Made by a program: the position numbers and the translations under genes. A DNA stretch of 64,000 bases from Euhalothece natronophila Z-M001. GTDB lineage: Bacteria > Cyanobacteriota > Cyanobacteriia > Cyanobacteriales > Rubidibacteraceae. The notes under the pieces were generated by a model that was not told the origin of the DNA, ran no database searches, and saw only the letters and a program-made list of their open reading frames with translations. Shown one piece after another: positions 1-64,000 of this stretch (positions within the stretch are counted from its first letter, which is position 1; each line of letters starts with the position of its first letter). The stretch spans positions 1,426,001 to 1,490,000 of the forward strand of contig NZ_CP042326.1 in the NCBI RefSeq assembly GCF_007904085.1, read 5' to 3'.

Positions 1-942
1 ATGACTAGAGACATTAATCTCATTGAAAACGATCTTGAAAAATTACAACAACAAGTAGAAGAAATTTCAAATCGCTTAAAAACTGCTTATGAGAACTATA
101 CCGTAATTTTAGGGGAGACGTTACAACAGCAATTAGTATTTTCCGTTTATCAAATTTGCACCCAAGAATATCCAAAAGGGTTTTTAAGTTTATCACTGTC
201 TCAACAGCAGGAGTTACAACAAGAAATTCGGGAGTTAGGGAAAAAGGCAACTGAAAACTTAAAGTTGGGAGGTGAGTTATTACAAGCGATGAATTTTGAA
301 GATGATGATGATAACGATAACGATAACGAAAATGAACAAGAAGAGGAAGAAGCCTCATCAGCTAATATTTTTTCTGAACAGTGGGAGACATTTTCTGAGG
401 GGAAAATTATTGAAGAAAATCAGTTTAATGAGGAAGAATTTAATTCAGAAGATGCAGTCTCTCAACTTCAAGCATTAACTCCAGATAGTCTCATGGCTTG
501 GTCACAGTTACAAGAAGAAGCCATTGCCATGATTTTGGCAACAGTTTCGAGTCAAGCTAATACTCTACTCCAAAAAATGGGAGTTTTACCACAGGAATTA
601 CCTCAAGAAATGATTGAGGCTGCATTGCAAACAGAAGGCGCAGGTTCGATTAGTAATCGCGCTCCTGGGGTGTTACATTTAATGTTAGAAGTAGAACGAA
701 AAAATCAAAAAGAAAAATCGAGAAAGGATAATAATAATGAGGTGATGCAGTTAGCTGTGGTGCGTCTGCGAGTAGGAGAGTTAGAGTTTGCAGCCCCAAC
801 TTTAAATACTAAACGTCGCGAAATTAGAACGATTGAACAGCAGTTACAGAAGTTACAAGAACAACATCGAAGATTAACCCAAGAACGCGCGATCGCGCAA
901 GCTGAACTTGCCTGGCGCAGTAGTTGGCATGAGGATCATTAG
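1..942 (+). CDS. Conserved cyanobacterial hypothetical protein, coiled coil
   Basis: Function not recognised. The protein (313 aa) has an N-terminal Gln/Glu-rich helical segment (about 5-100), a strongly acidic Asp/Asn/Glu linker (about 100-120), a middle helical part and a C-terminal coiled coil that ends in a conserved-looking RAIAQAELAWR motif. From memory, similar C-terminal segments occur in conserved cyanobacterial proteins of unknown function. There is no signal peptide or membrane segment, so it is probably cytoplasmic. The ATG is the first base of the window, so an upstream extension cannot be excluded. The gap to recG is about 130 bases and shows nothing notable. Confidence 0.6.
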   Translation: MTRDINLIENDLEKLQQQVEEISNRLKTAYENYTVILGETLQQQLVFSVYQICTQEYPKGFLSLSLSQQQELQQEIRELGKKATENLKLGGELLQAMNFEDDDDNDNDNENEQEEEEASSANIFSEQWETFSEGKIIEENQFNEEEFNSEDAVSQLQALTPDSLMAWSQLQEEAIAMILATVSSQANTLLQKMGVLPQELPQEMIEAALQTEGAGSISNRAPGVLHLMLEVERKNQKEKSRKDNNNEVMQLAVVRLRVGELEFAAPTLNTKRREIRTIEQQLQKLQEQHRRLTQERAIAQAELAWRSSWHEDH

Positions 943-1070
943 TTATTAGTGAAGTTCACTCCAGCGTTCTACTATAACGCTAATGAGATTTGGGTTTTAT
1001 ACTTGATAAGAGGGGTTAAATTCTCAATACTATGCAAGCCTTTCCTAGCCAACACAATGCCTCGTAACTC

Positions 1071-3521
1071 ATGACAGATGACAATACTTTCGACTGGGAA
1101 CGTCTCCATAAAGCCCTCGCCGTAGAAGCGAAAAATGGCTATTCTGATATTGTCGGAAACCAGTATCGCTTTAGTGAGTTTTTTTGTTTAACCTTTGGGA
1201 AAGTTCCCCCTCAAACGACCCTGGAACAGGAAAAGCGGTGGCGGAATTTAGCCATAGAATTTTCTAATTATGGAGAAAAAACAGTTACCGAACGACAGCA
1301 ACTAATTGTCAAAGCCAGCCGTCTCCTTAAGGAAGTTCAAGAAGGGAAAACCGATACTCCTACTTCGGAACGAAAACCACTTGCCACAAAAAGTCCAGTT
1401 GCTAATTCCCAAGCCAACCTAGACTTAGATCAACCGCTACGAGATGTTCCTGGCATTGGGAGAAGTCGCAGTAATAGTTTATATCGTCTTGGTTTGGAAA
1501 CAGTACGAGATGTTTTATTCTATTATCCCCGTGAACATATTGATTACGCCCAACAAGTTAATATTGCTGACTTAGTGGAAGGGGAAACAGTGACCATTGT
1601 TGGCACTGTCAAGAGTTGTAACTGCTTTACCAGCCCAAAAAATAAGAAACTCACAATTTTGCAACTGGTTATTAAAGACCGCACCGGAGAAGTTAAACTC
1701 AGTCGCTTTTTCGCTGGGACACGGTTTGCCCATCGCGGTTGGCAAGAGAAACAAAAACGATTATACCCGAGAAGCGCGATCGTGGCAGCGTCAGGATTGG
1801 TCAAAAAGAATAAATATGGCATTACCCTTGATAACCCAGAAATTGAACTCCTCGACTCTCCGGGGGGTGAAATTGAATCAGTGAATATTGGGCGAGTGTT
1901 ACCCGTTTATCCCCTGACTGAGGGGGTATCTGCTGATGTCATTCGTAAAGCGGTCATTACTGTGTTACCCGCCGCGAAAAAGCTGCAAGACCCCTTACCA
2001 ACCCCTCTCCGTGAACAATATGGCTTTCCCACCCTATCAGAAGCCGTCACTAACCTTCATTTTCCCCCTGACCATGATACGCTTGCCCACGCTAGACGCA
2101 GACTAATTTTTGATGAATTTTTCTTCTTACAACTGGGGTTTCTAACTCGTCGTCAACAGCAAAAAGAAACGCAACAAAGTGCCATTCTCAACCCCACAGG
2201 AAAACTCATTGACCAGTTTAAGCAATTCCTTCCCTTCTCCTTAACCAATGCCCAACAACGGGTGGTGAGTGATATTTTACAAGACTTAAATTCGGAAACT
2301 CCTATGAACCGACTGGTACAAGGGGATGTGGGGTCAGGGAAAACCGTTGTTGCTGTATTTGCGATTCTCGCTGCCATTCAGTCAGGATATCAAGCGGCGT
2401 TAATGGCCCCCACAGAAGTTCTTGCTGAACAACATTATCGCAAATTAGTGGGTTGGTTTAACTTATTACATTTGCCTGTAGAACTCCTCACAGGGTCAAC
2501 GAAAACGGCAAAGCGTCGCGAGATTCATCAGCAATTAGAAACGGGAGAACTACCGCTTTTAGTGGGAACTCATGCCTTAATTCAAGATACCGTCAATTTT
2601 CAACGTTTAGGCTTAGTCGTCATTGATGAACAACATCGGTTTGGGGTACAACAACGGGCGCGGTTATTAGATAAGGGTCATTCTCCCCATGTTTTAAGTA
2701 TGACAGCAACGCCTATTCCTCGTACGTTAGCGTTAACCCTGCATGGGGATTTAGATGTATCACAAATTGATGAGTTACCCCCCGGACGACAGGAAATTCA
2801 GACAACGGTTTTACAAGGCAAAGAACGCCGTCAAGCCTACGAATTAATCCGCCGCGAAATTGCCCAAGGAAGACAGGCTTATATTGTTCTCCCTTTAGTG
2901 GAAGAATCAGAAAAATTAGATGTTCGTTCGGCGATTGAAGAACAAGAAAGATTACAAGAAAGTGTGTTTCCTGAGTTTAATGTAGGCTTATTACATGGGC
3001 GCATGAGTTCCCAAGAAAAGGATGAGGCGTTAACAGCTTTTCGGGATAATGAAACGCAAATTATTGTCTCCACAACGGTAATTGAAGTGGGGGTCGATGT
3101 TCCCAATGCAACCGTGATGTTAATTGAAAATGCGGAACGATTTGGCTTATCGCAATTACACCAATTAAGAGGAAGAGTGGGACGAGGAGAAGAGAAGTCT
3201 TATTGTTTGTTAATTAGTGGGTCTAAAACAGATACGGCTAAACAAAGATTGGGGGTTTTAGAACAGTCGAGAGATGGCTTTTTTATTTCGGAAATGGATA
3301 TGCGATTTCGGGGTCCTGGAGAAGTATTAGGGAAACGCCAGTCTGGATTACCTGATTTTGCTTTAGCCAGTTTAGTTGAGGATCAAGAGGTGTTAGTTTT
3401 AGCTAGAGAAGCTGCGGAAAAATTGGTCTTTGTGGATAAAAGTTTAGAGGATTATCCCCTTTTAGAAGAAGAATTAGAACGACGCTATCGGAAGTTAATG
3501 GGTAGCACTATTTTAGCTTAA
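1071..3521 (+). CDS. recG: ATP-dependent DNA helicase RecG
   Basis: RecG remodels stalled replication forks and branch-migrates Holliday junctions. Visible parts are a cyanobacterial N-terminal extension (about 1-120), a wedge/OB-fold domain (about 150-270), Walker A GDVGSGKT at residues 418-425, the DEQH box at 519-522 in VVIDEQHRFG, motif III SMTATPIPRT, and a helicase C domain with HQLRGRVGRG. The C-terminal FRGPGEVLGKRQSG segment is typical of RecG. At 816 aa it is full length. Its stop lies 2 bases from the stop of the next, convergent gene, so both 3' ends are tightly packed. Confidence 0.97.
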   Translation: MTDDNTFDWERLHKALAVEAKNGYSDIVGNQYRFSEFFCLTFGKVPPQTTLEQEKRWRNLAIEFSNYGEKTVTERQQLIVKASRLLKEVQEGKTDTPTSERKPLATKSPVANSQANLDLDQPLRDVPGIGRSRSNSLYRLGLETVRDVLFYYPREHIDYAQQVNIADLVEGETVTIVGTVKSCNCFTSPKNKKLTILQLVIKDRTGEVKLSRFFAGTRFAHRGWQEKQKRLYPRSAIVAASGLVKKNKYGITLDNPEIELLDSPGGEIESVNIGRVLPVYPLTEGVSADVIRKAVITVLPAAKKLQDPLPTPLREQYGFPTLSEAVTNLHFPPDHDTLAHARRRLIFDEFFFLQLGFLTRRQQQKETQQSAILNPTGKLIDQFKQFLPFSLTNAQQRVVSDILQDLNSETPMNRLVQGDVGSGKTVVAVFAILAAIQSGYQAALMAPTEVLAEQHYRKLVGWFNLLHLPVELLTGSTKTAKRREIHQQLETGELPLLVGTHALIQDTVNFQRLGLVVIDEQHRFGVQQRARLLDKGHSPHVLSMTATPIPRTLALTLHGDLDVSQIDELPPGRQEIQTTVLQGKERRQAYELIRREIAQGRQAYIVLPLVEESEKLDVRSAIEEQERLQESVFPEFNVGLLHGRMSSQEKDEALTAFRDNETQIIVSTTVIEVGVDVPNATVMLIENAERFGLSQLHQLRGRVGRGEEKSYCLLISGSKTDTAKQRLGVLEQSRDGFFISEMDMRFRGPGEVLGKRQSGLPDFALASLVEDQEVLVLAREAAEKLVFVDKSLEDYPLLEEELERRYRKLMGSTILA

Positions 3522-3523
3522 AA

Positions 3524-4081
3524 TTAACGGGAAGAACGACAGTCTCTTAACCACAGTTGAATTGCTTGTCCGACAATTCCATCATGGGTTTCTTTGGGAG
3601 GAGTTGGGGGATGCTCTTCATCAACTAAGCCAAAGCGAGAATAGAGGCTTACTAAGTACCAACCTTGTTCGCTTTCAGTTAAGAATAACCAGTGATAATT
3701 TTGAACAGAATGAACTTCAGTTTTTTGATATTTACGCTCTAATGTGGTAAAAAAGATTTGCTTAACATCGTCACTTTCAGCATTGGGAAAAGCAGGGGTA
3801 TAATCTCCTTTTCTGTCTGTTTTTAATGGATTCAAGTCAGGTTTTCCTGCTACAATAAAGTAGGTGGAATCACTTTGTGTCCGCGAGGGAGACTTGCTTC
3901 GTTGAATGACACGGTTAGCATAACTGGGCAGGTCATCTAAGAGCTTTTCACTGAGCGATTCAAAGTTTTGAGGACAACTTGAAGCAGCGATCGCCTCTGG
4001 CGCTGAACGGAGTTCAATCGCGCTTTGAGGAAATAACATCAACATTACTCCCCCTAATCCAATTAAAAAAGTTTTTCTCAT
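3524..4081 (-). CDS. Secreted/periplasmic conserved hypothetical protein
   Basis: Function not recognised. The N-terminus is a signal peptide: MRKT followed by a hydrophobic stretch, with a likely cleavage after a small-residue AIAAS segment near residue 34. The mature part (about 150 aa) has one N-terminal Cys, a TYFIVAGKPDLNPL segment and a C-terminal WLRDCR with a second Cys. The pattern suggests a small exported globular protein of the conserved cyanobacterial kind. It is convergent with recG. Its upstream region carries three tandem AATGACT heptamers (about 4131-4151). Confidence 0.6.
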   Translation of the reverse strand: MRKTFLIGLGGVMLMLFPQSAIELRSAPEAIAASSCPQNFESLSEKLLDDLPSYANRVIQRSKSPSRTQSDSTYFIVAGKPDLNPLKTDRKGDYTPAFPNAESDDVKQIFFTTLERKYQKTEVHSVQNYHWLFLTESEQGWYLVSLYSRFGLVDEEHPPTPPKETHDGIVGQAIQLWLRDCRSSR

Positions 4082-4130
4082 GGTTCATTTTAACTATAGT
4101 ATTTTAATAATAAAGCAATAGGTAATAACG

Positions 4131-4151
4131 AATGACTAATGACTAATGACT
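4131..4151. repeat. Short tandem heptanucleotide repeat (AATGACT x3)
   Basis: Three perfect tandem copies of AATGACT lie between pyrF and the upstream region of the secreted-protein gene. On the other strand the unit is AGTCATT, a circular permutation of the TTAGTCA unit found after sat. These are short tandemly repeated repetitive (STRR) sequences, common in cyanobacterial intergenic regions. Confidence 0.8.
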
Positions 4152-4157
4152 AATAAT

Positions 4158-4862
4158 TTATTCCATAATTTCTTGACAGATTTTTTGCCAAATTAGTTGT
4201 GGTGTTTCTGATTGAGTAATGGGGCGACCAATGACTAAATAATCAGCACCTGCATTTAGAGCTTGTTTCGGGGTCATGACTCGTTTTTGATCGCCATTAT
4301 CAGCAAACTCAGGACGCACCCCCGGACAAATTAACCAAAAGTTATCCCCACAAACTTCTCTTAATTTAGCCACTTCTTGAGGGGAACAAACTGCTCCATC
4401 TATGCCATTTTCTTGAGCTAACATTGCCATTTTTAAGATATATTCTGGTAGTTCAATGGGAACTTGTAAATCAAAAGCAAGAGAACGATCATTAATACTG
4501 GTTAAGAGGGTAACTGCGAGTAATTTGGGGGGGGCAGTTGAGGCTTGTTTGGTTTCTACAGCTGCTTGTAGGGCTTCTTTCCCTGCGCTAGCATGGATGG
4601 TTAGAAAGTCCACATTGTATTTGATGGCAGCTCGACACGCACCAGCAACAGTATTGGGAATATCATGGAATTTCAGATCGAGAAAAATGCGTTTATTATG
4701 TTGTTTAAGGTAATCTAAAATAGCGGGGCCGGCACTCACAAATAATTCTAATCCTACTTTCCAAAAGGTAACATCAGGAAGGGTCTCTACTTGCGCGATC
4801 GCGCTTTCTAAATCTGGAACATCTAAAGGGACAATAATACGCTCTTGCGGTAACATAAACAA
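4158..4862 (-). CDS. pyrF: Orotidine 5'-phosphate decarboxylase
   Basis: PyrF converts OMP to UMP, the last step of de novo pyrimidine synthesis. The 234-aa protein has the family signature in order: [13 protein letters not shown] near the N-terminus, the catalytic [12 protein letters not shown] segment (Asp-Lys-Asp region, about 60-72), and the C-terminal phosphate-binding [12 protein letters not shown]. Two starts are possible: the ATG at 4862, or a second ATG six bases further in (MLPQER). Only 13 bases separate this start from that of the divergent membrane-protein gene, so the two promoters must overlap coding sequence. Confidence 0.95.
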
Positions 4863-4875
4863 TTAATTATTTATT

Positions 4876-5109
4876 ATGACCAAAACAACACAGAAAAACT
4901 CAACTTCCTCAATTTGGCAAGAAAAGCCATGGTGGTGTCAACCTTGGTCGATTATCCTTACAGGAATCACGATCCCTACGGTGACTTGGCTACTTACTCA
5001 TCTCTGGTGGGTAACTGTGCCAGTTATCATTGCTATTTTAGCTTGGTGGTGGCTGTTTCTTTATATTGTTCCTAGAGGATATGCTGGGGGAAAAACTCAA
5101 GTTAAATGA
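4876..5109 (+). CDS. Small cyanobacterial membrane protein
   Basis: This 77-aa protein is rich in Trp and has two predicted membrane helices (about 26-44 and 46-64) after a short N-terminus with WQEKPWWCQPW. It ends in a positively charged VPRGYAGGKTQVK tail. It resembles short conserved cyanobacterial membrane proteins of unknown function. It overlaps the next gene by four bases (ATGA), so it is probably translationally coupled to the SRPBCC protein. Its start is 13 bases from that of pyrF on the other strand. Confidence 0.7.
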   Translation: MTKTTQKNSTSSIWQEKPWWCQPWSIILTGITIPTVTWLLTHLWWVTVPVIIAILAWWWLFLYIVPRGYAGGKTQVK

Positions 5110-5570
5110 AAGACTACAAAGTATTTGAACAATCCATTCAGATCAACGCTAGCGCGACAATGGTAGAAAAATGTATCAGCGATCGCGCTTTGATGCACCG
5201 TTGGCTTAATCCCCGTCTCCGTTGCGAACCGGTTGGAGAATGGGATACCCGTTTAGGCAGTCGTAGTCGTTTTATTATTAATCTTCCCGGAATTGAACCC
5301 ACTCTGAAAAATACAGTTGTAGAAAGAGAACCAGGGTTAATTGTGTGGGAATTTGTTGGGTTTTTTAAAGGGCGCGATCGTTGGGAATGTCAACCTAATG
5401 ATGAGGGAACTAAATTAATTAACCGCTTTGAATTTAAAATTCCTAACCCTTTAGTAAAAGTAGGCTTTGAAATAGTTGCCGCCCGTTCCACTGAACAAGA
5501 AATGTCTGCCCAACTTCGTCGTCTCAAGCGAGTAGCAGAAGCCCTCTATATTCAAAGTGGCTTTACCTGA
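5106..5570 (+). CDS. SRPBCC (START-like) family protein
   Basis: A 154-aa protein of the polyketide-cyclase/START-like hydrophobic-pocket fold. It opens with a beta strand and the SATMVEKCISDRALMHRWLNP segment typical of these proteins, followed by alternating strands (RSRFIINLPG, GLIVWEFVGFFKGRDRWE) and a long C-terminal helix (about 120-150). Members bind lipids, pigments or small hydrophobic ligands; the ligand cannot be read from the sequence. It overlaps the upstream gene by ATGA and its 3' end overlaps the convergent methyltransferase gene by 8 bases. Confidence 0.75.
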   Translation: MKDYKVFEQSIQINASATMVEKCISDRALMHRWLNPRLRCEPVGEWDTRLGSRSRFIINLPGIEPTLKNTVVEREPGLIVWEFVGFFKGRDRWECQPNDEGTKLINRFEFKIPNPLVKVGFEIVAARSTEQEMSAQLRRLKRVAEALYIQSGFT

Positions 5571-6639
5571 TCTCATCAACGCGATCGCAGATAAACAGAT
5601 GAGGATAAATCCCTCCTGTTTCCACTAAACGTTCTTCACGAATTTGAAATAACCCTGACTTAAAAACAAGCCTTTTAAAAAGACCGCGTCCTTTTCCTAC
5701 TAAGATAACAAGGCGACCCCCAGGGGCTAAAATTTTTCCAGCCCCCCGTAAAAATTTAAGATATAACTGATAAAAATTAATTTCTGCTCCCAAATGCATT
5801 CCAAATGGAGGATTCGTTACAATAGCATCAAAATGCTGGTGAGGATACATTATGTCTAAGTCTCTAGCATCAACTTCCTTGAGACTAACTCGATGAGAAA
5901 TTTTAGCAGTGTCAATATTTGTTTGTGCTCCCCTAACCGCTTCCTCACGGCGATCGCTGCCATATAATTCTAAATGAGGAAACATGGTCGCCGCTTCTAA
6001 TAACAGAGTAGCAGAACCACAAAAAGGGTCTAATAAACGAGTTTTTTCTTCTAAACCACCTAACCGTAACATGGCATAAGCCATAGTCGTTTTAAGGCTA
6101 ATTCTCGGTCGCCACACCAGATGATGTCGCCGATCTAAAGATGCTTTAGTTAGTTGAACACTGACTAAACAAAGCCGATCAAAAACATCAACACGGACAT
6201 TAACATCATACTGTTCTAAGCTAACAGCTTTTTGATAACGCTCAATTAAAGCTGCCCCTGCAATTTTTTGGACATCTATACTATTAAATAAATGTCGCCC
6301 ATTGCGCTGAGTGGTTACTCGAAACTTTTTCGCCCCTTCCATTTCTGGAATATCAAGTTCGAGTAATTCCTGCTTGATTGTTTCTAAAAAATCAGCCTTT
6401 TTAGGCACTGAAAAATGATAAATTTGACGCATCACATGAAAAACTGATCGCGCTTTGAGGGCAATTTGAGACAAGAGTTCTTTCTCATCAACACTTTCTA
6501 CTAAAATTTGTCCCTCAAGATTAAAAGGTTTTCGTTTAATTTGCGTCAAGCAACAGGAGACAGCCGTAGCGCGATCGCGCAATTCCTGTTCCACAATATC
6601 TTCAATGCCGGGATTAGTTGTTAAGCGCAGTTGGGTCAT
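5563..6639 (-). CDS. THUMP-domain RNA methyltransferase (RlmL/Trm-like)
   Basis: The protein (358 aa) combines an N-terminal ferredoxin-like/THUMP region (about 45-165) with a Rossmann-fold methyltransferase domain. Key motifs are LDPFCGSATLLLEAA (SAM-binding motif I), LYGSDRREEAV (motif II) and VTNPPFG, the NPPF motif of N2-guanine or adenine RNA methylases. It probably makes m2G in 23S rRNA or in tRNA; the exact site cannot be assigned. The ATG at 6639 is the natural start and gives the full THUMP region. Confidence 0.85.
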   Translation of the reverse strand: MTQLRLTTNPGIEDIVEQELRDRATAVSCCLTQIKRKPFNLEGQILVESVDEKELLSQIALKARSVFHVMRQIYHFSVPKKADFLETIKQELLELDIPEMEGAKKFRVTTQRNGRHLFNSIDVQKIAGAALIERYQKAVSLEQYDVNVRVDVFDRLCLVSVQLTKASLDRRHHLVWRPRISLKTTMAYAMLRLGGLEEKTRLLDPFCGSATLLLEAATMFPHLELYGSDRREEAVRGAQTNIDTAKISHRVSLKEVDARDLDIMYPHQHFDAIVTNPPFGMHLGAEINFYQLYLKFLRGAGKILAPGGRLVILVGKGRGLFKRLVFKSGLFQIREERLVETGGIYPHLFICDRVDEIR

Positions 6640-6690
6640 TAAATAAACTTAATAATTTGGGCTCTCACCAAAACTTGGAATCTCTCAAAT

Positions 6691-6740
6691 TCTGTCCTTA
6701 GATTGGTGAGATAACAATCACTCTATGTTATCCTTTTCTT
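6691..6740. promoter_or_regulatory. Inverted repeat upstream of ggpS (possible operator)
   Basis: About 200 bases upstream of ggpS there is a perfect 6-bp inverted repeat, GATAAC - 11 bases - GTTATC, near 6710-6732. Synechocystis ggpS is controlled by salt through a short upstream element overlapping a small ORF (ggpR); no clear ggpR homologue is seen here. Function as an operator is inference from position and symmetry only. Confidence 0.3.
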
Positions 6741-6922
6741 ACACTTAAATGAATATTAACTGGAATGTTCTAATTGGAAGCAATAATTCCAAACGTAGCT
6801 AAACCTTGTAAAAATAATTACAGCTAAAAGCAACGAAGATCTAATTCCTTTCCATCTTTGCTAACAATAGCAATTTAATCACTCTATCAGCTTATTTATC
6901 CCATTGGAGGTAAACAGCAACT

Positions 6923-8437
6923 ATGAAATCTTCTTTAGTAATTCTCTATCATCGTCAACCCTATGATGAAGTAATGGATGACGACGGCGTAATTCATTAT
7001 AAAGCCAAGCAAAGCCCAAACGGAATTGTTCCCACCTTAAAAGGATTCTTTTCTAATGTGAATCAAGGCACCTGGGTAGCTTGGAAAGCAGTGAATCAAG
7101 TTGATCAAGCTAACTTCAAAGAAAGAGTTGCCGTTGATGAAATTGAAGATGGTGGTAACTATAATGTTCGTCGCATTCCTTTAACAGAAAAACAAGTAGA
7201 GGATTTCTATCATATTACGTCAAAAGAAGCCTTTTGGCCGATCCTGCACTCATTTCCTTATCACTTTACCTACGAAACCTCTAACTGGGAAAACTTTAAA
7301 GAAGTAAACCGTTTATTCGCCAAAGCCGCCTGTGAAGAAGCAACAGATGATGCTTTAATTTGGGTACATGACTATAACCTGTGGCTTGCTCCCTATTATA
7401 TTCGCGAACTGAAACCCAACGCACAAATTGCCTTTTTCCATCACACCCCATTCCCCTCGGTAGATATCTTTAACATTCTTCCCTGGCGTGAGGAAATTGT
7501 CGATAGTCTGCTTTGTTGTAATATCGTTGGCTTTCATATTCCTCGCTATTCCGAAAACTTTGTCAATGTTGCCCGAAGTTTACGTAAGGTAGAAGTAGTG
7601 GAACAAGACTCGGTTCCTGAACATATTACCCCAGTGGGAACAGCTTTAGCCGAACCAGAAATGACGACAAAATTACGGTGGAATAACCGCATTGTCAATA
7701 TCGACGCATTTCCTGTAGGAACCAACCCCCAACATATTACTAATACCCTACATAAAGAGGAAACCGAACAACGCTATCAAGAAATTTTAGAACGGCTACA
7801 AGGGCGTAAGTTAATTATTTCCGCAGGGCGTGTTGACTATGTCAAAGGGGTGCGAGAGATGCTAGAAGCCTATGGTCGCCTCTTGGAACGTCGCCCAAAC
7901 TTACAAGGAAAAGTAAATATGATGGTCACTTGTGTTTCTCCAGCTAGTGGGATGCGGGTTTATGAAACTGCCCAAAACCTCATTGAACAGTTAGTGGGGC
8001 AAATTAATGGACAGTTTGCCACTCTCGAGTGGATTCCCATCATGTTATTTACCCAGCCCATTCCTTTTGCTGATTTAATGTGCTACTACCGCGCCGCAGA
8101 TGTTTGCTGGACAACCCCGTTACGAGATGGCTTAAATTTAGTGGCGAAAGAATATGTGATTGCTCGTGAAGGAAAAGGGGGAAATTTAATTCTGTCTGAA
8201 TTTGTTGGAGCAGCAGTAGAACTACCCGAAGCGATTCTCACCAACCCTTATTCTATGGATCGCATGGATGATGCCATTGATAAGGCGCTAGATATGCCTC
8301 AAGCAGAACAGGAACAACGGATGCAAAAGATGTACAAAACGGTCACTCAATATGATGTAGCTTATTGGGGTGATCGCCTGTTTAATAAGTTCCAAGAAGT
8401 TCAAAAAGAAATGGAACAAAAAGCCACAACCCTTTAA
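6923..8437 (+). CDS. ggpS: Glucosylglycerol-phosphate synthase
   Basis: GgpS condenses ADP-glucose with glycerol-3-phosphate, the first committed step to the compatible solute glucosylglycerol. The protein (504 aa) is a GT20 glycosyltransferase related to trehalose-6-phosphate synthase: WVHDYNLWLAPYYIRE, AFFHHTPFPSVDIF, IISAGRVDYVKGV and RDGLNLVAKEYVIAREG are visible in order. The C-terminal phosphatase domain found in fused versions is absent, so a separate GgpP is needed and must lie elsewhere. A strong GGAGG lies 12 bases before the ATG. A hairpin follows the stop. glpD, a few kilobases away, acts on the same acceptor substrate. Confidence 0.93.
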   Translation: MKSSLVILYHRQPYDEVMDDDGVIHYKAKQSPNGIVPTLKGFFSNVNQGTWVAWKAVNQVDQANFKERVAVDEIEDGGNYNVRRIPLTEKQVEDFYHITSKEAFWPILHSFPYHFTYETSNWENFKEVNRLFAKAACEEATDDALIWVHDYNLWLAPYYIRELKPNAQIAFFHHTPFPSVDIFNILPWREEIVDSLLCCNIVGFHIPRYSENFVNVARSLRKVEVVEQDSVPEHITPVGTALAEPEMTTKLRWNNRIVNIDAFPVGTNPQHITNTLHKEETEQRYQEILERLQGRKLIISAGRVDYVKGVREMLEAYGRLLERRPNLQGKVNMMVTCVSPASGMRVYETAQNLIEQLVGQINGQFATLEWIPIMLFTQPIPFADLMCYYRAADVCWTTPLRDGLNLVAKEYVIAREGKGGNLILSEFVGAAVELPEAILTNPYSMDRMDDAIDKALDMPQAEQEQRMQKMYKTVTQYDVAYWGDRLFNKFQEVQKEMEQKATTL

Positions 8438-8445
8438 TCAATAAA

Positions 8446-8469
8446 CCCCCCCTATTAATCTCAGGGGGG
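8446..8469. terminator. C-run/G-run hairpin between convergent genes
   Basis: Six to seven C, twelve loop bases and six G form a strong stem nine bases after the ggpS stop. On the minus strand the G side is followed by TTTATT, so it may act in both directions. The same C-run/G-run hairpin style recurs after sat (18908-18931) and upstream of ndhD (38261-38279). Confidence 0.6.
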
Positions 8470-8497
8470 TAGTCAAAATTAAAACTTAAGTTGAGAA

Positions 8498-8869
8498 TTA
8501 TTCACCAGTAAATAGACTTTTAACTTTTTCAATAATACCGCCACCTTCTTCATTAGAGGCTTGTTCGTCGCCTTGGAAGTTATCTTCAACGGCTTCTTTA
8601 GTTTCTTCAGCTTTCTGAGTTGCGTTTTCTACCCCTTCTTCTACAGATTTCTGGGCATCTTCAGCCATCTCCTTCATTTGAGACGTAGCATCTTCAGCCA
8701 TGTCTTCCGCCGCAGCCAAGGGGCTAACTTCAGCAAGTGCGGTTGAACCCTGCTCAAAGCTAGACGCGATCGCGCTAGAGGTAAAAATACCTAAACTCGA
8801 AAATGCAATAACAGTGAAACAAATAAATCCTAGAATAATTTGTTTGATAGATTTTAGATTCATATTCAT
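8498..8869 (-). CDS. Acidic amphipathic-helix protein with N-terminal signal/anchor
   Basis: Function not recognised. A hydrophobic N-terminal segment (about 8-32) ends in a small-residue site (SSAIAS), so the protein is exported or anchored. The rest is Glu/Ala/Lys-rich with imperfect 11-residue-like repeats (AEDATSQMKEMAEDAQKS, then VENATQKAEETKEAVED), reminiscent of LEA or apolipoprotein-like helices linked to desiccation or salt stress. A GTG at 8881 is also in frame, but GTGAGGA lies six bases before the ATG at 8869, which is preferred (123 aa). It is convergent with ggpS, which fits a stress role, but this is inference. Confidence 0.6.
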   Translation of the reverse strand: MNMNLKSIKQIILGFICFTVIAFSSLGIFTSSAIASSFEQGSTALAEVSPLAAAEDMAEDATSQMKEMAEDAQKSVEEGVENATQKAEETKEAVEDNFQGDEQASNEEGGGIIEKVKSLFTGE

Positions 8870-9056
8870 CTTAATCCTCACACAACTCAGTTGCTTAGTT
8901 ATGGGTTATCACCACCGATTATAGTCATTTTTACCCAAAAGTCAAGGAGATTTGTAAACTGATCTCTTTGATCTAACAGGGGAATTGTGGCAACTAAGAA
9001 AAACAAAGCTCACTGTAATATTTGAAACAGCATTAATAATTTAAGATCACATTTTA

Positions 9057-10592
9057 CTAATTACTTAAAGCACCTATGCGACTATAAAAATCTTTCATTT
9101 CTTGCCAAAATGCGCTCCGTGACTCTGACCAAATATAAAACATATGACCACCACCGAACTGTCTGACTTGTAAATTTTCTGCCATTGTTTTATCAAGCTT
9201 CATCTGTTGGACAATACGGTTAGAAGCCTGAAACGGAGTCACTAAGTCATAATAACCATGACTAATATAAACCTTCATGTGAGGATTTAAAGCCATTCCA
9301 TACCGTAAATCATCCGTTGCTCCAATTTGACTTTGCAAAACATGACGATCATAATCAAGCTGCCAACTGCGGTTAATATCAAGACTCAGCAGATGATAAG
9401 TTCGGTCAGTTTTCACCCCAATTACCTCTCGAAGTAAAACATTTACAGCACGACTGAAAACCCGATCAATGCCGAATAAAGTCGGATCAGGCCCCTCAAA
9501 TTGTTCGCGATCAGGAAAAGGATCTGTGGCCTTAATCGTCGCATCATAAAGGCCACACACTTGACGTTGATCACGGAGTAAGTTCCGTACAAAAACTGGT
9601 TGGGTGATCCGTCCATGAGCCTTGGTTACTAAATCTAAGGGTAACCCTAACTGATTTGCCATCGACTGTAAAATAGACTCTCGTTCCGATGCTGGCATCC
9701 CTTCCCCTTGAATTAGCAAGCGCACCAGATCATTATTCGCAAATTTAATTGCCTCTGTAACTACTGTCTCTCTTGGCAAGTCTGCCGTATAAGTTTGACT
9801 CTTACCATGAAACGCTGCCGTTGCTGCCATAGACGGGAAAGTATCTATCCAGGAGAGAATATCATAATCAGAGGGATCAAGACTTTGGAACTCTAAGGCA
9901 GGGGACACAAGAATTGCGCCATTTAGCCCAATGCCATAGCTTTCCTGAAGTAACTTCGCTAGCTTGGCAACCCGAAACCCTCCATAACTCTCGCCAGCAA
10001 TAAAAATAGGACTTCTCCAACGGTCATTTTCTGATAAAAACCGTTGCATCATCTCAGCTAAGGAGTCTAAATCCCGTTTTAGGGCATAAAATTCACGATT
10101 TTCTCCCTCATCTTCAGAAGACTTGCTATTACTAACAGCACTACTTTCTGAGGCTTTTTCGGAACTCCCTGATTTTTTAGGATGATCAATAGTACGACTA
10201 AACCCTGTTCCTACAGGATCAACAAAAACCAAATCAGTAAATGGTAGCCAGCTATAAGGATTTTCTAATAATTCTGCGGGAGGGGGTGGAGCAGATCCAT
10301 CTTCATTAAATTTTGCCAAATGAGGCCCCATTGCGCCCAAGTGTAAGAAAGCGGCTGCCGCTCCAGGACCCCCATTAAAAGCAAATGTTATGGGGCGTTT
10401 TTGAGGGGATTGATTGCGGGCCAGATAAGCAACGTGGAAAATTTCTGCAACAGGTTTTTCCTTTTTGCGTAAAACCGTCCATTGAGCTCTAGTTTCGTAG
10501 GGAAGATCGTTGCCAAAAACCCCCTCAGTTACCGCACCCTCAGGAGGCTGATAGTTTTGGTTGTCTGCTTGTGATTGCTCTGAATTGGTCAT
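9057..10592 (-). CDS. S10-family serine carboxypeptidase-like peptidase
   Basis: The protein (511 aa) shows the complete S10 signature: FNGGPGAAA (oxyanion region, about 72-80), GESYGG with catalytic Ser202, Asp449 in YYDLVTPF, and His483 in GGGHMFYIW. There is no signal peptide, so it is probably cytoplasmic, unlike the eukaryotic lysosomal or secreted enzymes. A Ser/Glu-rich insert (about 139-165) interrupts the fold after VGTGFSR. The expected activity is removal of C-terminal residues from peptides; the substrate is unknown. It is divergent from the RRM gene across a 435-base spacer. Confidence 0.9.
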   Translation of the reverse strand: MTNSEQSQADNQNYQPPEGAVTEGVFGNDLPYETRAQWTVLRKKEKPVAEIFHVAYLARNQSPQKRPITFAFNGGPGAAAAFLHLGAMGPHLAKFNEDGSAPPPPAELLENPYSWLPFTDLVFVDPVGTGFSRTIDHPKKSGSSEKASESSAVSNSKSSEDEGENREFYALKRDLDSLAEMMQRFLSENDRWRSPIFIAGESYGGFRVAKLAKLLQESYGIGLNGAILVSPALEFQSLDPSDYDILSWIDTFPSMAATAAFHGKSQTYTADLPRETVVTEAIKFANNDLVRLLIQGEGMPASERESILQSMANQLGLPLDLVTKAHGRITQPVFVRNLLRDQRQVCGLYDATIKATDPFPDREQFEGPDPTLFGIDRVFSRAVNVLLREVIGVKTDRTYHLLSLDINRSWQLDYDRHVLQSQIGATDDLRYGMALNPHMKVYISHGYYDLVTPFQASNRIVQQMKLDKTMAENLQVRQFGGGHMFYIWSESRSAFWQEMKDFYSRIGALSN

Positions 10593-11027
10593 TACTTATT
10601 GAAGAAACCCATCAAGGGACTTGTCAAACTTTAAAATACAGGGTACAATTTCCTGTTAGCTTTAGAAATGGATTTGCCTAGAAGATAGCTTAAATCACCT
10701 AGGGTAGCGAAAATGCTGAATCCATGATAGCTTGAAAAAAGAGTGTAAAAAAATTGTAATAATTTTGAGTGCAGTTAAAGCTAATTTCAGAAGTTCTTTC
10801 TTTGCGCGATTTGCGTTATTCCCATCGTCAAGGTAATAAACGTAAGGAAAGGTATGGGAAAACTAGTGATGAATTGTCATCCATGATTGGGAAGAAAAAC
10901 AATTAATAAGGCTGAATCATTTTTTATCATGCACGTTTGTTGTAAAATTACCCAACTTATGAAATGAATGTTAACTGCGCTAAAAAAAGTTTTGAACAAC
11001 TAAAATTAAAGTGAGGTATTTTTTATT
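10593..11027. other. Intergenic spacer between divergent peptidase and RRM genes
   Basis: This is an AT-rich 435-base gap with no credible ORF. It contains a small hairpin (GATGA-ATTG-TCATC, 10868-10881) and must hold the promoters of both genes. Cyanobacterial RRM genes often have long leaders, so much of the right half may be 5' untranslated RNA. No specific regulatory site could be supported. Confidence 0.5.
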
Positions 11028-11531
11028 ATGTCTGTGCGCCTATATGTAGGAAATTTACCAAAGGATACAGTACAACAAGAAGAATTGCAAGAAGTTTTTG
11101 GCGAAGCTAGCAATTCCTTCTCCATTAAAGTTATTAAGGATCGTAAAACAGGAACCTGTCGTGGCTTTGCTTTTGTAACAGTCCCCAATGATGAGGTGGC
11201 TGATGAAATTATTGAAAAATATAATGGTCAAACTTTCAGAGAAAATGCTTTAAAAATTGAAAAAGCATTACCTCGTAACAAAGGAAAAGGTGAGGAAGAT
11301 AGTTCTAAGCCAGAAAAAGAAGAGTCTTCTCAAGCCCGCAATTCTCGCCCGAATAAACAGAAAAACAAAGAAGCGACCTCTAGTAATAAACGACGAGGCA
11401 AAAGTAATAAAAAATCCAAGCAACCTGCCACTAGTACCAATAGCAGTAGCAGCGGTGCAACTCAGCCTGATCCACGATGGGCAGATGAATTAGCTAAACT
11501 GAAAGAAATGCTCAGTGCGGTGGAAAAATAG
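11028..11531 (+). CDS. RRM-domain RNA-binding protein (cyanobacterial Rbp type)
   Basis: One RNA recognition motif spans about residues 1-82, with RNP2 LYVGNL (5-10) and RNP1 CRGFAFVTV (about 44-52). The tail is Lys/Ser/Asn-rich and low-complexity, followed by a C-terminal helix (WADELAKLKEMLSAVE). Most cyanobacterial Rbp proteins are only about 100 aa, some with a Gly-rich tail, so this 167-aa version has an unusual basic Ser/Lys tail. Likely roles are RNA chaperoning, cold response or mRNA localisation. A GAGG lies upstream of the ATG and a strong intrinsic terminator follows. Confidence 0.9.
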   Translation: MSVRLYVGNLPKDTVQQEELQEVFGEASNSFSIKVIKDRKTGTCRGFAFVTVPNDEVADEIIEKYNGQTFRENALKIEKALPRNKGKGEEDSSKPEKEESSQARNSRPNKQKNKEATSSNKRRGKSNKKSKQPATSTNSSSSGATQPDPRWADELAKLKEMLSAVEK

Positions 11532-11549
11532 CTTTTGCCTAAACTTAAA

Positions 11550-11586
11550 GATGGATAATTGGCAGTCAGTTATCCATCTTTTTTTT
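11550..11586 (+). terminator. Intrinsic terminator of the RRM gene
   Basis: A perfect 9-bp stem (GATGGATAA / TTATCCATC) with an 11-base loop is followed directly by eight T residues. It lies 18 bases after the RRM stop codon, a textbook Rho-independent terminator. The T run overlaps the stop codon of the convergent gene. Confidence 0.9.
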
Positions 11587-11944
11587 AATTGCAAGCTATG
11601 CGAGCACGAGTCCTTTCGCTGCAATTGTAATACTCACTACTTTGGCTGGGAATATTGCGACGACGATAATGGCGCGGGGTGCGACTATCACGTTTAAATC
11701 GTCGGTCATGATTTCGATAACGACCCCTTCTTCTATCCTTAAAGGAATCGCGCCGATCTCGAATTGTACGTTTATCGTCAGAAGAGTCCCCAAATTGGAT
11801 AGTTAAGTTACCGCGACGAATAGTAACAGAATTAGCATTAGCAGCAGAAGTGGGGAAGAATAAACCTAAGCTCATTGTTAATAAGCAAATACTTAATCCC
11901 CTCTTTACAATAGAACGATAGAATTGAGACTTATCCCTTATCAT
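11585..11944 (-). CDS. Secreted Arg-rich hypothetical protein
   Basis: Function not recognised. A signal peptide (about 1-37, ending SAANA) precedes an 80-residue, very basic mature region dense in Arg (RDRRDSFKDRRRGRYR and similar) with Tyr and His. The C-terminus has two Cys (YYNCSERTRARIACN) that could form a disulfide. The composition suggests binding to a polyanion such as exopolysaccharide, or a wall role; this is inference. It is convergent with the RRM gene and its stop overlaps that gene's terminator. Confidence 0.6.
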   Translation of the reverse strand: MIRDKSQFYRSIVKRGLSICLLTMSLGLFFPTSAANANSVTIRRGNLTIQFGDSSDDKRTIRDRRDSFKDRRRGRYRNHDRRFKRDSRTPRHYRRRNIPSQSSEYYNCSERTRARIACN

Positions 11945-12006
11945 AATTCTCTCTTAGCTCTCTGCTATTATTATAATCAACAGATATTTCTCCAGAATAA
12001 AATTAT

Positions 12007-12327
12007 TTGAGTAAATTCCTTAGACAAATACGTGAGTTGATCAAAGCTAGTGAAGTTCGGATTTCTGAACATGGCTATGAAGAACTAACAGAGGATAACT
12101 TAACAGTAGAAGAAATCGTTACAGGTATAGAAGAAGCCGTTATTGTGGAAGAGTACCGAGATTATCCCAAGGGAAGATGTATTTTAGTATTGCAACAAGA
12201 CCAACTCGGAAAAGCTATCCATGTAGTATGGGGCATTCCTAAAGGTTACGAGAAACCAGCAGTTTTAATCACTGCATATAGACCCAGTTTAGAAAAATGG
12301 GATGAGAGTTTTCTAAGGAGACGGTAA
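12007..12327 (+). CDS. DUF4258 protein, putative toxin of a TA pair
   Basis: This 106-aa protein has the DUF4258 pattern: an early HGYEEL motif (RISEHGYEEL), a central YPKGRCILVLQQD strand and a C-terminal VLITAYRP strand. DUF4258 proteins have an RNase-toxin-like fold and are often found beside small antitoxin-like genes. No ATG is available at the N-terminus; a TTG at 12007 gives MSKFLRQ, and an internal TTG ten codons later is an alternative. Two bases separate it from the next gene, consistent with a two-gene operon. Confidence 0.65.
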   Translation: MSKFLRQIRELIKASEVRISEHGYEELTEDNLTVEEIVTGIEEAVIVEEYRDYPKGRCILVLQQDQLGKAIHVVWGIPKGYEKPAVLITAYRPSLEKWDESFLRRR

Positions 12328-12329
12328 TT

Positions 12330-12545
12330 ATGAGACAGCGAACAAAGACTAAATATATTCATCAACAGCCTTATCTTGCCACAGTAGAAGTTACCCTAAT
12401 TGAAGATGAAACAGGGTGGTCTCCATATCTAAGTCTTAAAGATGCTTACAAATTAGATAAAGTGAAAAAAGCTCTTCGCCAAGGTGATTTAGAATCAGCA
12501 GCTCAATATGGTCAAATCTATGAACTGCATCCCATTTTAAGTTAG
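12330..12545 (+). CDS. Small partner of the DUF4258 protein, putative antitoxin
   Basis: A 71-aa soluble protein with strands (YLATVEVTLIEDETGWSPYLSL) followed by a helical segment (DAYKLDKVKKALRQGDLESAAQYG). It follows the DUF4258 gene by two bases, with AAGGAGA just before its ATG, so the pair is coupled. Similar small proteins sit beside DUF4258 genes in other cyanobacteria. The antitoxin role is inferred from arrangement only. Confidence 0.55.
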   Translation: MRQRTKTKYIHQQPYLATVEVTLIEDETGWSPYLSLKDAYKLDKVKKALRQGDLESAAQYGQIYELHPILS

Positions 12546-12832
12546 TTTAGGAAAATACATGATGCGGTGAATGGCGATCGCGCTAGAGAAGTAATTGGAA
12601 TTAAAACCACTATGTGTTTATTCAGATTGGGATCTGGTTGTTCCACAGCGCGATCGCGCGATTATTCGGAATGGGAAACCAGAATCCTCTTCCTTCAAGG
12701 AAGGGGAGTATCAATACCTTTAGCACATTCTAGGAGAATCCCTTAAATTTTAAGATAAGCTATGATTGCTTAACAATGTGGGTTAATGTCTCATTAATTT
12801 CACTTGAACTATACAAATAGTAAAATTTAAGA
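12546..12832. other. Spacer with possible decayed coding remnant
   Basis: This gap of nearly 290 bases contains two HIP1 octamers and a short open stretch near 12625-12720 that translates to DWDLVVPQRDRAIIRNGKPE and then stops. It looks protein-like but has no start codon or intact domain, so it may be a remnant of a lost gene beside the toxin-antitoxin pair. The right part must hold the glpD promoter. Confidence 0.25.
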
Positions 12833-14524
12833 ATGCGAGATTTTCAAAATATTGCCAACACAAACTATGATCTGATTATTATTGGGGGAGGCGTTAATGG
12901 AGCTGCCACAGCCCGGGATGCTGCTTTGCGAGGGCTGAAGACTATTTTATTGGAAAAAAGTGACTATGCCAGTGGCACATCCAGTTGGTCAACTCGTCTC
13001 ATTCATGGTGGGTTGCGCTATTTAGAATATTTCGAGTTTTCTTTAGTGCGAGAGTCGTTGCGAGAACGCGAAATTTTACTTCGTACGGCTCCCCATTTAG
13101 TGAAACCCCTGATGCTCACTGTACCTGTTTATGGAGATCGATCGCGCCCTTATTGGAAAATTCAAGCGGGAATGTTCCTCTATGATATTTTTAGCTATGA
13201 TAAAACTCTTCCTTCCCATCGGATGTTACCCCAAGGGAAATTTCATCAACTTTTCCGTTATTTAGACCAAGACGGCTTAAAAGGGGGCGCACAGTATTAT
13301 GATGGGCAAGCAGTTTACGCGGAACGTCTCTGTTTAGAAAATATTGTTGCGGCTACAGAAGCAGGGGCAACTTGCCTGAATTATACAGAGGTGACTAAGC
13401 TAGTGCAAGAGGGGAGCCAAATTACACAACTCCAGTGTGAGGACAAGTTAACAGGGGAAACTTTTACGGTTCAAGGCAGCGATCGCGCTACGATTATTAA
13501 TACTACTGGCCCCTGGGTGGACGAAATTTGTCAACGGGGACAAGAAAACGGAAAGACAATTTCAATTAGCAATCAGCCCAAAATTGGCGGAACCAAAGGC
13601 AGCCATATTGTCGTACCCCCTTTCTCTGGCGCACCTGATACCGCCCTTTATGTGGAAGCGAAATCCGATGGTCGTCCCTTCTTTATCGTGCCGTGGTTAG
13701 GAATGTATTTAATCGGAACCACTGATTTGCGTTTTCAGGGCAATTTAGATCAAGTGAAAGCGGATAACGAGGAAATTGACTATCTGCTACAAGAGACTAA
13801 CTTAATTATCCCTAGTGCCCAACTAACACGCGATGATATTAAATTTACCTACTCAGGGGTACGCCCACTTCCTTATACTCCTCCCGGACAAAAAACTGGT
13901 AGTGTTAGCCGTAAGCATATCCTGCATGATCATTCTAAGGAGGGCGTTAATAATGTGATCTCTTTAATCGGCGGAAAACTCACCACCTTCCGTCATGTGG
14001 GAGAAGAATTAGTGGAAGCTGTCTTGAAAAAGCAAAAACGGAAGCACTCTCCTTGTCCAACCGTAAAAACGCCATTTCCCGGAGCAATTGTTCCCAGTGA
14101 TGAGAAAGTGACTGCAACGGTCAATCAATATCGCGATCGCGTTTCTCTTGCCACTTTAGATCATTTATTTACCCTCTACGGGGCAAGAGCCACTAATGTT
14201 TTACAATTAACAGATGAATATCCTGATCTAGCTAATCCCATTAGCCCCCAATTGCCTGATATTAAAGCACAAATTGTGTACGCTATCCGCCACGAATTTG
14301 CCCATAACTTTATTGATATCCTCCGTCGTCGTACTACTATTGCTATGCAGTTAAACTATGGTTTAGATGTGTTACCGATAGTTGGTGATATTTTAGAAAA
14401 GTATTGTGGCTGGAGTCAACAAGGAGTGGAAAAAGCACAGCAAGAGTATTACCAATATATGACAAAAAATTGCATTCCTGACTATGTCTTAGAAGAAAAA
14501 GAAATGACCGCGACCAAGAGATAA
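12833..14524 (+). CDS. glpD: FAD-dependent glycerol-3-phosphate dehydrogenase
   Basis: GlpD oxidises glycerol-3-phosphate to dihydroxyacetone phosphate and passes electrons to quinone. The 563-aa protein has the dinucleotide-binding GGGVNGAATARDAALRG near the N-terminus, the DAO-fold STRLIHGGLRYLE segment, a PWLGMYLIGTTD segment and a C-terminal helical domain (about 400-520). There is no signal peptide; it is expected to be membrane-associated from the cytoplasm. Glycerol-3-phosphate is also the acceptor for GgpS nearby, so GlpD may balance that pool; this link is inference. Confidence 0.95.
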   Translation: MRDFQNIANTNYDLIIIGGGVNGAATARDAALRGLKTILLEKSDYASGTSSWSTRLIHGGLRYLEYFEFSLVRESLREREILLRTAPHLVKPLMLTVPVYGDRSRPYWKIQAGMFLYDIFSYDKTLPSHRMLPQGKFHQLFRYLDQDGLKGGAQYYDGQAVYAERLCLENIVAATEAGATCLNYTEVTKLVQEGSQITQLQCEDKLTGETFTVQGSDRATIINTTGPWVDEICQRGQENGKTISISNQPKIGGTKGSHIVVPPFSGAPDTALYVEAKSDGRPFFIVPWLGMYLIGTTDLRFQGNLDQVKADNEEIDYLLQETNLIIPSAQLTRDDIKFTYSGVRPLPYTPPGQKTGSVSRKHILHDHSKEGVNNVISLIGGKLTTFRHVGEELVEAVLKKQKRKHSPCPTVKTPFPGAIVPSDEKVTATVNQYRDRVSLATLDHLFTLYGARATNVLQLTDEYPDLANPISPQLPDIKAQIVYAIRHEFAHNFIDILRRRTTIAMQLNYGLDVLPIVGDILEKYCGWSQQGVEKAQQEYYQYMTKNCIPDYVLEEKEMTATKR

Positions 14525-14623
14525 TGGTAGAAACTTAAATTATTTTTTACAGGTTATCGGTTATGGGAAAAAGAGATAATTATCTTGGTTATCTCTAGAA
14601 CTTATACCGATTTAAACTTACGA

Positions 14624-14953
14624 ATGCTTATCTTTGTTCTAATTTTTAATACTGTTATTTGCCTCATTAATTGTTATTTACTGTGGCAAATAATAAGATG
14701 GAAAAAACAGTTAACTCACTTAGCAGATACCCTAGAAAATTTAGAAAAACAAGCGCCCTTTTTTCTAAATTTAATGGTTCTCAATTTACGCCAAGCTGAA
14801 TATCAGAGTCTTCTATTCCGTCAACAGTATGAAAATTTACAGCAAAAATCACAGAAAATATTAGTATTGCTTAAGTTCTTAAAGTGGTTTTTGCAAAGGT
14901 ATCGTACTTGGAAAATGATAGAAAATAGACAAGTAGCAAATCATGGGGGATAA
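14624..14953 (+). CDS. Single-pass membrane hypothetical protein
   Basis: Function not recognised. An N-terminal membrane helix (MLIFVLIFNTVICLINCYLL) is followed by a basic, helical cytoplasmic part with a QLTHLADTLENLEKQAP segment and a long amphipathic helix. It looks like a small conserved cyanobacterial family. A TTG at 14585 would add 13 residues; the ATG at 14624 places the membrane helix at the N-terminus and is preferred. Neither has a convincing Shine-Dalgarno. Confidence 0.5.
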   Translation: MLIFVLIFNTVICLINCYLLWQIIRWKKQLTHLADTLENLEKQAPFFLNLMVLNLRQAEYQSLLFRQQYENLQQKSQKILVLLKFLKWFLQRYRTWKMIENRQVANHGG

Positions 14954-15012
14954 TGAGAGACAAGCTAAAACCAGAGTTATTCCAATCATCCCTGTCATTA
15001 AGATGAGATTGG

Positions 15013-15027
15013 TCGCTCGAGGAGCGA
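15013..15027. repeat. Small hairpin upstream of the AGCS symporter gene
   Basis: A perfect 6-bp stem with a 3-base loop (TCGCTC-GAG-GAGCGA) lies about 65 bases upstream of the symporter ATG, in its likely leader. There is no T run after it, so it is not an intrinsic terminator. A regulatory role is possible but unsupported. Confidence 0.35.
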
Positions 15028-15092
15028 ATTGACAAGTGCCTTAATTATTAGCTTCAATCGAGGACCATAACATAAACGTTAAGAATAAATTA

Positions 15093-16655
15093 ATGATGAG
15101 TATATATCTAAGTTCTGTTCAACATATCATAAATACTTCTGTTATTGCTGCAGCAGAAAGGCTGGACATTTTAGTCCAGATTGATAACATTTTTGCTGAA
15201 ATTGTCACGATCTTAAAAGCCATTTTCTTTTATCCCATATTTGGCTTTCCTATTATTGTCCTCTGGTTAATTTTGGGAGGCGTTTACTTCACCATTCGCA
15301 TGGGATTGATTAATATTCGCGGTTTTAGTCATGCAGTAGCCGTTCTCACAGGACAATATCAAAATCAAAATAGTAGTGATGAGGATGATGAACAGGAGGG
15401 AGAAGTTTCACCATTTCAAGCTGCCTCTACTGCCCTTTCTGCAACTGTTGGCTTAGGAAGTATTGCAGGTTCTGCTATTGCCATTCAAATGGGTGGCCCA
15501 GGGGCAATTGTTTGGATGATTATTGCGGGCTTTTTGGGAATGTCCACCAAGTTTGTAGAATCCACCCTCGGACAGAAATATCGCCAAGTTAAGCCCGATG
15601 GTAGCGTTGCCGGTGGCCCCATGTATTATCTTGCTAATGGTTTGGGAGAGTTAGGCTTAGGTTCTCTGGGCACAGGGTTGGGCTTCTTATTTGCAATTTT
15701 CTGTGTGCTAGGAACCTTTGGGGCTGGGAATATGTTTCAGGCAAACCAGTCTTATGCTGCCTTAGCAGGGGTTTTACCTTTTATCGCAGAGCGCAGTTGG
15801 TTTTTTGGTATAATCATGGCGCTATTGGTAGGCGCAGTTATTCTCGGCGGTATTAGTCGCATTGGTGTCGTTACCAGTCGCCTTGTTCCCATCGTGGTCT
15901 TGTTTTATATTACGGGCTGTCTGTGGATTATTGGTACTAATTGGCAATTGATTCCAGAGGCGATCGGAACCATTCTTGAAGGCGCGTTTTCTCCTGGGGC
16001 TATTGAAGGAGGATTAGTGGGTGTAATTGTGCAAGGATTTCGTCGCGCAGCGTTTTCTAATGCCGCTGGGATTGGATCATCGGCGATCGCGCATTCAGCA
16101 ACTAAAAGTGATCAACCGGTGCAAGAAGGCTTAATTGCTGCCACAGAACCAGTTATTGACACCATGATTGTCTGTAACTTAACCGCTATTTCCATTGTTA
16201 TTACTGGGGTTTATAAAGGATTTGCCGTGGGAGAAGCCACAGGAATCCAACTCACTGCTGCTGCTTTTGGCACAGTCGTCAATTGGTTTCCCATTGTTCT
16301 TGCCATTGCCGTCATTTTATTTGCTTTCTCCAATATTGTTTCTTGGAGTTACTACGGAGAACAAGCATGGATGTTTATCTTTGGAGAAGACAGCGTTATT
16401 CTCTATAAACTCTTATTTGTTATCTTTGTTTTTCTTGGCTCAGTGATTGAACTAGGAACGGTGTTAGACTTTAGTGATATCATGCTGATTGCCATGTCAG
16501 TTCCCAACTTAATTGGTTGTTTCTTACTCGCAGGTCAAGTGGGAGATGATTTAAAAGTGTATATGGAAAAACTGCGCTTAGAACGAGCGATGGCAAAAAG
16601 TTCAGCCACTGAAACCACAGAAGAAGCTGAAGAATATACCGAGTCGAAAAAGTGA
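15093..16655 (+). CDS. Sodium:alanine/glycine symporter (AGCS family)
   Basis: This is a Na+-coupled small-amino-acid transporter in the plasma membrane. The protein (520 aa) has about ten membrane helices and the AGCS hallmark segments: TALSATVGLGSIAGSAIAIQMGGPGA (about 112-137), KFVESTLGQKYR, GGPMYYL, and FRRAAFSNAAGIGSSAIAHSA (about 311-331). The N-terminus (about 1-45) is longer than in many bacterial homologues. A second ATG directly follows the first. The following rluA-family gene starts inside its last codons (GTGA overlap), so they form an operon. Confidence 0.93.
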   Translation: MMSIYLSSVQHIINTSVIAAAERLDILVQIDNIFAEIVTILKAIFFYPIFGFPIIVLWLILGGVYFTIRMGLINIRGFSHAVAVLTGQYQNQNSSDEDDEQEGEVSPFQAASTALSATVGLGSIAGSAIAIQMGGPGAIVWMIIAGFLGMSTKFVESTLGQKYRQVKPDGSVAGGPMYYLANGLGELGLGSLGTGLGFLFAIFCVLGTFGAGNMFQANQSYAALAGVLPFIAERSWFFGIIMALLVGAVILGGISRIGVVTSRLVPIVVLFYITGCLWIIGTNWQLIPEAIGTILEGAFSPGAIEGGLVGVIVQGFRRAAFSNAAGIGSSAIAHSATKSDQPVQEGLIAATEPVIDTMIVCNLTAISIVITGVYKGFAVGEATGIQLTAAAFGTVVNWFPIVLAIAVILFAFSNIVSWSYYGEQAWMFIFGEDSVILYKLLFVIFVFLGSVIELGTVLDFSDIMLIAMSVPNLIGCFLLAGQVGDDLKVYMEKLRLERAMAKSSATETTEEAEEYTESKK

Positions 16656-17563
16656 ATAACTGGGAATATCGACAAGTAACGATTCAACAAGGAAAGCAAC
16701 GACTCGATCGCGCTTTAGCCTCCCACTTCCCAGACTTATCTCGTTCTCGCTTACAAAAACTCATTGAACAGGGGAATATCACTGTTGATGGGGTAGTGGT
16801 AACGAATAAAAAATCTCCCGTCCAAGGTGGGGAAGAAATCTGTGTCTCTCTTCCTCCCTTACAACCTCTAAATTTAGAACCAGAGTTTATTCCTCTTGAT
16901 GTTCTCTATGAAGACGAACAATTAATTATTATCAATAAACCAGCAGGGTTAGTTGTTCATCCCGCACCGGGGAATGAAACTGGCACTCTAGTTAATGCTT
17001 TACTCGCCCACTGTGACCATTTAGCAGGGATTGGCGGAGTGGAACGTCCTGGCATTGTTCATCGCTTAGATAAAGATACCAGTGGCGCGATCGTTGTGGC
17101 TAAAACTGATTTCAGTCATCAAAGTTTACAAGCCCAAATTCAAGAAAAAACCGCTATTCGCGAATATATGGGGATTGTCCATGGTTCTCCCAAAGAAGAG
17201 ATTGGCGTGATTAACTTACCCATTGGTCGCCATCCTATCCATCGTAAAAAAATGGCAGTGGTAGAGAAGGGGGGAAGAAATGCGATTACCCATTGGTGGG
17301 TAGAACAGCGATTAGGGAACTATACTTTAATGGGGTTTCGTTTAGAAACTGGGCGCACCCATCAAATTCGTGTCCATTGTGCTGCCATGGGACATCCCAT
17401 TGTGGGAGATCCCGTTTATAGTCGCGGTAAGTCCTTATACGGAGTGAAATTATCAGGACAAATATTACACGCGAGAAAATTAGAATTAACCCATCCTGTG
17501 ACAGCAGAAAAAATCAGCGCGATCGCGCCGTTACCACCTGAATTCACTAAACTTATGAATTAG
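16652..17563 (+). CDS. RluA/RluD-family pseudouridine synthase
   Basis: It isomerises uridine to pseudouridine in 23S rRNA or tRNA. The protein (303 aa) has an N-terminal S4 RNA-binding domain (about 15-75), the catalytic HRLDKDTSG motif with the nucleophilic Asp (about 137-145), and the ETGRTHQIRVH motif near residue 230. The S4 domain and length fit the RluD subgroup. The GTG start overlaps the upstream TGA; no nearby ATG would keep the S4 domain intact. Confidence 0.9.
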   Translation: MNNWEYRQVTIQQGKQRLDRALASHFPDLSRSRLQKLIEQGNITVDGVVVTNKKSPVQGGEEICVSLPPLQPLNLEPEFIPLDVLYEDEQLIIINKPAGLVVHPAPGNETGTLVNALLAHCDHLAGIGGVERPGIVHRLDKDTSGAIVVAKTDFSHQSLQAQIQEKTAIREYMGIVHGSPKEEIGVINLPIGRHPIHRKKMAVVEKGGRNAITHWWVEQRLGNYTLMGFRLETGRTHQIRVHCAAMGHPIVGDPVYSRGKSLYGVKLSGQILHARKLELTHPVTAEKISAIAPLPPEFTKLMN

Positions 17564-17601
17564 GGCAAAAAATCAGCAAAGCTGGATTGTCTTAACTGGC
17601 G

Positions 17602-17634
17602 GGGTTTTGAACCCGTGATTTTACGATAAAATCA
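17602..17634. promoter_or_regulatory. Two adjacent hairpins upstream of sat
   Basis: A 5-bp hairpin (GGGTT-TTG-AACCC, 17602-17614) is followed at once by an 8-bp hairpin (TGATTTTA-CGA-TAAAATCA, 17616-17634), between the rluA-family stop and the sat ATG. There is no T run after them. They could end the upstream operon or form part of the sat leader. The GGTTCAAAACC on the minus strand resembles a tRNA T-loop, but no tRNA can be folded. Confidence 0.4.
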
Positions 17635-17680
17635 AACCTTGTAACAACACATTAAATTTGAGTTCTCACAGACTACTTTT

Positions 17681-18850
17681 ATGAGTAACCAACTAGACGC
17701 GATCGCGCCTCATGGGGGCGAATTAATTAACTGTATTGCTAACGAAGCAGAAAAAAAAGAATTTCTAGCCCAAGCAGACACCCTTCCCCGAGTACAATTA
17801 GACGGGCGGGCAACCTCTGACCTAGAAATGATTGCGATTGGTGGGTTTAGTCCTCTCCGTGGCTTCATGGAACAAAAAGACTATGAACAGGTAGTTACGG
17901 ATATGCACTTAGAGAATGGCTTACCCTGGTCAATTCCTGTTACCCTGTCCGTCACGGAAGAAGAAGCCGAACCGCTTAAGGAAGGGGGTTGGGTACGCCT
18001 TGATGATCCCCAAGGGGATTTCATTGGCGTGTTAGAACTAACTCAAAAATACCGCTATAACAAAGCCCATGAAGCGACGAATGTTTATCGCACCGATGAA
18101 GAAAAACATCCCGGAGTCGCCGTCATTTACCAAAAAGGGCCAATTAATCTAGCAGGGCCGGTTTGGCTATTAGAACGCAAACCCCATCCTCTCTTTCCGA
18201 ACTATCAAGTTGATCCTGCCGCATCTCGCGCCATGTTCCGCGATAAAGGTTGGAGAACGATTGTTGGTTTTCAAACTCGTAACCCCATTCACCGCGCCCA
18301 TGAATATATCCAAAAATGTGCTTTAGAAACGGTAGATGGCTTATTTTTACATCCCCTTGTTGGCGCAACCAAAAGTGATGATATTCCAGCAGATGTGCGG
18401 ATGCGCTGTTACGAAATTATGATTAATAATTATTTCCCTCAAGAACGGGTCATTTTAGCGATTAATCCTGCGGCTATGCGATATGCTGGCCCCAGAGAGG
18501 CAATTTTCCATGCTTTAGTGCGGAAAAACTATGGTTGCACCCATTTCATTGTCGGGCGCGATCATGCTGGCGTTGGGGATTATTATGGCACGTATGATGC
18601 TCAAGAAATTTTCAATGAGTTTGATCCTGAGAGTTTAGGGATTACTCCCATGCGCTTTGAACACGCCTTTTATTGCAAGCGCACTAAGCAAATGGCAACG
18701 ACAAAAACCAGTCCTAGTACCCCTGAAGAAAGACTACATTTATCAGGAACAAAAGTTCGGGCGATGTTACGGGAAGGACAACTGCCTCCAGAGGAGTTTT
18801 CTCGTCCTGAGGTTGCCCAAGAGTTAGTGAAAGCGATGCAGGCTAATTAA
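17681..18850 (+). CDS. sat: Sulfate adenylyltransferase (ATP sulfurylase)
   Basis: Sat activates sulfate with ATP to give APS, the first step of assimilatory sulfate reduction. The 389-aa protein has the N-terminal PUA-like domain (about 1-165) and the catalytic domain with [15 protein letters not shown] (QTRNPxHRAH motif, about 194-207), [12 protein letters not shown] (about 294-305) and an [14 protein letters not shown] segment. There is no APS-kinase domain. Size and motifs are those of stand-alone cyanobacterial Sat. Confidence 0.97.
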
Positions 18851-18852
18851 TA

Positions 18853-18901
18853 TTAGTCATTAGTCATTGGTCATTTGTCCTTCGTCATTAGTCATTAGTC
18901 A
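18853..18901. repeat. Tandem heptanucleotide repeat (TTNGTCA x7)
   Basis: Seven tandem 7-base units directly follow sat: TTAGTCA, TTAGTCA, TTGGTCA, TTTGTCC, TTCGTCA, TTAGTCA, TTAGTCA. This is a cyanobacterial STRR. The same unit, permuted and inverted, occurs near 4131, and related TTGTCCT or TTATTTG units occur at 36655 and 38199. Confidence 0.85.
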
Positions 18902-18907
18902 TTTGAT

Positions 18908-18931
18908 CCCCCCTAGAGTTAATAAGGGGGG
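18908..18931. repeat. C-run/G-run palindrome after sat
   Basis: A 7-bp stem (CCCCCCT / AGGGGGG) with a 10-base loop, followed by a second GATAGGGGG. It belongs to the dispersed C-run/G-run palindrome type also seen after ggpS and upstream of ndhD. It may end sat transcription, but no T run follows. Confidence 0.6.
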
Positions 18932-18985
18932 AATGATAGGGGGATTAGATTAAAATGAAGCCAAACGATCAGTTCTATTATTAAT

Positions 18986-20698
18986 ATGCAACCGAGAGAT
19001 ACACAAGTTCTTCCCATTGCACCAGAAACCACCGTCTATCGATCGCGCACTTGGGAGCGTTTAAAATTTGAAATTGAATATGGGCTACAACGGGGAACAA
19101 CGGCTAATTCTTATTTAATTCAGGGAGAAAAAACTGCCCTATTAGATCCCCCAGGGGAATCATTTACTGAGATATTCTTAGAGTCGCTAAAACAACGAAT
19201 CTCTCTGGCTAGCATTGATTATCTCATTCTCGGTCATGTTAATCCCAATCGCGCGGAAACTCTAAAAGCCTTCTTAAAACTTGTTCCTGATGTAACGATT
19301 GTCTGTTCTAATCCAGCAGCCATGTCTCTGCATCAGTTATTAGGAGAGAATGCAGTTCACTATCGGGTGATTAAAGGGGAAGAAACGCTCGATTTAGGGA
19401 ATGGTCATCATTTAGAATTTCTATTAACTCCCACGCCACGCTGGTCAGATCAGCTTTGCACCTATGATCCTAAAACCAAGATTCTGTTTACAGATAAGTT
19501 ATTTGGGGCGCATGTGTGTGGGGAACAGATTTTTGATGAAGGATGGCAGGTTTATCAAGAAGATCGGCGTTACTATTTTGATTGTCTAATGGCTCCTCAT
19601 GCTAGTCAAGTGGGGACGATTTTAGAGAGATTTAAAGGGAAATCAGCTAATACTTATGGAACTGGTCATGGCCCCATTGTGCGTTATGGCTTACAGGCGT
19701 TAACCAATGCCTATCAAGAATGGATTACTCAACAACAGCAACAGGGGGTTAAAGTGGCTTTACTCTATGCCTCAGCTTATGGAAATACGGCGACCATTGC
19801 TAACGCGATCGCGCGAGGAGTGACTAAAGCAGGAGTTGCCATAGAATCCATTAACTGCGAATTTACTGACCCAGAAACCATTAAATCAGTGCTACAAAAA
19901 ACATCTGGCTTTATTATGGGATCGCCAACATTAGGGGGACACGCACCGACACAAGTCCAAACTGCCCTCGGGATTGTTCTTTCTACCGCAGAAACCAGCC
20001 AGTTAGCAGGGGTTTTCGGTTCTTATGGTTGGAGTGGAGAAGCCATTGATATCCTCGAACAGAAAATTAAAGATGCTGGTTATCGCTTTGGCTTTGATCC
20101 CATTCGTGTCAAATTTAAACCCACTGATAGTACCCTCAAATACTGTGAAGAAGCAGGAACGGATTTTGCCCAAAAAGTAAAACGGAAACAGAAGAAACAA
20201 ATTGCCCGTCAAAGTGTCAGTGATTCTCTGGCAGCGCGAACAGAACAAGCATTAGGGCGAGTTGTCGGTGCCTTATGTGTGGTAACGGCGAAAAAAGGGG
20301 AACTGGCAAATGGAATGTTAGCCTCTTGGGTATCGCAAGCAACATTCTCCCCTCCAGGTTTAACGGTAGCGGTGGCAAAAGAACGCGCGATCGAATCATT
20401 AATGTATGTTGGGAGTCCTTTTGTCCTAAATATCCTTCCTGAAGGAAAGCAATTACAAAAGCATTTTATGAAAAATTATGCCCCAGGGGAAGATCGTTTT
20501 GCCAATGTTGAAACGGAAGAAGCAGAAAATGGTTGTCCTATTTTAACCCAAGCCCTCGCCTATATTGAATTACAAGTGGAAAATCGCATGGAATGTGGCG
20601 ATCACTGGTTAGTGTATGGTGTCGCCAAAGCTGGGAAGGTATTAGATCCTGAAAAAGTAACCGCCGTTCATCATCGTAATTCAGGTAGTCATTATTAA
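18986..20698 (+). CDS. flv1: A-type diflavin flavoprotein, Flv1-like
   Basis: Flv1/Flv3 heteromers reduce O2 to water with NAD(P)H as a photosynthetic electron sink. The 570-aa protein has a beta-lactamase-like domain (about 30-245), a flavodoxin domain (KVALLYASAYGNTATIANAI, from about 256) and a C-terminal flavin-reductase domain (about 425-570). The canonical di-iron ligand motif HxExDH is replaced by GHVNPNRA (83-90), as expected for Flv1 rather than Flv3. Flv3 is not in the window. The 3' end overlaps the convergent sigma gene by 18 bases. Confidence 0.85.
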   Translation: MQPRDTQVLPIAPETTVYRSRTWERLKFEIEYGLQRGTTANSYLIQGEKTALLDPPGESFTEIFLESLKQRISLASIDYLILGHVNPNRAETLKAFLKLVPDVTIVCSNPAAMSLHQLLGENAVHYRVIKGEETLDLGNGHHLEFLLTPTPRWSDQLCTYDPKTKILFTDKLFGAHVCGEQIFDEGWQVYQEDRRYYFDCLMAPHASQVGTILERFKGKSANTYGTGHGPIVRYGLQALTNAYQEWITQQQQQGVKVALLYASAYGNTATIANAIARGVTKAGVAIESINCEFTDPETIKSVLQKTSGFIMGSPTLGGHAPTQVQTALGIVLSTAETSQLAGVFGSYGWSGEAIDILEQKIKDAGYRFGFDPIRVKFKPTDSTLKYCEEAGTDFAQKVKRKQKKQIARQSVSDSLAARTEQALGRVVGALCVVTAKKGELANGMLASWVSQATFSPPGLTVAVAKERAIESLMYVGSPFVLNILPEGKQLQKHFMKNYAPGEDRFANVETEEAENGCPILTQALAYIELQVENRMECGDHWLVYGVAKAGKVLDPEKVTAVHHRNSGSHY

Positions 20699-21277
20699 CC
20701 GTAATTTCTTTAAGCCTTTTTCTGCGTGTTTGCGAGAGGTTGCCGGTTTAATATTCAGAACTTTCGCAATTTTACCGTGGGGAATGGCTTTTAAGTAGTA
20801 ATGTCGGATCACATAGCTTTGGGAAGGGGGAAGCTGCGCGATCGCGCTTTCAAGACTTTCTCGTATTTCTTCTCGTACCGCCACCTCCTCAGGAGATAGT
20901 TGCTGATTGGGATAGTTTTCATTCCCTTCTAAAGTGAAGTAACGAATTGCCCGTTTCCGTCGGGACACATCTCGACAACGATTGCGCGTCATGGTCATGA
21001 AAAGACTTCTTAAACTGGTTAATCGTTCCCGATATTGACTGAGTTTAGAAAAGCCTTGACACATAATTTCTTGTTTTAGATCTTCTGCTTCTTCCACATT
21101 ATTCTCCATCCAAACCAAACAATAGCGATAAATTTCTGCCTCATATAATTTCCATAATTGCCAATAAGCCTGTTGATTACCAGCAAAAAAACGCGCTAAT
21201 AGTTCCGATTCATAAGAGTTTGCTGTAGATTTCACGGGAGACGAAGCAACCATAATCATCAAAAAATTACATACCAT
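20681..21277 (-). CDS. ECF-like RNA polymerase sigma factor
   Basis: A 198-aa protein with sigma region 2 (ELLARFFAGNQQAYWQL, then EAEDLKQEIM and a TRNRCRDVSRRKR helix) and region 4 (LPPSQSYVIRHYYLKAIPHGKIAKVLNIKPATSRKHAEKGLKKLR, helix-turn-helix at about 150-190). Regions 1 and 3 are missing, as in ECF sigma factors. No anti-sigma gene is adjacent. The ATG at 21277 lies directly beside a hairpin that could hide it; in-frame ATGs at 21259 and 21253 are alternatives. It is divergent from the HTH-NTPase gene across a 195-base region with iterons. Confidence 0.8.
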   Translation of the reverse strand: MVCNFLMIMVASSPVKSTANSYESELLARFFAGNQQAYWQLWKLYEAEIYRYCLVWMENNVEEAEDLKQEIMCQGFSKLSQYRERLTSLRSLFMTMTRNRCRDVSRRKRAIRYFTLEGNENYPNQQLSPEEVAVREEIRESLESAIAQLPPSQSYVIRHYYLKAIPHGKIAKVLNIKPATSRKHAEKGLKKLRLIMTT

Positions 21278-21278
21278 T

Positions 21279-21309
21279 AGAAGACAATCATAGTCTTCTG
21301 ATTTTTTTT
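21279..21309 (+). terminator. Intrinsic terminator just upstream of the sigma gene
   Basis: A perfect 7-bp stem (AGAAGAC / GTCTTCT) with a 7-base loop is followed by GA and eight T on the plus strand. No plus-strand gene ends nearby except flv1, about 580 bases upstream, so flv1 read-through antisense to the whole sigma gene would stop here. On the minus strand the same hairpin sits in the sigma mRNA leader beside the ATG. Confidence 0.7.
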
Positions 21310-21340
21310 GAAAAGTGGTTTTGGATGACTTTAGTTCAAG

Positions 21341-21400
21341 AAATAATCACCTAAGTTCATCGAAGTTCACTTAAAATCACATAAAATCATTTAAGTTCAC
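21341..21400. promoter_or_regulatory. Six 10-bp iterons upstream of the HTH-NTPase promoter
   Basis: Six consecutive decamers in exact 10-base register: aaataatcac, ctaagttcat, cgaagttcac, ttaaaatcac, ataaaatcat, ttaagttcac. TCA is invariant at positions 7-9 and A at position 3. A 10-bp period puts each unit on the same face of the DNA helix. The array ends 10 bases before a -35-like TTGATT, the usual place for activator binding. A partial seventh unit (TTAGTTCAAG) precedes it out of register by one base. Confidence 0.75.
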
Positions 21401-21410
21401 TTATTTTTTT

Positions 21411-21440
21411 TTGATTTAGAAGAATAAAATCCCCTATACT
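21411..21440 (+). promoter_or_regulatory. Sigma70-type promoter of the HTH-NTPase gene
   Basis: TTGATT (21411-21416), an 18-base spacer and TATACT (21435-21440). The predicted start of transcription is about 25 bases before the ATG at 21473. Its position directly after the iteron array suggests that it is controlled from there. Confidence 0.6.
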
Positions 21441-21472
21441 AGAAACTAGCGTGACTCTAAATCTGGCAATTA

Positions 21473-22810
21473 ATGGACATCGAAACAGCAATTGCTTGTA
21501 TTAACTATCTTCTGATCCATAACACTGCAAATGGTGAAAGAATTAACGAAATAGAAGAAGAACTTCTCCGTGGTTGTTGGGAAGGAAAAAGTTATCAACA
21601 AATTGCGCGAGAATCCAAGCGAACCAATGATAGAAGCTATATTAGTAACTGTGCCTCTGCTCTTTGGAAAGACTTATCAGAAGCTCTAGGAGAAAATATT
21701 AAACTCAGTTCTTTAAAAAATGCCCTTCAAGATTGGTATAATTCTGGTGGAAAAGCTAAATTAGAATCTCGTGGTTTTTATCCTCGCCAAAGACATCAAT
21801 TTTTTAATTTATTAAATAACAACAACTATATTTATCGTCAAGAAGAAGAAACTTGTTATTATGCTATAGTTCAAAACATTTGTTTACGGTTAAAAGGCTT
21901 AACTCAAGTTGGTAAAACTGTCATGATCAAGCGAGTAATTTCTCGCTTAAAAGAAGAAAAAAAATATAATTTTGTTTATTTAAGCTTCAAAGAGATTGAA
22001 AACGAACGCTTAACTAATCTTGAAGATTTAATTCGCTGGTTAGCTGAAAAAATAACGAAAAAACTTAATTATAATTATGATCTTGACAATTACTGGAAAC
22101 CCAAACGTCTTGGGGCAATTGTTCAATGTAGCAGTTATTTAGAGGAATATATTTTGTCTAAATTAGAATACCCAGTAGTTTTATGTATCGATGATGTCCA
22201 TTTACTTTTACCTTACCAACAGATTAATGATAACTTTTTTAAAATGCTACGATCATGGTTAGAAAAGGAAGATCCAGTTTGGAGAGACTTTTTCCGTCTA
22301 GCGATTATCTATACCACTGATATTTATACCTCCCAAGATATTAACCGATCTCCATTTAATTTGGGAACAGTAGTTGAGTTATCGGAATTTAATGAAGATG
22401 AAGTCGAAAAAGTCATTAAAACTTATCCCCGTATTCAACCTGAACAATTACCTTCAAATTCAGTTACTCAATTCCGTCATCTCATTAATGATAATCCCTA
22501 TTTACTAACTATTGCTCTTGAATACCTTAGTGTTCATCCCAAACAAACACTATTAGATATTATCTCCACTGCTTCAACTGATGTGGGAATTTATCAAGCC
22601 CATTTACGTAATTTATGGCTTAAATTAGAGCAAAATTCAGAACTAGAAGCCCTATTTAAAAAAGTTATCAAATCTCCAAATAAAGTAATGCTAAAACCAC
22701 ACCAAAGCGATTTTCTACAAAGAATGGGGCTAGTAAAAATTCTTCCTGAAGGTGGAGTTAAACCTCGTTGTGAGTTATATCGTCAGTATTTTAGTCGCTA
22801 TTGGAGTTAA
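21473..22810 (+). CDS. HTH-STAND-type NTPase (conflict or regulatory ATPase)
   Basis: The N-terminal domain (about 1-80) is the helix-turn-helix module common at the front of cyanobacterial NB-ARC proteins (LLRGCWEGKSYQQIARES and LWKDLSEALGENI). An NTPase domain follows with Walker A GLTQVGKT (142-149) and Walker B LCIDDVHLL (acidic pair 240-241), then a winged-helix-like C-terminal part. No WD40, TPR or caspase domain is attached, so the protein (445 aa) is a bare switch. It lies six bases upstream of the AAA-like gene and behind its own iterons, so autoregulation is plausible. Family from sequence, role from inference. Confidence 0.7.
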   Translation: MDIETAIACINYLLIHNTANGERINEIEEELLRGCWEGKSYQQIARESKRTNDRSYISNCASALWKDLSEALGENIKLSSLKNALQDWYNSGGKAKLESRGFYPRQRHQFFNLLNNNNYIYRQEEETCYYAIVQNICLRLKGLTQVGKTVMIKRVISRLKEEKKYNFVYLSFKEIENERLTNLEDLIRWLAEKITKKLNYNYDLDNYWKPKRLGAIVQCSSYLEEYILSKLEYPVVLCIDDVHLLLPYQQINDNFFKMLRSWLEKEDPVWRDFFRLAIIYTTDIYTSQDINRSPFNLGTVVELSEFNEDEVEKVIKTYPRIQPEQLPSNSVTQFRHLINDNPYLLTIALEYLSVHPKQTLLDIISTASTDVGIYQAHLRNLWLKLEQNSELEALFKKVIKSPNKVMLKPHQSDFLQRMGLVKILPEGGVKPRCELYRQYFSRYWS

Positions 22811-22816
22811 GTAATT

Positions 22817-24204
22817 TTGATTAATAATTATAAGAGTGACTTTCGATATAAATATGATGGAGGAAGTCTTTCTAGTAATTCTCCCACCTATGTAACCCGT
22901 CAAGCTGATTTTGATCTTTACCATGCTCTACTTAATCAGGAATATTGTCATATTTTTAATGCTAGACAGATGGGAAAATCAAGTTTAAGGAAACGTATTA
23001 AAGCACAATTGAATGAGCAAAATTTTGCTTGTTGTACTATTGACATGAGTACTATTTGTGGCAAAGAAGTCAGCAAAGAAAATTTTTATCAAGACTTATT
23101 TCATAATCTCAAAGTTAATCTTAAAATTGATCCCACTGAAGCTAATTACCTAGCGTGGGAACAAAATAGAGAATCATTTTCTTTAGAGAGGCAATTTATT
23201 GAATTAATAGAAAAAGTGATTCTGGTTCAAATTAGATCCCCTATTGTAATTTTTTTGATGAAATTGATAGTCTTTTAACACTTTCCTTTGAAAAGGATAA
23301 ATGGTTACAATTAATTCGCAGTTTTTATGATCGTCGCTATCATAATAAAGATCAAAAATTAACACGTTTAAGTTTCGTCTTTATTGGAGTAGTTAGTACA
23401 TCAGATTTGATAATTAATGCTGATTCGACACTTTTTAATATCAGTAAATCAATTGAGATAACTGATTTTAAACTAAGAGAGTGCCAACCATTAGAAAGAG
23501 GATTGACTGATTTTGTTGAAGATACTCACACGGTAATGAAGGAGATATTAAAATGGACAGGGGGGCAACCTTTCTTAACTCAAAAAATATGCTGGTTAAT
23601 CACTAAAAATGCACCTATAAAAAAGGGAAGTGAGTCTGTTAAAATTAGGCAAATCATTCTTAATGATATATTAACTAATTGGGAATCAACCGACAGTCCT
23701 GAACATTTAAAGACTATTCGCGATCGCCTTTTGTGGCAGTTTCGTTATCCTTTCACAGGTTCCAAAAGAATGAAGACTTGGCATCAAATACTAAGAAAAA
23801 AAGACGATTATAATTTTCCGCCTCCTAGTACACAAATTCTATCTTGGTACTTATTAATATTAAAACGCAGTTATATAATTTATTCCGAATGCAATCGCGC
23901 ACAAAAGTATTTACTTAGATCAGGATTAGTACGATGCCAAAATAATCGCTTAGTGATCAAAAATGAAATCTACCGGGCTGTTTTTACAGAAGCATGGGCA
24001 AAACATCAGTTAAAAGCTATAAATTCAGGAAATCATTTACGACGATGGGTATTGCTAGGAGTTGGAGGACTCGGACTTTTATCAGTGTTTGGCTTACAAT
24101 GCTTACCAATTGAGGAAGCTTTTCCCCCTATGCCAGAAGAAAATCAAGACCAACGTTTGAAAAACTCGCCACTAAATCCACATCTCACAGACCATAATCT
24201 TTGA
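22817..24204 (+). pseudogene. AAA-like domain (AAA_35-type) NTPase gene, frameshifted
   Basis: Two open frames make up one protein of the cyanobacterial AAA-like family. The first part has the opening GGSLSSNSPTYVTRQAD and the P-loop RQMGKSS (50-56). The second part has the Walker B continuation DEIDSLL, TRLSFVFIGVVSTSDL, the WTGGQPFLTQK motif and a C-terminal membrane helix. The frames join exactly at a run of seven T (23250-23256) inside VIF-DEID. A -1 slip at T TTT TTG would restore a protein of about 462 aa. It may be a real mutation, a sequencing error or programmed slippage. Start is TTG at 22817. Confidence 0.8.
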
Positions 24205-24221
24205 TTTGTCGAGGGAGGATG

Positions 24222-24950
24222 TCACACGAGAATACTAGGCTCTTTTTGAGTGGGAATCACTTTTAAAACATTTTGTTGAGCGCAATAAGCAAGGTCTTCG
24301 GTTTGTCCCAGTCGTAATAAGCGCTGTCCATGACTGGATAGATGAAACAACTCTAACAGGTTATCCTGCCATTGTGAGTATAGCGCGATCGCGCCAATCA
24401 CTTCATCATTCCCCACACTTTTCGCTATTTTATGACTTAAAGGTGGTAAAAGGAGAGAAGCAATTTTCCCCGCGCAAGCTGTATCCTCAAGGGAATAACT
24501 CCCCTGCCAACCTGAACACACTAGCCACACAGTTTCTGGTTGTTCCTGCTTCAAATAATCAATAACAGAATGATCATTGACAAATGCTGCTGTCAGTACC
24601 ACCGAGGAGTTTTCAACTCGATGCAGGGCGCGAGTGCCATTAGTGGTACTGAGAAAAAATCGTTTCCCTTTCACCAACTCACAAGTACAGTCTAGAGGAG
24701 AATTCCCTAAATCACACCCTTCTACCTTTGCGCCTCCCCTTTCCCCGGCTCGCAAACGCAGTTTGGTTTCCCATTTAGCACTGACATCCATTAATTCTTC
24801 AATATCACTAAAGGCTTGCACTGCTTCAGCCCCTGCAGCCAAGACTGTTGCAATGGTCGTTGTTGCCCTTAGCACATCAATTACAACTGCACAATCAGGC
24901 AGATAATCGGTTGGCGTTGCTTCTGGGGTCTCATAAACAAATAGCTTCAC
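24222..24950 (-). CDS. comB: ComB-family 2-phosphosulfolactate phosphatase-like protein
   Basis: ComB hydrolyses 2-phospho-3-sulfolactate in archaeal coenzyme M synthesis. Homologues are common in cyanobacteria, where the substrate is less clear. The 242-aa protein has the family motifs [20 protein letters not shown] (about 22-41), [20 protein letters not shown] (about 65-84) and [10 protein letters not shown] (about 99-108). No other coenzyme M gene is near. The start ATG at 24950 matches the usual N-terminus (MKLFVYETP). Confidence 0.85.
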
Positions 24951-25044
24951 AGTTCTTAGGAGTTTTAGGCAAACATCACCCTGACAATTTAACCAGAAAA
25001 TGTCATCATAGAGTTAAGAGTTTTGTAAAGAAGTATAACAAACT

Positions 25045-25161
25045 ATGAGCGATAAAGAAAAGAATTATTCTTGGAAAGGAAGTCCTAATGCAGGGCTAGT
25101 GTTAAGCATTCTGGCATTATTAGGTGGCATTGCTTTTATCCTTGTCGGCTTTACGGGTTAA
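25045..25161 (+). CDS. Small single-pass membrane protein (38 aa)
   Basis: A 38-codon ORF: a charged N-terminus (MSDKEKNYSWKGSPNAG) followed by one hydrophobic helix (LVLSILALLGGIAFILVGF) and a TAA stop. The composition is typical of small photosynthetic or NDH-associated membrane subunits, but no specific family is recognised. AAAGAAG lies upstream of the ATG. It is divergent from comB. It is too short for routine gene finders, so evidence of translation is only compositional. Confidence 0.6.
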   Translation: MSDKEKNYSWKGSPNAGLVLSILALLGGIAFILVGFTG

Positions 25162-25176
25162 CCAATTGAACCCCAT

Positions 25177-25202
25177 CCCGTTAAATCAAAGATTATAACG
25201 GG
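25177..25202. terminator. Hairpin downstream of the small membrane protein gene
   Basis: A 7-bp stem (CCCGTTA / TAACGGG) with a 12-base loop, 15 bases after the stop codon. No T run follows, so it may protect or end the transcript weakly. The rest of the 187-base gap up to trhO shows nothing else. Confidence 0.4.
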
Positions 25203-25348
25203 AGATTCCCATATAGGCTCTTATCTAGGCTTCCCATACCTTAAAGTTCATAAAATGGTTTTTCCTTTAGGGATTTAATCGTGGTGGTAATCCAAAGATA
25301 AAAGTCTTTTTAGTATAACGAGGATGCCGTTTTCACCATGGTTCTTAA

Positions 25349-26275
25349 TTAAAAATTATAAGATTGTTGTGGCATTTCTGCACCAACGTGCTTTTGTTGA
25401 CGCTGTCTAGCAATTTGTTCTTGTCGCCAACGTTCGGCAAAACGATCGCGCTGTTCCTTAGTTAATTGATCATAGCAATAAGGACAAGAAACCCCAGGCT
25501 GATATTTCTCTGATTTACGATCTTCTGGAGATAAGGGATGACGACAGCCGTAACAAATTTCATGGTTTCCCTTTTCTAAATTCTCATTTACGGCAACACG
25601 ATGATCAAAAACAAAACACTCTCCTTGCCATAACGATTCTTCAGGAGAAATGCTATCTAAATAATTTAATATGCCGCCGTTGAGTTGATAGACTTCTTCA
25701 AATCCTTGTTCTTTTAAGTAAGCACTAGCTTTTTCACAACGGATTCCGCCTGTGCAAAACATGGCAATTTTTTTGTGTTGTTTGGGATCAAGATTTTCTT
25801 CCACAAATTCAGGAAACTCACGAAAATGATCTGTTTTAGGAGAAATCGCATTTTGAAATGTTCCCACTTTATATTCATATTCATTACGAGTATCAATCAC
25901 TAACACTTCGGGATCAGTAATTAATTTATTCCATGTTTCGGGATCAATATGTTGTCCTGTGGTAATTTTGGGATTAATTTCTTCAACTCCCATGGTGACA
26001 ATTTCTGGCTTGATTTTAACTTTCATGCGATGAAAAGGGGGGTTATCACTTTCAGAAAATTTGGGCTGAATATCGGCAAAGCGCTGATCTTGTTTCAAAA
26101 AGTGAATAAAGTTATCAAGGTTTTCTTGTTCTCCAGAAAGGGTAGCATTAATTCCTTCTGATGCTAATAAAATGGTTCCTTTTAGATTTTGTTGTTGGCA
26201 AAAACTGAGAGCGCGATCGCGCAGTTCTTCTAAATTCTCTAATTCAATAAATTTATAAAACGTAACCACAAGCAT
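25349..26275 (-). CDS. trhO: tRNA uridine(34) hydroxylase (rhodanese family)
   Basis: TrhO makes 5-hydroxyuridine at wobble position 34 of tRNAs. The 308-aa protein has the N-terminal acylphosphatase-like domain (YKFIELENLEELRD, about 6-90), a rhodanese domain (about 120-220) with the active-site Cys in CTGGIRCEKAS, and a Cys-rich tail (ICYGCRHPL and VSCPYCYD) that probably binds zinc. GGAGG is positioned well before the ATG. Confidence 0.93.
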   Translation of the reverse strand: MLVVTFYKFIELENLEELRDRALSFCQQQNLKGTILLASEGINATLSGEQENLDNFIHFLKQDQRFADIQPKFSESDNPPFHRMKVKIKPEIVTMGVEEINPKITTGQHIDPETWNKLITDPEVLVIDTRNEYEYKVGTFQNAISPKTDHFREFPEFVEENLDPKQHKKIAMFCTGGIRCEKASAYLKEQGFEEVYQLNGGILNYLDSISPEESLWQGECFVFDHRVAVNENLEKGNHEICYGCRHPLSPEDRKSEKYQPGVSCPYCYDQLTKEQRDRFAERWRQEQIARQRQQKHVGAEMPQQSYNF

Positions 26276-26290
26276 TCTTGATACCTCCTT

Positions 26291-27001
26291 CTATTTAATC
26301 GCCAAAAATCCCTGAAAACAAATATATTTCATTATCGTTGTAATATCAACAAACCCTGCTCTTTCTAACAAGCCTAAATTCCCGGCTGTCGAAAATGGTT
26401 CTAACACCCCTTTTAAGCTACGACTCTTGGCGATAATTTCATCTCCAGAATATCCCTGATTTAGTTTATAATCATTATAAAGGGTGGTCATCATATCCTG
26501 AAAGCGAGCATCTGGACTGCGAACTTTTTCAAACAGTAAAAAACCACCGCCCCAATTAAGAGATTGATAAATGCGATTAAACAATAACTGGCGATGTTTT
26601 GGTTTGATAAACTGCATTGTATAGTAAGCAAAAATTAAATCTGCTTTTTCTAATTCTATCTCTAGTAAATTTTCTTCTCGAATTTCCACATTAGAAAAGT
26701 TTTGACAACTTTTTTGTGCATATTGAACCATCTCTGTTTCCACATCAATGCCAATAAATTGTATTCGCTTAGCTTGATGGTGTTGCGCTAACAGAGTAAG
26801 TAATTTTCCTGTAGAACAGCCCAAATCATAGCAAACTGAACTATCATCAAGGAAAAAATCAGAAATACTGACCCCTAGTTCGTGGGAAGCATTATAAAAT
26901 GGGATAGATTTTTCTATATGCTGATCAAAGTGTTTAGTTAGATCACCACTAAATGACCAGTTAGCATTGTCTGCGTTAATTTGATCGCCCACGTGTATCA
27001 T
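26291..27001 (-). CDS. CmoA-like SAM-dependent methyltransferase
   Basis: A class I methyltransferase of 236 aa with motif I VCYDLGCSTGKLL (about 57-69), IGIDVETEMV (motif II) and FAYYTMQFI (motif IV). The order and the later segments (NDYKLNQGYSGDEIIAKSRSL, then a C-terminal CFQGFLAIK) match CmoA, which makes carboxy-SAM for tRNA wobble modification. CmoB is not in the window, so substrate and product are uncertain. It lies 15 bases upstream of trhO, another U34-modifying enzyme, which supports a tRNA role. Confidence 0.75.
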   Translation of the reverse strand: MIHVGDQINADNANWSFSGDLTKHFDQHIEKSIPFYNASHELGVSISDFFLDDSSVCYDLGCSTGKLLTLLAQHHQAKRIQFIGIDVETEMVQYAQKSCQNFSNVEIREENLLEIELEKADLIFAYYTMQFIKPKHRQLLFNRIYQSLNWGGGFLLFEKVRSPDARFQDMMTTLYNDYKLNQGYSGDEIIAKSRSLKGVLEPFSTAGNLGLLERAGFVDITTIMKYICFQGFLAIK

Positions 27002-27118
27002 ACTATTTTTAATACTTTAATCCTACATAATACTTTTAGCAGAAGGGCTGTGAATCCGACGACTACAACTCGCGCGTTCCTTTGCGCCGTACGAGGTAGT
27101 TTATTAGAGAATGCGCTC

Positions 27119-27916
27119 TTAAATCCATCCTCGTAGCCAATAAACAAAAATGCCAAGATATTCTTTGAGCACTCGGGTGCTTTGTTCAAGATGATCAGCA
27201 TCAGGGAGAGAATTTAATAAAGTGGCTTGGGGGGTACTTTGTAGTTGTTGCCAATGTTGCCTAGTAATAGAAAAATCAGTGGGAGCTGGAATAATATCAA
27301 TCTCCTGTTTTTTAAAGGTTAAAACTGACCGTGGCATATGAGAAGCCGAAGTCACTAACAAACATTGCTTAATCCCTTTTTCCTCTAAAATTTCTTGAGT
27401 GTAAACCGCATTATCATGGGTATTGAGGGCTTGCGGTTCTTCAATTACTGCCGAAGCTGGCACTCCGATTTCTACCAGTAACTGTTTCATATTTGTTGCT
27501 TCAGGAGTATCATTGCCTAACCAAGAAATGCGTCCGCCTGTTGCAATGATGAGAGGGGCTTTTCCTTGCTTATAAAGGTGAGCTGCATATAAAACGCGAT
27601 CGCCTGCTCCTGTTATTTCCACAGTATTCCGCGGAGGAATGGGAGCTTGAGTTGATCCTCCTAATAAAATAATTGCCTCTGCTTCGGGTAATTTCTCATT
27701 CTCATTAGAAATATGTTGCCATTCTAAAGATTGAGTTAACCCAGAACTCACCCAAGCATTACTAAAAATTAAAAGTACCCCTAAAGCAATCCCCATCGGA
27801 AATAGAGCAAAATAAGGACGTTTCCAAGCAATAATTAACCCCACTAATAACAGAATACTTGCCAACCCTAGCGGATAAACAAAAAGCGGAAGTAGTTTAG
27901 AAAAAAAGAGAAACAT
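27119..27916 (-). CDS. YdcF/ElyC-like DUF218 membrane protein
   Basis: Two N-terminal membrane helices (about 8-30 and 34-52) are followed by a DUF218 domain with AIILLGGSTQ (about 90), LIIATGGRI, a conserved NTHDNA motif and LLVTSASHMPRSV. DUF218 proteins such as ElyC and SanA act in envelope maintenance; the activity is not defined. The 265-aa length is typical. It is divergent from the peroxiredoxin gene. The 118-base gap on its 3' side shows nothing. Confidence 0.85.
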   Translation of the reverse strand: MFLFFSKLLPLFVYPLGLASILLLVGLIIAWKRPYFALFPMGIALGVLLIFSNAWVSSGLTQSLEWQHISNENEKLPEAEAIILLGGSTQAPIPPRNTVEITGAGDRVLYAAHLYKQGKAPLIIATGGRISWLGNDTPEATNMKQLLVEIGVPASAVIEEPQALNTHDNAVYTQEILEEKGIKQCLLVTSASHMPRSVLTFKKQEIDIIPAPTDFSITRQHWQQLQSTPQATLLNSLPDADHLEQSTRVLKEYLGIFVYWLRGWI

Positions 27917-28058
27917 ATTTAATTCGTTATTCGTTTATGAAGGACAAACCCCAAACGACTCTCTCCAGAGAAAGATTCTGCTTCAAAGCTCTTTAATCAG
28001 AGGTCTAAGCACGATATAGTAGCAATTGTTAAGTTAAATCACAAAGGATTAAAGTCTA

Positions 28059-28601
28059 ATGAGTGTAGCTGTTGAACAAATGGTTCCTGATGTCGTATTT
28101 CGGACTCGTGTCCGTGATGAATCTGTTGGAGGAGAAAATCCATTTCGCTGGCAAGATCGGACGACTCAAGAGATTTTTGGTGGCAAACGAATAGTTTTAT
28201 TTGCTCTGCCTGGAGCATTTACTCCTACTTGTTCTTCTACTCACTTGCCTCGTTATGAAGAATTATATGATGAAATCCGCGCTCAGGGAATTGATGAGAT
28301 AATTTGTCTCTCCGTGAATGATGCCTTTGTTATGTTCCAGTGGGCGAAAAAACAAGGAGCAGAAAAAGTATTTATGCTTCCCGATGGCAATGGAGATTTT
28401 ACCCGTAAAATGGGAATGCTTGTAGAAAAAGAAAATCTTGGCTTTGGAATGCGCTCTTGGCGTTATTCGATGGTGGTTAACGATTGTAAAATTGAAAAAA
28501 TGTTCATTGAGCCAGATTATCAGGATAACTGCCCCACTGATCCCTTTGAAGTTTCTGATGCTGATACCATGCTAGCTTATCTCAAAGGGTCAAAAAGTTA
28601 G
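28059..28601 (+). CDS. Type II (Prx5-like) peroxiredoxin
   Basis: It reduces H2O2 and organic peroxides. The 180-aa protein has the peroxidatic site [14 protein letters not shown] (catalytic Cys about 58), FALPGAFTP before it, and the [11 protein letters not shown] segment further on. Another Cys near residue 88 (EIICLSVND) and one in YQDNCPTDP may act in resolution. No glutaredoxin domain is fused. A G-rich hairpin (CCTCTTTT-CCTA-GAAAGGGG) follows about 20 bases after the stop. Confidence 0.93.
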
Positions 28602-28690
28602 TTTTGCTTAACCAATTTCCTCTTTTCCTAGAAAGGGGATCAGGTTTCTAATTAGCTACAATGCTGGTATAGTCGTTCCAATTCAGTTCC

Positions 28691-28739
28691 GTAGTGCAGC
28701 CATCTTGGCTGCTACTAGGGAGCAAGATGCTCCCACTAC
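28691..28739. repeat. Cruciform-like double-hairpin repeat with complementary loops
   Basis: A highly symmetric 49-base element. Outer arms GTAGT/ACTAC flank hairpin 1 (GCAGCC-ATCTT-GGCTGC), a central TACTA and hairpin 2 (GGGAGC-AAGAT-GCTCCC). Segments alternate 5-6-5-6-5-6-5-6-5 bases. The two loops, ATCTT and AAGAT, are exact reverse complements. REP-like repeats with these stems are known in cyanobacteria. A GTG inside it opens the reading frame of the next gene but is unlikely to be a start. Confidence 0.75.
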
Positions 28740-28795
28740 TTTTAGGTTGCTGTTTTTTATTTGGAATCACTATAAAACCTGACTCCCCTTTTGTT

Positions 28796-31615
28796 ATGCT
28801 TACCCTAATTTTGTGCCATCAAACTGCTGACTTTGACGCTTTAGGGGCAGCAGTGGGGTTAACTCGCCTCCATACAGGGTCAAAATTTGTTTTAACAGGT
28901 GGAGCACATCCAGGAGTAAAATCCTTTCTCGCCTTACATCGGGATGAGTTAGCTGTCATTGAACAGCGCAGTGTTCATCCTGAAGATATTGAAACCTTAA
29001 TTGTTGTTGATACCCAACACCGTCAGCGGTTAGGTAAAGCTCAAAGTTGGTTTGATCTTCCCCAACTCAAAAATATTCTGCTCTATGATCATCACCCCTT
29101 AGAAGGGGATATTCCCGCAACAATTACCCAAATTGATAACGTTGGGGCAACTTGCACCCTAGTAGTAGAAGAATTAAGGGCAAATGAGGCAAGTTTAAGC
29201 GCGATCGAAGCCACTGTGATGGCATTAGGGATTCATGCCGATACAGGATCACTTACTTTTCCTCAAAGTACCTCCCGCGATGCCAAGGCTTTAGCCTGGT
29301 TAATGGAACAAGGAGCCAATATTAGTCTCATTGCGGAGCATGGGGAACCCAGTCTTTCCCCTCAGCTACAAACACTTTTCTCAGAAGCCCTAGACACCGT
29401 CCAGACTGAAACAATACAGGGTTATACTTTAGGGTGGGTATTTCTCAGTGGAGAAAAATTTGTTCCGGGTTTATCCAGTGTCACCGAACGGTTAATTGAA
29501 GTCATTGAAGCTGATGCCCTTTTACTGGTTCATAGTTATTTTCACAGTAATGAACATCGAGCGAGTCTGATTGCCCGTTGCAGTATTCCTACAATTGATC
29601 TTAATGAAATTTTAGTGCCCTATGGCGGTGGCGGGCATAAGCAAGCGGCTTCGGCAAACTTAAAAACTGATCACCCTCAAGAAATTCTCACTGAACTCAT
29701 AGAAACCCTCAAATCAAAAATTCCCCACCCTCCCACAGCAAGGGAACTAATGTCTTCTCCGGTTCGCACCATCCTTCCTGATACTACCATTGATGAAGCC
29801 CAACGCATTCTCCTCCGTTATGGACATTCGGGGTTATCAGTGGTTGATGAAAATCAAGAATTAGTGGGAATTATTTCGCGTCGGGATCTTGACCTCGCCT
29901 TACATCATGGTTTTGGTCATGCCCCAGTTAAAGGATATATGACGCGGAATCTTAAAACGATTACTACTGATACGGTTTTACCTGACATTGAAGACTTAAT
30001 GGTCACCTATGACGTAGGCAGATTACCAGTTTTAGAGAATCATCAACTACTTGGCATTGTCACCCGTACCGATGTTTTACGCCAATTGCATCAAGAACGG
30101 GGAACCGAGAATAAAGATCAAGATCATCAGTCTTTAGTTTCCGCTTGCCTACTTCCCAATTTTAAGCAGCGACTGCGCCCCGAACTATGGAAATTACTCT
30201 CCTTTGCCGCTACTGAAGCACAAAAACGAGGGTGGCATCTTTACCTGGTTGGTGGTGCAGTACGAGATATTCTCCTTGCCAACCCCCAGCAAACAGACTC
30301 AGAAATTTTTCTGCAAGATATTGATTTAGTGGTTGATGGCTTCCATCGGGTTGCAGAAGTGGGCGCAGGAGTAGAACTTGCGAAAGCCTTACAAGCTGAT
30401 TATCCATCCGCGCGTCTGGAAGTCCATGGGGAATTTCAAACGGCAGCTTTGCTCTGGCATAATGATCCTGAACTAGACTCATTATGGATTGATATTGCCA
30501 CCGCGAGAACCGAGTTTTATCCCTATCCTGCAGCCAACCCAGAAGTAGAAGCGAGTTCTATTCGTCAAGATTTATACCGCCGTGACTTTACCATTAATGC
30601 CCTTGCCATTCGCTTAACTTCACCGAAAAGCGGGGAACTTCTTGACTTTTTTGGAGGATTACTCGATTTAAGATCAGGGCTAATTCGGGTGTTACATGCT
30701 AATAGTTTTATTGAAGATCCCACTCGCATTTATCGGGCGGTGCGTTTTGCGGTGCGTCTTGGTTTTGAAGTGGAAGCGCAAACAGAAGACTATATTCGCT
30801 ATGCCATTGCCAGTGGGGCTTATGATCGCTCTCGCGCTGAAAATCGTAAAGCCCCCGCTTTGCAAACTCGCCTCAAAGGAGAACTTAAATACATTCTAGA
30901 GGCAAGCTATTGGCAACCAGCTCTTAAAAAGTTATCGGCTCTCAATGCGTTAAAGTGTCTGCATCCTAAACTGAGCTTAGATCGTCAGTTATGGTGGCAA
31001 TTACGATTTTTAGGACGCTGTTTAAGACGATTTGATCCTAATCATACCCTAACCCATTGGCAAATGCGCTTAGAGGTGATGATTGCTTCTTTACCAGAAC
31101 AAAGGGTGATGGTTGCTCAACAGTTAGAACTTCCCCATGACAGTATTAAACGCTTAGAACAGTTGGCAGCGAGAGAAGAGGAGGTAGAGAAAAAATTATC
31201 CCTCTCTCTTTCTTCTCAGGAGAAACATGATCTCTACGAAACTTTACGACAGAAACGGGGAGAATTATTGAATTTACCCCCTAATCAGGTGCAAATTCCC
31301 ATTGAGAAAACTTTATTTCGCGAGGGATATCATCCTTACACTCTTGTAAAGCATTTAAGTTCTTATAAACTGCCGATGTTAGTTTTATTGGCAGTGCGTT
31401 GTTCTCCTCTTGTTAGAAAACGAATTTGGCACTATATTAACCATTGGTCGCAGGTGAAGGCTCCAGTAAATGGGAATGATCTTAAGGCATGGGGGTATAA
31501 ACCCGGTCCCCAATATCGGGAGATGCTAGAAAGTGTATTAGAGGAAACCCTGAATGGGGTAATTCAAACTAAGGAAGAGGGAAAGCAGTTTTTAAGCTCA
31601 ATTTACGAAAGCTGA
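28796..31615 (+). CDS. DHH-CBS-tRNA nucleotidyltransferase fusion protein
   Basis: A fusion of 939 aa. It has an N-terminal DHH phosphoesterase domain (LCHQTADFDALGAA, VVDTQHR, YDHHPLEGD) with DHHA1 (PYGGGGHKQAAS), two CBS domains (about 325-440), then a class II poly(A)/tRNA nucleotidyltransferase domain (LVGGAVRDILL and DIDLVVDG, about 485-520; RRDFTINALA). Such fusions occur in cyanobacteria and deep-branching bacteria and act in tRNA 3'-end (A- or CC-) addition. The frame extends upstream to a GTG at 28694, but that lies in a repeat, so the ATG giving MLTLILCHQTADFDA is preferred. Confidence 0.88.
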   Translation: MLTLILCHQTADFDALGAAVGLTRLHTGSKFVLTGGAHPGVKSFLALHRDELAVIEQRSVHPEDIETLIVVDTQHRQRLGKAQSWFDLPQLKNILLYDHHPLEGDIPATITQIDNVGATCTLVVEELRANEASLSAIEATVMALGIHADTGSLTFPQSTSRDAKALAWLMEQGANISLIAEHGEPSLSPQLQTLFSEALDTVQTETIQGYTLGWVFLSGEKFVPGLSSVTERLIEVIEADALLLVHSYFHSNEHRASLIARCSIPTIDLNEILVPYGGGGHKQAASANLKTDHPQEILTELIETLKSKIPHPPTARELMSSPVRTILPDTTIDEAQRILLRYGHSGLSVVDENQELVGIISRRDLDLALHHGFGHAPVKGYMTRNLKTITTDTVLPDIEDLMVTYDVGRLPVLENHQLLGIVTRTDVLRQLHQERGTENKDQDHQSLVSACLLPNFKQRLRPELWKLLSFAATEAQKRGWHLYLVGGAVRDILLANPQQTDSEIFLQDIDLVVDGFHRVAEVGAGVELAKALQADYPSARLEVHGEFQTAALLWHNDPELDSLWIDIATARTEFYPYPAANPEVEASSIRQDLYRRDFTINALAIRLTSPKSGELLDFFGGLLDLRSGLIRVLHANSFIEDPTRIYRAVRFAVRLGFEVEAQTEDYIRYAIASGAYDRSRAENRKAPALQTRLKGELKYILEASYWQPALKKLSALNALKCLHPKLSLDRQLWWQLRFLGRCLRRFDPNHTLTHWQMRLEVMIASLPEQRVMVAQQLELPHDSIKRLEQLAAREEEVEKKLSLSLSSQEKHDLYETLRQKRGELLNLPPNQVQIPIEKTLFREGYHPYTLVKHLSSYKLPMLVLLAVRCSPLVRKRIWHYINHWSQVKAPVNGNDLKAWGYKPGPQYREMLESVLEETLNGVIQTKEEGKQFLSSIYES

Positions 31616-32079
31616 TTAAAAAAAGATTCATCCACGTCATAGCCTAACATTTGACTAAAAGCAGTAATCCGCCCATAGCCAGACACCTCTTGCGTTTTTA
31701 ACCAGTCATATAAAATAAATACCTTACGCATCACGAACAATTCTAGGGCTTCAGGATTAAATTGGATGCCTTCAGCCCGACTAAACTGGTGAGGAACTAA
31801 CATAGCAGTATAACGAGCTAATTCCCCATTGCGCCAGTCAAGAAAGAAGATAAACCAAGGATAAACCGTGTCTAGGCGTAAAAACCAGAGACGAACTTCA
31901 GGAACTTCTGACCACTCGCGAGGATCACTCTCCTCTCGGGGATAATCAAACTGGAATTGGAATTGTTGTTCAAATTCGGTTAGGTTTCCTTGCGTTAAAA
32001 TTGGCTCTAATTCACGCTGTAATGGTGATAAATCAAGCTGATCAATGCTATCTTTAGTTAATTTGATGGTAATGGTCAT
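31603..32079 (-). CDS. CRR6-family NDH-1 assembly factor (DUF1817)
   Basis: CRR6 proteins help mature the NdhI subunit of the photosynthetic NDH-1 complex. The 158-aa protein shows the conserved core VRLWFLRLDTVYPWFIFFLDWRNGELARYTAMLVPHQFSRAEGI in pieces (about 63-106) and NPEALELFVMRKVFILYDWL. There is no signal peptide; CRR6 acts in the cytoplasm or stroma. Its 3' end overlaps the upstream convergent gene by 13 bases, and it is divergent from the TPR gene. Confidence 0.8.
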   Translation of the reverse strand: MTITIKLTKDSIDQLDLSPLQRELEPILTQGNLTEFEQQFQFQFDYPREESDPREWSEVPEVRLWFLRLDTVYPWFIFFLDWRNGELARYTAMLVPHQFSRAEGIQFNPEALELFVMRKVFILYDWLKTQEVSGYGRITAFSQMLGYDVDESFFNQLS

Positions 32080-32142
32080 TGTTAAAAAAGCTCGTTATTG
32101 TTGAATTATATTAGGACAAGATTGACTAAAACAGGGAATTTT

Positions 32143-33021
32143 ATGGGCTTAAAACAGAATTTGTTTATTTCATTACTAGCTTGTGCAGGAATTTGGGGTG
32201 CGACAATTCCCCCCTCTTATTCCCAAGCCTTACTGCCACATACTTTAGAACCAAACTTTGAAAGTTTAGAAGAACAGGGAGTTCGGTTAGCTCAAGATGC
32301 GGCGCAACTGGTTCGCTTCCAACAATTTGATGCTGCCTTAGCACGGGTAAAAGTGGCAACCCAACTTGCGCCAGAAGTTTATGAACCTTGGTTTATTTTA
32401 GGCAGTTTACAAGTAAGAAACGATAATCCTGAAGAGGCAATTACTGCTCTTAAAAAAGCCCATGAACTTGCCCCAGATGAGTCAAGAGTGTTATTTACCC
32501 TTGGCTCGGCTTATTTTCGTCAAGGAGACTATGAGCAAGCAGTAGCAGAATTACAAGCAGGCTTAGAGATTGAACCAAACTCTCCCGAAGCTCTTTTTGA
32601 TCTCGGTAATGCTTATTTCCAACTAGATGACTATGATAGCGCGATCGCGGCTTATGAAGAGGCATTTGAGTTAGAAGCAGGATTTTGGCCAGCCATTAAT
32701 AATATTGGCTTAATTCGCTATGAACAAGGAGATGTGGAACAAGCCATTGCCGACTGGGAAACTGCCATGGAAATTACAGATGAGTTTGCCGAACCTAAAC
32801 TCGCTATTGCTGTGGCGCTGTATCAACAAGGAAGAGAACAAGAAGCTCATTCTTTAGGAGAAGAAGCCTTACAGCAAGATGAACGTTATGGTACTCTTGA
32901 CTTTCTAGAAGAAAACCTTTGGGGAGAAAAATTACTCACTGATGCAGCAGAGTTTTTCCTATCTCCCCCCATGGAAGAAACCCTCACTCGTTTACAAATT
33001 ACCCCACCTGATCCAGAGTAG
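32143..33021 (+). CDS. Exported TPR-repeat protein
   Basis: A signal peptide (FISLLACAGIWG, with small residues to about 27) is followed by at least five TPR units between about residues 60 and 230 (for example YEPWFILGSLQVRNDNPEEAI, SRVLFTLGSAYFRQGDYEQAV, PEALFDLGNAYFQLDDYDSAI). TPR proteins scaffold protein complexes; the partner is unknown. A TTG at 32098 would add 15 residues before the signal peptide; the ATG at 32143 has AGGGAA upstream and is preferred (292 aa). It lies 33 bases upstream of the gyrA-like gene. Confidence 0.8.
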   Translation: MGLKQNLFISLLACAGIWGATIPPSYSQALLPHTLEPNFESLEEQGVRLAQDAAQLVRFQQFDAALARVKVATQLAPEVYEPWFILGSLQVRNDNPEEAITALKKAHELAPDESRVLFTLGSAYFRQGDYEQAVAELQAGLEIEPNSPEALFDLGNAYFQLDDYDSAIAAYEEAFELEAGFWPAINNIGLIRYEQGDVEQAIADWETAMEITDEFAEPKLAIAVALYQQGREQEAHSLGEEALQQDERYGTLDFLEENLWGEKLLTDAAEFFLSPPMEETLTRLQITPPDPE

Positions 33022-33054
33022 TTAAAGTCTCTCTAACAGCAATAGGTACTAGGC

Positions 33055-35517
33055 ATGGCAAAACAGTTAAATCTTACGGGCGGTAATCAAATTATTCCCA
33101 CAGCCCTCCACTCGGAAATGCAACAATCGTATTTAGAATATGCGATGAGCGTCATTGTGGGGCGAGCCTTACCCGATGTTCGTGATGGCTTAAAACCTGT
33201 TCATCGACGGATTTTATATGCAATGCATGAGCTAGGGTTAACCCCAGATCGTCCCTTTCGGAAATGCGCTCGCGTGGTTGGGGATGTTCTAGGGAAATAT
33301 CATCCTCACGGGGATCAAGCGGTGTATGATGCGCTGGTGCGGATGGTACAGGAATTTGCCACTCGTTATCCACTGTTAGCAGGACATGGCAATTTTGGCT
33401 CTCTGGATAATGATCCTCCTGCTGCCATGCGTTACACCGAAACCCGACTTGCCCCCCTCGCCACTGAAGCCCTCCTCAATAACATTGGGGAAGCAACGGT
33501 GGATTTTGTGGGTAACTTTGATAATTCCCAACAAGAACCTGTGGTGTTACCAGCACAATTGCCAGTGCTGCTTCTCAATGGCTGTTCAGGAATTGCTGTG
33601 GGGATGGCAACGAATATTCCGCCTCATAATCTAGGGGAAGTGGTGGATGGGTTAATTGCCCTCATTGATAAGCCTGAGTTACCCGATGAAAAGTTATGGG
33701 AGTTAATTCCAGCCCCTGATTTTCCTACTGGTGGCGAAATTATTGATTTAGAGGGAGTGAAAGAAGCCTATCGCACAGGGCGCGGTACAGTTCGGGTGCG
33801 AGGAGTGGTAAAAGTAGAACAGTTGCATTACCGCCGTCGTCATCGTACCGCCCTAGTAGTGACTGAGTTTCCCTACCAAGTGAATAAGGCAAGTTGGATT
33901 GAAAAAGTTGCCGAGTTAGTGAATGGGGGACGCATTGAGGGCATTGCTGATATACGGGATGAGAGCGATCGCGCTGGCGTGCGTGTTGTCATTGAGTTAA
34001 AACGGGATGCTTCTTCCGATGAGGTATTGGGGCAACTCTATCATCAGACGGCTCTACAATCCAATTTTGGGACAATTCTTCTCGCTTTAGTGGATAATGC
34101 CCCCTGTCAACTGTCTTTAAGGGGATTATTAGAGAATTTTCTCCGCTTTCGAGAGGAAACTCTCACTCGTCAATATACCCACCAGTTAGAGGTGGCAAGA
34201 AAACGCTTACACCTGGCAGAAGGCTTATTAACGGCGCTTAATCATCTAGATGCAGTGATTGATATTCTCAGAAATGCCCCTGATGGTAGTACCGCGAAGG
34301 CACAGTTACAGGTGCAATTAGGTATTAGTGATCAGCAAGGGGATTCCATTTTAGCCATGCCCATGCGCCGTTTAACGGGGTTAGAGCGACAAAAATTAGA
34401 GGCGGAAGTGAATGAGTTACAGGGAGAAATTGAAAAGTTAGAAACGCTTTTAGGAGATCGTAAGGAGTTATTAAAATCTCTGAAAAAAGAATTACGGGGC
34501 TTAAAACGGCGTTATGGTAATGAGCGACGCACTCGCCTTGTGACAGAAACGAAAGTTGCGTCAAAATCAAAAGAAAAAACTGGGAAAAAGCAAACAGCAA
34601 CTCCTGTCAAAGTTACGGATCAACCTTCAGACTCAGCGTTAATCGAAATTACCCAACAAGAGAAAATTTACTGGTGTGAACAGCCGACGGAAGAAAAGGG
34701 AAGTAAAAGCAAAGATTTTGTGGTATTTCGCGATCAATTAAAAACGGAATCCCCCTTAATTGCCATTACCGATTCAGGGAAAGCCTATGCTGTCAAAAAA
34801 GACAGTGTCAGTGCTGTTTATCAGCAGAAAACGCCATTAAAGAAAGTTTTACAAGGAATTGGCAGTAAAAGTGAAGAATCTTGTCTCCATTATGGCTATT
34901 TACCACAACAAGATTTAATTCTGTTAACACAACAAGGGCGGATTAAACGGTTGTCAGCGTCAGAAGTGGCAAATATTGGCAATCGGGGGCTAACATTGCT
35001 GAAATTAAAAGAGCGCGATCGCGTTGTCGATTTATGTTTAGCCAGAGAAGAAGAAGACTTATTACTGGCAACTTCTGCAGGACGAATTTTGCGATTTAAA
35101 ATTGATGAAATTCAAGTTCCCCCCATGGGACGCAGCGCCCAAGGTAATCTTGCCACCCGTTTACGGCAAAATGAACAGCCTGTGGGATGTGTTTCCCTCT
35201 CATCGGAAGATTCTATTTTAGTGGTTTCAGAATTAGGCTATGGAAAAAGAATCCCTGTTAATGCACTGAGACGGGGAAGCCGTGGTGATATTGGCACACA
35301 GGGACTGCAATTTATAAATAGCAGCGATCGCGTTTCGGGAATGCTTCCAGGACAACCAGAAAAACAGATGGTTAAGTTAGTCAGTAATCAAGGGCGAGTC
35401 TTTACCCTGAATATTAAAGATGTCCCCTTTTGGGGAAAAGATGGTGTCGGCGATCGCGTGGTGCAATTAAAGGGAGAAGAGAAGATTACCCAACTCATTC
35501 CCCTTCATCTCGCCTAA
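33055..35517 (+). CDS. Type IIA topoisomerase subunit A (gyrase/topo IV A)
   Basis: The 820-aa protein has the winged-helix breakage domain with [33 protein letters not shown] and the catalytic Tyr in [11 protein letters not shown] (about 124), the tower and coiled coil (about 360-480), and a C-terminal beta-pinwheel (about 540-820). A GyrA-box-like [12 protein letters not shown] is present at about 742. A Lys/Thr-rich linker (about 500-530) joins the two parts. Cyanobacteria carry two GyrA paralogues; this could be gyrase A or the ParC-like one, so no symbol is given. Its stop overlaps the convergent cupB stop by four bases. Confidence 0.9.
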
Positions 35518-36647
35518 CTCGCATTTGCAATTTGTAAGCGAGTTTTTAACATCCGATCCATCCATTGTTCTAAATAACGGCGATTAGCCCGTTTTTCCTC
35601 AATATCAGTGGTATCAAAGGGATGAGGGGCAAGCCCTCGCACTGCCGCCGTCGTAACACAAAACATCGACTTTTGGAAACTCTGACAAATTTTAACTAAT
35701 AAGTCTCCTTCTCCTCGTCCCCATTGCTGATAAAATTCTGTTAAATAGTCAGGGAGAAAATGTCTCATATCCTGCATCAATAAGGTTGGGGGAACACCAG
35801 CCGTTCCAGTGGCAACCACATCTGCGTGTAACGCTCCATAACCAAACTCCTCTTGTTGGACCGGAATTTGATAGGCTTGGGCATTATAGGAAACTAATCC
35901 GGGGAAGGGAGTCCCACGGAAGAAAATGGATTCCACATAGGGAACTGCTGTATCTGGAAGGAAAGTTAACCCTGCTGACTCGGGAATCAGATCATAGGTT
36001 TTACCCCGTAAGGTAACACTGTAAGTAATGGGGAAATTGGCATCAGCAACTAACCCATCTTGAATATGTTGGACAACATCGGGGACATTTTTAATTTCGC
36101 CGTTTAAGTAGCGATCGCTGAGTTCTAAAAAGATTTTACTCATGATCGTCCAAAAATCTCCCAGACCTTTATAATAAGCCATTTGACGCATATGCTCGGT
36201 CAAAAAGTCTTCAAAAACAACATGAAAACCGAACATTAGGGGATTAAACTTAAACTTTTCTCGAATTAGTTGATCAGCAATTTTTTTAAATTCTGGCGAG
36301 TCTAAATAGTCATCTAAACCGCCACCCCCATGCCACATCATCACTCGCATGACATATTCAGCATATTCATAATTAATGCGATCATGCCACCAGTGGCGCA
36401 ATAGTTTTTTAGGAGTTACTTCCCCATTAAAATACTTAAAGAAATTGAAAAAAACTAAGAACTGATGTTCCGCAATATATTTTAAGTTCTTGGCATAGGC
36501 ATCTAAAACAACACCATAACTCTTTAAAATCCCCACTACTTCAATTAAGTTTTCGGGGGAATCTTTTAATAGTGCTTCTCCTGCTTCTAAACGGTAAATG
36601 TCTTCAGCAAGACGATGTTGAGACGGTTCAAACTGTGTAGTAACCAT
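35514..36647 (-). CDS. cupB: CO2 hydration protein (CupB/ChpX type)
   Basis: Cup (Chp) proteins bind the NDH-1MS complex and convert CO2 to bicarbonate in the cytoplasm at the expense of electron flow. The 377-aa protein matches the family along its length ([80 protein letters not shown]). It is the last gene of ndhF-ndhD-cup. No cupS follows, and it is shorter than CupA proteins, so the constitutive CupB system is the better fit; CupA cannot be excluded. Confidence 0.85.
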
Positions 36648-36654
36648 AATAAAA

Positions 36655-36710
36655 TTGTCCTTTGTTATTTGTCCTTTGTCCTTTGTATGCCAATGACCAA
36701 TGACTAATTA
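36655..36710. repeat. Heptanucleotide repeats between cupB and ndhD
   Basis: Five tandem 7-base units TTGTCCT, TTGTTAT, TTGTCCT, TTGTCCT, TTGTATG are followed by CCAATGA, CCAATGA, CTAATTA. Both sets belong to the STRR family seen after sat. They fill the whole spacer of the operon. Confidence 0.8.
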
Positions 36711-38192
36711 ATGAGATTCCAAACTAACCACAGCTTCTCCATGAAACTGAGATAAACTTGCTGTTTCCACTTCACTCCAACGTACAAGCCAATTCGGTTG
36801 TAATCCCAAAATGACAATTAAAGCTGCTAATACAATCGCTGGAATGCGGTCAGACCAAGGAACCACAGGTAAATCACTAAATGCTTGGGGTAAACGCCCG
36901 AAAAAGACACGGTTAATCATTAATAAGAAATAAACCGCCGTGAGTCCTGTTCCCACCATGCAAAGTAGGGTCGCAATGGTGAAAGTATTAAAAGCACTGC
37001 GAAAGACCATAAACTCGGTGATAAAGCCTACCATCCCCGGAATGCCAGCACTTGCCATCACCCCTAAAATCATTAAACTGCCAATAATTGGTAAACCGCG
37101 CTCAGGGTTTAGTAAGCCCCGTAAGGTATCCACATCTCGGGTTCCCGTTTTCTTGCCTACAACCCCAACTAATAAGAATAATAACGCTGAGATGAGACCA
37201 TGACTAACCATTTGTGCCATAGCAGCAACTAAACTGAGGGAAGTAGCCGTGGCAGCCGCTAATAAAATATACGCCATGTGAGCAATGGAAGAATAGGCAA
37301 CCACTCGCTTCATATCCTTCTGGGAAATGGCGGCTAAAGCCCCAAATAAAGCACTGATGGCGGCAATAATTGCTAAATACGGTGCAAGCACTGCCCATGC
37401 TTCAGGGAATAAGCCCACTCCAAAGCGTAAAAGACCATAAGTTCCCAGCTTTAAAAGCACCCCTGCTAAGAGGACAGAAATTGGGGTTGAGGCTTCCACG
37501 TGAGCATCAGGTAACCAAGTATGGAAGGGAAAAATGGGAATTTTAATGGCTAACCCCACTAGGAGGATAATCAGGAGAATGATTTGGCTACCAAGGGGAA
37601 GCATTTGGGAGCGTAAGGGTTCATAATCAAAGCTAGAAGCCCCACTTAGCCAAACTAATCCTAAGAAAGAAGCTAGGACTAATGCCCCAGAAAGGGCGGT
37701 ATAAAGCAAGAATTTTGTGGCTGCATAGCCTCGATTGGTTCCTCCCCAAATGGCAATGAGGAAATAAAGGGGAATTAACTCAACTTCGTAAAAGAGGAAG
37801 AAGAGTAGCACATTTTGCGCTAAAAATGCTCCTGCTGTTCCTGCAGAGAGAAAGAGAAGGAGGGCATAGTAAAAGCGCGATCGCGCAATTTTGGGACTAC
37901 TAGCATAAATAGCAACAAACGTGAGAAAACTATTCAAAAAAATTAATGGTAATGCTAGCCCATCAACTCCTAAGGAGTAAGTTAACCCTAATTGCTCTAA
38001 CCAAGAAAAGGATTCAGACAGGAATAACCCACTTTGGTTAGGGTCAAATTGTAAAGCAATGGCAAAGGTAAAGGCGAGAATGATTCCCGCAAAAACAAAC
38101 GCTAAAGGACGGGCTTTTTCCGCTTGTTTTTCTGGTAAGAAACCAATGATGATTCCACCAATAACTGGTATCCAAATTAAAGCACTAAGCAT
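36708..38192 (-). CDS. ndhD4: NDH-1 subunit 4, CO2-uptake type (NdhD3/D4)
   Basis: A membrane proton-pumping subunit of NDH-1 (494 aa) with about 14 helices. It carries NdhD/NuoM core motifs: LFFLFYEVELIPLYFLI with the key Glu (about 131-147), PIFPFHTWLPDAHVEAS (about 224-240) and KDMKRVVAYSSIAHM (about 291-305). Its place between ndhF and a cup gene identifies the CO2-uptake form rather than NdhD1/D2. The '4' assignment follows from the CupB call and is inference. Confidence 0.88.
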   Translation of the reverse strand: MLSALIWIPVIGGIIIGFLPEKQAEKARPLAFVFAGIILAFTFAIALQFDPNQSGLFLSESFSWLEQLGLTYSLGVDGLALPLIFLNSFLTFVAIYASSPKIARSRFYYALLLFLSAGTAGAFLAQNVLLFFLFYEVELIPLYFLIAIWGGTNRGYAATKFLLYTALSGALVLASFLGLVWLSGASSFDYEPLRSQMLPLGSQIILLIILLVGLAIKIPIFPFHTWLPDAHVEASTPISVLLAGVLLKLGTYGLLRFGVGLFPEAWAVLAPYLAIIAAISALFGALAAISQKDMKRVVAYSSIAHMAYILLAAATATSLSLVAAMAQMVSHGLISALLFLLVGVVGKKTGTRDVDTLRGLLNPERGLPIIGSLMILGVMASAGIPGMVGFITEFMVFRSAFNTFTIATLLCMVGTGLTAVYFLLMINRVFFGRLPQAFSDLPVVPWSDRIPAIVLAALIVILGLQPNWLVRWSEVETASLSQFHGEAVVSLESH

Positions 38193-38198
38193 AGTTAG

Positions 38199-38226
38199 TT
38201 ATTTGTTATTTGTTATTTGTTATAGC
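38199..38226. repeat. Heptanucleotide repeat TTATTTG x3
   Basis: Three perfect TTATTTG units plus a degenerate fourth, just upstream of ndhD in the ndhF-ndhD spacer. STRR type. Confidence 0.75.
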
Positions 38227-38260
38227 AATCGTTAATCAGTTGTAAACGTCCACCTTAGTT

Positions 38261-38279
38261 CCCCCTTTTAATAAGGGGG
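38261..38279. repeat. C-run/G-run palindrome between ndhF and ndhD
   Basis: CCCCCTT-TTAAT-AAGGGGG, followed by GTTAGGGGGGATC. This is the same dispersed palindrome type as after ggpS and sat. Inside the operon it could modulate read-through from ndhF to ndhD. Confidence 0.65.
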
Positions 38280-38361
38280 GTTAGGGGGGATCATAACCTT
38301 GAACTAATGTTTACAAATGAGATCATGTTGTTATCTCCCCCTCACCCCAAAGTTTTAAGCC

Positions 38362-40227
38362 TTAAAACGACCAATTCATCAGAAGCATCAGCAGTAATGC
38401 TCCCCCCATCAAAATTGTCAGTAAGTAAAATTGCGATTGACCAGAGGCACTATATTTCAGGCTTTGACCACTGAATAGCGTGCCAAACCCAACTAAATTA
38501 ATTACGCCATCAATGACATAGCGGTCAAGCCAAGCACTAAATTTAGAGGCTAGTTCCACCACTAACACCACACTCCAACGATAAATCCGATCTAAATAAA
38601 AGTCGTAGGCAAGAAAGTCTTGGAGAAAGCGAGAACTACTCCGCACCGGTCGCATCCAAGTTCTGGGTAGAGCAATGGTTGCACCTAAAATTACCCCGAT
38701 TAGACCCGATAACACCAGTAATAACATTTCAGGTTGTTGGATTACATCAATGGTGCTGGCAAGAGAGCCACTAGAAGCAAACCACAGTTGCCACTGTTGG
38801 GGAATTAACGGGGCAAGAAGCGCAATGACAATCAACGCCACCATGGGAAATGCCATTGGCCAGTTCACTTCTGGGGCGCGTCGGGTTTTGGGTTGCGGCT
38901 CTCCTAAAAAAACTAAACGGAATACTCGCGTTAAATTTAAGGCACTGAGCGCGTTAACTAGTAATACAAACGCCAGTAACCATTCAGGGAGCGTGCTAGC
39001 ACTTTCTAGTTCTAGCCATTGTCCCATTACCCAAAAGTTCCCCAAGGGAAGAAGTACCACTAACCCTGATGAACCAACTAGGAAAGAAATAGTTGTCACG
39101 GGCATCTTTGACCATAAACCGCCCATTTGCGTAATGTTTTGATCGCTAGTGGTGAGAATAATTGCACCCACACTCATAAATAAGAGGGTTTTCGCGATCG
39201 CGTGAATTAATAACAGTAATAAGGCAATATCTAAGCGCCCTAATCCCACTGCCACAAATACTAGCCCCAGATAAGCACTAGTGGAATGGGATAACGCCCG
39301 TTTTAAGTCAATTTGCGCGATCGCGACAAAAGAAGCCCCCACAGCAGTCACTAAGCCAATGGCAATTAACGCCTCTTTCACAATGGGAGACAGTTCAAAA
39401 ATGGGATGCAGTTTAATTAAAACATACGCCCCTGCTGTCACCACAATTGAATTTCGCATTAAAGATGCTGGGGCAGGAGCTTCCATGGCTTCATCTAACC
39501 ACAAATTTAAGGGAAATTGGGCGCATTTTCCCACTGGGCCAGCAATAAGCGCTAAACCTAATAATGTAGCTGTTAAAGGAGCTAAATTAGCCGTCTCACT
39601 CCATTCCGCAATGCCACTAAACGTTAAATCAACCCCATAGCTAGACAGGGCAACTAACCCCATTAAGAGGAGGATATCCCCCACTCGTTTCGTTAAAAAG
39701 GCATCTCTGGCTGCAGTTACCACTAAAGGTTGAGCATACCAAAAGCCCACCAATAAGTAAGTAGAAAGAGTCAATAATTCCAATAACCCGTAACTGAGGA
39801 GTAAAGAATCACTAAGGACAATCCCTGACAAGGCAGCTTCAAAAAAGCCCATTAAGCCATAAAAACGAGCCAAAGACCAATCCTTTTCCATATAGCCTAA
39901 GCCATAAAGTAATGTCACCAGCGTTACCCCAGTGACTAACTCTAATCCTCCCAAACTCACGGGAGAAATTTCCATGGCTAAAGTTAGGTCTAAATCAGCA
40001 ACTTGAAACCAATGCCAAATTAATTCTCTTGGTTCATCTCCCCAAGTGAGAATAAACACTGTCGAACCATGTAAAAACGCGATCGCGCTCATCAATAAAT
40101 TAATATAGGCTGCAGGTCTTGGTCCTGTCTGCCGAATCAGCCTCATCGACCAAGGAAGCGTTAAAAGTGCTCCCATTAATCCATAAAATGGAATTAACCA
40201 AGTTCCTTGTATTAACAGATCACCCAT
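38362..40227 (-). CDS. ndhF4: NDH-1 subunit 5, CO2-uptake type (NdhF3/F4)
   Basis: A large membrane subunit (621 aa, about 15-16 helices) of the specialised NDH-1. It has NdhF/NuoL core features such as SYGLLELLTLSTYLLVGFWYAQP (about 144-166), QFPLNLWLDEAMEAPAPASLMRNSIVVTAGAYVL (about 237-270) and IDLKRALSHSTSAYLGLVF (about 305-323). The lateral-helix region at the C-terminus (about 540-620) is present. Altered residues in the HTWLPDAM region (NLWLDEAM) fit the CO2-uptake forms. It heads the ndhF-ndhD-cup group. Confidence 0.88.
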   Translation of the reverse strand: MGDLLIQGTWLIPFYGLMGALLTLPWSMRLIRQTGPRPAAYINLLMSAIAFLHGSTVFILTWGDEPRELIWHWFQVADLDLTLAMEISPVSLGGLELVTGVTLVTLLYGLGYMEKDWSLARFYGLMGFFEAALSGIVLSDSLLLSYGLLELLTLSTYLLVGFWYAQPLVVTAARDAFLTKRVGDILLLMGLVALSSYGVDLTFSGIAEWSETANLAPLTATLLGLALIAGPVGKCAQFPLNLWLDEAMEAPAPASLMRNSIVVTAGAYVLIKLHPIFELSPIVKEALIAIGLVTAVGASFVAIAQIDLKRALSHSTSAYLGLVFVAVGLGRLDIALLLLLIHAIAKTLLFMSVGAIILTTSDQNITQMGGLWSKMPVTTISFLVGSSGLVVLLPLGNFWVMGQWLELESASTLPEWLLAFVLLVNALSALNLTRVFRLVFLGEPQPKTRRAPEVNWPMAFPMVALIVIALLAPLIPQQWQLWFASSGSLASTIDVIQQPEMLLLVLSGLIGVILGATIALPRTWMRPVRSSSRFLQDFLAYDFYLDRIYRWSVVLVVELASKFSAWLDRYVIDGVINLVGFGTLFSGQSLKYSASGQSQFYLLTILMGGALLLMLLMNWSF

Positions 40228-41001
40228 ATAAATAAGTTTCCCTAACGCATCTTATAAATTTTAGTTAACTTTAGTATCACACTGTATCATTTTACTTTAC
40301 GTATCTAAAAAAATACCAATCTTTTTTTTCAAAACAAAATTTTTTATATTGAGAAACGCTTGAGCGTTTTAAGCACTTAACTCTCCTCCCTTTAATATTA
40401 TTTTATTTAATTAAAATCTGCACTTTGGTCTTCTTATGGTAAAGATTGAAATTTATAATGTTAACAACTAAAGAATTAATTACAAATTAAAATTTGCGTA
40501 GCAATACCAAAAGCTCTCTATTTTACGAACATTTGCTCAAGTAACTTAATTTTTTATAAAGAGCAGAATAAACAATCAAAAATGCAACTTAAGACTCAAG
40601 AAAAGATTTTTCTTAAACTGAACCCCCATTATTTTTACATCAAGTTATATTATATTAAAAAGTTATAAAACAGTTTGAGTTTTGCAAAAGAGAGAAGCCT
40701 TAGTGAAACAGGGATCAGAGTTCATTACCAACATTAAAAAATATTAAACAGAGTAATTGGAAAATATTATCATAATTTATATTGTCAAAAGCGACAACGT
40801 CATTTATGCTTTTTTGTGGTAGGGAAAATAACCTGCCCGTCAGAAAGTAGCACCGAAGTTTTTTTTGAGGAGAACTAAATTCCTCATCAACACTGGGCAT
40901 CCCCCTGAAGCTAATGATTCAGGAGAAGCCCCCTTACGTCGTGCCAAATTTGACGCTCTTGTATAGATAAATGTTTAGCTTGATAATCGAGGAAAACAAA
41001 A
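40228..41001. other. 774-base spacer between ndhF and ccmK
   Basis: A very AT-rich gap with no credible ORF; a 61-codon minus-strand frame is rejected. It contains a 7-bp hairpin (AAACGCT-TG-AGCGTTT, 40354-40369) near the ndhF side and a structured stretch near ccmK (40866-40931). It must hold the divergent promoters of two carbon-concentrating operons, so shared control (CcmR/CmpR or RbcR-type LysR regulators in other cyanobacteria) is plausible. No specific site could be confirmed. Confidence 0.55.
40866..40931 (+). promoter_or_regulatory. Structured segment in the ccm leader
   Basis: Two perfect 6-bp hairpins, TGAGGA-9-TCCTCA (40866-40886) and CCTGAA-8-TTCAGG (40904-40923). The second is nested in a GGGC/GCCC outer stem (40895-40931). 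The segment lies about 70-135 bases before the first ccmK. It resembles the end hairpins of IS200/IS605-type elements, so it may be an insertion scar; equally it may be a leader structure of the operon. Confidence 0.4.
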
Positions 41002-41307
41002 ATGCCAATTGCGGTTGGAATGATTGAAACTTTAGGCTTCCCTGCTGTCGTCGAAGCAGCGGATGCGATGGTAAAAGCAGCCCGTGTTACACTTGTGGGC
41101 TATGAAAAAATTGGCACCGGACGTGTCACCGTGATTGTTCGTGGCGACGTTTCAGAAGTGCAAGCCTCGGTTAGTGCTGGGGTGGACTCAGCCAACCGAG
41201 TCAATGGCGGTGAAGTGTTATCCACCCACATTATTGCCCGTCCCCACGAAAACTTAGAGTATGTGCTACCAATTCGCTACACCGAAGCCGTAGAACAATT
41301 CCGATAG
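41002..41307 (+). CDS. ccmK2: Carboxysome shell hexamer protein CcmK2-like
   Basis: A BMC-domain protein (101 aa) that tiles the beta-carboxysome facets. It shows [35 protein letters not shown] in pieces, with the KIGTGR pore loop at about 36-41, then [16 protein letters not shown] and [16 protein letters not shown]. The first place in the operon and the short C-terminus match ccmK2 of Synechocystis. GAGGA lies before the ATG. Confidence 0.92.
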
Positions 41308-41397
41308 TGCAGGGGGGCATTTCAAGAGGAATTTGAGATGTCCCAACCTCGTCTCTGAGCAAGAATCAAACCTAGATAATCAAAGGAAATTAAACTT

Positions 41398-41739
41398 ATG
41401 GCAATTGCAGTCGGAATGATTGAAACCTTAGGCTTTCCAGCTGTTGTTGAAGCAGCAGATGCGATGGTAAAAGCCGCCCGAGTAACCCTTGTGGGTTATG
41501 AAAAAATTGGTACTGGACGTGTCACCGTGATTGTACGCGGTGATGTGTCAGAGGTTCAGGCTTCAATTAACGCCGGAACCGAGTCTGTGAAACGAGTTAA
41601 TGGCGGACAAGTGTTATCCACCCACATTATTGCTCGTCCTCACGAAAACTTAGAGTATGTTCTGCCCATTCGTTATACCGAAGCCGTAGAACAGTTCCGA
41701 GAAGGCGTAGGAAGCCCTCGTAACATTACTCGTCAATAA
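41398..41739 (+). CDS. ccmK1: Carboxysome shell hexamer protein CcmK1-like
   Basis: Nearly identical to the preceding CcmK over about 98 residues but with a C-terminal extension ending in [10 protein letters not shown] (113 aa), like CcmK1. The two proteins can form mixed hexamers. The high DNA similarity of the pair shows recent duplication or gene conversion. AAAGGA lies upstream of the ATG. Confidence 0.92.
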
Positions 41740-41753
41740 AATTAGGCTAAATT

Positions 41754-42050
41754 ATGCAAATGGCAAAAGTTCGGGGGACCGTAGTTGGCACGCAAAAACT
41801 CCGCAGTATGACGGGGGTAAAGTTGCTATTACTACAGTTCATTGATCACAATGGCGAACTCCTCCCCAAATACGAAGTAGCGGCGGATCCAGTAGGTGCT
41901 GGACTCGAAGAATGGGTATTGGTTAATCGGGGAAGTGCCGCTCGCCAAGAAGAAGGTCATCAAAACCGTCCCCTCGATGCAATGGTGGTAGCCATTATTG
42001 ATACCGTTACCGTCGATAATCGTCGGATTTACGGGGAACAGCAATCGTGA
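41754..42050 (+). CDS. ccmL: Carboxysome vertex pentamer protein CcmL
   Basis: CcmL closes the vertices of the icosahedral shell as a pentamer. The 98-aa protein has the EutN/CcmL pattern: AKVRGTVVGTQKLRSMTG, GAGLEEWVLVNRGSAAR and DAMVVAIIDTV. An AGG seven bases upstream supports the ATG at 41754; an ATG two codons later is the alternative that matches the usual MAKVRG start. It lies 14 bases after ccmK1. Confidence 0.95.
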   Translation: MQMAKVRGTVVGTQKLRSMTGVKLLLLQFIDHNGELLPKYEVAADPVGAGLEEWVLVNRGSAARQEEGHQNRPLDAMVVAIIDTVTVDNRRIYGEQQS

Positions 42051-42102
42051 CCTTTTGTCGCAATTAATCTCAGACGCGTTTATATTTTAGGAGGAACAGA
42101 AA

Positions 42103-44148
42103 ATGGATGAAGCGGCTCCACCGACTCCGTGGTCAAGAGCCCTTGCTGAACCGAAAATTGATGAAACAGCTTATGTTCATTCTTTCTCCAACATTATTGG
42201 AGATGTTTCCGTTGGGCCAGGGGTCTTAGTTGCCCCCGGAACTTCAATTCGAGCCGATGAAGGCTTTCCCTTTGCCATTGGTGAAGATACCAATATCCAA
42301 GATGGGGTGGTTATTCATGGTTTAGAAGAGGGGCGTGTGGTTGGGGATGATCAGAAAGAATATTCGGTTTGGATTGGGCAAGATACCTGTATCACCCACA
42401 TGGCATTAATTCATGGTCCCTGTTATATCGGGAACAATTGTTTTATTGGTTTTCGTTCTACTGTATTTAATGCTCGGGTTGGGGATGACTGTATTGTGAT
42501 GATGCACGCTCTGATTCAGGACGTAGAAATTCCAGCAGGAAAATATATTCCCTCTGGTGCAGTAATTACCAACCAACAAGAGGCTAATCGCTTACCGGAT
42601 GTGCAAGAGTCAGATCGGGAATTTGCTCACCATGTGGTAGAGGTTAATGAAGCTCTCAGAGCAGGATACCAGTGTGCTAAAGATGCAAACTGTATCATAA
42701 ATGTCAAACAGAAAGAGAAATTAGCTAACGCCTCTGGTAATGGGAAAGCTGCTAGGAGCGGTTATCAAAAAGGTAATACAGCCTCGTCCTCTAATGGTGG
42801 CGTAAGTACGAGTAGAAATAATACACAACAGGGAGGAACAAAATTGAAACCGGAAGCAATTGAGCAAGTTCGATCACTGCTCAAGCAAGGATATCAAATT
42901 GGCACAGAACACGCAGATCAGCGTCGTTTTCGTCGTAACTCTTGGCAAAATTGCGCTCCCATTAAAGATCGACAAGAGCGCAGTGTTATTCAATCTTTAG
43001 AAGCCTGTTTAGCGGATCATGAAGGGGAATATGTCCGTTTATTTGGCATTGATCCCAAAGCCAAACGGCGAGTTTCAGAAACCATCATTCAAACTCCTGA
43101 AGATGAGCCTAGCCAAAACCGAACGACTCAGGGAGGATATCAAGGAAGTAGCCGTAGCTATCAACCTCGTCAAGGAGGAGGCAATAGCAGTGGCTTAGAT
43201 CAAGAAGTTGTGGAACAAGTGCGTTCGCTATTAAATCAGGGCTATCGCATTAGCACAGAACACGCGGATCAGCGTCGTTTTCGTCGCAACTCTTGGCAAA
43301 ATGGCGCACCGATTCAGAGTACACAAGTTTCCCAAGTAGTTTCGGAATTAGAAGCCTGCTTAAATGAATATAGTGGCGAATATGTGCGTTTAGTGGGAGT
43401 TGATCCGAAAGCGAAACGTCGGGTTTTAGAACAGTTGATTCAATCACCCGGGGACAACAATGGCGCGGCTCCATCTTCTGGCAAGAAAGCCACCTCTCAG
43501 GGAAATTCTGGCAATAATACTGGGCAACTCAGTAATGATTTGAGACAACAAGTGGAATCCTTGGTCAATCAAGGTTACAGTATTGGCTTAGAGTATGCAG
43601 ATCAACGCCGTTTCCGTCGCAATTCTTGGCAAAATGCCGGCTTAATTGAAGGGAATGCGAAACAAGTTTTGGCAGAGTTAGAATCTCATTTGGCAGAACA
43701 CAGCCAAGAGTATGTGCGTTTAGTGGGAATTGACCCTAAAGCCAAGCGTCGTATTGTGGAAACCTTGATTCAGTCACCTGGACAAAGCTCAAATAACCAA
43801 AAAGCAAACTCAGGCGGTCAAGGGTTTGGCGGTTATACCCAAAGTAATGGAAACCAAGGCAGTCAAAATGGCAGTGCTAAAGGTCGTTTAGATCAAAATA
43901 CGGTGGAACAGGTGCGATCGCTGCTGAAGCAAGGCTATAAAATTAGCACGGAATACGCCGATAAACGTCGCTTTAGTCGCAATTCTTGGCAAGGTGGTTC
44001 TCCCATTGAAAGTACCCGCGAAGGAGATGTGTTATCAGCTTTAGAAAATTCTCTTGCAGAACATCAAGGAGAGTACGTGCGCCTTGTGGGAATTGACCCC
44101 AAAGCCAAACGCCGTGTATTGGAAACGACGATTCAGCAACCTGCCTAA
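42103..44148 (+). CDS. ccmM: Carboxysome assembly protein CcmM (gamma-CA plus four SSUL repeats)
   Basis: CcmM condenses Rubisco and links it to the shell. Residues 1-205 form a left-handed beta-helix gamma-carbonic-anhydrase domain with metal-site His in [18 protein letters not shown] and VMMHAL. Cys191 and Cys197 match the disulfide pair that activates some CcmM enzymes. Four Rubisco-small-subunit-like repeats follow (about 249-332, 366-450, 477-560, 596-680), each with RRFxRNSWQ and EYVRLxGxDPKAKRR. Repeat 1 has two Cys (QNCAPI, EACL), repeat 2 one, repeats 3 and 4 none. An internal start before repeat 1 predicts a short form. GGAGG lies before the ATG. Confidence 0.97.
42831..42846 (+). 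promoter_or_regulatory. Internal ribosome binding site for short CcmM
   Basis: GGGAGGA (42831-42837) is followed after six bases by an in-frame TTG (codon 248), directly before the first SSUL repeat. Beta-cyanobacteria make a short, repeat-only CcmM (M35/M58) from an internal start; in Synechococcus PCC 7942 it is a GTG. The predicted product here is about 434 aa with four repeats. Confidence 0.8.
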
Positions 44149-44249
44149 GTGGAGTCCGATCAGGGGTCAGTCTTTTACTGAACTTACTCCTGATTAAAAA
44201 ATGTCATGTTTGTAAACCTTATTTGGAAGCCATTTAGTGGCCAGCGCCC

Positions 44250-44921
44250 ATGTCTGTGCTTTCCTTGCCGATAACAGGTCATACCGAAGTTTATGTCAGT
44301 GGTGAGGTGACGATTGACGAAACTGCGACGATCGCGCCTGGGGTGATTCTCCAAGCGACCGCCCAGGGACGAATCATCATCAGAGCAGGGGCTTGCCTTG
44401 GAATGGGAACAATTTTAACGGCAACGGAAGGAACCATTGAAATTGGGGAAGGAGTGATTTTAGGGGCAGGAGTTTTAATTGTTGGTTCAGGTAAAATCAG
44501 CGATCGCGCTTGTATTGGCGCAGCGAGTACCCTAATTTCTACCTCCATTGAGGAAATGCAGTTAGTGTCTCCGGGTAGTCTTTTAGGTGCTCCCACTCGG
44601 GCTGAAAATCAAACTTCCACCTCCCAAAATGGACAAAGTCCTCCCTTTAACCCTGATAACAATGGGGGTGTCACCAATTCCGAGTCTAATAATTCTCCAG
44701 AAGAATTGTCCCCTGCAAGCAACAGTCATCCTCAACCCCAAGACGACAGCGATGATCCTTGGGATGAAAACGAAAATCCCTCTGAAGACGAAGAAAATAG
44801 CCCTTCTCAAGAGCAATCCCGTAACCAAGCCACAATTTATGGTCAAACTCATATTGAACGCTTAATGGTAACGTTATTTCCCCATAAAGATCAATTTAAC
44901 AAACCCAACAATAACTCGTAA
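44250..44921 (+). CDS. ccmN: Carboxysome protein CcmN
   Basis: CcmN links CcmM to the CcmK shell. The 223-aa protein has an N-terminal hexapeptide-repeat beta-helix (about 15-112, for example GVILQATAQGRIIIRAGACLG), a long Pro/Asp/Glu/Ser-rich linker (about 115-190) and a C-terminal amphipathic encapsulation peptide (IYGQTHIERLMVTLFP, about 197-212) that binds CcmK. The Shine-Dalgarno is weak, consistent with coupling to ccmM 101 bases upstream. Confidence 0.93.
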   Translation: MSVLSLPITGHTEVYVSGEVTIDETATIAPGVILQATAQGRIIIRAGACLGMGTILTATEGTIEIGEGVILGAGVLIVGSGKISDRACIGAASTLISTSIEEMQLVSPGSLLGAPTRAENQTSTSQNGQSPPFNPDNNGGVTNSESNNSPEELSPASNSHPQPQDDSDDPWDENENPSEDEENSPSQEQSRNQATIYGQTHIERLMVTLFPHKDQFNKPNNNS

Positions 44922-45280
44922 TTAATCAGTAATGCGAGTAACAACTGAGTAACGAACAATAAAAAATAATGTAAATAAACGTAAATTAAAGAATACTTAA
45001 TTAACCCGTTTTACTCCTGCCTCAATAAGATTCAAAAAATGCAGGAAAAGCGGGTTACTTCCCATTTTAAAATTAGAAACCTCTAGAGAAAAAGTGCGAA
45101 ATTAAACATTAAATTAATAAGCAAAAACTATTTTACTAAAAATTAAGTTTAATATGTAAAATGCACTCTATTCATGTTAAAGTGAAAGGCAAAGTGAGGG
45201 AAAGCCAAAACCGAACAAGTATCACTTTTCGGAAAGCCAAGACTTGTGACTTATAAAACCTCAACATTCAGGAGAAAGAA
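44922..45280. promoter_or_regulatory. ccmN-rbcL spacer with stem-loop and rbcL leader
   Basis: This 359-base AT-rich spacer contains a long imperfect stem-loop: AACCCG...CCTGC (45003-45020) pairs with GCAGG...CGGGTT (45041-45056). No T run follows, so it could be a processing or partial termination site between the ccm and rbc parts. The right half, with a GTTAAAGTGAAAGGCAAAG stretch, is probably the rbcL promoter and leader. AGGAG lies ten bases before the rbcL ATG. Confidence 0.5.
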
Positions 45281-46702
45281 ATGGCACAAACAAAACAAGC
45301 ATCGAGTGGTTTTAAAGCTGGGGTACAAGATTATGCCCTAACTTACTACACTCCCGATTACACCCCTAAAGATACTGATATTTTAGCCGCGTTCCGAGTA
45401 ACAGCCCAGCCAGGAGTTCCTCCTGAAGAAGCAGGGGCAGCGGTTGCCGCTGAATCTTCCACAGGAACTTGGACAACAGTTTGGACAGACCATCTCACCG
45501 ATTTAGACCGGTATAAAGGACGTTGCTACGAGATTGAGTCAATTCCAGGTGAAGAAAATCAGTTCTTTGCTTTTGTCGCCTATCCCCTTGACTTATTTGA
45601 AGAAGGATCCGTTACTAACTTATTAACCTCTATTGTTGGGAACGTCTTTGGCTTTAAAGCATTACGCGCCCTTCGTTTAGAAGACTTGCGGATTCCTGTA
45701 GCTTATCTCAAAACATTCCAAGGGCCTCCTCATGGCATCACCGTAGAACGGGATCTTCTCAATAAATATGGTCGTCCCTTACTCGGTTGCACCATTAAGC
45801 CCAAATTAGGACTATCCGCTAAAAACTATGGTCGCGCAGCTTATGAGTGTCTTCGTGGTGGCTTAGACTTCACCAAAGATGACGAAAACATTAACTCACA
45901 GCCCTTTATGCGGTGGCGCGATCGTTTCCTCTTTATTGCGGAAGCGGTTCATAAAGCCCAAGCTGAAACCAACGAAATTAAAGGTCACTATCTCAATGTC
46001 ACTGCCTCTACCTGTGATGAGATGCTCAAGCGTGCCGAATTCGTCAAAGAATTAGAGATGCCCATTCTGATGCACGATTATCTCACTGGTGGCTTTACCG
46101 CAAACACCACCTTAGCGAAATGGTGTCGTGATAATGGCGTTCTCATGCACATCCACCGCGCGATGCACGCTGTTATTGACCGTCAGAAAAATCATGGGAT
46201 TCACTTCCGTGTGCTGGCAAAATGCTTACGGATGTCTGGTGGCGATCACCTCCACTCAGGAACTGTTGTTGGGAAGTTAGAAGGTGAGCGCGATATTACC
46301 TTAGGTTTCGTGGATCAAATGCGCGAAGATCACGTGGAAGAAGATCGCTCTCGTGGTAACTTCTTTACTCAAGACTGGGCTTCCATGGGAGGAGTCATGC
46401 CTGTTGCTTCTGGCGGGATTCACATTTGGCATATGCCAGCGTTGGTTGATATCTTTGGAGATGATTCCTGCTTACAGTTTGGTGGCGGAACGTTAGGACA
46501 CCCTTGGGGAAATGCCCCCGGTGCGACAGCGAACCGTGTTGCTCTAGAAGCCTGTATTCAAGCTCGTAATGAAGGTCGTAACCTTGCTCGTGAAGGTAGC
46601 GATATTATCAAAGAAGCAGCACGCTGGTCACCTGAACTGAAAGTTGCTTCCGAACTCTGGAAAGAAATTAAGTTCGAGTACGAAGCAGTGGATACTATCT
46701 AG
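45281..46702 (+). CDS. rbcL: Rubisco large subunit (form IB)
   Basis: It catalyses CO2 fixation onto ribulose-1,5-bisphosphate. The 473-aa protein has [11 protein letters not shown] with catalytic Lys, [10 protein letters not shown] with the carbamylated Lys, [13 protein letters not shown] with the catalytic His, the loop-6 [10 protein letters not shown] and the phosphate-binding [15 protein letters not shown]. Full length. Followed by rbcX and rbcS in the order common in beta-cyanobacteria. Confidence 0.99.
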
Positions 46703-46746
46703 ATTTTTGACTCCCCACGATGCTGGGTCGGGAGAGGTTAATTATT

Positions 46747-47136
46747 ATGAACTCAAAACGAGTGGCTCAAGAAACTGCCAAAGTGCTGCAAGATTATTTA
46801 ACTTATCAAGCAGTGCGAACTATTCTGGATCAGTTATCAGAAACCAATCCCACCCAAGCTATCTGGTTACGTCAATTTTCTCAACAGCATAGTTTGCAAG
46901 ATAGTGAAAGCTATCTCAACGCCTTAATGGTGGAGCGAAAAGACCTTGTCATGCGAATTATGACTGTGCGAGAAGACCTTGCAGAAAGAGTTTTGGAGTT
47001 TTTACCAGAGATGGTTCGTTCTGGTATTGACCAATCTAATCTGCACTATCGTTGCCAAATTTTAGAACGTTTAACTCAAACGCCATCTGAAAATATAGAA
47101 AACTCGAACCCAGATGAAACGGATTCGAGTGAATAA
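46747..47136 (+). CDS. rbcX: Rubisco assembly chaperone RbcX
   Basis: RbcX is a dimeric helical chaperone that clamps the C-terminal tail of RbcL during L8 assembly. The protein (129 aa) has the conserved helix VAQETAKVLQDYLTYQAVRTILDQLSETNP in pieces and the YLNALMVERKDLVMRIMTVREDLAERVLEFLPEM core. An ATG at 46720 would add nine unrelated residues; the ATG at 46747 follows GAGAGG and gives the usual MNSKR start. It lies between rbcL and rbcS. Confidence 0.95.
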   Translation: MNSKRVAQETAKVLQDYLTYQAVRTILDQLSETNPTQAIWLRQFSQQHSLQDSESYLNALMVERKDLVMRIMTVREDLAERVLEFLPEMVRSGIDQSNLHYRCQILERLTQTPSENIENSNPDETDSSE

Positions 47137-47167
47137 TCCCTTTGTAAACTTCTGAGTGAAATCAATT

Positions 47168-47506
47168 ATGAAAACGACACCAAAAGAGCCTCGTTACGAA
47201 ACACTGTCTTATTTACCCCCTTTAACTGACCAGCAAATTGGTAAACAAATTCAATATATGTTGGATCAGGGGTTTATTCCTGCGGTTGAGTTTCAAGAAT
47301 CCCCTAAACCTGAAGATCACCACTGGACTTTATGGAAATTGCCTTTGTTTGAGGTTAATTCTCCTCAAGAGGTTTTAAACGAAGTGCGCGAATGCCGTTC
47401 TGAATACTCTAATTCCTACATTCGTGTAGTTGGTTTTGATAATATTCGTCAATGCCAAATGATTAGCTTTATTGTTTATAAACCTGAAGGTGGCGTTCGC
47501 TACTAA
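47168..47506 (+). CDS. rbcS: Rubisco small subunit
   Basis: The small subunit caps the L8 core. The 112-aa protein starts [24 protein letters not shown], here shown for the diagnostic start, and has [32 protein letters not shown] and a C-terminal SFIVYKP. A GTG at 47156 would add four residues, but the ATG at 47168 matches the conserved N-terminus. The sequence resembles the CcmM repeats only distantly, as expected. Confidence 0.97.
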
Positions 47507-47547
47507 TACCATTTCCATAATGGGTCAACTTGATTAGGTAGAATCGG

Positions 47548-47577
47548 CTCTCCAGTTTTTACTGGAGAGTTTTTTTT
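47548..47577 (+). terminator. Intrinsic terminator after rbcS
   Basis: A perfect 9-bp stem (CTCTCCAGT / ACTGGAGAG) with a TTTT loop is followed by eight T. It ends the ccm-rbc cluster about 40 bases after the rbcS stop. Confidence 0.93.
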
Positions 47578-47601
47578 GTGGTTTGAGGCTTCAATTTCTG
47601 A

Positions 47602-49011
47602 CTACGCCCCTGAGGTTGCTTTAGTGATTTCTAATATGGCTTGACTGGTTTCTTCACCGCGACGTACACAGTCGCCAAGGGCTACCCCATCAAGATAGTT
47701 ACTGCATAAAAAGAGGCCTGGCAAGTCTTTTAAGCCATCTTTTGCAGTCTTTAAACGCTCTAAATGCCCAACATTATATTGAGGAATTGCTTTTGACCAC
47801 AAACGAACTGCTAACGGTTTAGGTTCGGTGTTGGGCTTAACTAAAACCTTTTCTAAGTCTTGATGCACTTGTTGGATAATTTCCTCTTCACTGAGTTGGG
47901 CAATTTCAGGATCAGTTGCGCCGCCAATAAAGTTGGTGAGAAGATACCAGCCTTGAGGCGTGCGCCCTGGGAATAGAATGGAACTCCAGATTGTGCCTAA
48001 TGTCCGAAGATTTTGACTGCGAGGATTGAGATTACCAAAGCCATTGAGGGGGAAGCGTAGGGCATCAATGGGATAGGCGAGAACGACACAAGCCACAGGA
48101 GGATAGGGGATTTCAGCGAGGGCGTTACTGCTTTCAGGAGAGATATCTTGTAAGAGGGGAGAAGCTACATGAGCAGGTGTTGTTAAAACAACGGTTTTGG
48201 CTTCAATGGTTTGTTGCCCCTCAGGAGTAGAAAATTCAGCAATATAGCCCTGTTCGGGATGGCGAGAGAGGCTTTGCAGTTCCCAGTTGAGTTTTAGGTT
48301 ATCTCCCAGTTTAGACGCGATCGCGCTTGGTAATTGTTGTAATCCTTGCTTAAAGGTTCCCAGTTCTCCAGATTTAGTTTCAGGAATCTCTTTATTGTCT
48401 GTTGCGGCAGGTTTCTTTTTCTTCCCACGAGATAATATTGCCCCTGCGACTAAACCACCGCCAGTATCCGCTAGTTTGGTGACTCGTCCAAAGGCAGCTG
48501 CAGCCTCTAGTTGATTGACATCTCCAGCATAAACCCCAGAAACAAAGGGACTAACCAGACGTTCGGCAACTTCACTTCCCAGATTACGGGAGAAAAATTC
48601 AGCAACGGTTTCTGGTTGATTGGTGACTTTCGGCGGTGCAAACCCTAATGCACCACTTAACGCCCGTAGTTTCCCCAAAGGACTGAGTAAAGGAGTTGTA
48701 ATTGCAGCCGGGGGAGTCATGGGGACTTGACGTAATTTCCCTTGCCAATAAATATAACGAGGGAGAGCGCGATCGGCAAACACAAACTCATCTTTTAATC
48801 CGACATCCACAGCCAGTTTTAGCAATTCTGGGGTAGGGGAAAAACTATTGGGTCCTTCTTCCCAGAGAAATTCCCCTTGTTGTTGGCTAATGATATTACC
48901 ACCAGCGCGATCGCGCTTTTCCGTCACTAAAATTTCTTGATTCTTTTCTTGTAACCGATAGGCGGTACTTAAACCACTAATGCCAGCGCCAATAATTAAA
49001 CTATCTAACAT
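47602..49011 (-). CDS. hemY: Protoporphyrinogen IX oxidase, HemY type
   Basis: It oxidises protoporphyrinogen to protoporphyrin IX in heme and chlorophyll synthesis, using FAD and O2. The 469-aa protein has the N-terminal FAD motif IIGAGISGLSTAYRL (about 6-20), the EKRDRAGGNIIS segment, WEEGPNSF, the YAGDVNQLEAAAAFGRV region and a C-terminal YLDGVALGDCVRRG FAD segment. Many cyanobacteria use HemJ instead, so a HemY enzyme is of some interest. An insert rich in Lys (RGKKKKPAATDNKE, about 195-210) breaks the fold. Confidence 0.9.
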   Translation of the reverse strand: MLDSLIIGAGISGLSTAYRLQEKNQEILVTEKRDRAGGNIISQQQGEFLWEEGPNSFSPTPELLKLAVDVGLKDEFVFADRALPRYIYWQGKLRQVPMTPPAAITTPLLSPLGKLRALSGALGFAPPKVTNQPETVAEFFSRNLGSEVAERLVSPFVSGVYAGDVNQLEAAAAFGRVTKLADTGGGLVAGAILSRGKKKKPAATDNKEIPETKSGELGTFKQGLQQLPSAIASKLGDNLKLNWELQSLSRHPEQGYIAEFSTPEGQQTIEAKTVVLTTPAHVASPLLQDISPESSNALAEIPYPPVACVVLAYPIDALRFPLNGFGNLNPRSQNLRTLGTIWSSILFPGRTPQGWYLLTNFIGGATDPEIAQLSEEEIIQQVHQDLEKVLVKPNTEPKPLAVRLWSKAIPQYNVGHLERLKTAKDGLKDLPGLFLCSNYLDGVALGDCVRRGEETSQAILEITKATSGA

Positions 49012-49063
49012 ATCCCCTCCCGCAAGTCATCAGCCCCCTATTTTACCTAAAAATCAGGACTTT

Positions 49064-49723
49064 TTACGACGAGGATTCTTGATTTTTTGTCTGAGATAAT
49101 AACTCTGGTTTCACTCGATAGAAGAAAGAGACCAGAAGAGTGGTAAAAAAGCCTTCAATCACGGATAAAATACTGTAGGCAACTAACGCCAGTAATAGCG
49201 CATTTTGTTCCATTTCCGCATCAATCTCCGCAGGAAGGGTGGTAATAATAATCCCTGTAAAAATTAGTGCCGAAATGACTAATCCTCCCATACCCGCCAC
49301 AAAAGCAAATCCATTTAGCCAGAAAGCTGATTCTCGAAACCGATGCCGTAATTGGAAAAAATGATAAGCTAAAATGGCTGGAAGTCCCATAATCACAGCA
49401 TTAATCCCTAACGTTGAGAGTCCCCCATGTTGGAAAAAAACGGCTTGAAAAAATAAACCAATTAAAATCGCTGGAAAAGCAAAGTAGCCCAACACTACCC
49501 CCATTAGCCCATTCAAGACTAAATGAACGCTAGACGGGGGAACCGGAACATGAATTAAGGAGGCGACAAAAAACGCCGCCGTAAGTAAAGAAGCCTTGGG
49601 AATTTCCTCAGTGGGATTACTAAAGCGATTAATTTGCCGTAAAGAAAACCAAGTTAATCCGCCTGTGATGGCATAACCTGTAATTGTAACTGTGGGGGGA
49701 ACAATACCGTCTGGGATGTGCAT
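49064..49723 (-). CDS. cbiM: Cobalt/nickel ECF transporter S component CbiM
   Basis: CbiM is the substrate-binding membrane subunit of an ECF transporter for Co2+ or Ni2+. The 219-aa protein begins with the metal-binding MHIPDG (N-terminal amine and His2), has six to seven helices and the conserved SSVHLVLNGLMGVVLGYFAFPAI and QAVFFQHGGLSTLGINAVIMG segments. Start and upstream stop overlap in TGATG. The energising subunits CbiQ and CbiO are not in the window. Confidence 0.92.
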   Translation of the reverse strand: MHIPDGIVPPTVTITGYAITGGLTWFSLRQINRFSNPTEEIPKASLLTAAFFVASLIHVPVPPSSVHLVLNGLMGVVLGYFAFPAILIGLFFQAVFFQHGGLSTLGINAVIMGLPAILAYHFFQLRHRFRESAFWLNGFAFVAGMGGLVISALIFTGIIITTLPAEIDAEMEQNALLLALVAYSILSVIEGFFTTLLVSFFYRVKPELLSQTKNQESSS

Positions 49724-50202
49724 CAGCTTTCCTCTTGATTTGCAGACTTCTTACGAGCAAAGAAAAGGGCTGTCCCAACAAAGCCCCATACACCAAGGAT
49801 TGCCATGAGAGCCGTTTGTAAAGGGGTATAACCGCCCCCTTCCCAACCTTCTGCCACTGATTCCACTTCTCCCTCTTCAGAGGCTTCCACCTCAATTGCT
49901 GTCATATCACCGTGTCCTGCTTCTCGTAATCTTGCTACCCAAGTCCCTGGTTTTTCAGGATCAGGTACAAACACAAATGTTCCGTCTTCATCAGTCGTTC
50001 CTTCTAACCAAGGCTCATCAGGGTTTTCAGGAGAGTAGATGGTAATTTGGGCTTCTGACATCGCTTCTCCCGTGTCATAAGTGCCTCGTACTTCAATGGC
50101 GGACACTTGACGATGTTCAGCGATCGCGGCGTGTCCCCAAGCAGGAGCAGATGTTCCTAACAAGAAGAAACCAAGGTATAACGGGATCAGTTTAGCATTC
50201 AT
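49723..50202 (-). CDS. NikL/CbiN-like periplasmic accessory protein of the metal transporter
   Basis: A 159-aa protein with a signal peptide (about 1-23, ending APAWG), an exported beta-sandwich of the carboxypeptidase-regulatory type (VRGTYDTGEAMSEAQITIYSPE, then TDEDGTFVFVPDPEKPGTW), and a C-terminal membrane helix (TALMAILGVWGFVGTALFF, about 130-148). Such proteins accompany CbiM/NikM in place of CbiN. HGHAAIAEHRQ-like His residues just after the signal (GHAAIAEH) may bind metal. Coupled to cbiM by TGATG. Confidence 0.75.
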   Translation of the reverse strand: MNAKLIPLYLGFFLLGTSAPAWGHAAIAEHRQVSAIEVRGTYDTGEAMSEAQITIYSPENPDEPWLEGTTDEDGTFVFVPDPEKPGTWVARLREAGHGDMTAIEVEASEEGEVESVAEGWEGGGYTPLQTALMAILGVWGFVGTALFFARKKSANQEES

Positions 50203-50235
50203 TACTCTCTCTCCTATGATTACAAAGGTTTATAG

Positions 50236-51069
50236 TTACAGTTCAGTAATCCGACAGTGTCCTTCCCCAACATGACCTAATTCCGTAACACTATAGACAA
50301 GCGTGTCATGGAGATCATCGTCTAAATCTTCTCGCAGTTGTTCACTGGTAACATTAATACTGTCTCCATCGGCATACTCTAAGAACGGTTCAAAGCCAAA
50401 GGCTTCCGAGTTAGGAGACTCATCCATCCCCCGATCATCTCGACCAAAAAAGTGGTCAAAGTGGAATGTGGTATCTAATTCGGCTTCTCCACCAGCTTCC
50501 AACATTCCTTTACGCTCATCCCCTACATATTCCCCACAAGTATGGGCAACGGGCTTATCAAGAGAAATGACAAAATCAACGGTTCTACCATCTTTTTCCG
50601 CCGTTCCTTCCAGATACAGCGTTGAGCCTTCAGCATCACCACTTTCTGCCGTCACAAGTTCCCAATAGAGGGCATTATACATTCCTGCTGAGGCTTCCCC
50701 ACTGACAACTGTTGGCGTGTCATCCTCCCCGACTAAATCCACCGTTTCAGGAGACTCTAATAGCATGGCGCTAGTTGTGGCTTCGAGATCGTCATCGCTA
50801 TTGGCATCAAATGGGGGATCAGTTTGATGAGCTTCAATATTATTAAAGGTGACGTAAGCATGATTAAAACTCAAATCCCAGCCATCTTTACTCTGAAAGC
50901 CATCACGCAATCGGGACTCACCATCAGCGATTGCACTAAGTGTTCCCACTTCCCCAGAATCATCTATCGGCGTATCATCTTGAGCAATGTCATCTGGACC
51001 ACAGCCCATGGCAATTAGTGGAAAACTGAAAGCAATGAAAAAAATTGGTAACGCTGATTTTCTTCTCAT
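50236..51069 (-). CDS. Lipoprotein associated with the CbiM metal-transport group
   Basis: A 277-aa protein with a lipoprotein signal (FSFPLIAMGC, Cys23) and an acidic linker after it. The mature part has conserved-looking His/Cys segments: SFNHAYVTFNNIEAHQTDPP, AHTCGEYVGDERKG, TFHFDHFFGRDD and a C-terminal LGHVGEGHC, which suggest metal binding. I recall similar lipoproteins beside CbiM/NikL genes but cannot name the family. It is the first gene of the group, 33 bases upstream of the NikL-like gene. Confidence 0.65.
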   Translation of the reverse strand: MRRKSALPIFFIAFSFPLIAMGCGPDDIAQDDTPIDDSGEVGTLSAIADGESRLRDGFQSKDGWDLSFNHAYVTFNNIEAHQTDPPFDANSDDDLEATTSAMLLESPETVDLVGEDDTPTVVSGEASAGMYNALYWELVTAESGDAEGSTLYLEGTAEKDGRTVDFVISLDKPVAHTCGEYVGDERKGMLEAGGEAELDTTFHFDHFFGRDDRGMDESPNSEAFGFEPFLEYADGDSINVTSEQLREDLDDDLHDTLVYSVTELGHVGEGHCRITEL

Positions 51070-51318
51070 ATTTTTTATATAAATAAAGAAACTAATCTCT
51101 AGTTTGCTTATTTTTTCTTATCATTACAATCCCCCCATAGGGCATTTCATCTTAATTTCGGGCTAGAAGATTAACATGAGACGCGATCGCGCTTATCCTT
51201 TCAAAGCAAGGGCTTAGAATATGCAGAAACTAATCATCAATCGCACCCTAACTTTAAGCTAAGATCAACAGTTGATATGCAAGCGACTTATCTTTATAAA
51301 AAAACGCGATAGATAACC

Positions 51319-52830
51319 ATGGCAACGGGTAATATTAAAACGTCTTCAGTATCCGATCAGTCTCCAGATTCCCCTTCTCTCCCAACAGTGAATTTACTAA
51401 CAATGTTTCGGTTGGGGTTATTTCAGTTGGGACTAGGGATGATGTCGATTTTAACCTTAGCGGTGTTAAATCGCGTCATGATTACAGAATTAGCCATTCC
51501 CGCTACCGTGACGGCAGGAGTGATTGCGCTTCATCAGTTTTTTGCGCCTGCACGGGTTTGGTTTGGACAATTATCCGATGGAAAGCCTCTTTTTGGCTTA
51601 CATCGCAGTGGCTATGTTTGGTTGGGAACGATTGCCTTTGCCATTACTGTATTTGTAGCAGTGCAAGTTGTCTGGCAACTAGGAGGAACGGTTCGTGAGT
51701 TAGGAGATTGGGCTTGGACAGGAGAAACCATCTTTTTAACTGCTCTTCTCGGGATTATTTTCATTGTTTATGGATTAGCCTTAAGTGCTGGCTCAACTCC
51801 TTTTGCTGCTTTATTGGTGGATGTGTCAGAAGAGGAAAATCGCTCTAAAATCGTTAGCGTTACTTGGTCAATGCTGATGTTAGGAATTGTCATTGGGGGG
51901 ATTACAGGAGGTGTTTTCCTCAATGTGTTACAGCAAGAGGGACTTCCTTGGGGCGCGAATGTTGGTAGTTTATTATTGACAAACGAAAGAGTGATTGAAA
52001 ACCCCATTGAAAATTTACAGGGGGCAGTTAATCGGCTCTTTTTAATTGTTCCTTGGGTGGTTGTGGGGTTAGCCTTTTTAGCCACTTGGGGCATTGAAAA
52101 GAAGTTCTCTCGTTATACAAGTCGTTCAACTGTTGCGGAACGGGAAGATAGTGTCACTTTAGGGAAAGCATTTCGGGTTCTTACTTCTAGTCGCCAAACA
52201 GGATTATTTTTTGTGTTTTTAATGGTACTCACCATTAGTTTGTTTATGCAGGAGGCGGTATTAGAACCCTATGGGGGAGAAGTTTTTGATATGCCCATTG
52301 CTGAAACCACTCAGTTAAATGCCTTTTGGGGAGTAGGAACTTTAATTGGTTTTAGTACCACTGGTTTTTTAGTGGTTCCTCGTTTCGGGAAAAAGAATAC
52401 CACTCGTTTAGGCTGTGTTTTAACAGCAATAACCTTTCTCCTCATTATTCTTGCAGGCTTTACTGAAGAAACAATTTTATTAAAAGGAGCAGTCTTTGTC
52501 TTTGGTTGGGGGGCTGGTTTGACAACGACAGGGGCAATTAGTTTAATGTTAGATTTTACCGCAGCCGAAACCGCAGGCACATTTATTGGCGCTTGGGGAC
52601 TATCACAGGCTCTTTCTCGGGCGACAGCAACGGTTGCAGGGGGAGCGGTGTTAGATATTGGTCGCGGTATTTTTGAAGCACCTGTTTTAGCTTATGCCTT
52701 AGTGTTTGGCTTACAAGCAGTGGGAATGATTAGCGCGATCGCGCTTTTAAATCAAATTAGCCTCACTGAGTTTCGTAATTCCACACAAAAGGCGACAATG
52801 ATGGCAATGGAAGGAGATATTGAGGGATAA
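51319..52830 (+). CDS. PucC/BCD-family major facilitator
   Basis: A 12-helix transporter (503 aa) of the bacteriochlorophyll-delivery (PucC) subgroup of MFS. Diagnostic segments are FRLGLFQLGLGMMSILTLAVLNRVMI (about 31-56), APARVWFGQLSDGKPLFGLHRSGYVWLG in pieces (about 76-103) and TAAETAGTFIGAWGLSQALSRA (about 416-437). In cyanobacteria the group is linked to chlorophyll or light-harvesting proteins, but the substrate is unknown. It overlaps the next gene by one base (TAATG), so they are an operon. Confidence 0.88.
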   Translation: MATGNIKTSSVSDQSPDSPSLPTVNLLTMFRLGLFQLGLGMMSILTLAVLNRVMITELAIPATVTAGVIALHQFFAPARVWFGQLSDGKPLFGLHRSGYVWLGTIAFAITVFVAVQVVWQLGGTVRELGDWAWTGETIFLTALLGIIFIVYGLALSAGSTPFAALLVDVSEEENRSKIVSVTWSMLMLGIVIGGITGGVFLNVLQQEGLPWGANVGSLLLTNERVIENPIENLQGAVNRLFLIVPWVVVGLAFLATWGIEKKFSRYTSRSTVAEREDSVTLGKAFRVLTSSRQTGLFFVFLMVLTISLFMQEAVLEPYGGEVFDMPIAETTQLNAFWGVGTLIGFSTTGFLVVPRFGKKNTTRLGCVLTAITFLLIILAGFTEETILLKGAVFVFGWGAGLTTTGAISLMLDFTAAETAGTFIGAWGLSQALSRATATVAGGAVLDIGRGIFEAPVLAYALVFGLQAVGMISAIALLNQISLTEFRNSTQKATMMAMEGDIEG

Positions 52831-53666
52831 TGGAACAGTTTTGGTCGTCAGTTTTAGCATTTAGTGAAGAAGTTACCCAGCAAGTGGGAGCAATTCTCAG
52901 TCAGCAATTTGGCAAAGTACAAGCCACGAATAAACCTGATGGTTCTTTATTGACAGAGTCGGATCAATGGGCAGATGAGCAAATCCGAAGCGCGATCGCG
53001 CAAAAGTTCCCTGATCATGGCGTTCTCACAGAAGAGACTGTTCATATTTTTCCCGATACAGAATGGTGTTGGGTGATTGATCCCATTGATGGAACAACCA
53101 ATTTTACCCGTGGGATTCCCGTTTGGGGGATTTCCATGGGCTTACTATATCAAGGAGAGCCTGTTTTTGGGTATGTCCACTTTCCCATTCTCCAACAGTC
53201 TTTTCATGGCTTCTGGCTGGAAAATTCTGGGTTAGAAGGCGAAAACGGGGCTTATTGCAACGGACAGCCAATTCACAGTAGCCCAGATGATCTCTCTACC
53301 AATCATTTATTTAGTCTCTGCGTTCGCAGTGCTGATATTTTAGGGCAGCCTTTTCCCTGTAAAACTCGGATTGTGGGCGTTTGCACTTATAGCTTTTTAC
53401 TGGTGGGAATTGGGGCAGCTTTAGGCGCAGTGGAAGCGATTCCCAAAGTTTGGGATTTAGCCGCAGTCTGGGCAATTGTCCAAGGCGCAGGGGGAAAATT
53501 TGTATCTCTGACTCCTACTTCCCCTTTCCCCTTACAGCCAGGTGAAGATTATGGCAAAAAGCCTTTACCCACCCTTGTTCTTAGTCGTTCTGAATTAGCT
53601 TCTACATTTGAACCATTAGTTCAATCGGTTGCGAAATCAAGCAATTCCCCCAACCTCTCTTACTAA
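52830..53666 (+). CDS. Inositol-phosphatase family protein (SuhB-like)
   Basis: A Li+-sensitive Mg2+-dependent phosphatase of the inositol monophosphatase superfamily. The 278-aa protein has GVLTEET (metal-binding Glu), the DPIDGTTNFTRGIP motif (about 86-99) and the C-terminal PKVWDLAAVWAIVQGAGG motif (about 206-223). The substrate may be inositol-1-phosphate, histidinol-phosphate or a sugar phosphate; it cannot be settled here. Its start overlaps the upstream stop. Confidence 0.9.
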   Translation: MEQFWSSVLAFSEEVTQQVGAILSQQFGKVQATNKPDGSLLTESDQWADEQIRSAIAQKFPDHGVLTEETVHIFPDTEWCWVIDPIDGTTNFTRGIPVWGISMGLLYQGEPVFGYVHFPILQQSFHGFWLENSGLEGENGAYCNGQPIHSSPDDLSTNHLFSLCVRSADILGQPFPCKTRIVGVCTYSFLLVGIGAALGAVEAIPKVWDLAAVWAIVQGAGGKFVSLTPTSPFPLQPGEDYGKKPLPTLVLSRSELASTFEPLVQSVAKSSNSPNLSY

Positions 53667-53773
53667 GGTAGGGCTGTTTCATTCTCCCTCAAAAATTTTC
53701 GATGAATTCCTAAAATTCTGATGAGGGGGGGTAAAATTTTAAGTTCCAGAGATAGGTATTGGTTAAAATTATA

Positions 53774-54238
53774 TTAGTTAGGAACAATGACTTGAATTTT
53801 AGCGTACCAATTAAAGTCACTTTTATTAAAGGTATAAATTCTTTTAATTTGATAAGCTAACATAGTTGCCAAGTGGATTCTATCAAAAACTTCTGCGCCA
53901 ATAACTGCAGTTTCTTCTAATAATGGGAGCCAATAGTCAATTAAATTTTCTGGTGGTGGCAAGATTCTCAGGTTAGGCATTTGGGAGAACCGTTTGATAC
54001 GTGAGACAGCTTCTTGGGGAGATATTGGATTCGTAATACTTTTTGAACTGGTTACAACAGCATAAAATTCTGCCAAGATTTGTGGGGAAATACAAAGAAT
54101 TTCTGTCTCATTCGGTCGGATAGTTTCTAAGGCTGCTCGATGTTTATCCCGATTTTCTGAACTTAAGTCAATGGAATAAACTAGAACATTGGTATCTAAA
54201 AATGTCTGTGTTTTATGAATTGATGCCATAAATGTCAC
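53774..54238 (-). CDS. PIN-domain toxin (VapC-like)
   Basis: A 154-aa PIN ribonuclease. Conserved acidic residues are seen in TFLDTNVLVYS (Asp14 region), ILAEFYAVV, and VFDRIHLATM (Asp about 118), with a final FNKSDF. VapC toxins cleave tRNA or rRNA. The start (ATG at 54238) overlaps the antitoxin gene by 26 bases, a usual arrangement. An ATG three codons later is possible. Confidence 0.85.
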   Translation of the reverse strand: MTFMASIHKTQTFLDTNVLVYSIDLSSENRDKHRAALETIRPNETEILCISPQILAEFYAVVTSSKSITNPISPQEAVSRIKRFSQMPNLRILPPPENLIDYWLPLLEETAVIGAEVFDRIHLATMLAYQIKRIYTFNKSDFNWYAKIQVIVPN

Positions 54239-54446
54239 TCCGATGTAAGGAATTTTTTATTCCAATATCGGCAACTAGCCAATCAAATTCTTGATGAAGC
54301 TGTTGTAACTTTTCGTCTTCATCTTTTTGACTTGTTTCTGGGATGGCTTCGTTTTGAGAGTTTTGTTTAAGACGTTCGATAAATGCTTGGACTTGACTAA
54401 TTTGTTCGGGAGTTAATCCCGTTAAATCTACTTGAAAATTACTCAT
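54213..54446 (-). CDS. Antitoxin partner of the PIN-domain toxin
   Basis: A 77-aa protein with an N-terminal helical part (TGLTPEQISQVQAFIERLKQNSQ), an acidic linker and a C-terminal DWLVADIGIKNSLHRSDIYG segment that could wrap the toxin. It precedes and overlaps the PIN gene. Antitoxin identity is from arrangement and size; no clear DNA-binding fold is visible. Confidence 0.65.
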   Translation of the reverse strand: MSNFQVDLTGLTPEQISQVQAFIERLKQNSQNEAIPETSQKDEDEKLQQLHQEFDWLVADIGIKNSLHRSDIYGINS

Positions 54447-54520
54447 GGCTTTAACCTCTTTTAGTTCATTAATTCTAGATTAACTCTCCAGCTACTTTTG
54501 ATAAATACTATAGCAACTTA

Positions 54521-55759
54521 TCACTTACTAGAAATGGGATAAAAACTTAAAAAATAGCCCACTAAATATAACGAACCACATAAAATGACCGTTGGCGGCT
54601 GTGGATCAAGAAAAGACACCTTTTCTAAGGCAACTTCTAAACTCGAACAAGGAAAACAGTTTTTAACCTGTTGCTGCATTTCACACAACTCTTCAGGAGG
54701 CGTTGTACTATGGTCAGGAACCGGAACAGTGTAAAGGGTATCTTCAGGACGCAATAACAGGTTTAAGATACTCTTTTGATCCTTCGTGGATAAAATACCC
54801 ATAATCCAAGTTACGGGTTGCGGTAATGTATCGACATATTGTCGTAACCCCTCTGCCGCTGCCGTATTATGCGCCCCATCGAGAAGTAACGAGCGTCCTT
54901 GCCAGTTTACCCATTGTAATCGTCCTAGCCAGCGTGTTTTCCTCATCCCTTCTGTAATTGCTTGTGAGGAAATATTCCAACCCTGTTGTCGTAAATATTG
55001 CAGAGTTGCTATAGCAAGTGCTGAATTGGTTAACTGCACCTCTCCGAATAATGGCAAAGGATATTCAAGGTTATTATAAACTGCCCAGTTGGGGCTTTCA
55101 CTCCCAGTTGCAGGTTTCACCCAAGTTGTGGGACAATTCAAGGAATCTGCCCGTTGTTGAATCACTGTTGCTGCTTGTGACTCTTGGGGGGCAATAAAAG
55201 CGGGACAATTTGCTTTGAGAATCCCTGCTTTTTCGGTGGCAATTTTGCCCAGAGTATTTCCTAAAGCCTGCCAATGCTCGAAACTAACGGGAGTAATGAC
55301 TGAAGCAATGACCTCCTGTTTAACATTAGTCGCATCCAGTCTTCCCCCTAAGCCGACTTCCATTACCGCAACATCTACTTGATTTTGAGCAAAATAAAGC
55401 CACGCCGCTGCTGTCACTACTTCAAACAGGGTTGGTGTTTCTTCCCCATTTATGACTGCTTTGACTTTTTCTAAAACCTTGAGAAATTCGGTTTCTGTAA
55501 TAGGCTGTTCATTAATACTAAGGCGTTCTGTCCAGCTAATAAGATGAGGAGAGGTGTAACGTCCGACGCGATAACCCGCTTCAGTTAACACAGAGGAAAG
55601 ATAAGCACAAACTGATCCCTTCCCATTTGTTCCCGCTACATGAATGATAGGAACTTGCTTTTCAGGATTGCCCAATTTAGCCAATAAATTCTGAATACGA
55701 GTTAAGCCTAAGTTAACGCCAAAGTATTGAAAAGAGGCTAAAAATTCATCAAGTTTCAT
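54521..55759 (-). CDS. folC: Dihydrofolate/folylpolyglutamate synthase
   Basis: FolC adds glutamate to dihydropteroate and to folates. The 412-aa Mur-ligase-family protein has the P-loop HVAGTNGKGSVCAYLSS (about 41-57), SPHLISWTERLSIN, and the TVAVMEVGLGGRLDATN region (about 133-147), then LLDGAHNTAAAEGL (about 292-305). It overlaps the upstream small-protein gene by four bases (ATGA). Confidence 0.95.
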   Translation of the reverse strand: MKLDEFLASFQYFGVNLGLTRIQNLLAKLGNPEKQVPIIHVAGTNGKGSVCAYLSSVLTEAGYRVGRYTSPHLISWTERLSINEQPITETEFLKVLEKVKAVINGEETPTLFEVVTAAAWLYFAQNQVDVAVMEVGLGGRLDATNVKQEVIASVITPVSFEHWQALGNTLGKIATEKAGILKANCPAFIAPQESQAATVIQQRADSLNCPTTWVKPATGSESPNWAVYNNLEYPLPLFGEVQLTNSALAIATLQYLRQQGWNISSQAITEGMRKTRWLGRLQWVNWQGRSLLLDGAHNTAAAEGLRQYVDTLPQPVTWIMGILSTKDQKSILNLLLRPEDTLYTVPVPDHSTTPPEELCEMQQQVKNCFPCSSLEVALEKVSFLDPQPPTVILCGSLYLVGYFLSFYPISSK

Positions 55760-56022
55760 TGTTCATTTTTTACGCCACCGAGTTGCTGACGAACATCATC
55801 AATGGCAAAGTTGAGTTGGCTAATTTTATCTTCTAGGCTACGACGGGCTGATTCAATACTTTCGTCATCTTCAGCGTTTTTGGCATTTTCACTATTAAAA
55901 TTTAAGCCCTGATTGGCTTCTTTTTGACGAGAAGCCGCGATCGCGCCAATTACGCCTCCCACGACACCACCAACTAACGTTCCTAATAAAAAGCCACCAC
56001 TGAATCCATCTCGTTCACTCAT
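55756..56022 (-). CDS. Small glycine-zipper membrane protein (YtxH-like)
   Basis: An 88-aa protein with an N-terminal glycine-rich helix (GGFLLGTLVGGVVGGVIGAIAA, about 9-30) that can insert in a membrane, an acidic linker and a C-terminal helix (LEDKISQLNFAIDDVRQQLGG). Function unknown. GGAGG lies before the ATG. It is coupled to folC by an ATGA overlap and lies 18 bases after upp. Confidence 0.75.
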   Translation of the reverse strand: MSERDGFSGGFLLGTLVGGVVGGVIGAIAASRQKEANQGLNFNSENAKNAEDDESIESARRSLEDKISQLNFAIDDVRQQLGGVKNEQ

Positions 56023-56040
56023 AGTTACCTCCTATTTGAC

Positions 56041-56691
56041 TTAAGTTCCAAATGCGCGATCTCCAGCATCGCCCAAACCTGGAACAATATAACCGCGATC
56101 GTTTAATTCTTCATCCACAAACGCTGTATAAATTCTTAATTGCGGATAATTTTCACCAATTTGCTTTAATGCAGGTGGGGCAGCCACCACTGAAACAACC
56201 CGTAAAAATTCTGGATTAACCCCCCGACGAGTTAACTCCTCTAATACCATCATAATCGAACCGCCGGTGGCTAACATGGGTTCTAAGACTAAAACTCGGG
56301 TTTCGGGATCAAATTTTTCAGGAAGTTTATTTAAGTAGCAACTAGGGTTTAATGTCTCTTCATTACGCTCTAACCCCACATGATAAACTGAACACAGAGG
56401 GAGTAATGTTTGCGCGCCGTCTAATAAACTTAAGCCTGCACGTAAAATCGGAACTACCCCAATATTCACTTGCGGATTAATCATGGTCGCTGAACAAGGG
56501 GCTAATGGTGTTTCCACCTCAGTTTCCGCCGTAACTAACCAATGTCGAGAGGCTTCGTAGGTTAACCAACGTCCCAACTCTGTCATCGCTGTTTTGAATA
56601 AAGCATTGGGAGTATTTTTGTCTCGCGCCACCGCTAGCCAATGCTTAATCAGAGGATGGTCAGGGACATAAACGCGCAGTTGAAAGCTCAT
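56041..56691 (-). CDS. upp: Uracil phosphoribosyltransferase
   Basis: Upp salvages uracil with PRPP to form UMP. The 216-aa protein has VPILRAGLSLLDG (about 78-90), the PRPP loop VLEPMLATGGS, with Glu where most have Asp (about 134-144), and the uracil-binding YIVPGLGDAGDRAFGT C-terminus. The frame is open to a TTG at 56700, but the ATG at 56691 gives the usual MSFQLRVYVPDHPLI N-terminus. It is divergent from the IscB element. Confidence 0.92.
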   Translation of the reverse strand: MSFQLRVYVPDHPLIKHWLAVARDKNTPNALFKTAMTELGRWLTYEASRHWLVTAETEVETPLAPCSATMINPQVNIGVVPILRAGLSLLDGAQTLLPLCSVYHVGLERNEETLNPSCYLNKLPEKFDPETRVLVLEPMLATGGSIMMVLEELTRRGVNPEFLRVVSVVAAPPALKQIGENYPQLRIYTAFVDEELNDRGYIVPGLGDAGDRAFGT

Positions 56692-56872
56692 CTTCCACAA
56701 TTAACCCTTAATAATCACCTATTAGTCATTCCTCATCGGTAAGAGCGACAACCAATAGTCCATAAGTCATTGTTGATGATCCCTGACCAATTGTCAATCG
56801 TCCCATTTATTGAAAATAATTCTGAATTATATTGACAATCTATTTCAATAAAGCTAGAGTATAGAGATAGTG

Positions 56873-57186
56873 TTCTCCTCTCGTTGAGAAGCAGGTGGGG
56901 TGATTCCAGCCGTTCGTGAAAACCTAGACAAACCTATCTAAGGTTGGTCAAAGCTATAAGCTGACGAACGTGCAGACAAGCGTGGTAAGACCTGTAATCA
57001 GGCACACTACGTTAATTGAGTCATCACACCCAAGTGTGAACGCCAGCATTTGGCTCTGTGGGCTATGGATTAATCAAAAGGCGAAAGGTTGATAAGCCTG
57101 TGTCCTAGCCGTAAAAAGCTCTTTTAACTTTGTCGAGGCCAACTTTACTGTTCATAACAGCTTGGCTTAAGAAGCCACTAACTACC
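56873..57186 (+). ncRNA. Omega RNA (HEARO-like) of the IscB element
   Basis: A densely structured region directly upstream of iscB. Paired elements: TTCTC/GAGAA (56873-56890); CGTTCGT/ACGAACG (56911-56970) closing AACCT-ATCTA-AGGTT (56931-56945); CGTGGT/ACTACG (56981-57011) closing CCTG/CAGG; TCACAC-CCAA-GTGTGA (57024-57039); GCCA/TGGC (57042-57054); GGCTA/TAGCC (57061-57110) with ATCAA/TTGAT inside; AAAAG/CTTTT (57114-57125). IscB uses such an RNA, with its guide at the 5' end. Here the guide would be the roughly 16 bases before 56873. Boundaries and guide are inference. Confidence 0.8.
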
Positions 57187-58467
57187 ATGTCAAACTATGT
57201 GTTTGTAATTGACCAAAACCAAACACCACTAAAACCAGTCCATCCTAAAAGAGCGAGGCAATTGCTTTCTTTTGGTAAAGCTGCCGTCTTTCGACTGTTT
57301 CCTTTCACTCTCATCCTTAAACAAGAGGTGTCTGAGCCAAATGTCCACCCACTAATCCTGAAAATTGACCCAGGCTCTCAAGTAACAGGCTTCGCTTTAG
57401 TTACCGAGGGAGGAGAAGTAGTTTGGAGAATGCAACTAGAGCATCGTGGAGGGATAATCAAGAAACGTTTAGAACAAAGACGAGCCTTAAGAAGACAGCG
57501 ACGTTCAAGACTTCGTTATCGAAAGCCTCGTTTCTTAAACCGTAAGCGCAAAGAAGGATGGCTACCCCCCTCGTTAATGCACAGAGTCCAAACCACTGAG
57601 ACTTGGGTGAAACGCTTGCTCAAGTTCTGTCCGATTCAAGAAATCTGGATAGAGAGAGTTAAGTTTGATACCCAGTTGATGGAAAATCCTGAGATTAGTG
57701 GCCAGGAATATCAGCAAGGAACCTTGCAAGGCTATACTGTCCGAGAATACCTCCTCGAAAAGTGGTACAGAAAATGTACTTACTGTAAGAAAGAAGGTAT
57801 CCCTCTCCAAGTAGAACACATCTATCCTCGGTCTAAAGGAGGAAGTAACCGAGTGAGCAACCTTGGTCTGGCTTGTGAGAAGTGTAATCAAAAGAAAGGC
57901 AATACACTCATTGAAGATTTCTTGAAAAGGAAACCAACTCTCCTTGAGAGTGTCCTTAAACAAGCGAAGACTCCTCTTAAAGACACATCAGCAGTTAACG
58001 CCACCCGTAAAAAGATTGTCGAGGTAATCTCAAAACATTCCTCACTCAAAACAGCGACAGGGGCGCAAACCAAGATGAATCGAGTCCGTTTAGGATTACC
58101 AAAAGAACATTGTTTAGACGCTGCTTGTGTGGGAGAGGTTGAGAGGTTAACCATTTTGTCCGATCAACCACTAATGGTGACAGCGACAGGGACAGGAGGG
58201 AGACAAAAATGCCAAACTAATAAGTTTGGGTATCCAATCAAGCATCGTCCTTTGAGACCAATTCAAGGCTTTCAAACAGGAGACATTGTTAAAGTTGATA
58301 TCCCGAAAGGGAAAAATCAAGGTCAATGGAGAGGGCGTTTGTGTCCTTATTCGGATGGAAACTGTGAGATTTACCCGAAAGGTCGTAAAAGACTGGGAAC
58401 TAAATTATCTAATGTTTCAGAAGTAATGCATCGTAAAGATGGCTATAAATATCGCCATCAGCCTTAG
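57187..58467 (+). CDS. iscB: IscB RNA-guided HNH/RuvC nuclease
   Basis: IscB is the ancestor of Cas9 and is guided by omega RNA. The 426-aa protein shows the PLMP domain (about 1-45: VFVIDQNQTPLKPVHP), RuvC-I LKIDPGSQVTGFAL with Asp61, an Arg-rich bridge helix (LEQRRALRRQRRSRLRYRK, 95-113), RuvC-II IWIERVKF with Glu156, an HNH domain with CTYC (197-200), VEHIYPRSKGG with His211 and ACEKCNQ (230-234), RuvC-III HCLDAACVG with Asp311, and a C-terminal domain. All catalytic residues seem intact. The frame is open to a TTG at 57130, inside the RNA; the ATG at 57187 gives the family start. No transposase is adjacent. Confidence 0.93.
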   Translation: MSNYVFVIDQNQTPLKPVHPKRARQLLSFGKAAVFRLFPFTLILKQEVSEPNVHPLILKIDPGSQVTGFALVTEGGEVVWRMQLEHRGGIIKKRLEQRRALRRQRRSRLRYRKPRFLNRKRKEGWLPPSLMHRVQTTETWVKRLLKFCPIQEIWIERVKFDTQLMENPEISGQEYQQGTLQGYTVREYLLEKWYRKCTYCKKEGIPLQVEHIYPRSKGGSNRVSNLGLACEKCNQKKGNTLIEDFLKRKPTLLESVLKQAKTPLKDTSAVNATRKKIVEVISKHSSLKTATGAQTKMNRVRLGLPKEHCLDAACVGEVERLTILSDQPLMVTATGTGGRQKCQTNKFGYPIKHRPLRPIQGFQTGDIVKVDIPKGKNQGQWRGRLCPYSDGNCEIYPKGRKRLGTKLSNVSEVMHRKDGYKYRHQP

Positions 58468-58588
58468 AAATTGATTGAGATGACTAACTTTGTGGAATCA
58501 TGTCTAAGATTTTATTTACTGTTAATACCCCCATCTTTTTTTTAATAGAGACTAAACTAGAAAAGAGAGTTAAGCTAGAGAACAGTTC

Positions 58589-60121
58589 ATGACCACCGTT
58601 TCCCCTAAGCAGTCACCAACTGCAACCACCGACCACCTCTACGATGCAATTATCATTGGTTCAGGAATTGGAGGCTTAGTCACCGCCACCCAACTAGCGG
58701 CGAAAGGAGCAAATGTCCTTGTTTTAGAACGATACATTATTCCAGGAGGAAGTGCTGGTTATTTTGAACGTCAAGGCTATCGCTTTGATGTGGGGGCTTC
58801 CATGATTTTTGGCTTTGGTTCACAAGGCACAACGAACTTATTAACCCGCGCTTTAGAAGCAGTAGAAACCTCCCTTGAGACAATTCCTGATCCTGTTCAA
58901 ATTCATTATCATCTTCCGAATAATTTAGAGGTTAAAGTCCATCGGGAGTACGAAAAATTTATTCAAGAACTGATTAATCAATTTCCCCATGAAGCAGAGG
59001 GCATTCGCAAATTTTATGATGAATGTTGGCAAGTTTTTAACTGTCTCAACTCCATGGAATTACTCTCTCTAGAAGAACCGAGATATTTAACGAGAGTATT
59101 CTTTCAACATCCCTTTGCTTGTCTGGGGTTAGTGAAATATTTACCGCAAAATGTTGGCGATATTGCCCGCCGTTATATTAGTGATCCTGCGTTACTAAAA
59201 TTTATTGATATTGAATGTTATTGTTGGTCAGTTGTTCCCGCAGAAAAAACGCCGATGATTAATGCGGGAATGGTCTTTTCAGATCGACATTATGGGGGAA
59301 TTAATTATCCAAAAGGAGGCGTGGGACAAATTGCCCAAAAGTTAGTCGAAGGCTTAGAGAAAAAAGGCAGTAAAATCGAATATAAAGCCAGAGTTAAAGA
59401 AATTATTATCGAAAATAATAAAGCGGTGGGAGTGCGTTTAGCTGATGGAAGAGAATATCGAGGAAAACGGATTATTTCTAATGCGACTCGGTGGGATACC
59501 TTTGAAAAACTCTTATCGGTTCAAAAGCCGAAAAAAGAACAGAAATGGCAACAACGTTATCAAAAATCTCCCAGTTTTCTAAGCCTTCATTTAGGAGTTA
59601 AGTCTGAAATTGTTCCTGAAAATAGCGATTGTCATCATATTCTTTTAGAAGAGTGGGAAAAAATGGAAGAACCAGAAGGGACAATTTTTCTCTCCATTCC
59701 CACTCTATTAGATCCTAGTTTAGCCCCAGAAGGTTGTCATATTTTCCATGCTTTTACACCCCATTGGATTGATGATTGGCAAGGATTATCACCGCAAGAT
59801 TATGAACAGAAAAAAGAAGAAACAGCAGCGAAAGTGATTCAACGCCTAGAAAAAATCTTCCCGGGTTTAGAGGAAGGGTTAGACTATCAAGAAGTCGGAA
59901 CCCCGCGCACTCATCGACGATTTTTAGGGCGTGATGATGGGACTTATGGGCCGATTCCCCAGAAAAAATTAATGGGATTATTAGCAATGCCTTTTAATCA
60001 AACGGCAATTTCAGGATTATATTGTGTGGGAGATAGTACGTTTCCCGGTCAAGGCTTAAATGCCGTTGCATTTTCTGGTTTTGCTTGCGCCCATCGCGTG
60101 GCGGTCGATCTAGGATTGTAA
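58589..60121 (+). CDS. crtH: Carotene isomerase (CrtISO)
   Basis: CrtH isomerises poly-cis-lycopene to all-trans-lycopene. The 510-aa flavoprotein has the FAD motif [20 protein letters not shown] (about 22-41), [24 protein letters not shown] in pieces, a [15 protein letters not shown] segment (about 252-266) and the C-terminal [22 protein letters not shown] (about 476-497). Full length. Its 3' end overlaps the convergent NB-ARC gene by 12 bases. Confidence 0.92.
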
Positions 60122-61420
60122 CTGTAAGCTGATATATTTTTTCAGACTGGGAATGATTGTAAATCGTGTGATGTCATTATCAGTCAATTTTTCTAATAAG
60201 CAACGTCGATTTAAAGAATTTAGGGCTGCCATGAGATAAGATAAGTCTTTGTTTTCTGAAAAACTATTTTGAATCTCTTTTAAGGTTAAGCTTTCTGAGG
60301 CTAAATGTTCTATGACTTCTTTTTCTAAGGGAGATAAACGTTGTAGTTGTTGGGAGAAGTAATGAGACATGATTTCCCCCACAAATATGCTATTGTCTTG
60401 CAGTAAATCGTTAAAGTTTCCTGCAAATAAAGTTTGAACGGTGATCGCAAGTTCATTAATGGCGACAGGATGACCTGAGTAATGGTCTAAGAGTTGAGAA
60501 AAGATGGTATCATCTTGGCAATTCAATCCTTTTTCTGAGAGAAGTTGTTCAATGCCATCTCTGGTTAAGCCTTTGAGAGTAATCATGGGTGTAGTGGAAG
60601 TTCCCCCTGTTAAAGACATTAATTCGAGAGGGGTTTCTCGGCTGAGAAGTAAGAGACTGCTTTGATGGTGAGTTTGAGTGATTTGTTTTAAAAGTTCTCC
60701 ATAGTTTTCATAGCCTGATTGGTAGTAGCCAGCGAAGTTTTGAGGCTGAAATAGGCTTTCAAAGTTATCGAGAATCACTAAACAGCGATCGCGCTGTAAT
60801 TGTTGGATCAAATCTGCAATGACAGGCGGTGTATCTGATTCTTGCGATGATTGAAAACATCTCATTAAATCAGTGAGGAGACTCTCTAAAGTGGGAACAG
60901 AACGCAAGGAAAGGTTACGCCAAATTACATAATCATAGTTACTTGCAATTTGTTCCACTAAGCGAACGGTAAACACACTTTTTCCCATTCCCGCCATCCC
61001 TAAGACAGCCACTAAGGGGAATCTCTCTTGAATGAGAAACTCTTGGGCTTGGGTGAGTTCTGTCGCGCGATCGCAGAAGGTGCTTACAATTGGTACATCT
61101 CCCCATTGGAAGTGATTAGACTCGGTTGAGTCTGGATTTCCTTGGCGAATGTATTTCTCATACTCTTCTAGGAGAATTTTTTGTAGCTTGGCAAATTTAC
61201 CTGGCCCTGATCCTTCAATGCGAAATTTCTTGTAAACTTCTCCGAGACGCTTTTGCAGGGCATTACGTTGGATCCCTAATTTCTGCGCGATCGCGCTTAA
61301 GTCTTCTCCTTCGAGGGTATCGAGTAGCACTTCTAACTCACTATCAGAGACCCCCACCCGTTTCGTAAACTTTTTCAAAAATTCTGGTGGAATAACCATA
61401 ATGTAATGTTGGCGCTGCAT
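60110..61420 (-). CDS. HTH-NB-ARC STAND NTPase lacking a sensor domain
   Basis: The N-terminal HTH module (about 15-75: [37 protein letters not shown] in pieces) precedes an NB-ARC ATPase with Walker A GMAGMGKS (141-148), Walker B LVILDNFE (214-221), [11 protein letters not shown] and a GxP-like [11 protein letters not shown], then a winged helix. Related cyanobacterial proteins continue into WD40 or TPR sensor repeats; this one ends at residue 436. Its promoter lies within a perfect 10-bp inverted repeat. Such proteins act as signalling or defence switches; role here is inference. Confidence 0.8.
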
Positions 61421-61426
61421 TTTAAT

Positions 61427-61460
61427 CTCACTTTATCATATTGTTTAGGAATAAAGTGAG
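61427..61460 (-). promoter_or_regulatory. Perfect 10-bp inverted repeat over the NB-ARC gene promoter
   Basis: CTCACTTTAT (61427-61436), 14 bases, ATAAAGTGAG (61451-61460). On the minus strand a -10-like TATGAT overlaps the proximal arm, seven bases before the ATG. An extra GTGAG follows at 61462. A repressor bound here would block initiation. The same TAAAGTGAG half-site occurs at the GTPase operon promoter (62468-62476). Confidence 0.7.
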
Positions 61461-61506
61461 AGTGAGAGGCGCGATATAGCCCGATCGCGCTCTTAGTCTT
61501 CTCCTT

Positions 61507-61550
61507 GTGAAGTTGGCAATGTAGCGCACTGGGTAACATCTGTTACTGTT
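61507..61550. repeat. Imperfect direct repeat, left copy (flanks Uma2 gene)
   Basis: The stretch GAAGTTGGCAATGTAGCGCA...ATCTGTTACTG matches the copy near 62233-62273 at about 35 of 40 positions. The pair flanks the Uma2 gene. The right copy runs directly into a hicA-like fragment. Confidence 0.7.
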
Positions 61551-61586
61551 AAAAAAAGGGTTGATCTTTTCCGCTAATAAATAAAC

Positions 61587-62165
61587 ATGGAAACAGTATT
61601 AAATCTAGACCCAATTGTCAATCTCACCCGAGAAAAGTTTTATCAACTGTGTTTGGCTAATCCTGATGTTTTGATGGAGCGATCGCCAAAAGGGGAATTA
61701 ATTACCATGTCGCCAATCGGAGGAGAAGGAGGTCGTCAGGAAGCCAATTTAATCGCTCAACTCTGGGTTTGGAACGAAAAAAACCAGTTAGGTGTTGTAT
61801 TTAGCTCTCAGACGATATTTAGCTTGCCAAATGGAGGCGATCGCGCTCCTGATGTAGCTTGGGTGGAAAAACAACGCTGGGAAAACTTAACTCAGGAAGC
61901 AAGAGAAGGATTTCCGCCCCTTTGCCCAGACTTCGTGATCGAGTTGAGATCCCGCAGCGATCGCTTGCAACCCCTTCGAGAAAAAATGCAAGAATACTTA
62001 GCTTCTGGGCTACAGTTAGGGTGGTTAATCAATCCGAAAGACGGACAAGTTGAAATTTATCGATCGCGATCAGAACAAGTGCAGGTGCAATCAATGCCCG
62101 CTATTCTTTTAGGAGAAGATATCTTGCCAGGGTTTGAACTATCTTTAGACCTGAATCAACTTTGA
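61587..62165 (+). CDS. Uma2-family (DUF820) endonuclease-like protein
   Basis: A PD-(D/E)XK-like fold protein (192 aa) abundant in cyanobacteria and linked to mobile DNA. The core is visible: GELITMSPIGGEGGR, the catalytic RAPDVAWV (Asp about 91), PDFVIELRSRSDRL (Glu-x-Arg; family usually ExK or ExxS) and MQEYLASGLQLGWLINP. It is flanked by direct repeats, which suggests insertion or duplication. Function as a nuclease is not established for most members. Confidence 0.85.
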   Translation: METVLNLDPIVNLTREKFYQLCLANPDVLMERSPKGELITMSPIGGEGGRQEANLIAQLWVWNEKNQLGVVFSSQTIFSLPNGGDRAPDVAWVEKQRWENLTQEAREGFPPLCPDFVIELRSRSDRLQPLREKMQEYLASGLQLGWLINPKDGQVEIYRSRSEQVQVQSMPAILLGEDILPGFELSLDLNQL

Positions 62166-62232
62166 AATAATTTTCCTCAGTTGCAATCATTAATGGCTCT
62201 TCATTAATCTAACATTGTATGATTTCACCTTC

Positions 62233-62273
62233 CGAAGTTAGCAAGGTAGCGCCCTGAGCAACATCTGTTACTG
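62233..62273. repeat. Imperfect direct repeat, right copy
   Basis: GAAGTTAGCAAGGTAGCGCC...ATCTGTTACTG, the partner of the copy near 61507-61550. It continues into GGTGATCATGTGAAAATG, the start of the hicA-like remnant. Confidence 0.7.
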
Positions 62274-62287
62274 GTGATCATGTGAAA

Positions 62288-62431
62288 ATGCGTCGCTTGA
62301 TTGAGACAGGTAAAGAGACTCTAACCATTCCTAAACATAAGCAGCTAGATACAGGAACTTGTCGAGCGATTCTCAAACAAGCAAGTCAATATATTTCGCT
62401 TTCAGAACTAGCTGAGTATTTTTATGAGTGA
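62288..62431 (+). pseudogene. HicA-toxin-like remnant
   Basis: A 47-codon open stretch with the C-terminal half of a HicA RNase: GDHVKMRR just before and at the start, TLTIPKHKQLDTGTCRAILKQA, and a YISLSELAEYF tail. HicA proteins have GSHxxM...PxH..L..GTxxxILKQA. The usual first 20-25 residues are missing, replaced by the repeat with an in-frame stop. No hicB gene is beside it. Probably a decayed toxin gene. The rest of the 452-base gap holds the repeat and the GTPase operon promoter. Confidence 0.65.
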
Positions 62432-62453
62432 GGGGTTGCTCTCATTTTTAGGG

Positions 62454-62490
62454 TTGATAAGTGAGGTTAAAGTGAGATACTATAGCTCAC
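62454..62490 (+). promoter_or_regulatory. Promoter and operator of the GTPase operon
   Basis: TTGATA (62454-62459), an 18-base spacer and TACTAT (62478-62483) form a good sigma70-type promoter. A GTGAG-9-CTCAC inverted repeat (62472-62490) brackets the -10 exactly, and a further AAGTGAG lies at 62459-62465. TTAAAGTGAG matches nine of ten bases of the NB-ARC operator arm. This is an apparent repressor site. Confidence 0.65.
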
Positions 62491-62617
62491 ATAAAAGCTA
62501 AAGGATCATTCAGTCATTTTCTGCTATGGTGGGAGTTACAGAAATGAGTTTCTTTTCTCACAAGACAATAGTAGATGGGCTGGGTATCTGATCCGCTCAA
62601 ACTTTGGAGAAAAACCC

Positions 62618-63019
62618 ATGAGTCAGAATTCTTCCCGCCGTCAGAAAGCAGCGAAATGGGCTGGAAAAGCGTCTTTATTCGTAGCGAATCAATATTTGAA
62701 ACCAAAGCAACAACAAGGGAAAACCTCTCCAGAAACGGAAGAGAAACTCGCTCAAACAGCCTCGGAAACCCCTCAAGAAATCAAAGAAAAGCCCGATCAA
62801 AAATCTCGTCGTCGAAAAGTTGGGAAATGGGGAAAGCAAGCCTCTTTATTCGCAGCGAAAGAGTATCTTCGGCGGAATGATCAACAAGTATCTGAACAGA
62901 AAAAGCCCACACTTCTCGAAACCTTTTTAGAAATTATCAAAGTCAGCGTCTATGCAATCTGCGCGATCGCGCTGAGTATTTTATTATTAACCCTTCGCTT
63001 TGGCTATGGTGTCCGTTAA
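62618..63019 (+). CDS. Membrane-anchored protein with internal duplication
   Basis: Function not recognised. The 133-aa protein has two similar basic helical units: KAAKWAGKASLFVANQYLKP (about 10-29) and RKVGKWGKQASLFAAKEYL (about 67-85), joined by a Gln/Lys/Glu-rich linker. A single C-terminal membrane helix (about 104-127) ends in RFGYGVR. It is 39 bases upstream of the TerB-GTPase gene and probably works with it, perhaps recruiting it to the membrane; this is inference. Confidence 0.65.
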   Translation: MSQNSSRRQKAAKWAGKASLFVANQYLKPKQQQGKTSPETEEKLAQTASETPQEIKEKPDQKSRRRKVGKWGKQASLFAAKEYLRRNDQQVSEQKKPTLLETFLEIIKVSVYAICAIALSILLLTLRFGYGVR

Positions 63020-63058
63020 ATTTTTCTAATCAATCTATCATCAACTGGGAGTAAAATC

Positions 63059-64000
63059 ATGTCCTCTAAAACCGATCAATCCCTAAACTATCCCTTTCTA
63101 TTACTGACTCATCTGGTTTGTGCTGATCGAGAGATTCACAATAAAGAATTAAACTACTTACAAATATTAGCAGGAAAGAAAGGAATTAATAATGAAACTC
63201 TGAGAGAGAAAGAGAAAATCCTGACTCAAGATGAGTCCTTATTATCAATGGAAACAGTTGCAGAAAAAATTTCTCCTCAACAACAAAGTGCAGTCATGAG
63301 AGATTTGCTTTTAATGGCATTTGCTGATGGTTATTTCTCCCCATTAGAACGCCAAATGCTCGAACAAGTAAGGGAAATATGGAATTGGTCATCAGAAAAA
63401 CTAGAGAATTTTATCCAGAGTGCAAACGAGTTTCAAGAGGCTCAAGAAAACTATTTTACAACCTTACATCAGACAACTAAATTAGAAGGTCAGTTATGGA
63501 ATGATCCAGACTATCAAAACGGAATTAAACAAAGCGCGATCGTCTCCCATGAAGATTATCCCTTTGCGAAAGAGGCGTTAGAAAAGACAGAAGCAAAACT
63601 AAAGGAATTAGAACAGAAACTTGACCAAACTCTAACAGATATTCAAAACCAAATTAATCAGAAAGCCAAAGCAGAAACGGCTAAAGAAGTGATTAATCTT
63701 TTGCATGAAACAATCCAACATCTCAAAGACGAAATCAAAACAAAATTGATTGCAGTTCAAGACTCTCTAGAAGCAAAAAAGAGTAACTTGGATTATTTTA
63801 CGATCGCGTTCATGGGAAAAACCAAAGCTGGAAAAAGTACCCTGCATTCAATTTTAACCGAACAAGGATGGAGCGCGATCGGGGCTGGAAAACAACGCAC
63901 CACTCGCCTCAACCGTGTTTATGAATGGAAAAACATCCGCATCATCGACACACCTGGAATTGGCGCACCAAATGGAAAAACTGACGAAGAAATCGCCCAA
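63059..64000 (+). CDS. TerB-domain plus dynamin-like GTPase (partial, runs off the window)
   Basis: The reading frame stays open to the last base (314 codons). The N-terminal part (about 8-125) resembles TerB: two acidic helix motifs, ADREIHNKEL and ADGYFSPLERQML. A long coiled coil follows (about 170-245). A GTPase domain then begins with P-loop GKTKAGKS (253-260), a switch I region with Thr (QRTTRLNR) and G3 DTPG (297-300). GGGAG precedes the ATG by eight bases. TerB and dynamin-like modules occur in membrane-stress and antiphage systems. The C-terminal part is missing, so the class is provisional. Confidence 0.8.
   Translation, partial: MSSKTDQSLNYPFLLLTHLVCADREIHNKELNYLQILAGKKGINNETLREKEKILTQDESLLSMETVAEKISPQQQSAVMRDLLLMAFADGYFSPLERQMLEQVREIWNWSSEKLENFIQSANEFQEAQENYFTTLHQTTKLEGQLWNDPDYQNGIKQSAIVSHEDYPFAKEALEKTEAKLKELEQKLDQTLTDIQNQINQKAKAETAKEVINLLHETIQHLKDEIKTKLIAVQDSLEAKKSNLDYFTIAFMGKTKAGKSTLHSILTEQGWSAIGAGKQRTTRLNRVYEWKNIRIIDTPGIGAPNGKTDEEIAQ

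What the first reader, a model, noticed from the sequence alone, without database searches (positions are those of the whole stretch)
56857..58588. Intact-looking IscB nuclease with its omega RNA, without transposase
The 426-aa protein shows every expected part (PLMP, RuvC I-III with Asp61/Glu156/Asp311, bridge helix, HNH with two CxxC pairs). The roughly 310 bases before its ATG fold into at least eight perfect or near-perfect stems, including CGTTCGT/ACGAACG and TCACAC/GTGTGA. IscB elements are guided by the 5' end of this RNA, which is encoded by the flank of the insertion. It lies between divergent upp and crtH with no TnpA, so it is an orphan or trans-mobilised system. IscB itself is known; this compact copy with a complete RNA is a good candidate for an active member.
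Basis: partly seen in the sequence, partly recalled or inferred. Interest (0 to 1): 0.75.

Follow-up and report, generated by a model that had tools for sequence, protein, structure and literature searches.

The report
IscB mobile element using CCC sites
This is a real and apparently intact IscB element, a small mobile DNA that encodes a Cas9-like RNA-guided nuclease and its guide RNA; it belongs to a cyanobacterial lineage that inserts in front of CCC rather than the usual ATGA/GTGA, so it is a modest but testable new variant of a known system.

Summary
Window 57187-58467 encodes a complete 426-aa IscB with all RuvC and HNH residues, preceded by a covarying omega RNA (56910 to about 57149). 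Rfam HEARO matches below its gathering score (68 versus 83 bits) because it misplaces this lineage's 5' helix. A second near-identical copy in the same genome fixes the element at about 56910-58527 (1618 bp) and shows that it moved. Empty sites in relatives show exact insertion 5' of CCC without target duplication. All 13 IscB insertion sites of this type read CCC at the right end, where typical cyanobacterial IscB elements have ATGA/GTGA. That position is the expected TAM. Of 25 residues fixedly different between the two groups, 24 lie in the WED and TAM-interacting domains. CCC is thus the predicted TAM (untested) and 56894-56909 the predicted guide. This copy split the terminator of a genus-conserved, single-copy small-RNA-like gene between upp and crtH, whose promoter probably drives the guide RNA. 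No TnpA lies near about 130 related loci; the mobiliser is unknown. ORF-less mini-elements with complete omega RNAs use the same CCC rule in two sister genomes. Known kind; new TAM/insertion-site variant; activity not shown.

The parts
56910..58527 (+). Whole IscB element, 1618 bp, CCGTTCG ... GTTAATA; the right end is uncertain by about one base
   Evidence: Two copies with unrelated flanks; empty sites in relatives
56894..56909 (+). Predicted 16-nt guide GGTGGGGTGATTCCAG, host flank DNA
   Evidence: Position 5' of P1; about 16-17 nt guide in OgeuIscB (PMC9640706); inferred
56910..57149 (+). Omega RNA scaffold
   Evidence: HEARO match 56947-57148; covariation
56911..56970 (+). P1 hairpin, arms CGTTCGT (56911-56917) and ACGAACG (56964-56970)
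   Evidence: Compensatory changes in P1 across relatives; fold z-score -4.4 as DNA
57187..58467 (+). iscB, 426 aa: RuvC D61/E156/H308/D311, HNH H211, bridge helix about 88-118, WED/TI about 317-426
58528..58532 (+). CCCCC at the right junction: CCC of the target, predicted TAM
   Evidence: CCC at all 13 IscB sites of this type; empty sites
56832..56860 (+). Promoter-like TTGACA (56832-56837), 17 bp, TAGAGT (56855-56860) of the interrupted small-RNA-like unit
   Evidence: Conserved in six of six genus genomes; transcription not tested
56894..56900 (+). 5' arm (GGTGGGG) of the host terminator, split by the element
   Evidence: Intact terminator in five sister genomes
58529..58543 (+). 3' arm (CCCCATC) and T-run of the split host terminator

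Best explanation
An OMEGA (IscB/omega RNA) insertion element of about 1.6 kb, non-autonomous because it carries no transposase. A transcript that starts in the host flank reads through the left junction, so the last 16 or so flank bases become the 5' guide of the omega RNA. IscB binds this RNA and should cut DNA that carries the flank sequence followed by CCC, that is, the unoccupied site in a sister chromosome or strain; repair from the occupied copy would restore the element. In this copy the transcript most likely starts at the promoter of the small-RNA-like gene whose terminator the element interrupts. Shown here: protein and RNA integrity, the element ends, a second copy, CCC at the insertion sites, and concentration of group-specific residues in the DNA-reading domains. 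Inferred: transcription, guide length, CCC as the working TAM, cleavage and homing.
For: IscB family scores and conserved catalytic residues; fold match to IscB structures; omega RNA covariation; two near-identical copies with different flanks; exact insertion 5' of CCC seen in empty sites of five loci in many genomes and at this locus in sister species; 24 of 25 fixed differences between CCC-type and RTGA-type proteins in WED/TI; RTGA at the right end of the majority group agrees with the NTGA TAM measured for the related IsrB (PMC9581776); conserved promoter upstream of the guide.
Against: No expression or cleavage data. CCC could be only the transposase's target. The CCC and RTGA groups are separate parts of the tree, so part of the domain signal is descent. 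The mobiliser is unidentified. Sister genomes have four Cs at the junction and this genome five. The AlphaFold model is of medium confidence (mean pLDDT 73.8).
Confidence: 0.72

Rival explanations
1. A stranded copy: protein and RNA still look intact because the insertion is recent, but the element no longer moves and the nuclease plays no part.
For: No transposase in the element, and none with matching ends found in this genome or in two sister genomes; copy B has lost its last two residues.
Against: Two nearly identical copies, catalytic residues conserved across more than 90 relatives, RNA pairs kept by compensatory changes.
Confidence: 0.2
2. CCC is the target motif of the transposase only; the nuclease reads a different TAM or none of these bases.
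For: The insertion motif is what was measured; TAM recognition was not. TAMs reported in the papers read here are purine-rich or TG-containing (NNRR, ATAAA, NTGA).
Against: RTGA-type elements show the same position matching the NTGA TAM measured in the related IsrB; protein differences between the groups concentrate in WED/TI.
Confidence: 0.22
3. The element is moved by a serine recombinase of the IS607 type with a CC/GG core, not by a Y1 (IS200/IS605) transposase.
For: The right end has no hairpin; the left end begins with CC, so each junction can also be read as a 2-bp core.
Against: All sites have three Cs, more than a 2-bp core needs; the left end has a hairpin, and IscB elements are reported with IS200/IS605. 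No recombinase search was made.
Confidence: 0.2
4. The host has taken over the system as a regulator or defence that targets sequences matching the small-RNA flank.
For: Insertion in a conserved small-RNA-like locus that keeps its promoter.
Against: The insertion is unique to this genome, nuclease residues are intact, and partial guide matches elsewhere in the genome lack a following CCC.
Confidence: 0.04

Closest known systems
IscB/omega RNA OMEGA systems (OgeuIscB, OrufIscB, TbaIscB)
   Same: Domain order, catalytic residues, omega RNA 5' of the gene, guide at the RNA's 5' end, no or rare TnpA
   Different: Here 426 aa, while the IscB chains matched are 441 aa or more (the solved OgeuIscB is 496); P1 of the RNA diverged; predicted TAM CCC against NNRR (OgeuIscB) and ATAAA (OrufIscB)
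HEARO RNA, Rfam RF02033
   Same: Full-length match with shared core and 3' helices
   Different: 15 bits below gathering; the 5' helix is replaced by a clade-specific P1
Majority cyanobacterial IscB elements (L020, L046 and others)
   Same: 49-58% of protein residues, RNA core, TnpA-less
   Different: Their right end has a hairpin and ends before ATGA/GTGA; different WED/TI residues
IS200/IS605 elements with TnpB
   Same: Insertion next to a fixed short motif without target duplication
   Different: No TnpA and no right-end hairpin

Membership tests
IscB nuclease | Family profile above curated cut-off | tested here: met
   NF040563 446 bits against 175
IscB nuclease | Complete RuvC (D, E, H, D) and HNH catalytic residues | tested here: met
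   D61, E156, H308, D311, H211, matching D61/E193/H340/D343 and H247 of OgeuIscB
IscB nuclease | RNA-guided DNA cleavage | not testable with these tools
   Needs biochemistry
HEARO / omega RNA | Match to RF02033 at gathering score | tested here: not met
   68 bits against 83
HEARO / omega RNA | Conserved covarying structure 5' of iscB | tested here: met
HEARO / omega RNA | RNA is transcribed with a flank-encoded guide | not testable with these tools
   Conserved promoter only
IS200/IS605 transposon | Insertion next to a fixed short motif, no target duplication | tested here: met
IS200/IS605 transposon | Hairpins near both ends | tested here: not met
   Left end yes, right end no
IS200/IS605 transposon | Y1 TnpA in the element, or with matching ends in the genome | tested here: not met
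IS607 transposon | 2-bp core as the only target requirement | tested here: inconclusive
   All sites have CCC, three bases; recombinases not searched

The most novel reading that the evidence does not exclude
A lineage of IscB elements changed its insertion motif and the TAM read by its nuclease together, between RTGA and CCC, with the change visible in the WED/TI domains. In this genome it obtained guide expression by landing in the terminator of a small-RNA gene, and nuclease-free omega RNA mini-elements with the same CCC rule have multiplied in sister genomes.
Probability: 0.4. Interest if true: 0.62.

Novelty: new variant of a known kind. Interest (0 to 1): 0.5.

Why it matters
If CCC is the TAM, natural pairs of RTGA-type and CCC-type proteins show which residues of a compact Cas9 ancestor set DNA specificity, and how a transposon's insertion site and its nuclease's TAM change together. 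A C-rich TAM in a 426-aa IscB would widen the sites that miniature editors can reach. The terminator insertion gives a concrete test of how IscB elements obtain transcription of a guide that lies outside the element.

Tried and rejected
HEARO at gathering threshold: none. Identity of the disrupted small RNA: no Rfam match; IsaR1 was considered, but the papers held gave no sequence or position that could test it, so it is left unnamed. Self-targets of the guide in the genome: partial matches only, those read lack CCC. IS607-type 2-bp core: compatible with single junctions but does not explain the third C. Closer relatives on plasmids or viruses: plasmid matches all below 60% identity; the best viral match is 53% identical. 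TnpA with the same ends in the genus: none found. The library lacks the HEARO paper of 2009 and the OMEGA paper of 2021; what rests on them (ATGA/GTGA sites of HEARO, coincidence of insertion motif and TAM, HEARO copies without ORF) is from memory.

Full report
1. Observation. The ORF 57187-58467 encodes 426 aa. NCBIfam guided_IscB scores 446 bits against a cut-off of 175, and Pfam RRXRR and HNH models agree. The best solved relatives are IscB proteins. A model built from 27 relatives has mean pLDDT 73.8 and pTM 0.67; its best Foldseek matches are IscB structures, 8csz at E = 1.1e-24. Superposition is weak (TM about 0.5, large rmsd), so the model supports the fold only. RuvC D61, E156, H308, D311, HNH H211 and both CxxC pairs are present and conserved.

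2. Omega RNA. Nothing in the window reaches a gathering threshold. With permissive settings HEARO aligns over its full length at 56947-57148, 68 bits, E = 4.5e-13, 15 bits below gathering. The model places its 5' helix inside the real P1 hairpin. In relatives P1 reads CGTTCG/CGAACG, CGTTAG/CTAACG, ACCTAG/CTAGGT and TCCTGG/(C)CAGGA. Over 19 sequences and 32 pairs, 91% of cells pair; 158 cells have changes on both sides, against 54 +/- 6 in shuffles (0 of 500 as high) and 15-27 when partners are slid. The structure was written from the first sequence, which favours it on cells paired but hardly on double changes of that size.

3. The element. The same genome holds a second copy at contig position 1769078-1770699. 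The copies share 1623 aligned bases with five substitutions, all within 58411-58459, and one indel. One substitution makes codon 425 of copy B a stop. The flanks are unrelated, so the element moved. The left end is CCGTTCG (56910); the right end is ...GTTAATA (58527), followed by CCCCC in both copies.

4. Insertion rule. The nearest relatives outside the genus fall into two end types; one shares the CCG[CT]T left end and the ACCC right end with the window element. Eight sites of that type were rebuilt as joined flanks and searched in 30 genomes of one genus. Five sites gave empty versions, and these read left flank, CCC, right flank, apart from a few sites where later substitutions changed a C. 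A query with only two Cs needed one extra base in most alignments. The element therefore enters exactly 5' of CCC with no duplication or loss. All 13 IscB sites of this type (the two own copies, one in G003 and ten others) have CCC at the right; bases beyond vary. The majority elements instead end before ATGA/GTGA, which agrees with the NTGA TAM measured for the related IsrB (PMC9581776). By the same logic CCC is the predicted TAM here.

5. Protein evidence for a TAM change. Between 11 CCC-type and 30 RTGA-type proteins, 25 positions differ without shared common residues: 10 in WED (48 columns), 14 in TI (57 columns) and one in the other 314 columns. The domain limits are approximate. Position 388 is Arg in all 30 RTGA proteins and Met, Tyr or Cys in CCC proteins; 394 is Glu in all CCC proteins and Asp or Asn in the others. 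In IsrB an Arg reads the G of TTGA (PMC9581776); whether 388 is the equivalent residue was not shown. The groups lie in separate parts of the tree, and the CCC label needs two changes on it, so descent contributes to the signal.

6. The site. In the five other genus genomes the region downstream of the same flank holds a short transcription unit: TTGACA, 17 bp, TA[TG]AGT, then GTGTTCTCCTCTCGTT, then a terminator GGTGGGG-loop-CCCCATC followed by a T-rich run. Its 5' motif occurs once in each of six genus genomes and in none of 287 other genomes of the order. In this genome the element separates the two arms of the terminator. The unit's promoter now reads into guide and omega RNA; this is inferred from the layout. 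Relatives have four Cs at the junction where this genome has five, which leaves the right end uncertain by one base.

7. Mobiliser. No TnpA-like ORF lies in about 130 IscB loci, in line with sparse association reported in general (PMC9755519). The own genome has one intact and one broken Y1 gene, each beside a TnpB gene. Y1 loci of two sister genomes do not share the ends. The right end has no hairpin, the left has one. The mobiliser is unknown.

8. ORF-less relatives. Genome G001 holds nine closely similar short elements (about 0.5 kb) and G003 one, each with a CCGCTCG left end, a complete omega RNA, an inverted repeat and a right end before CCC, but no nuclease gene. The only IscB found in G001 is RTGA-type. 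They multiplied without a cognate nuclease now visible in that genome. The window's own genome has none of them.

9. Judgement. An intact-looking OMEGA element of a known kind. What is new is the CCC insertion rule, the matching differences in the DNA-reading domains, and the insertion into a host terminator that supplies a promoter to the guide. Activity is not shown.

Noticed in passing
L241-L249 (G001), L250 (G003): Ten ORF-less mini-elements of about 0.5 kb carry a complete omega RNA and insert before CCC; nine are in a genome whose only IscB is RTGA-type.
   Followed up: partly
window 56832-56909 and 58529-58543; L080, L081, L083, L084, L086: A small-RNA-like unit of about 60 nt between upp and crtH, single copy in six of six genus genomes, with no Rfam match; its upstream AT-rich region is also conserved.
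   Followed up: partly
window 58411-58459 against L009: All five substitutions between the two copies lie within 49 bp of 1.6 kb, as if a third, diverged copy had recombined there.
   Followed up: partly
L010 (G003), left and right flanks: The G003 copy has its left flank in an ABC transporter ATPase gene and its right flank in what reads like an Asp/Glu racemase gene, which suggests recombination between two copies of the element (gene names from the translated sequence, not searched).
   Followed up: no
L086 (G003), about 2110-3080: Directly after the intact small-RNA terminator G003 has an insert of about 0.9 kb that reads like a MazEF-type toxin-antitoxin pair (not searched).
   Followed up: no
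L030, L161, L162, L139, L155, L159: Short palindromic repeats (CGTTCGCGCAAGCGTGTGCGAAGCACTTGG and CGTTCGCGTAGCGGGACGAAGTCCGG) are inserted at the same place in the 3' part of several omega RNAs.
   Followed up: no
L011, L139, L145, L154-L163 (family f14): A further end type, left C[AT]CCTAG and right TTCCTG or CAGA, that may be another insertion-site/TAM class.
   Followed up: no
window 53774-54446: Two small overlapping minus-strand ORFs that look like a PIN-domain toxin and its antitoxin (not searched).
   Followed up: no
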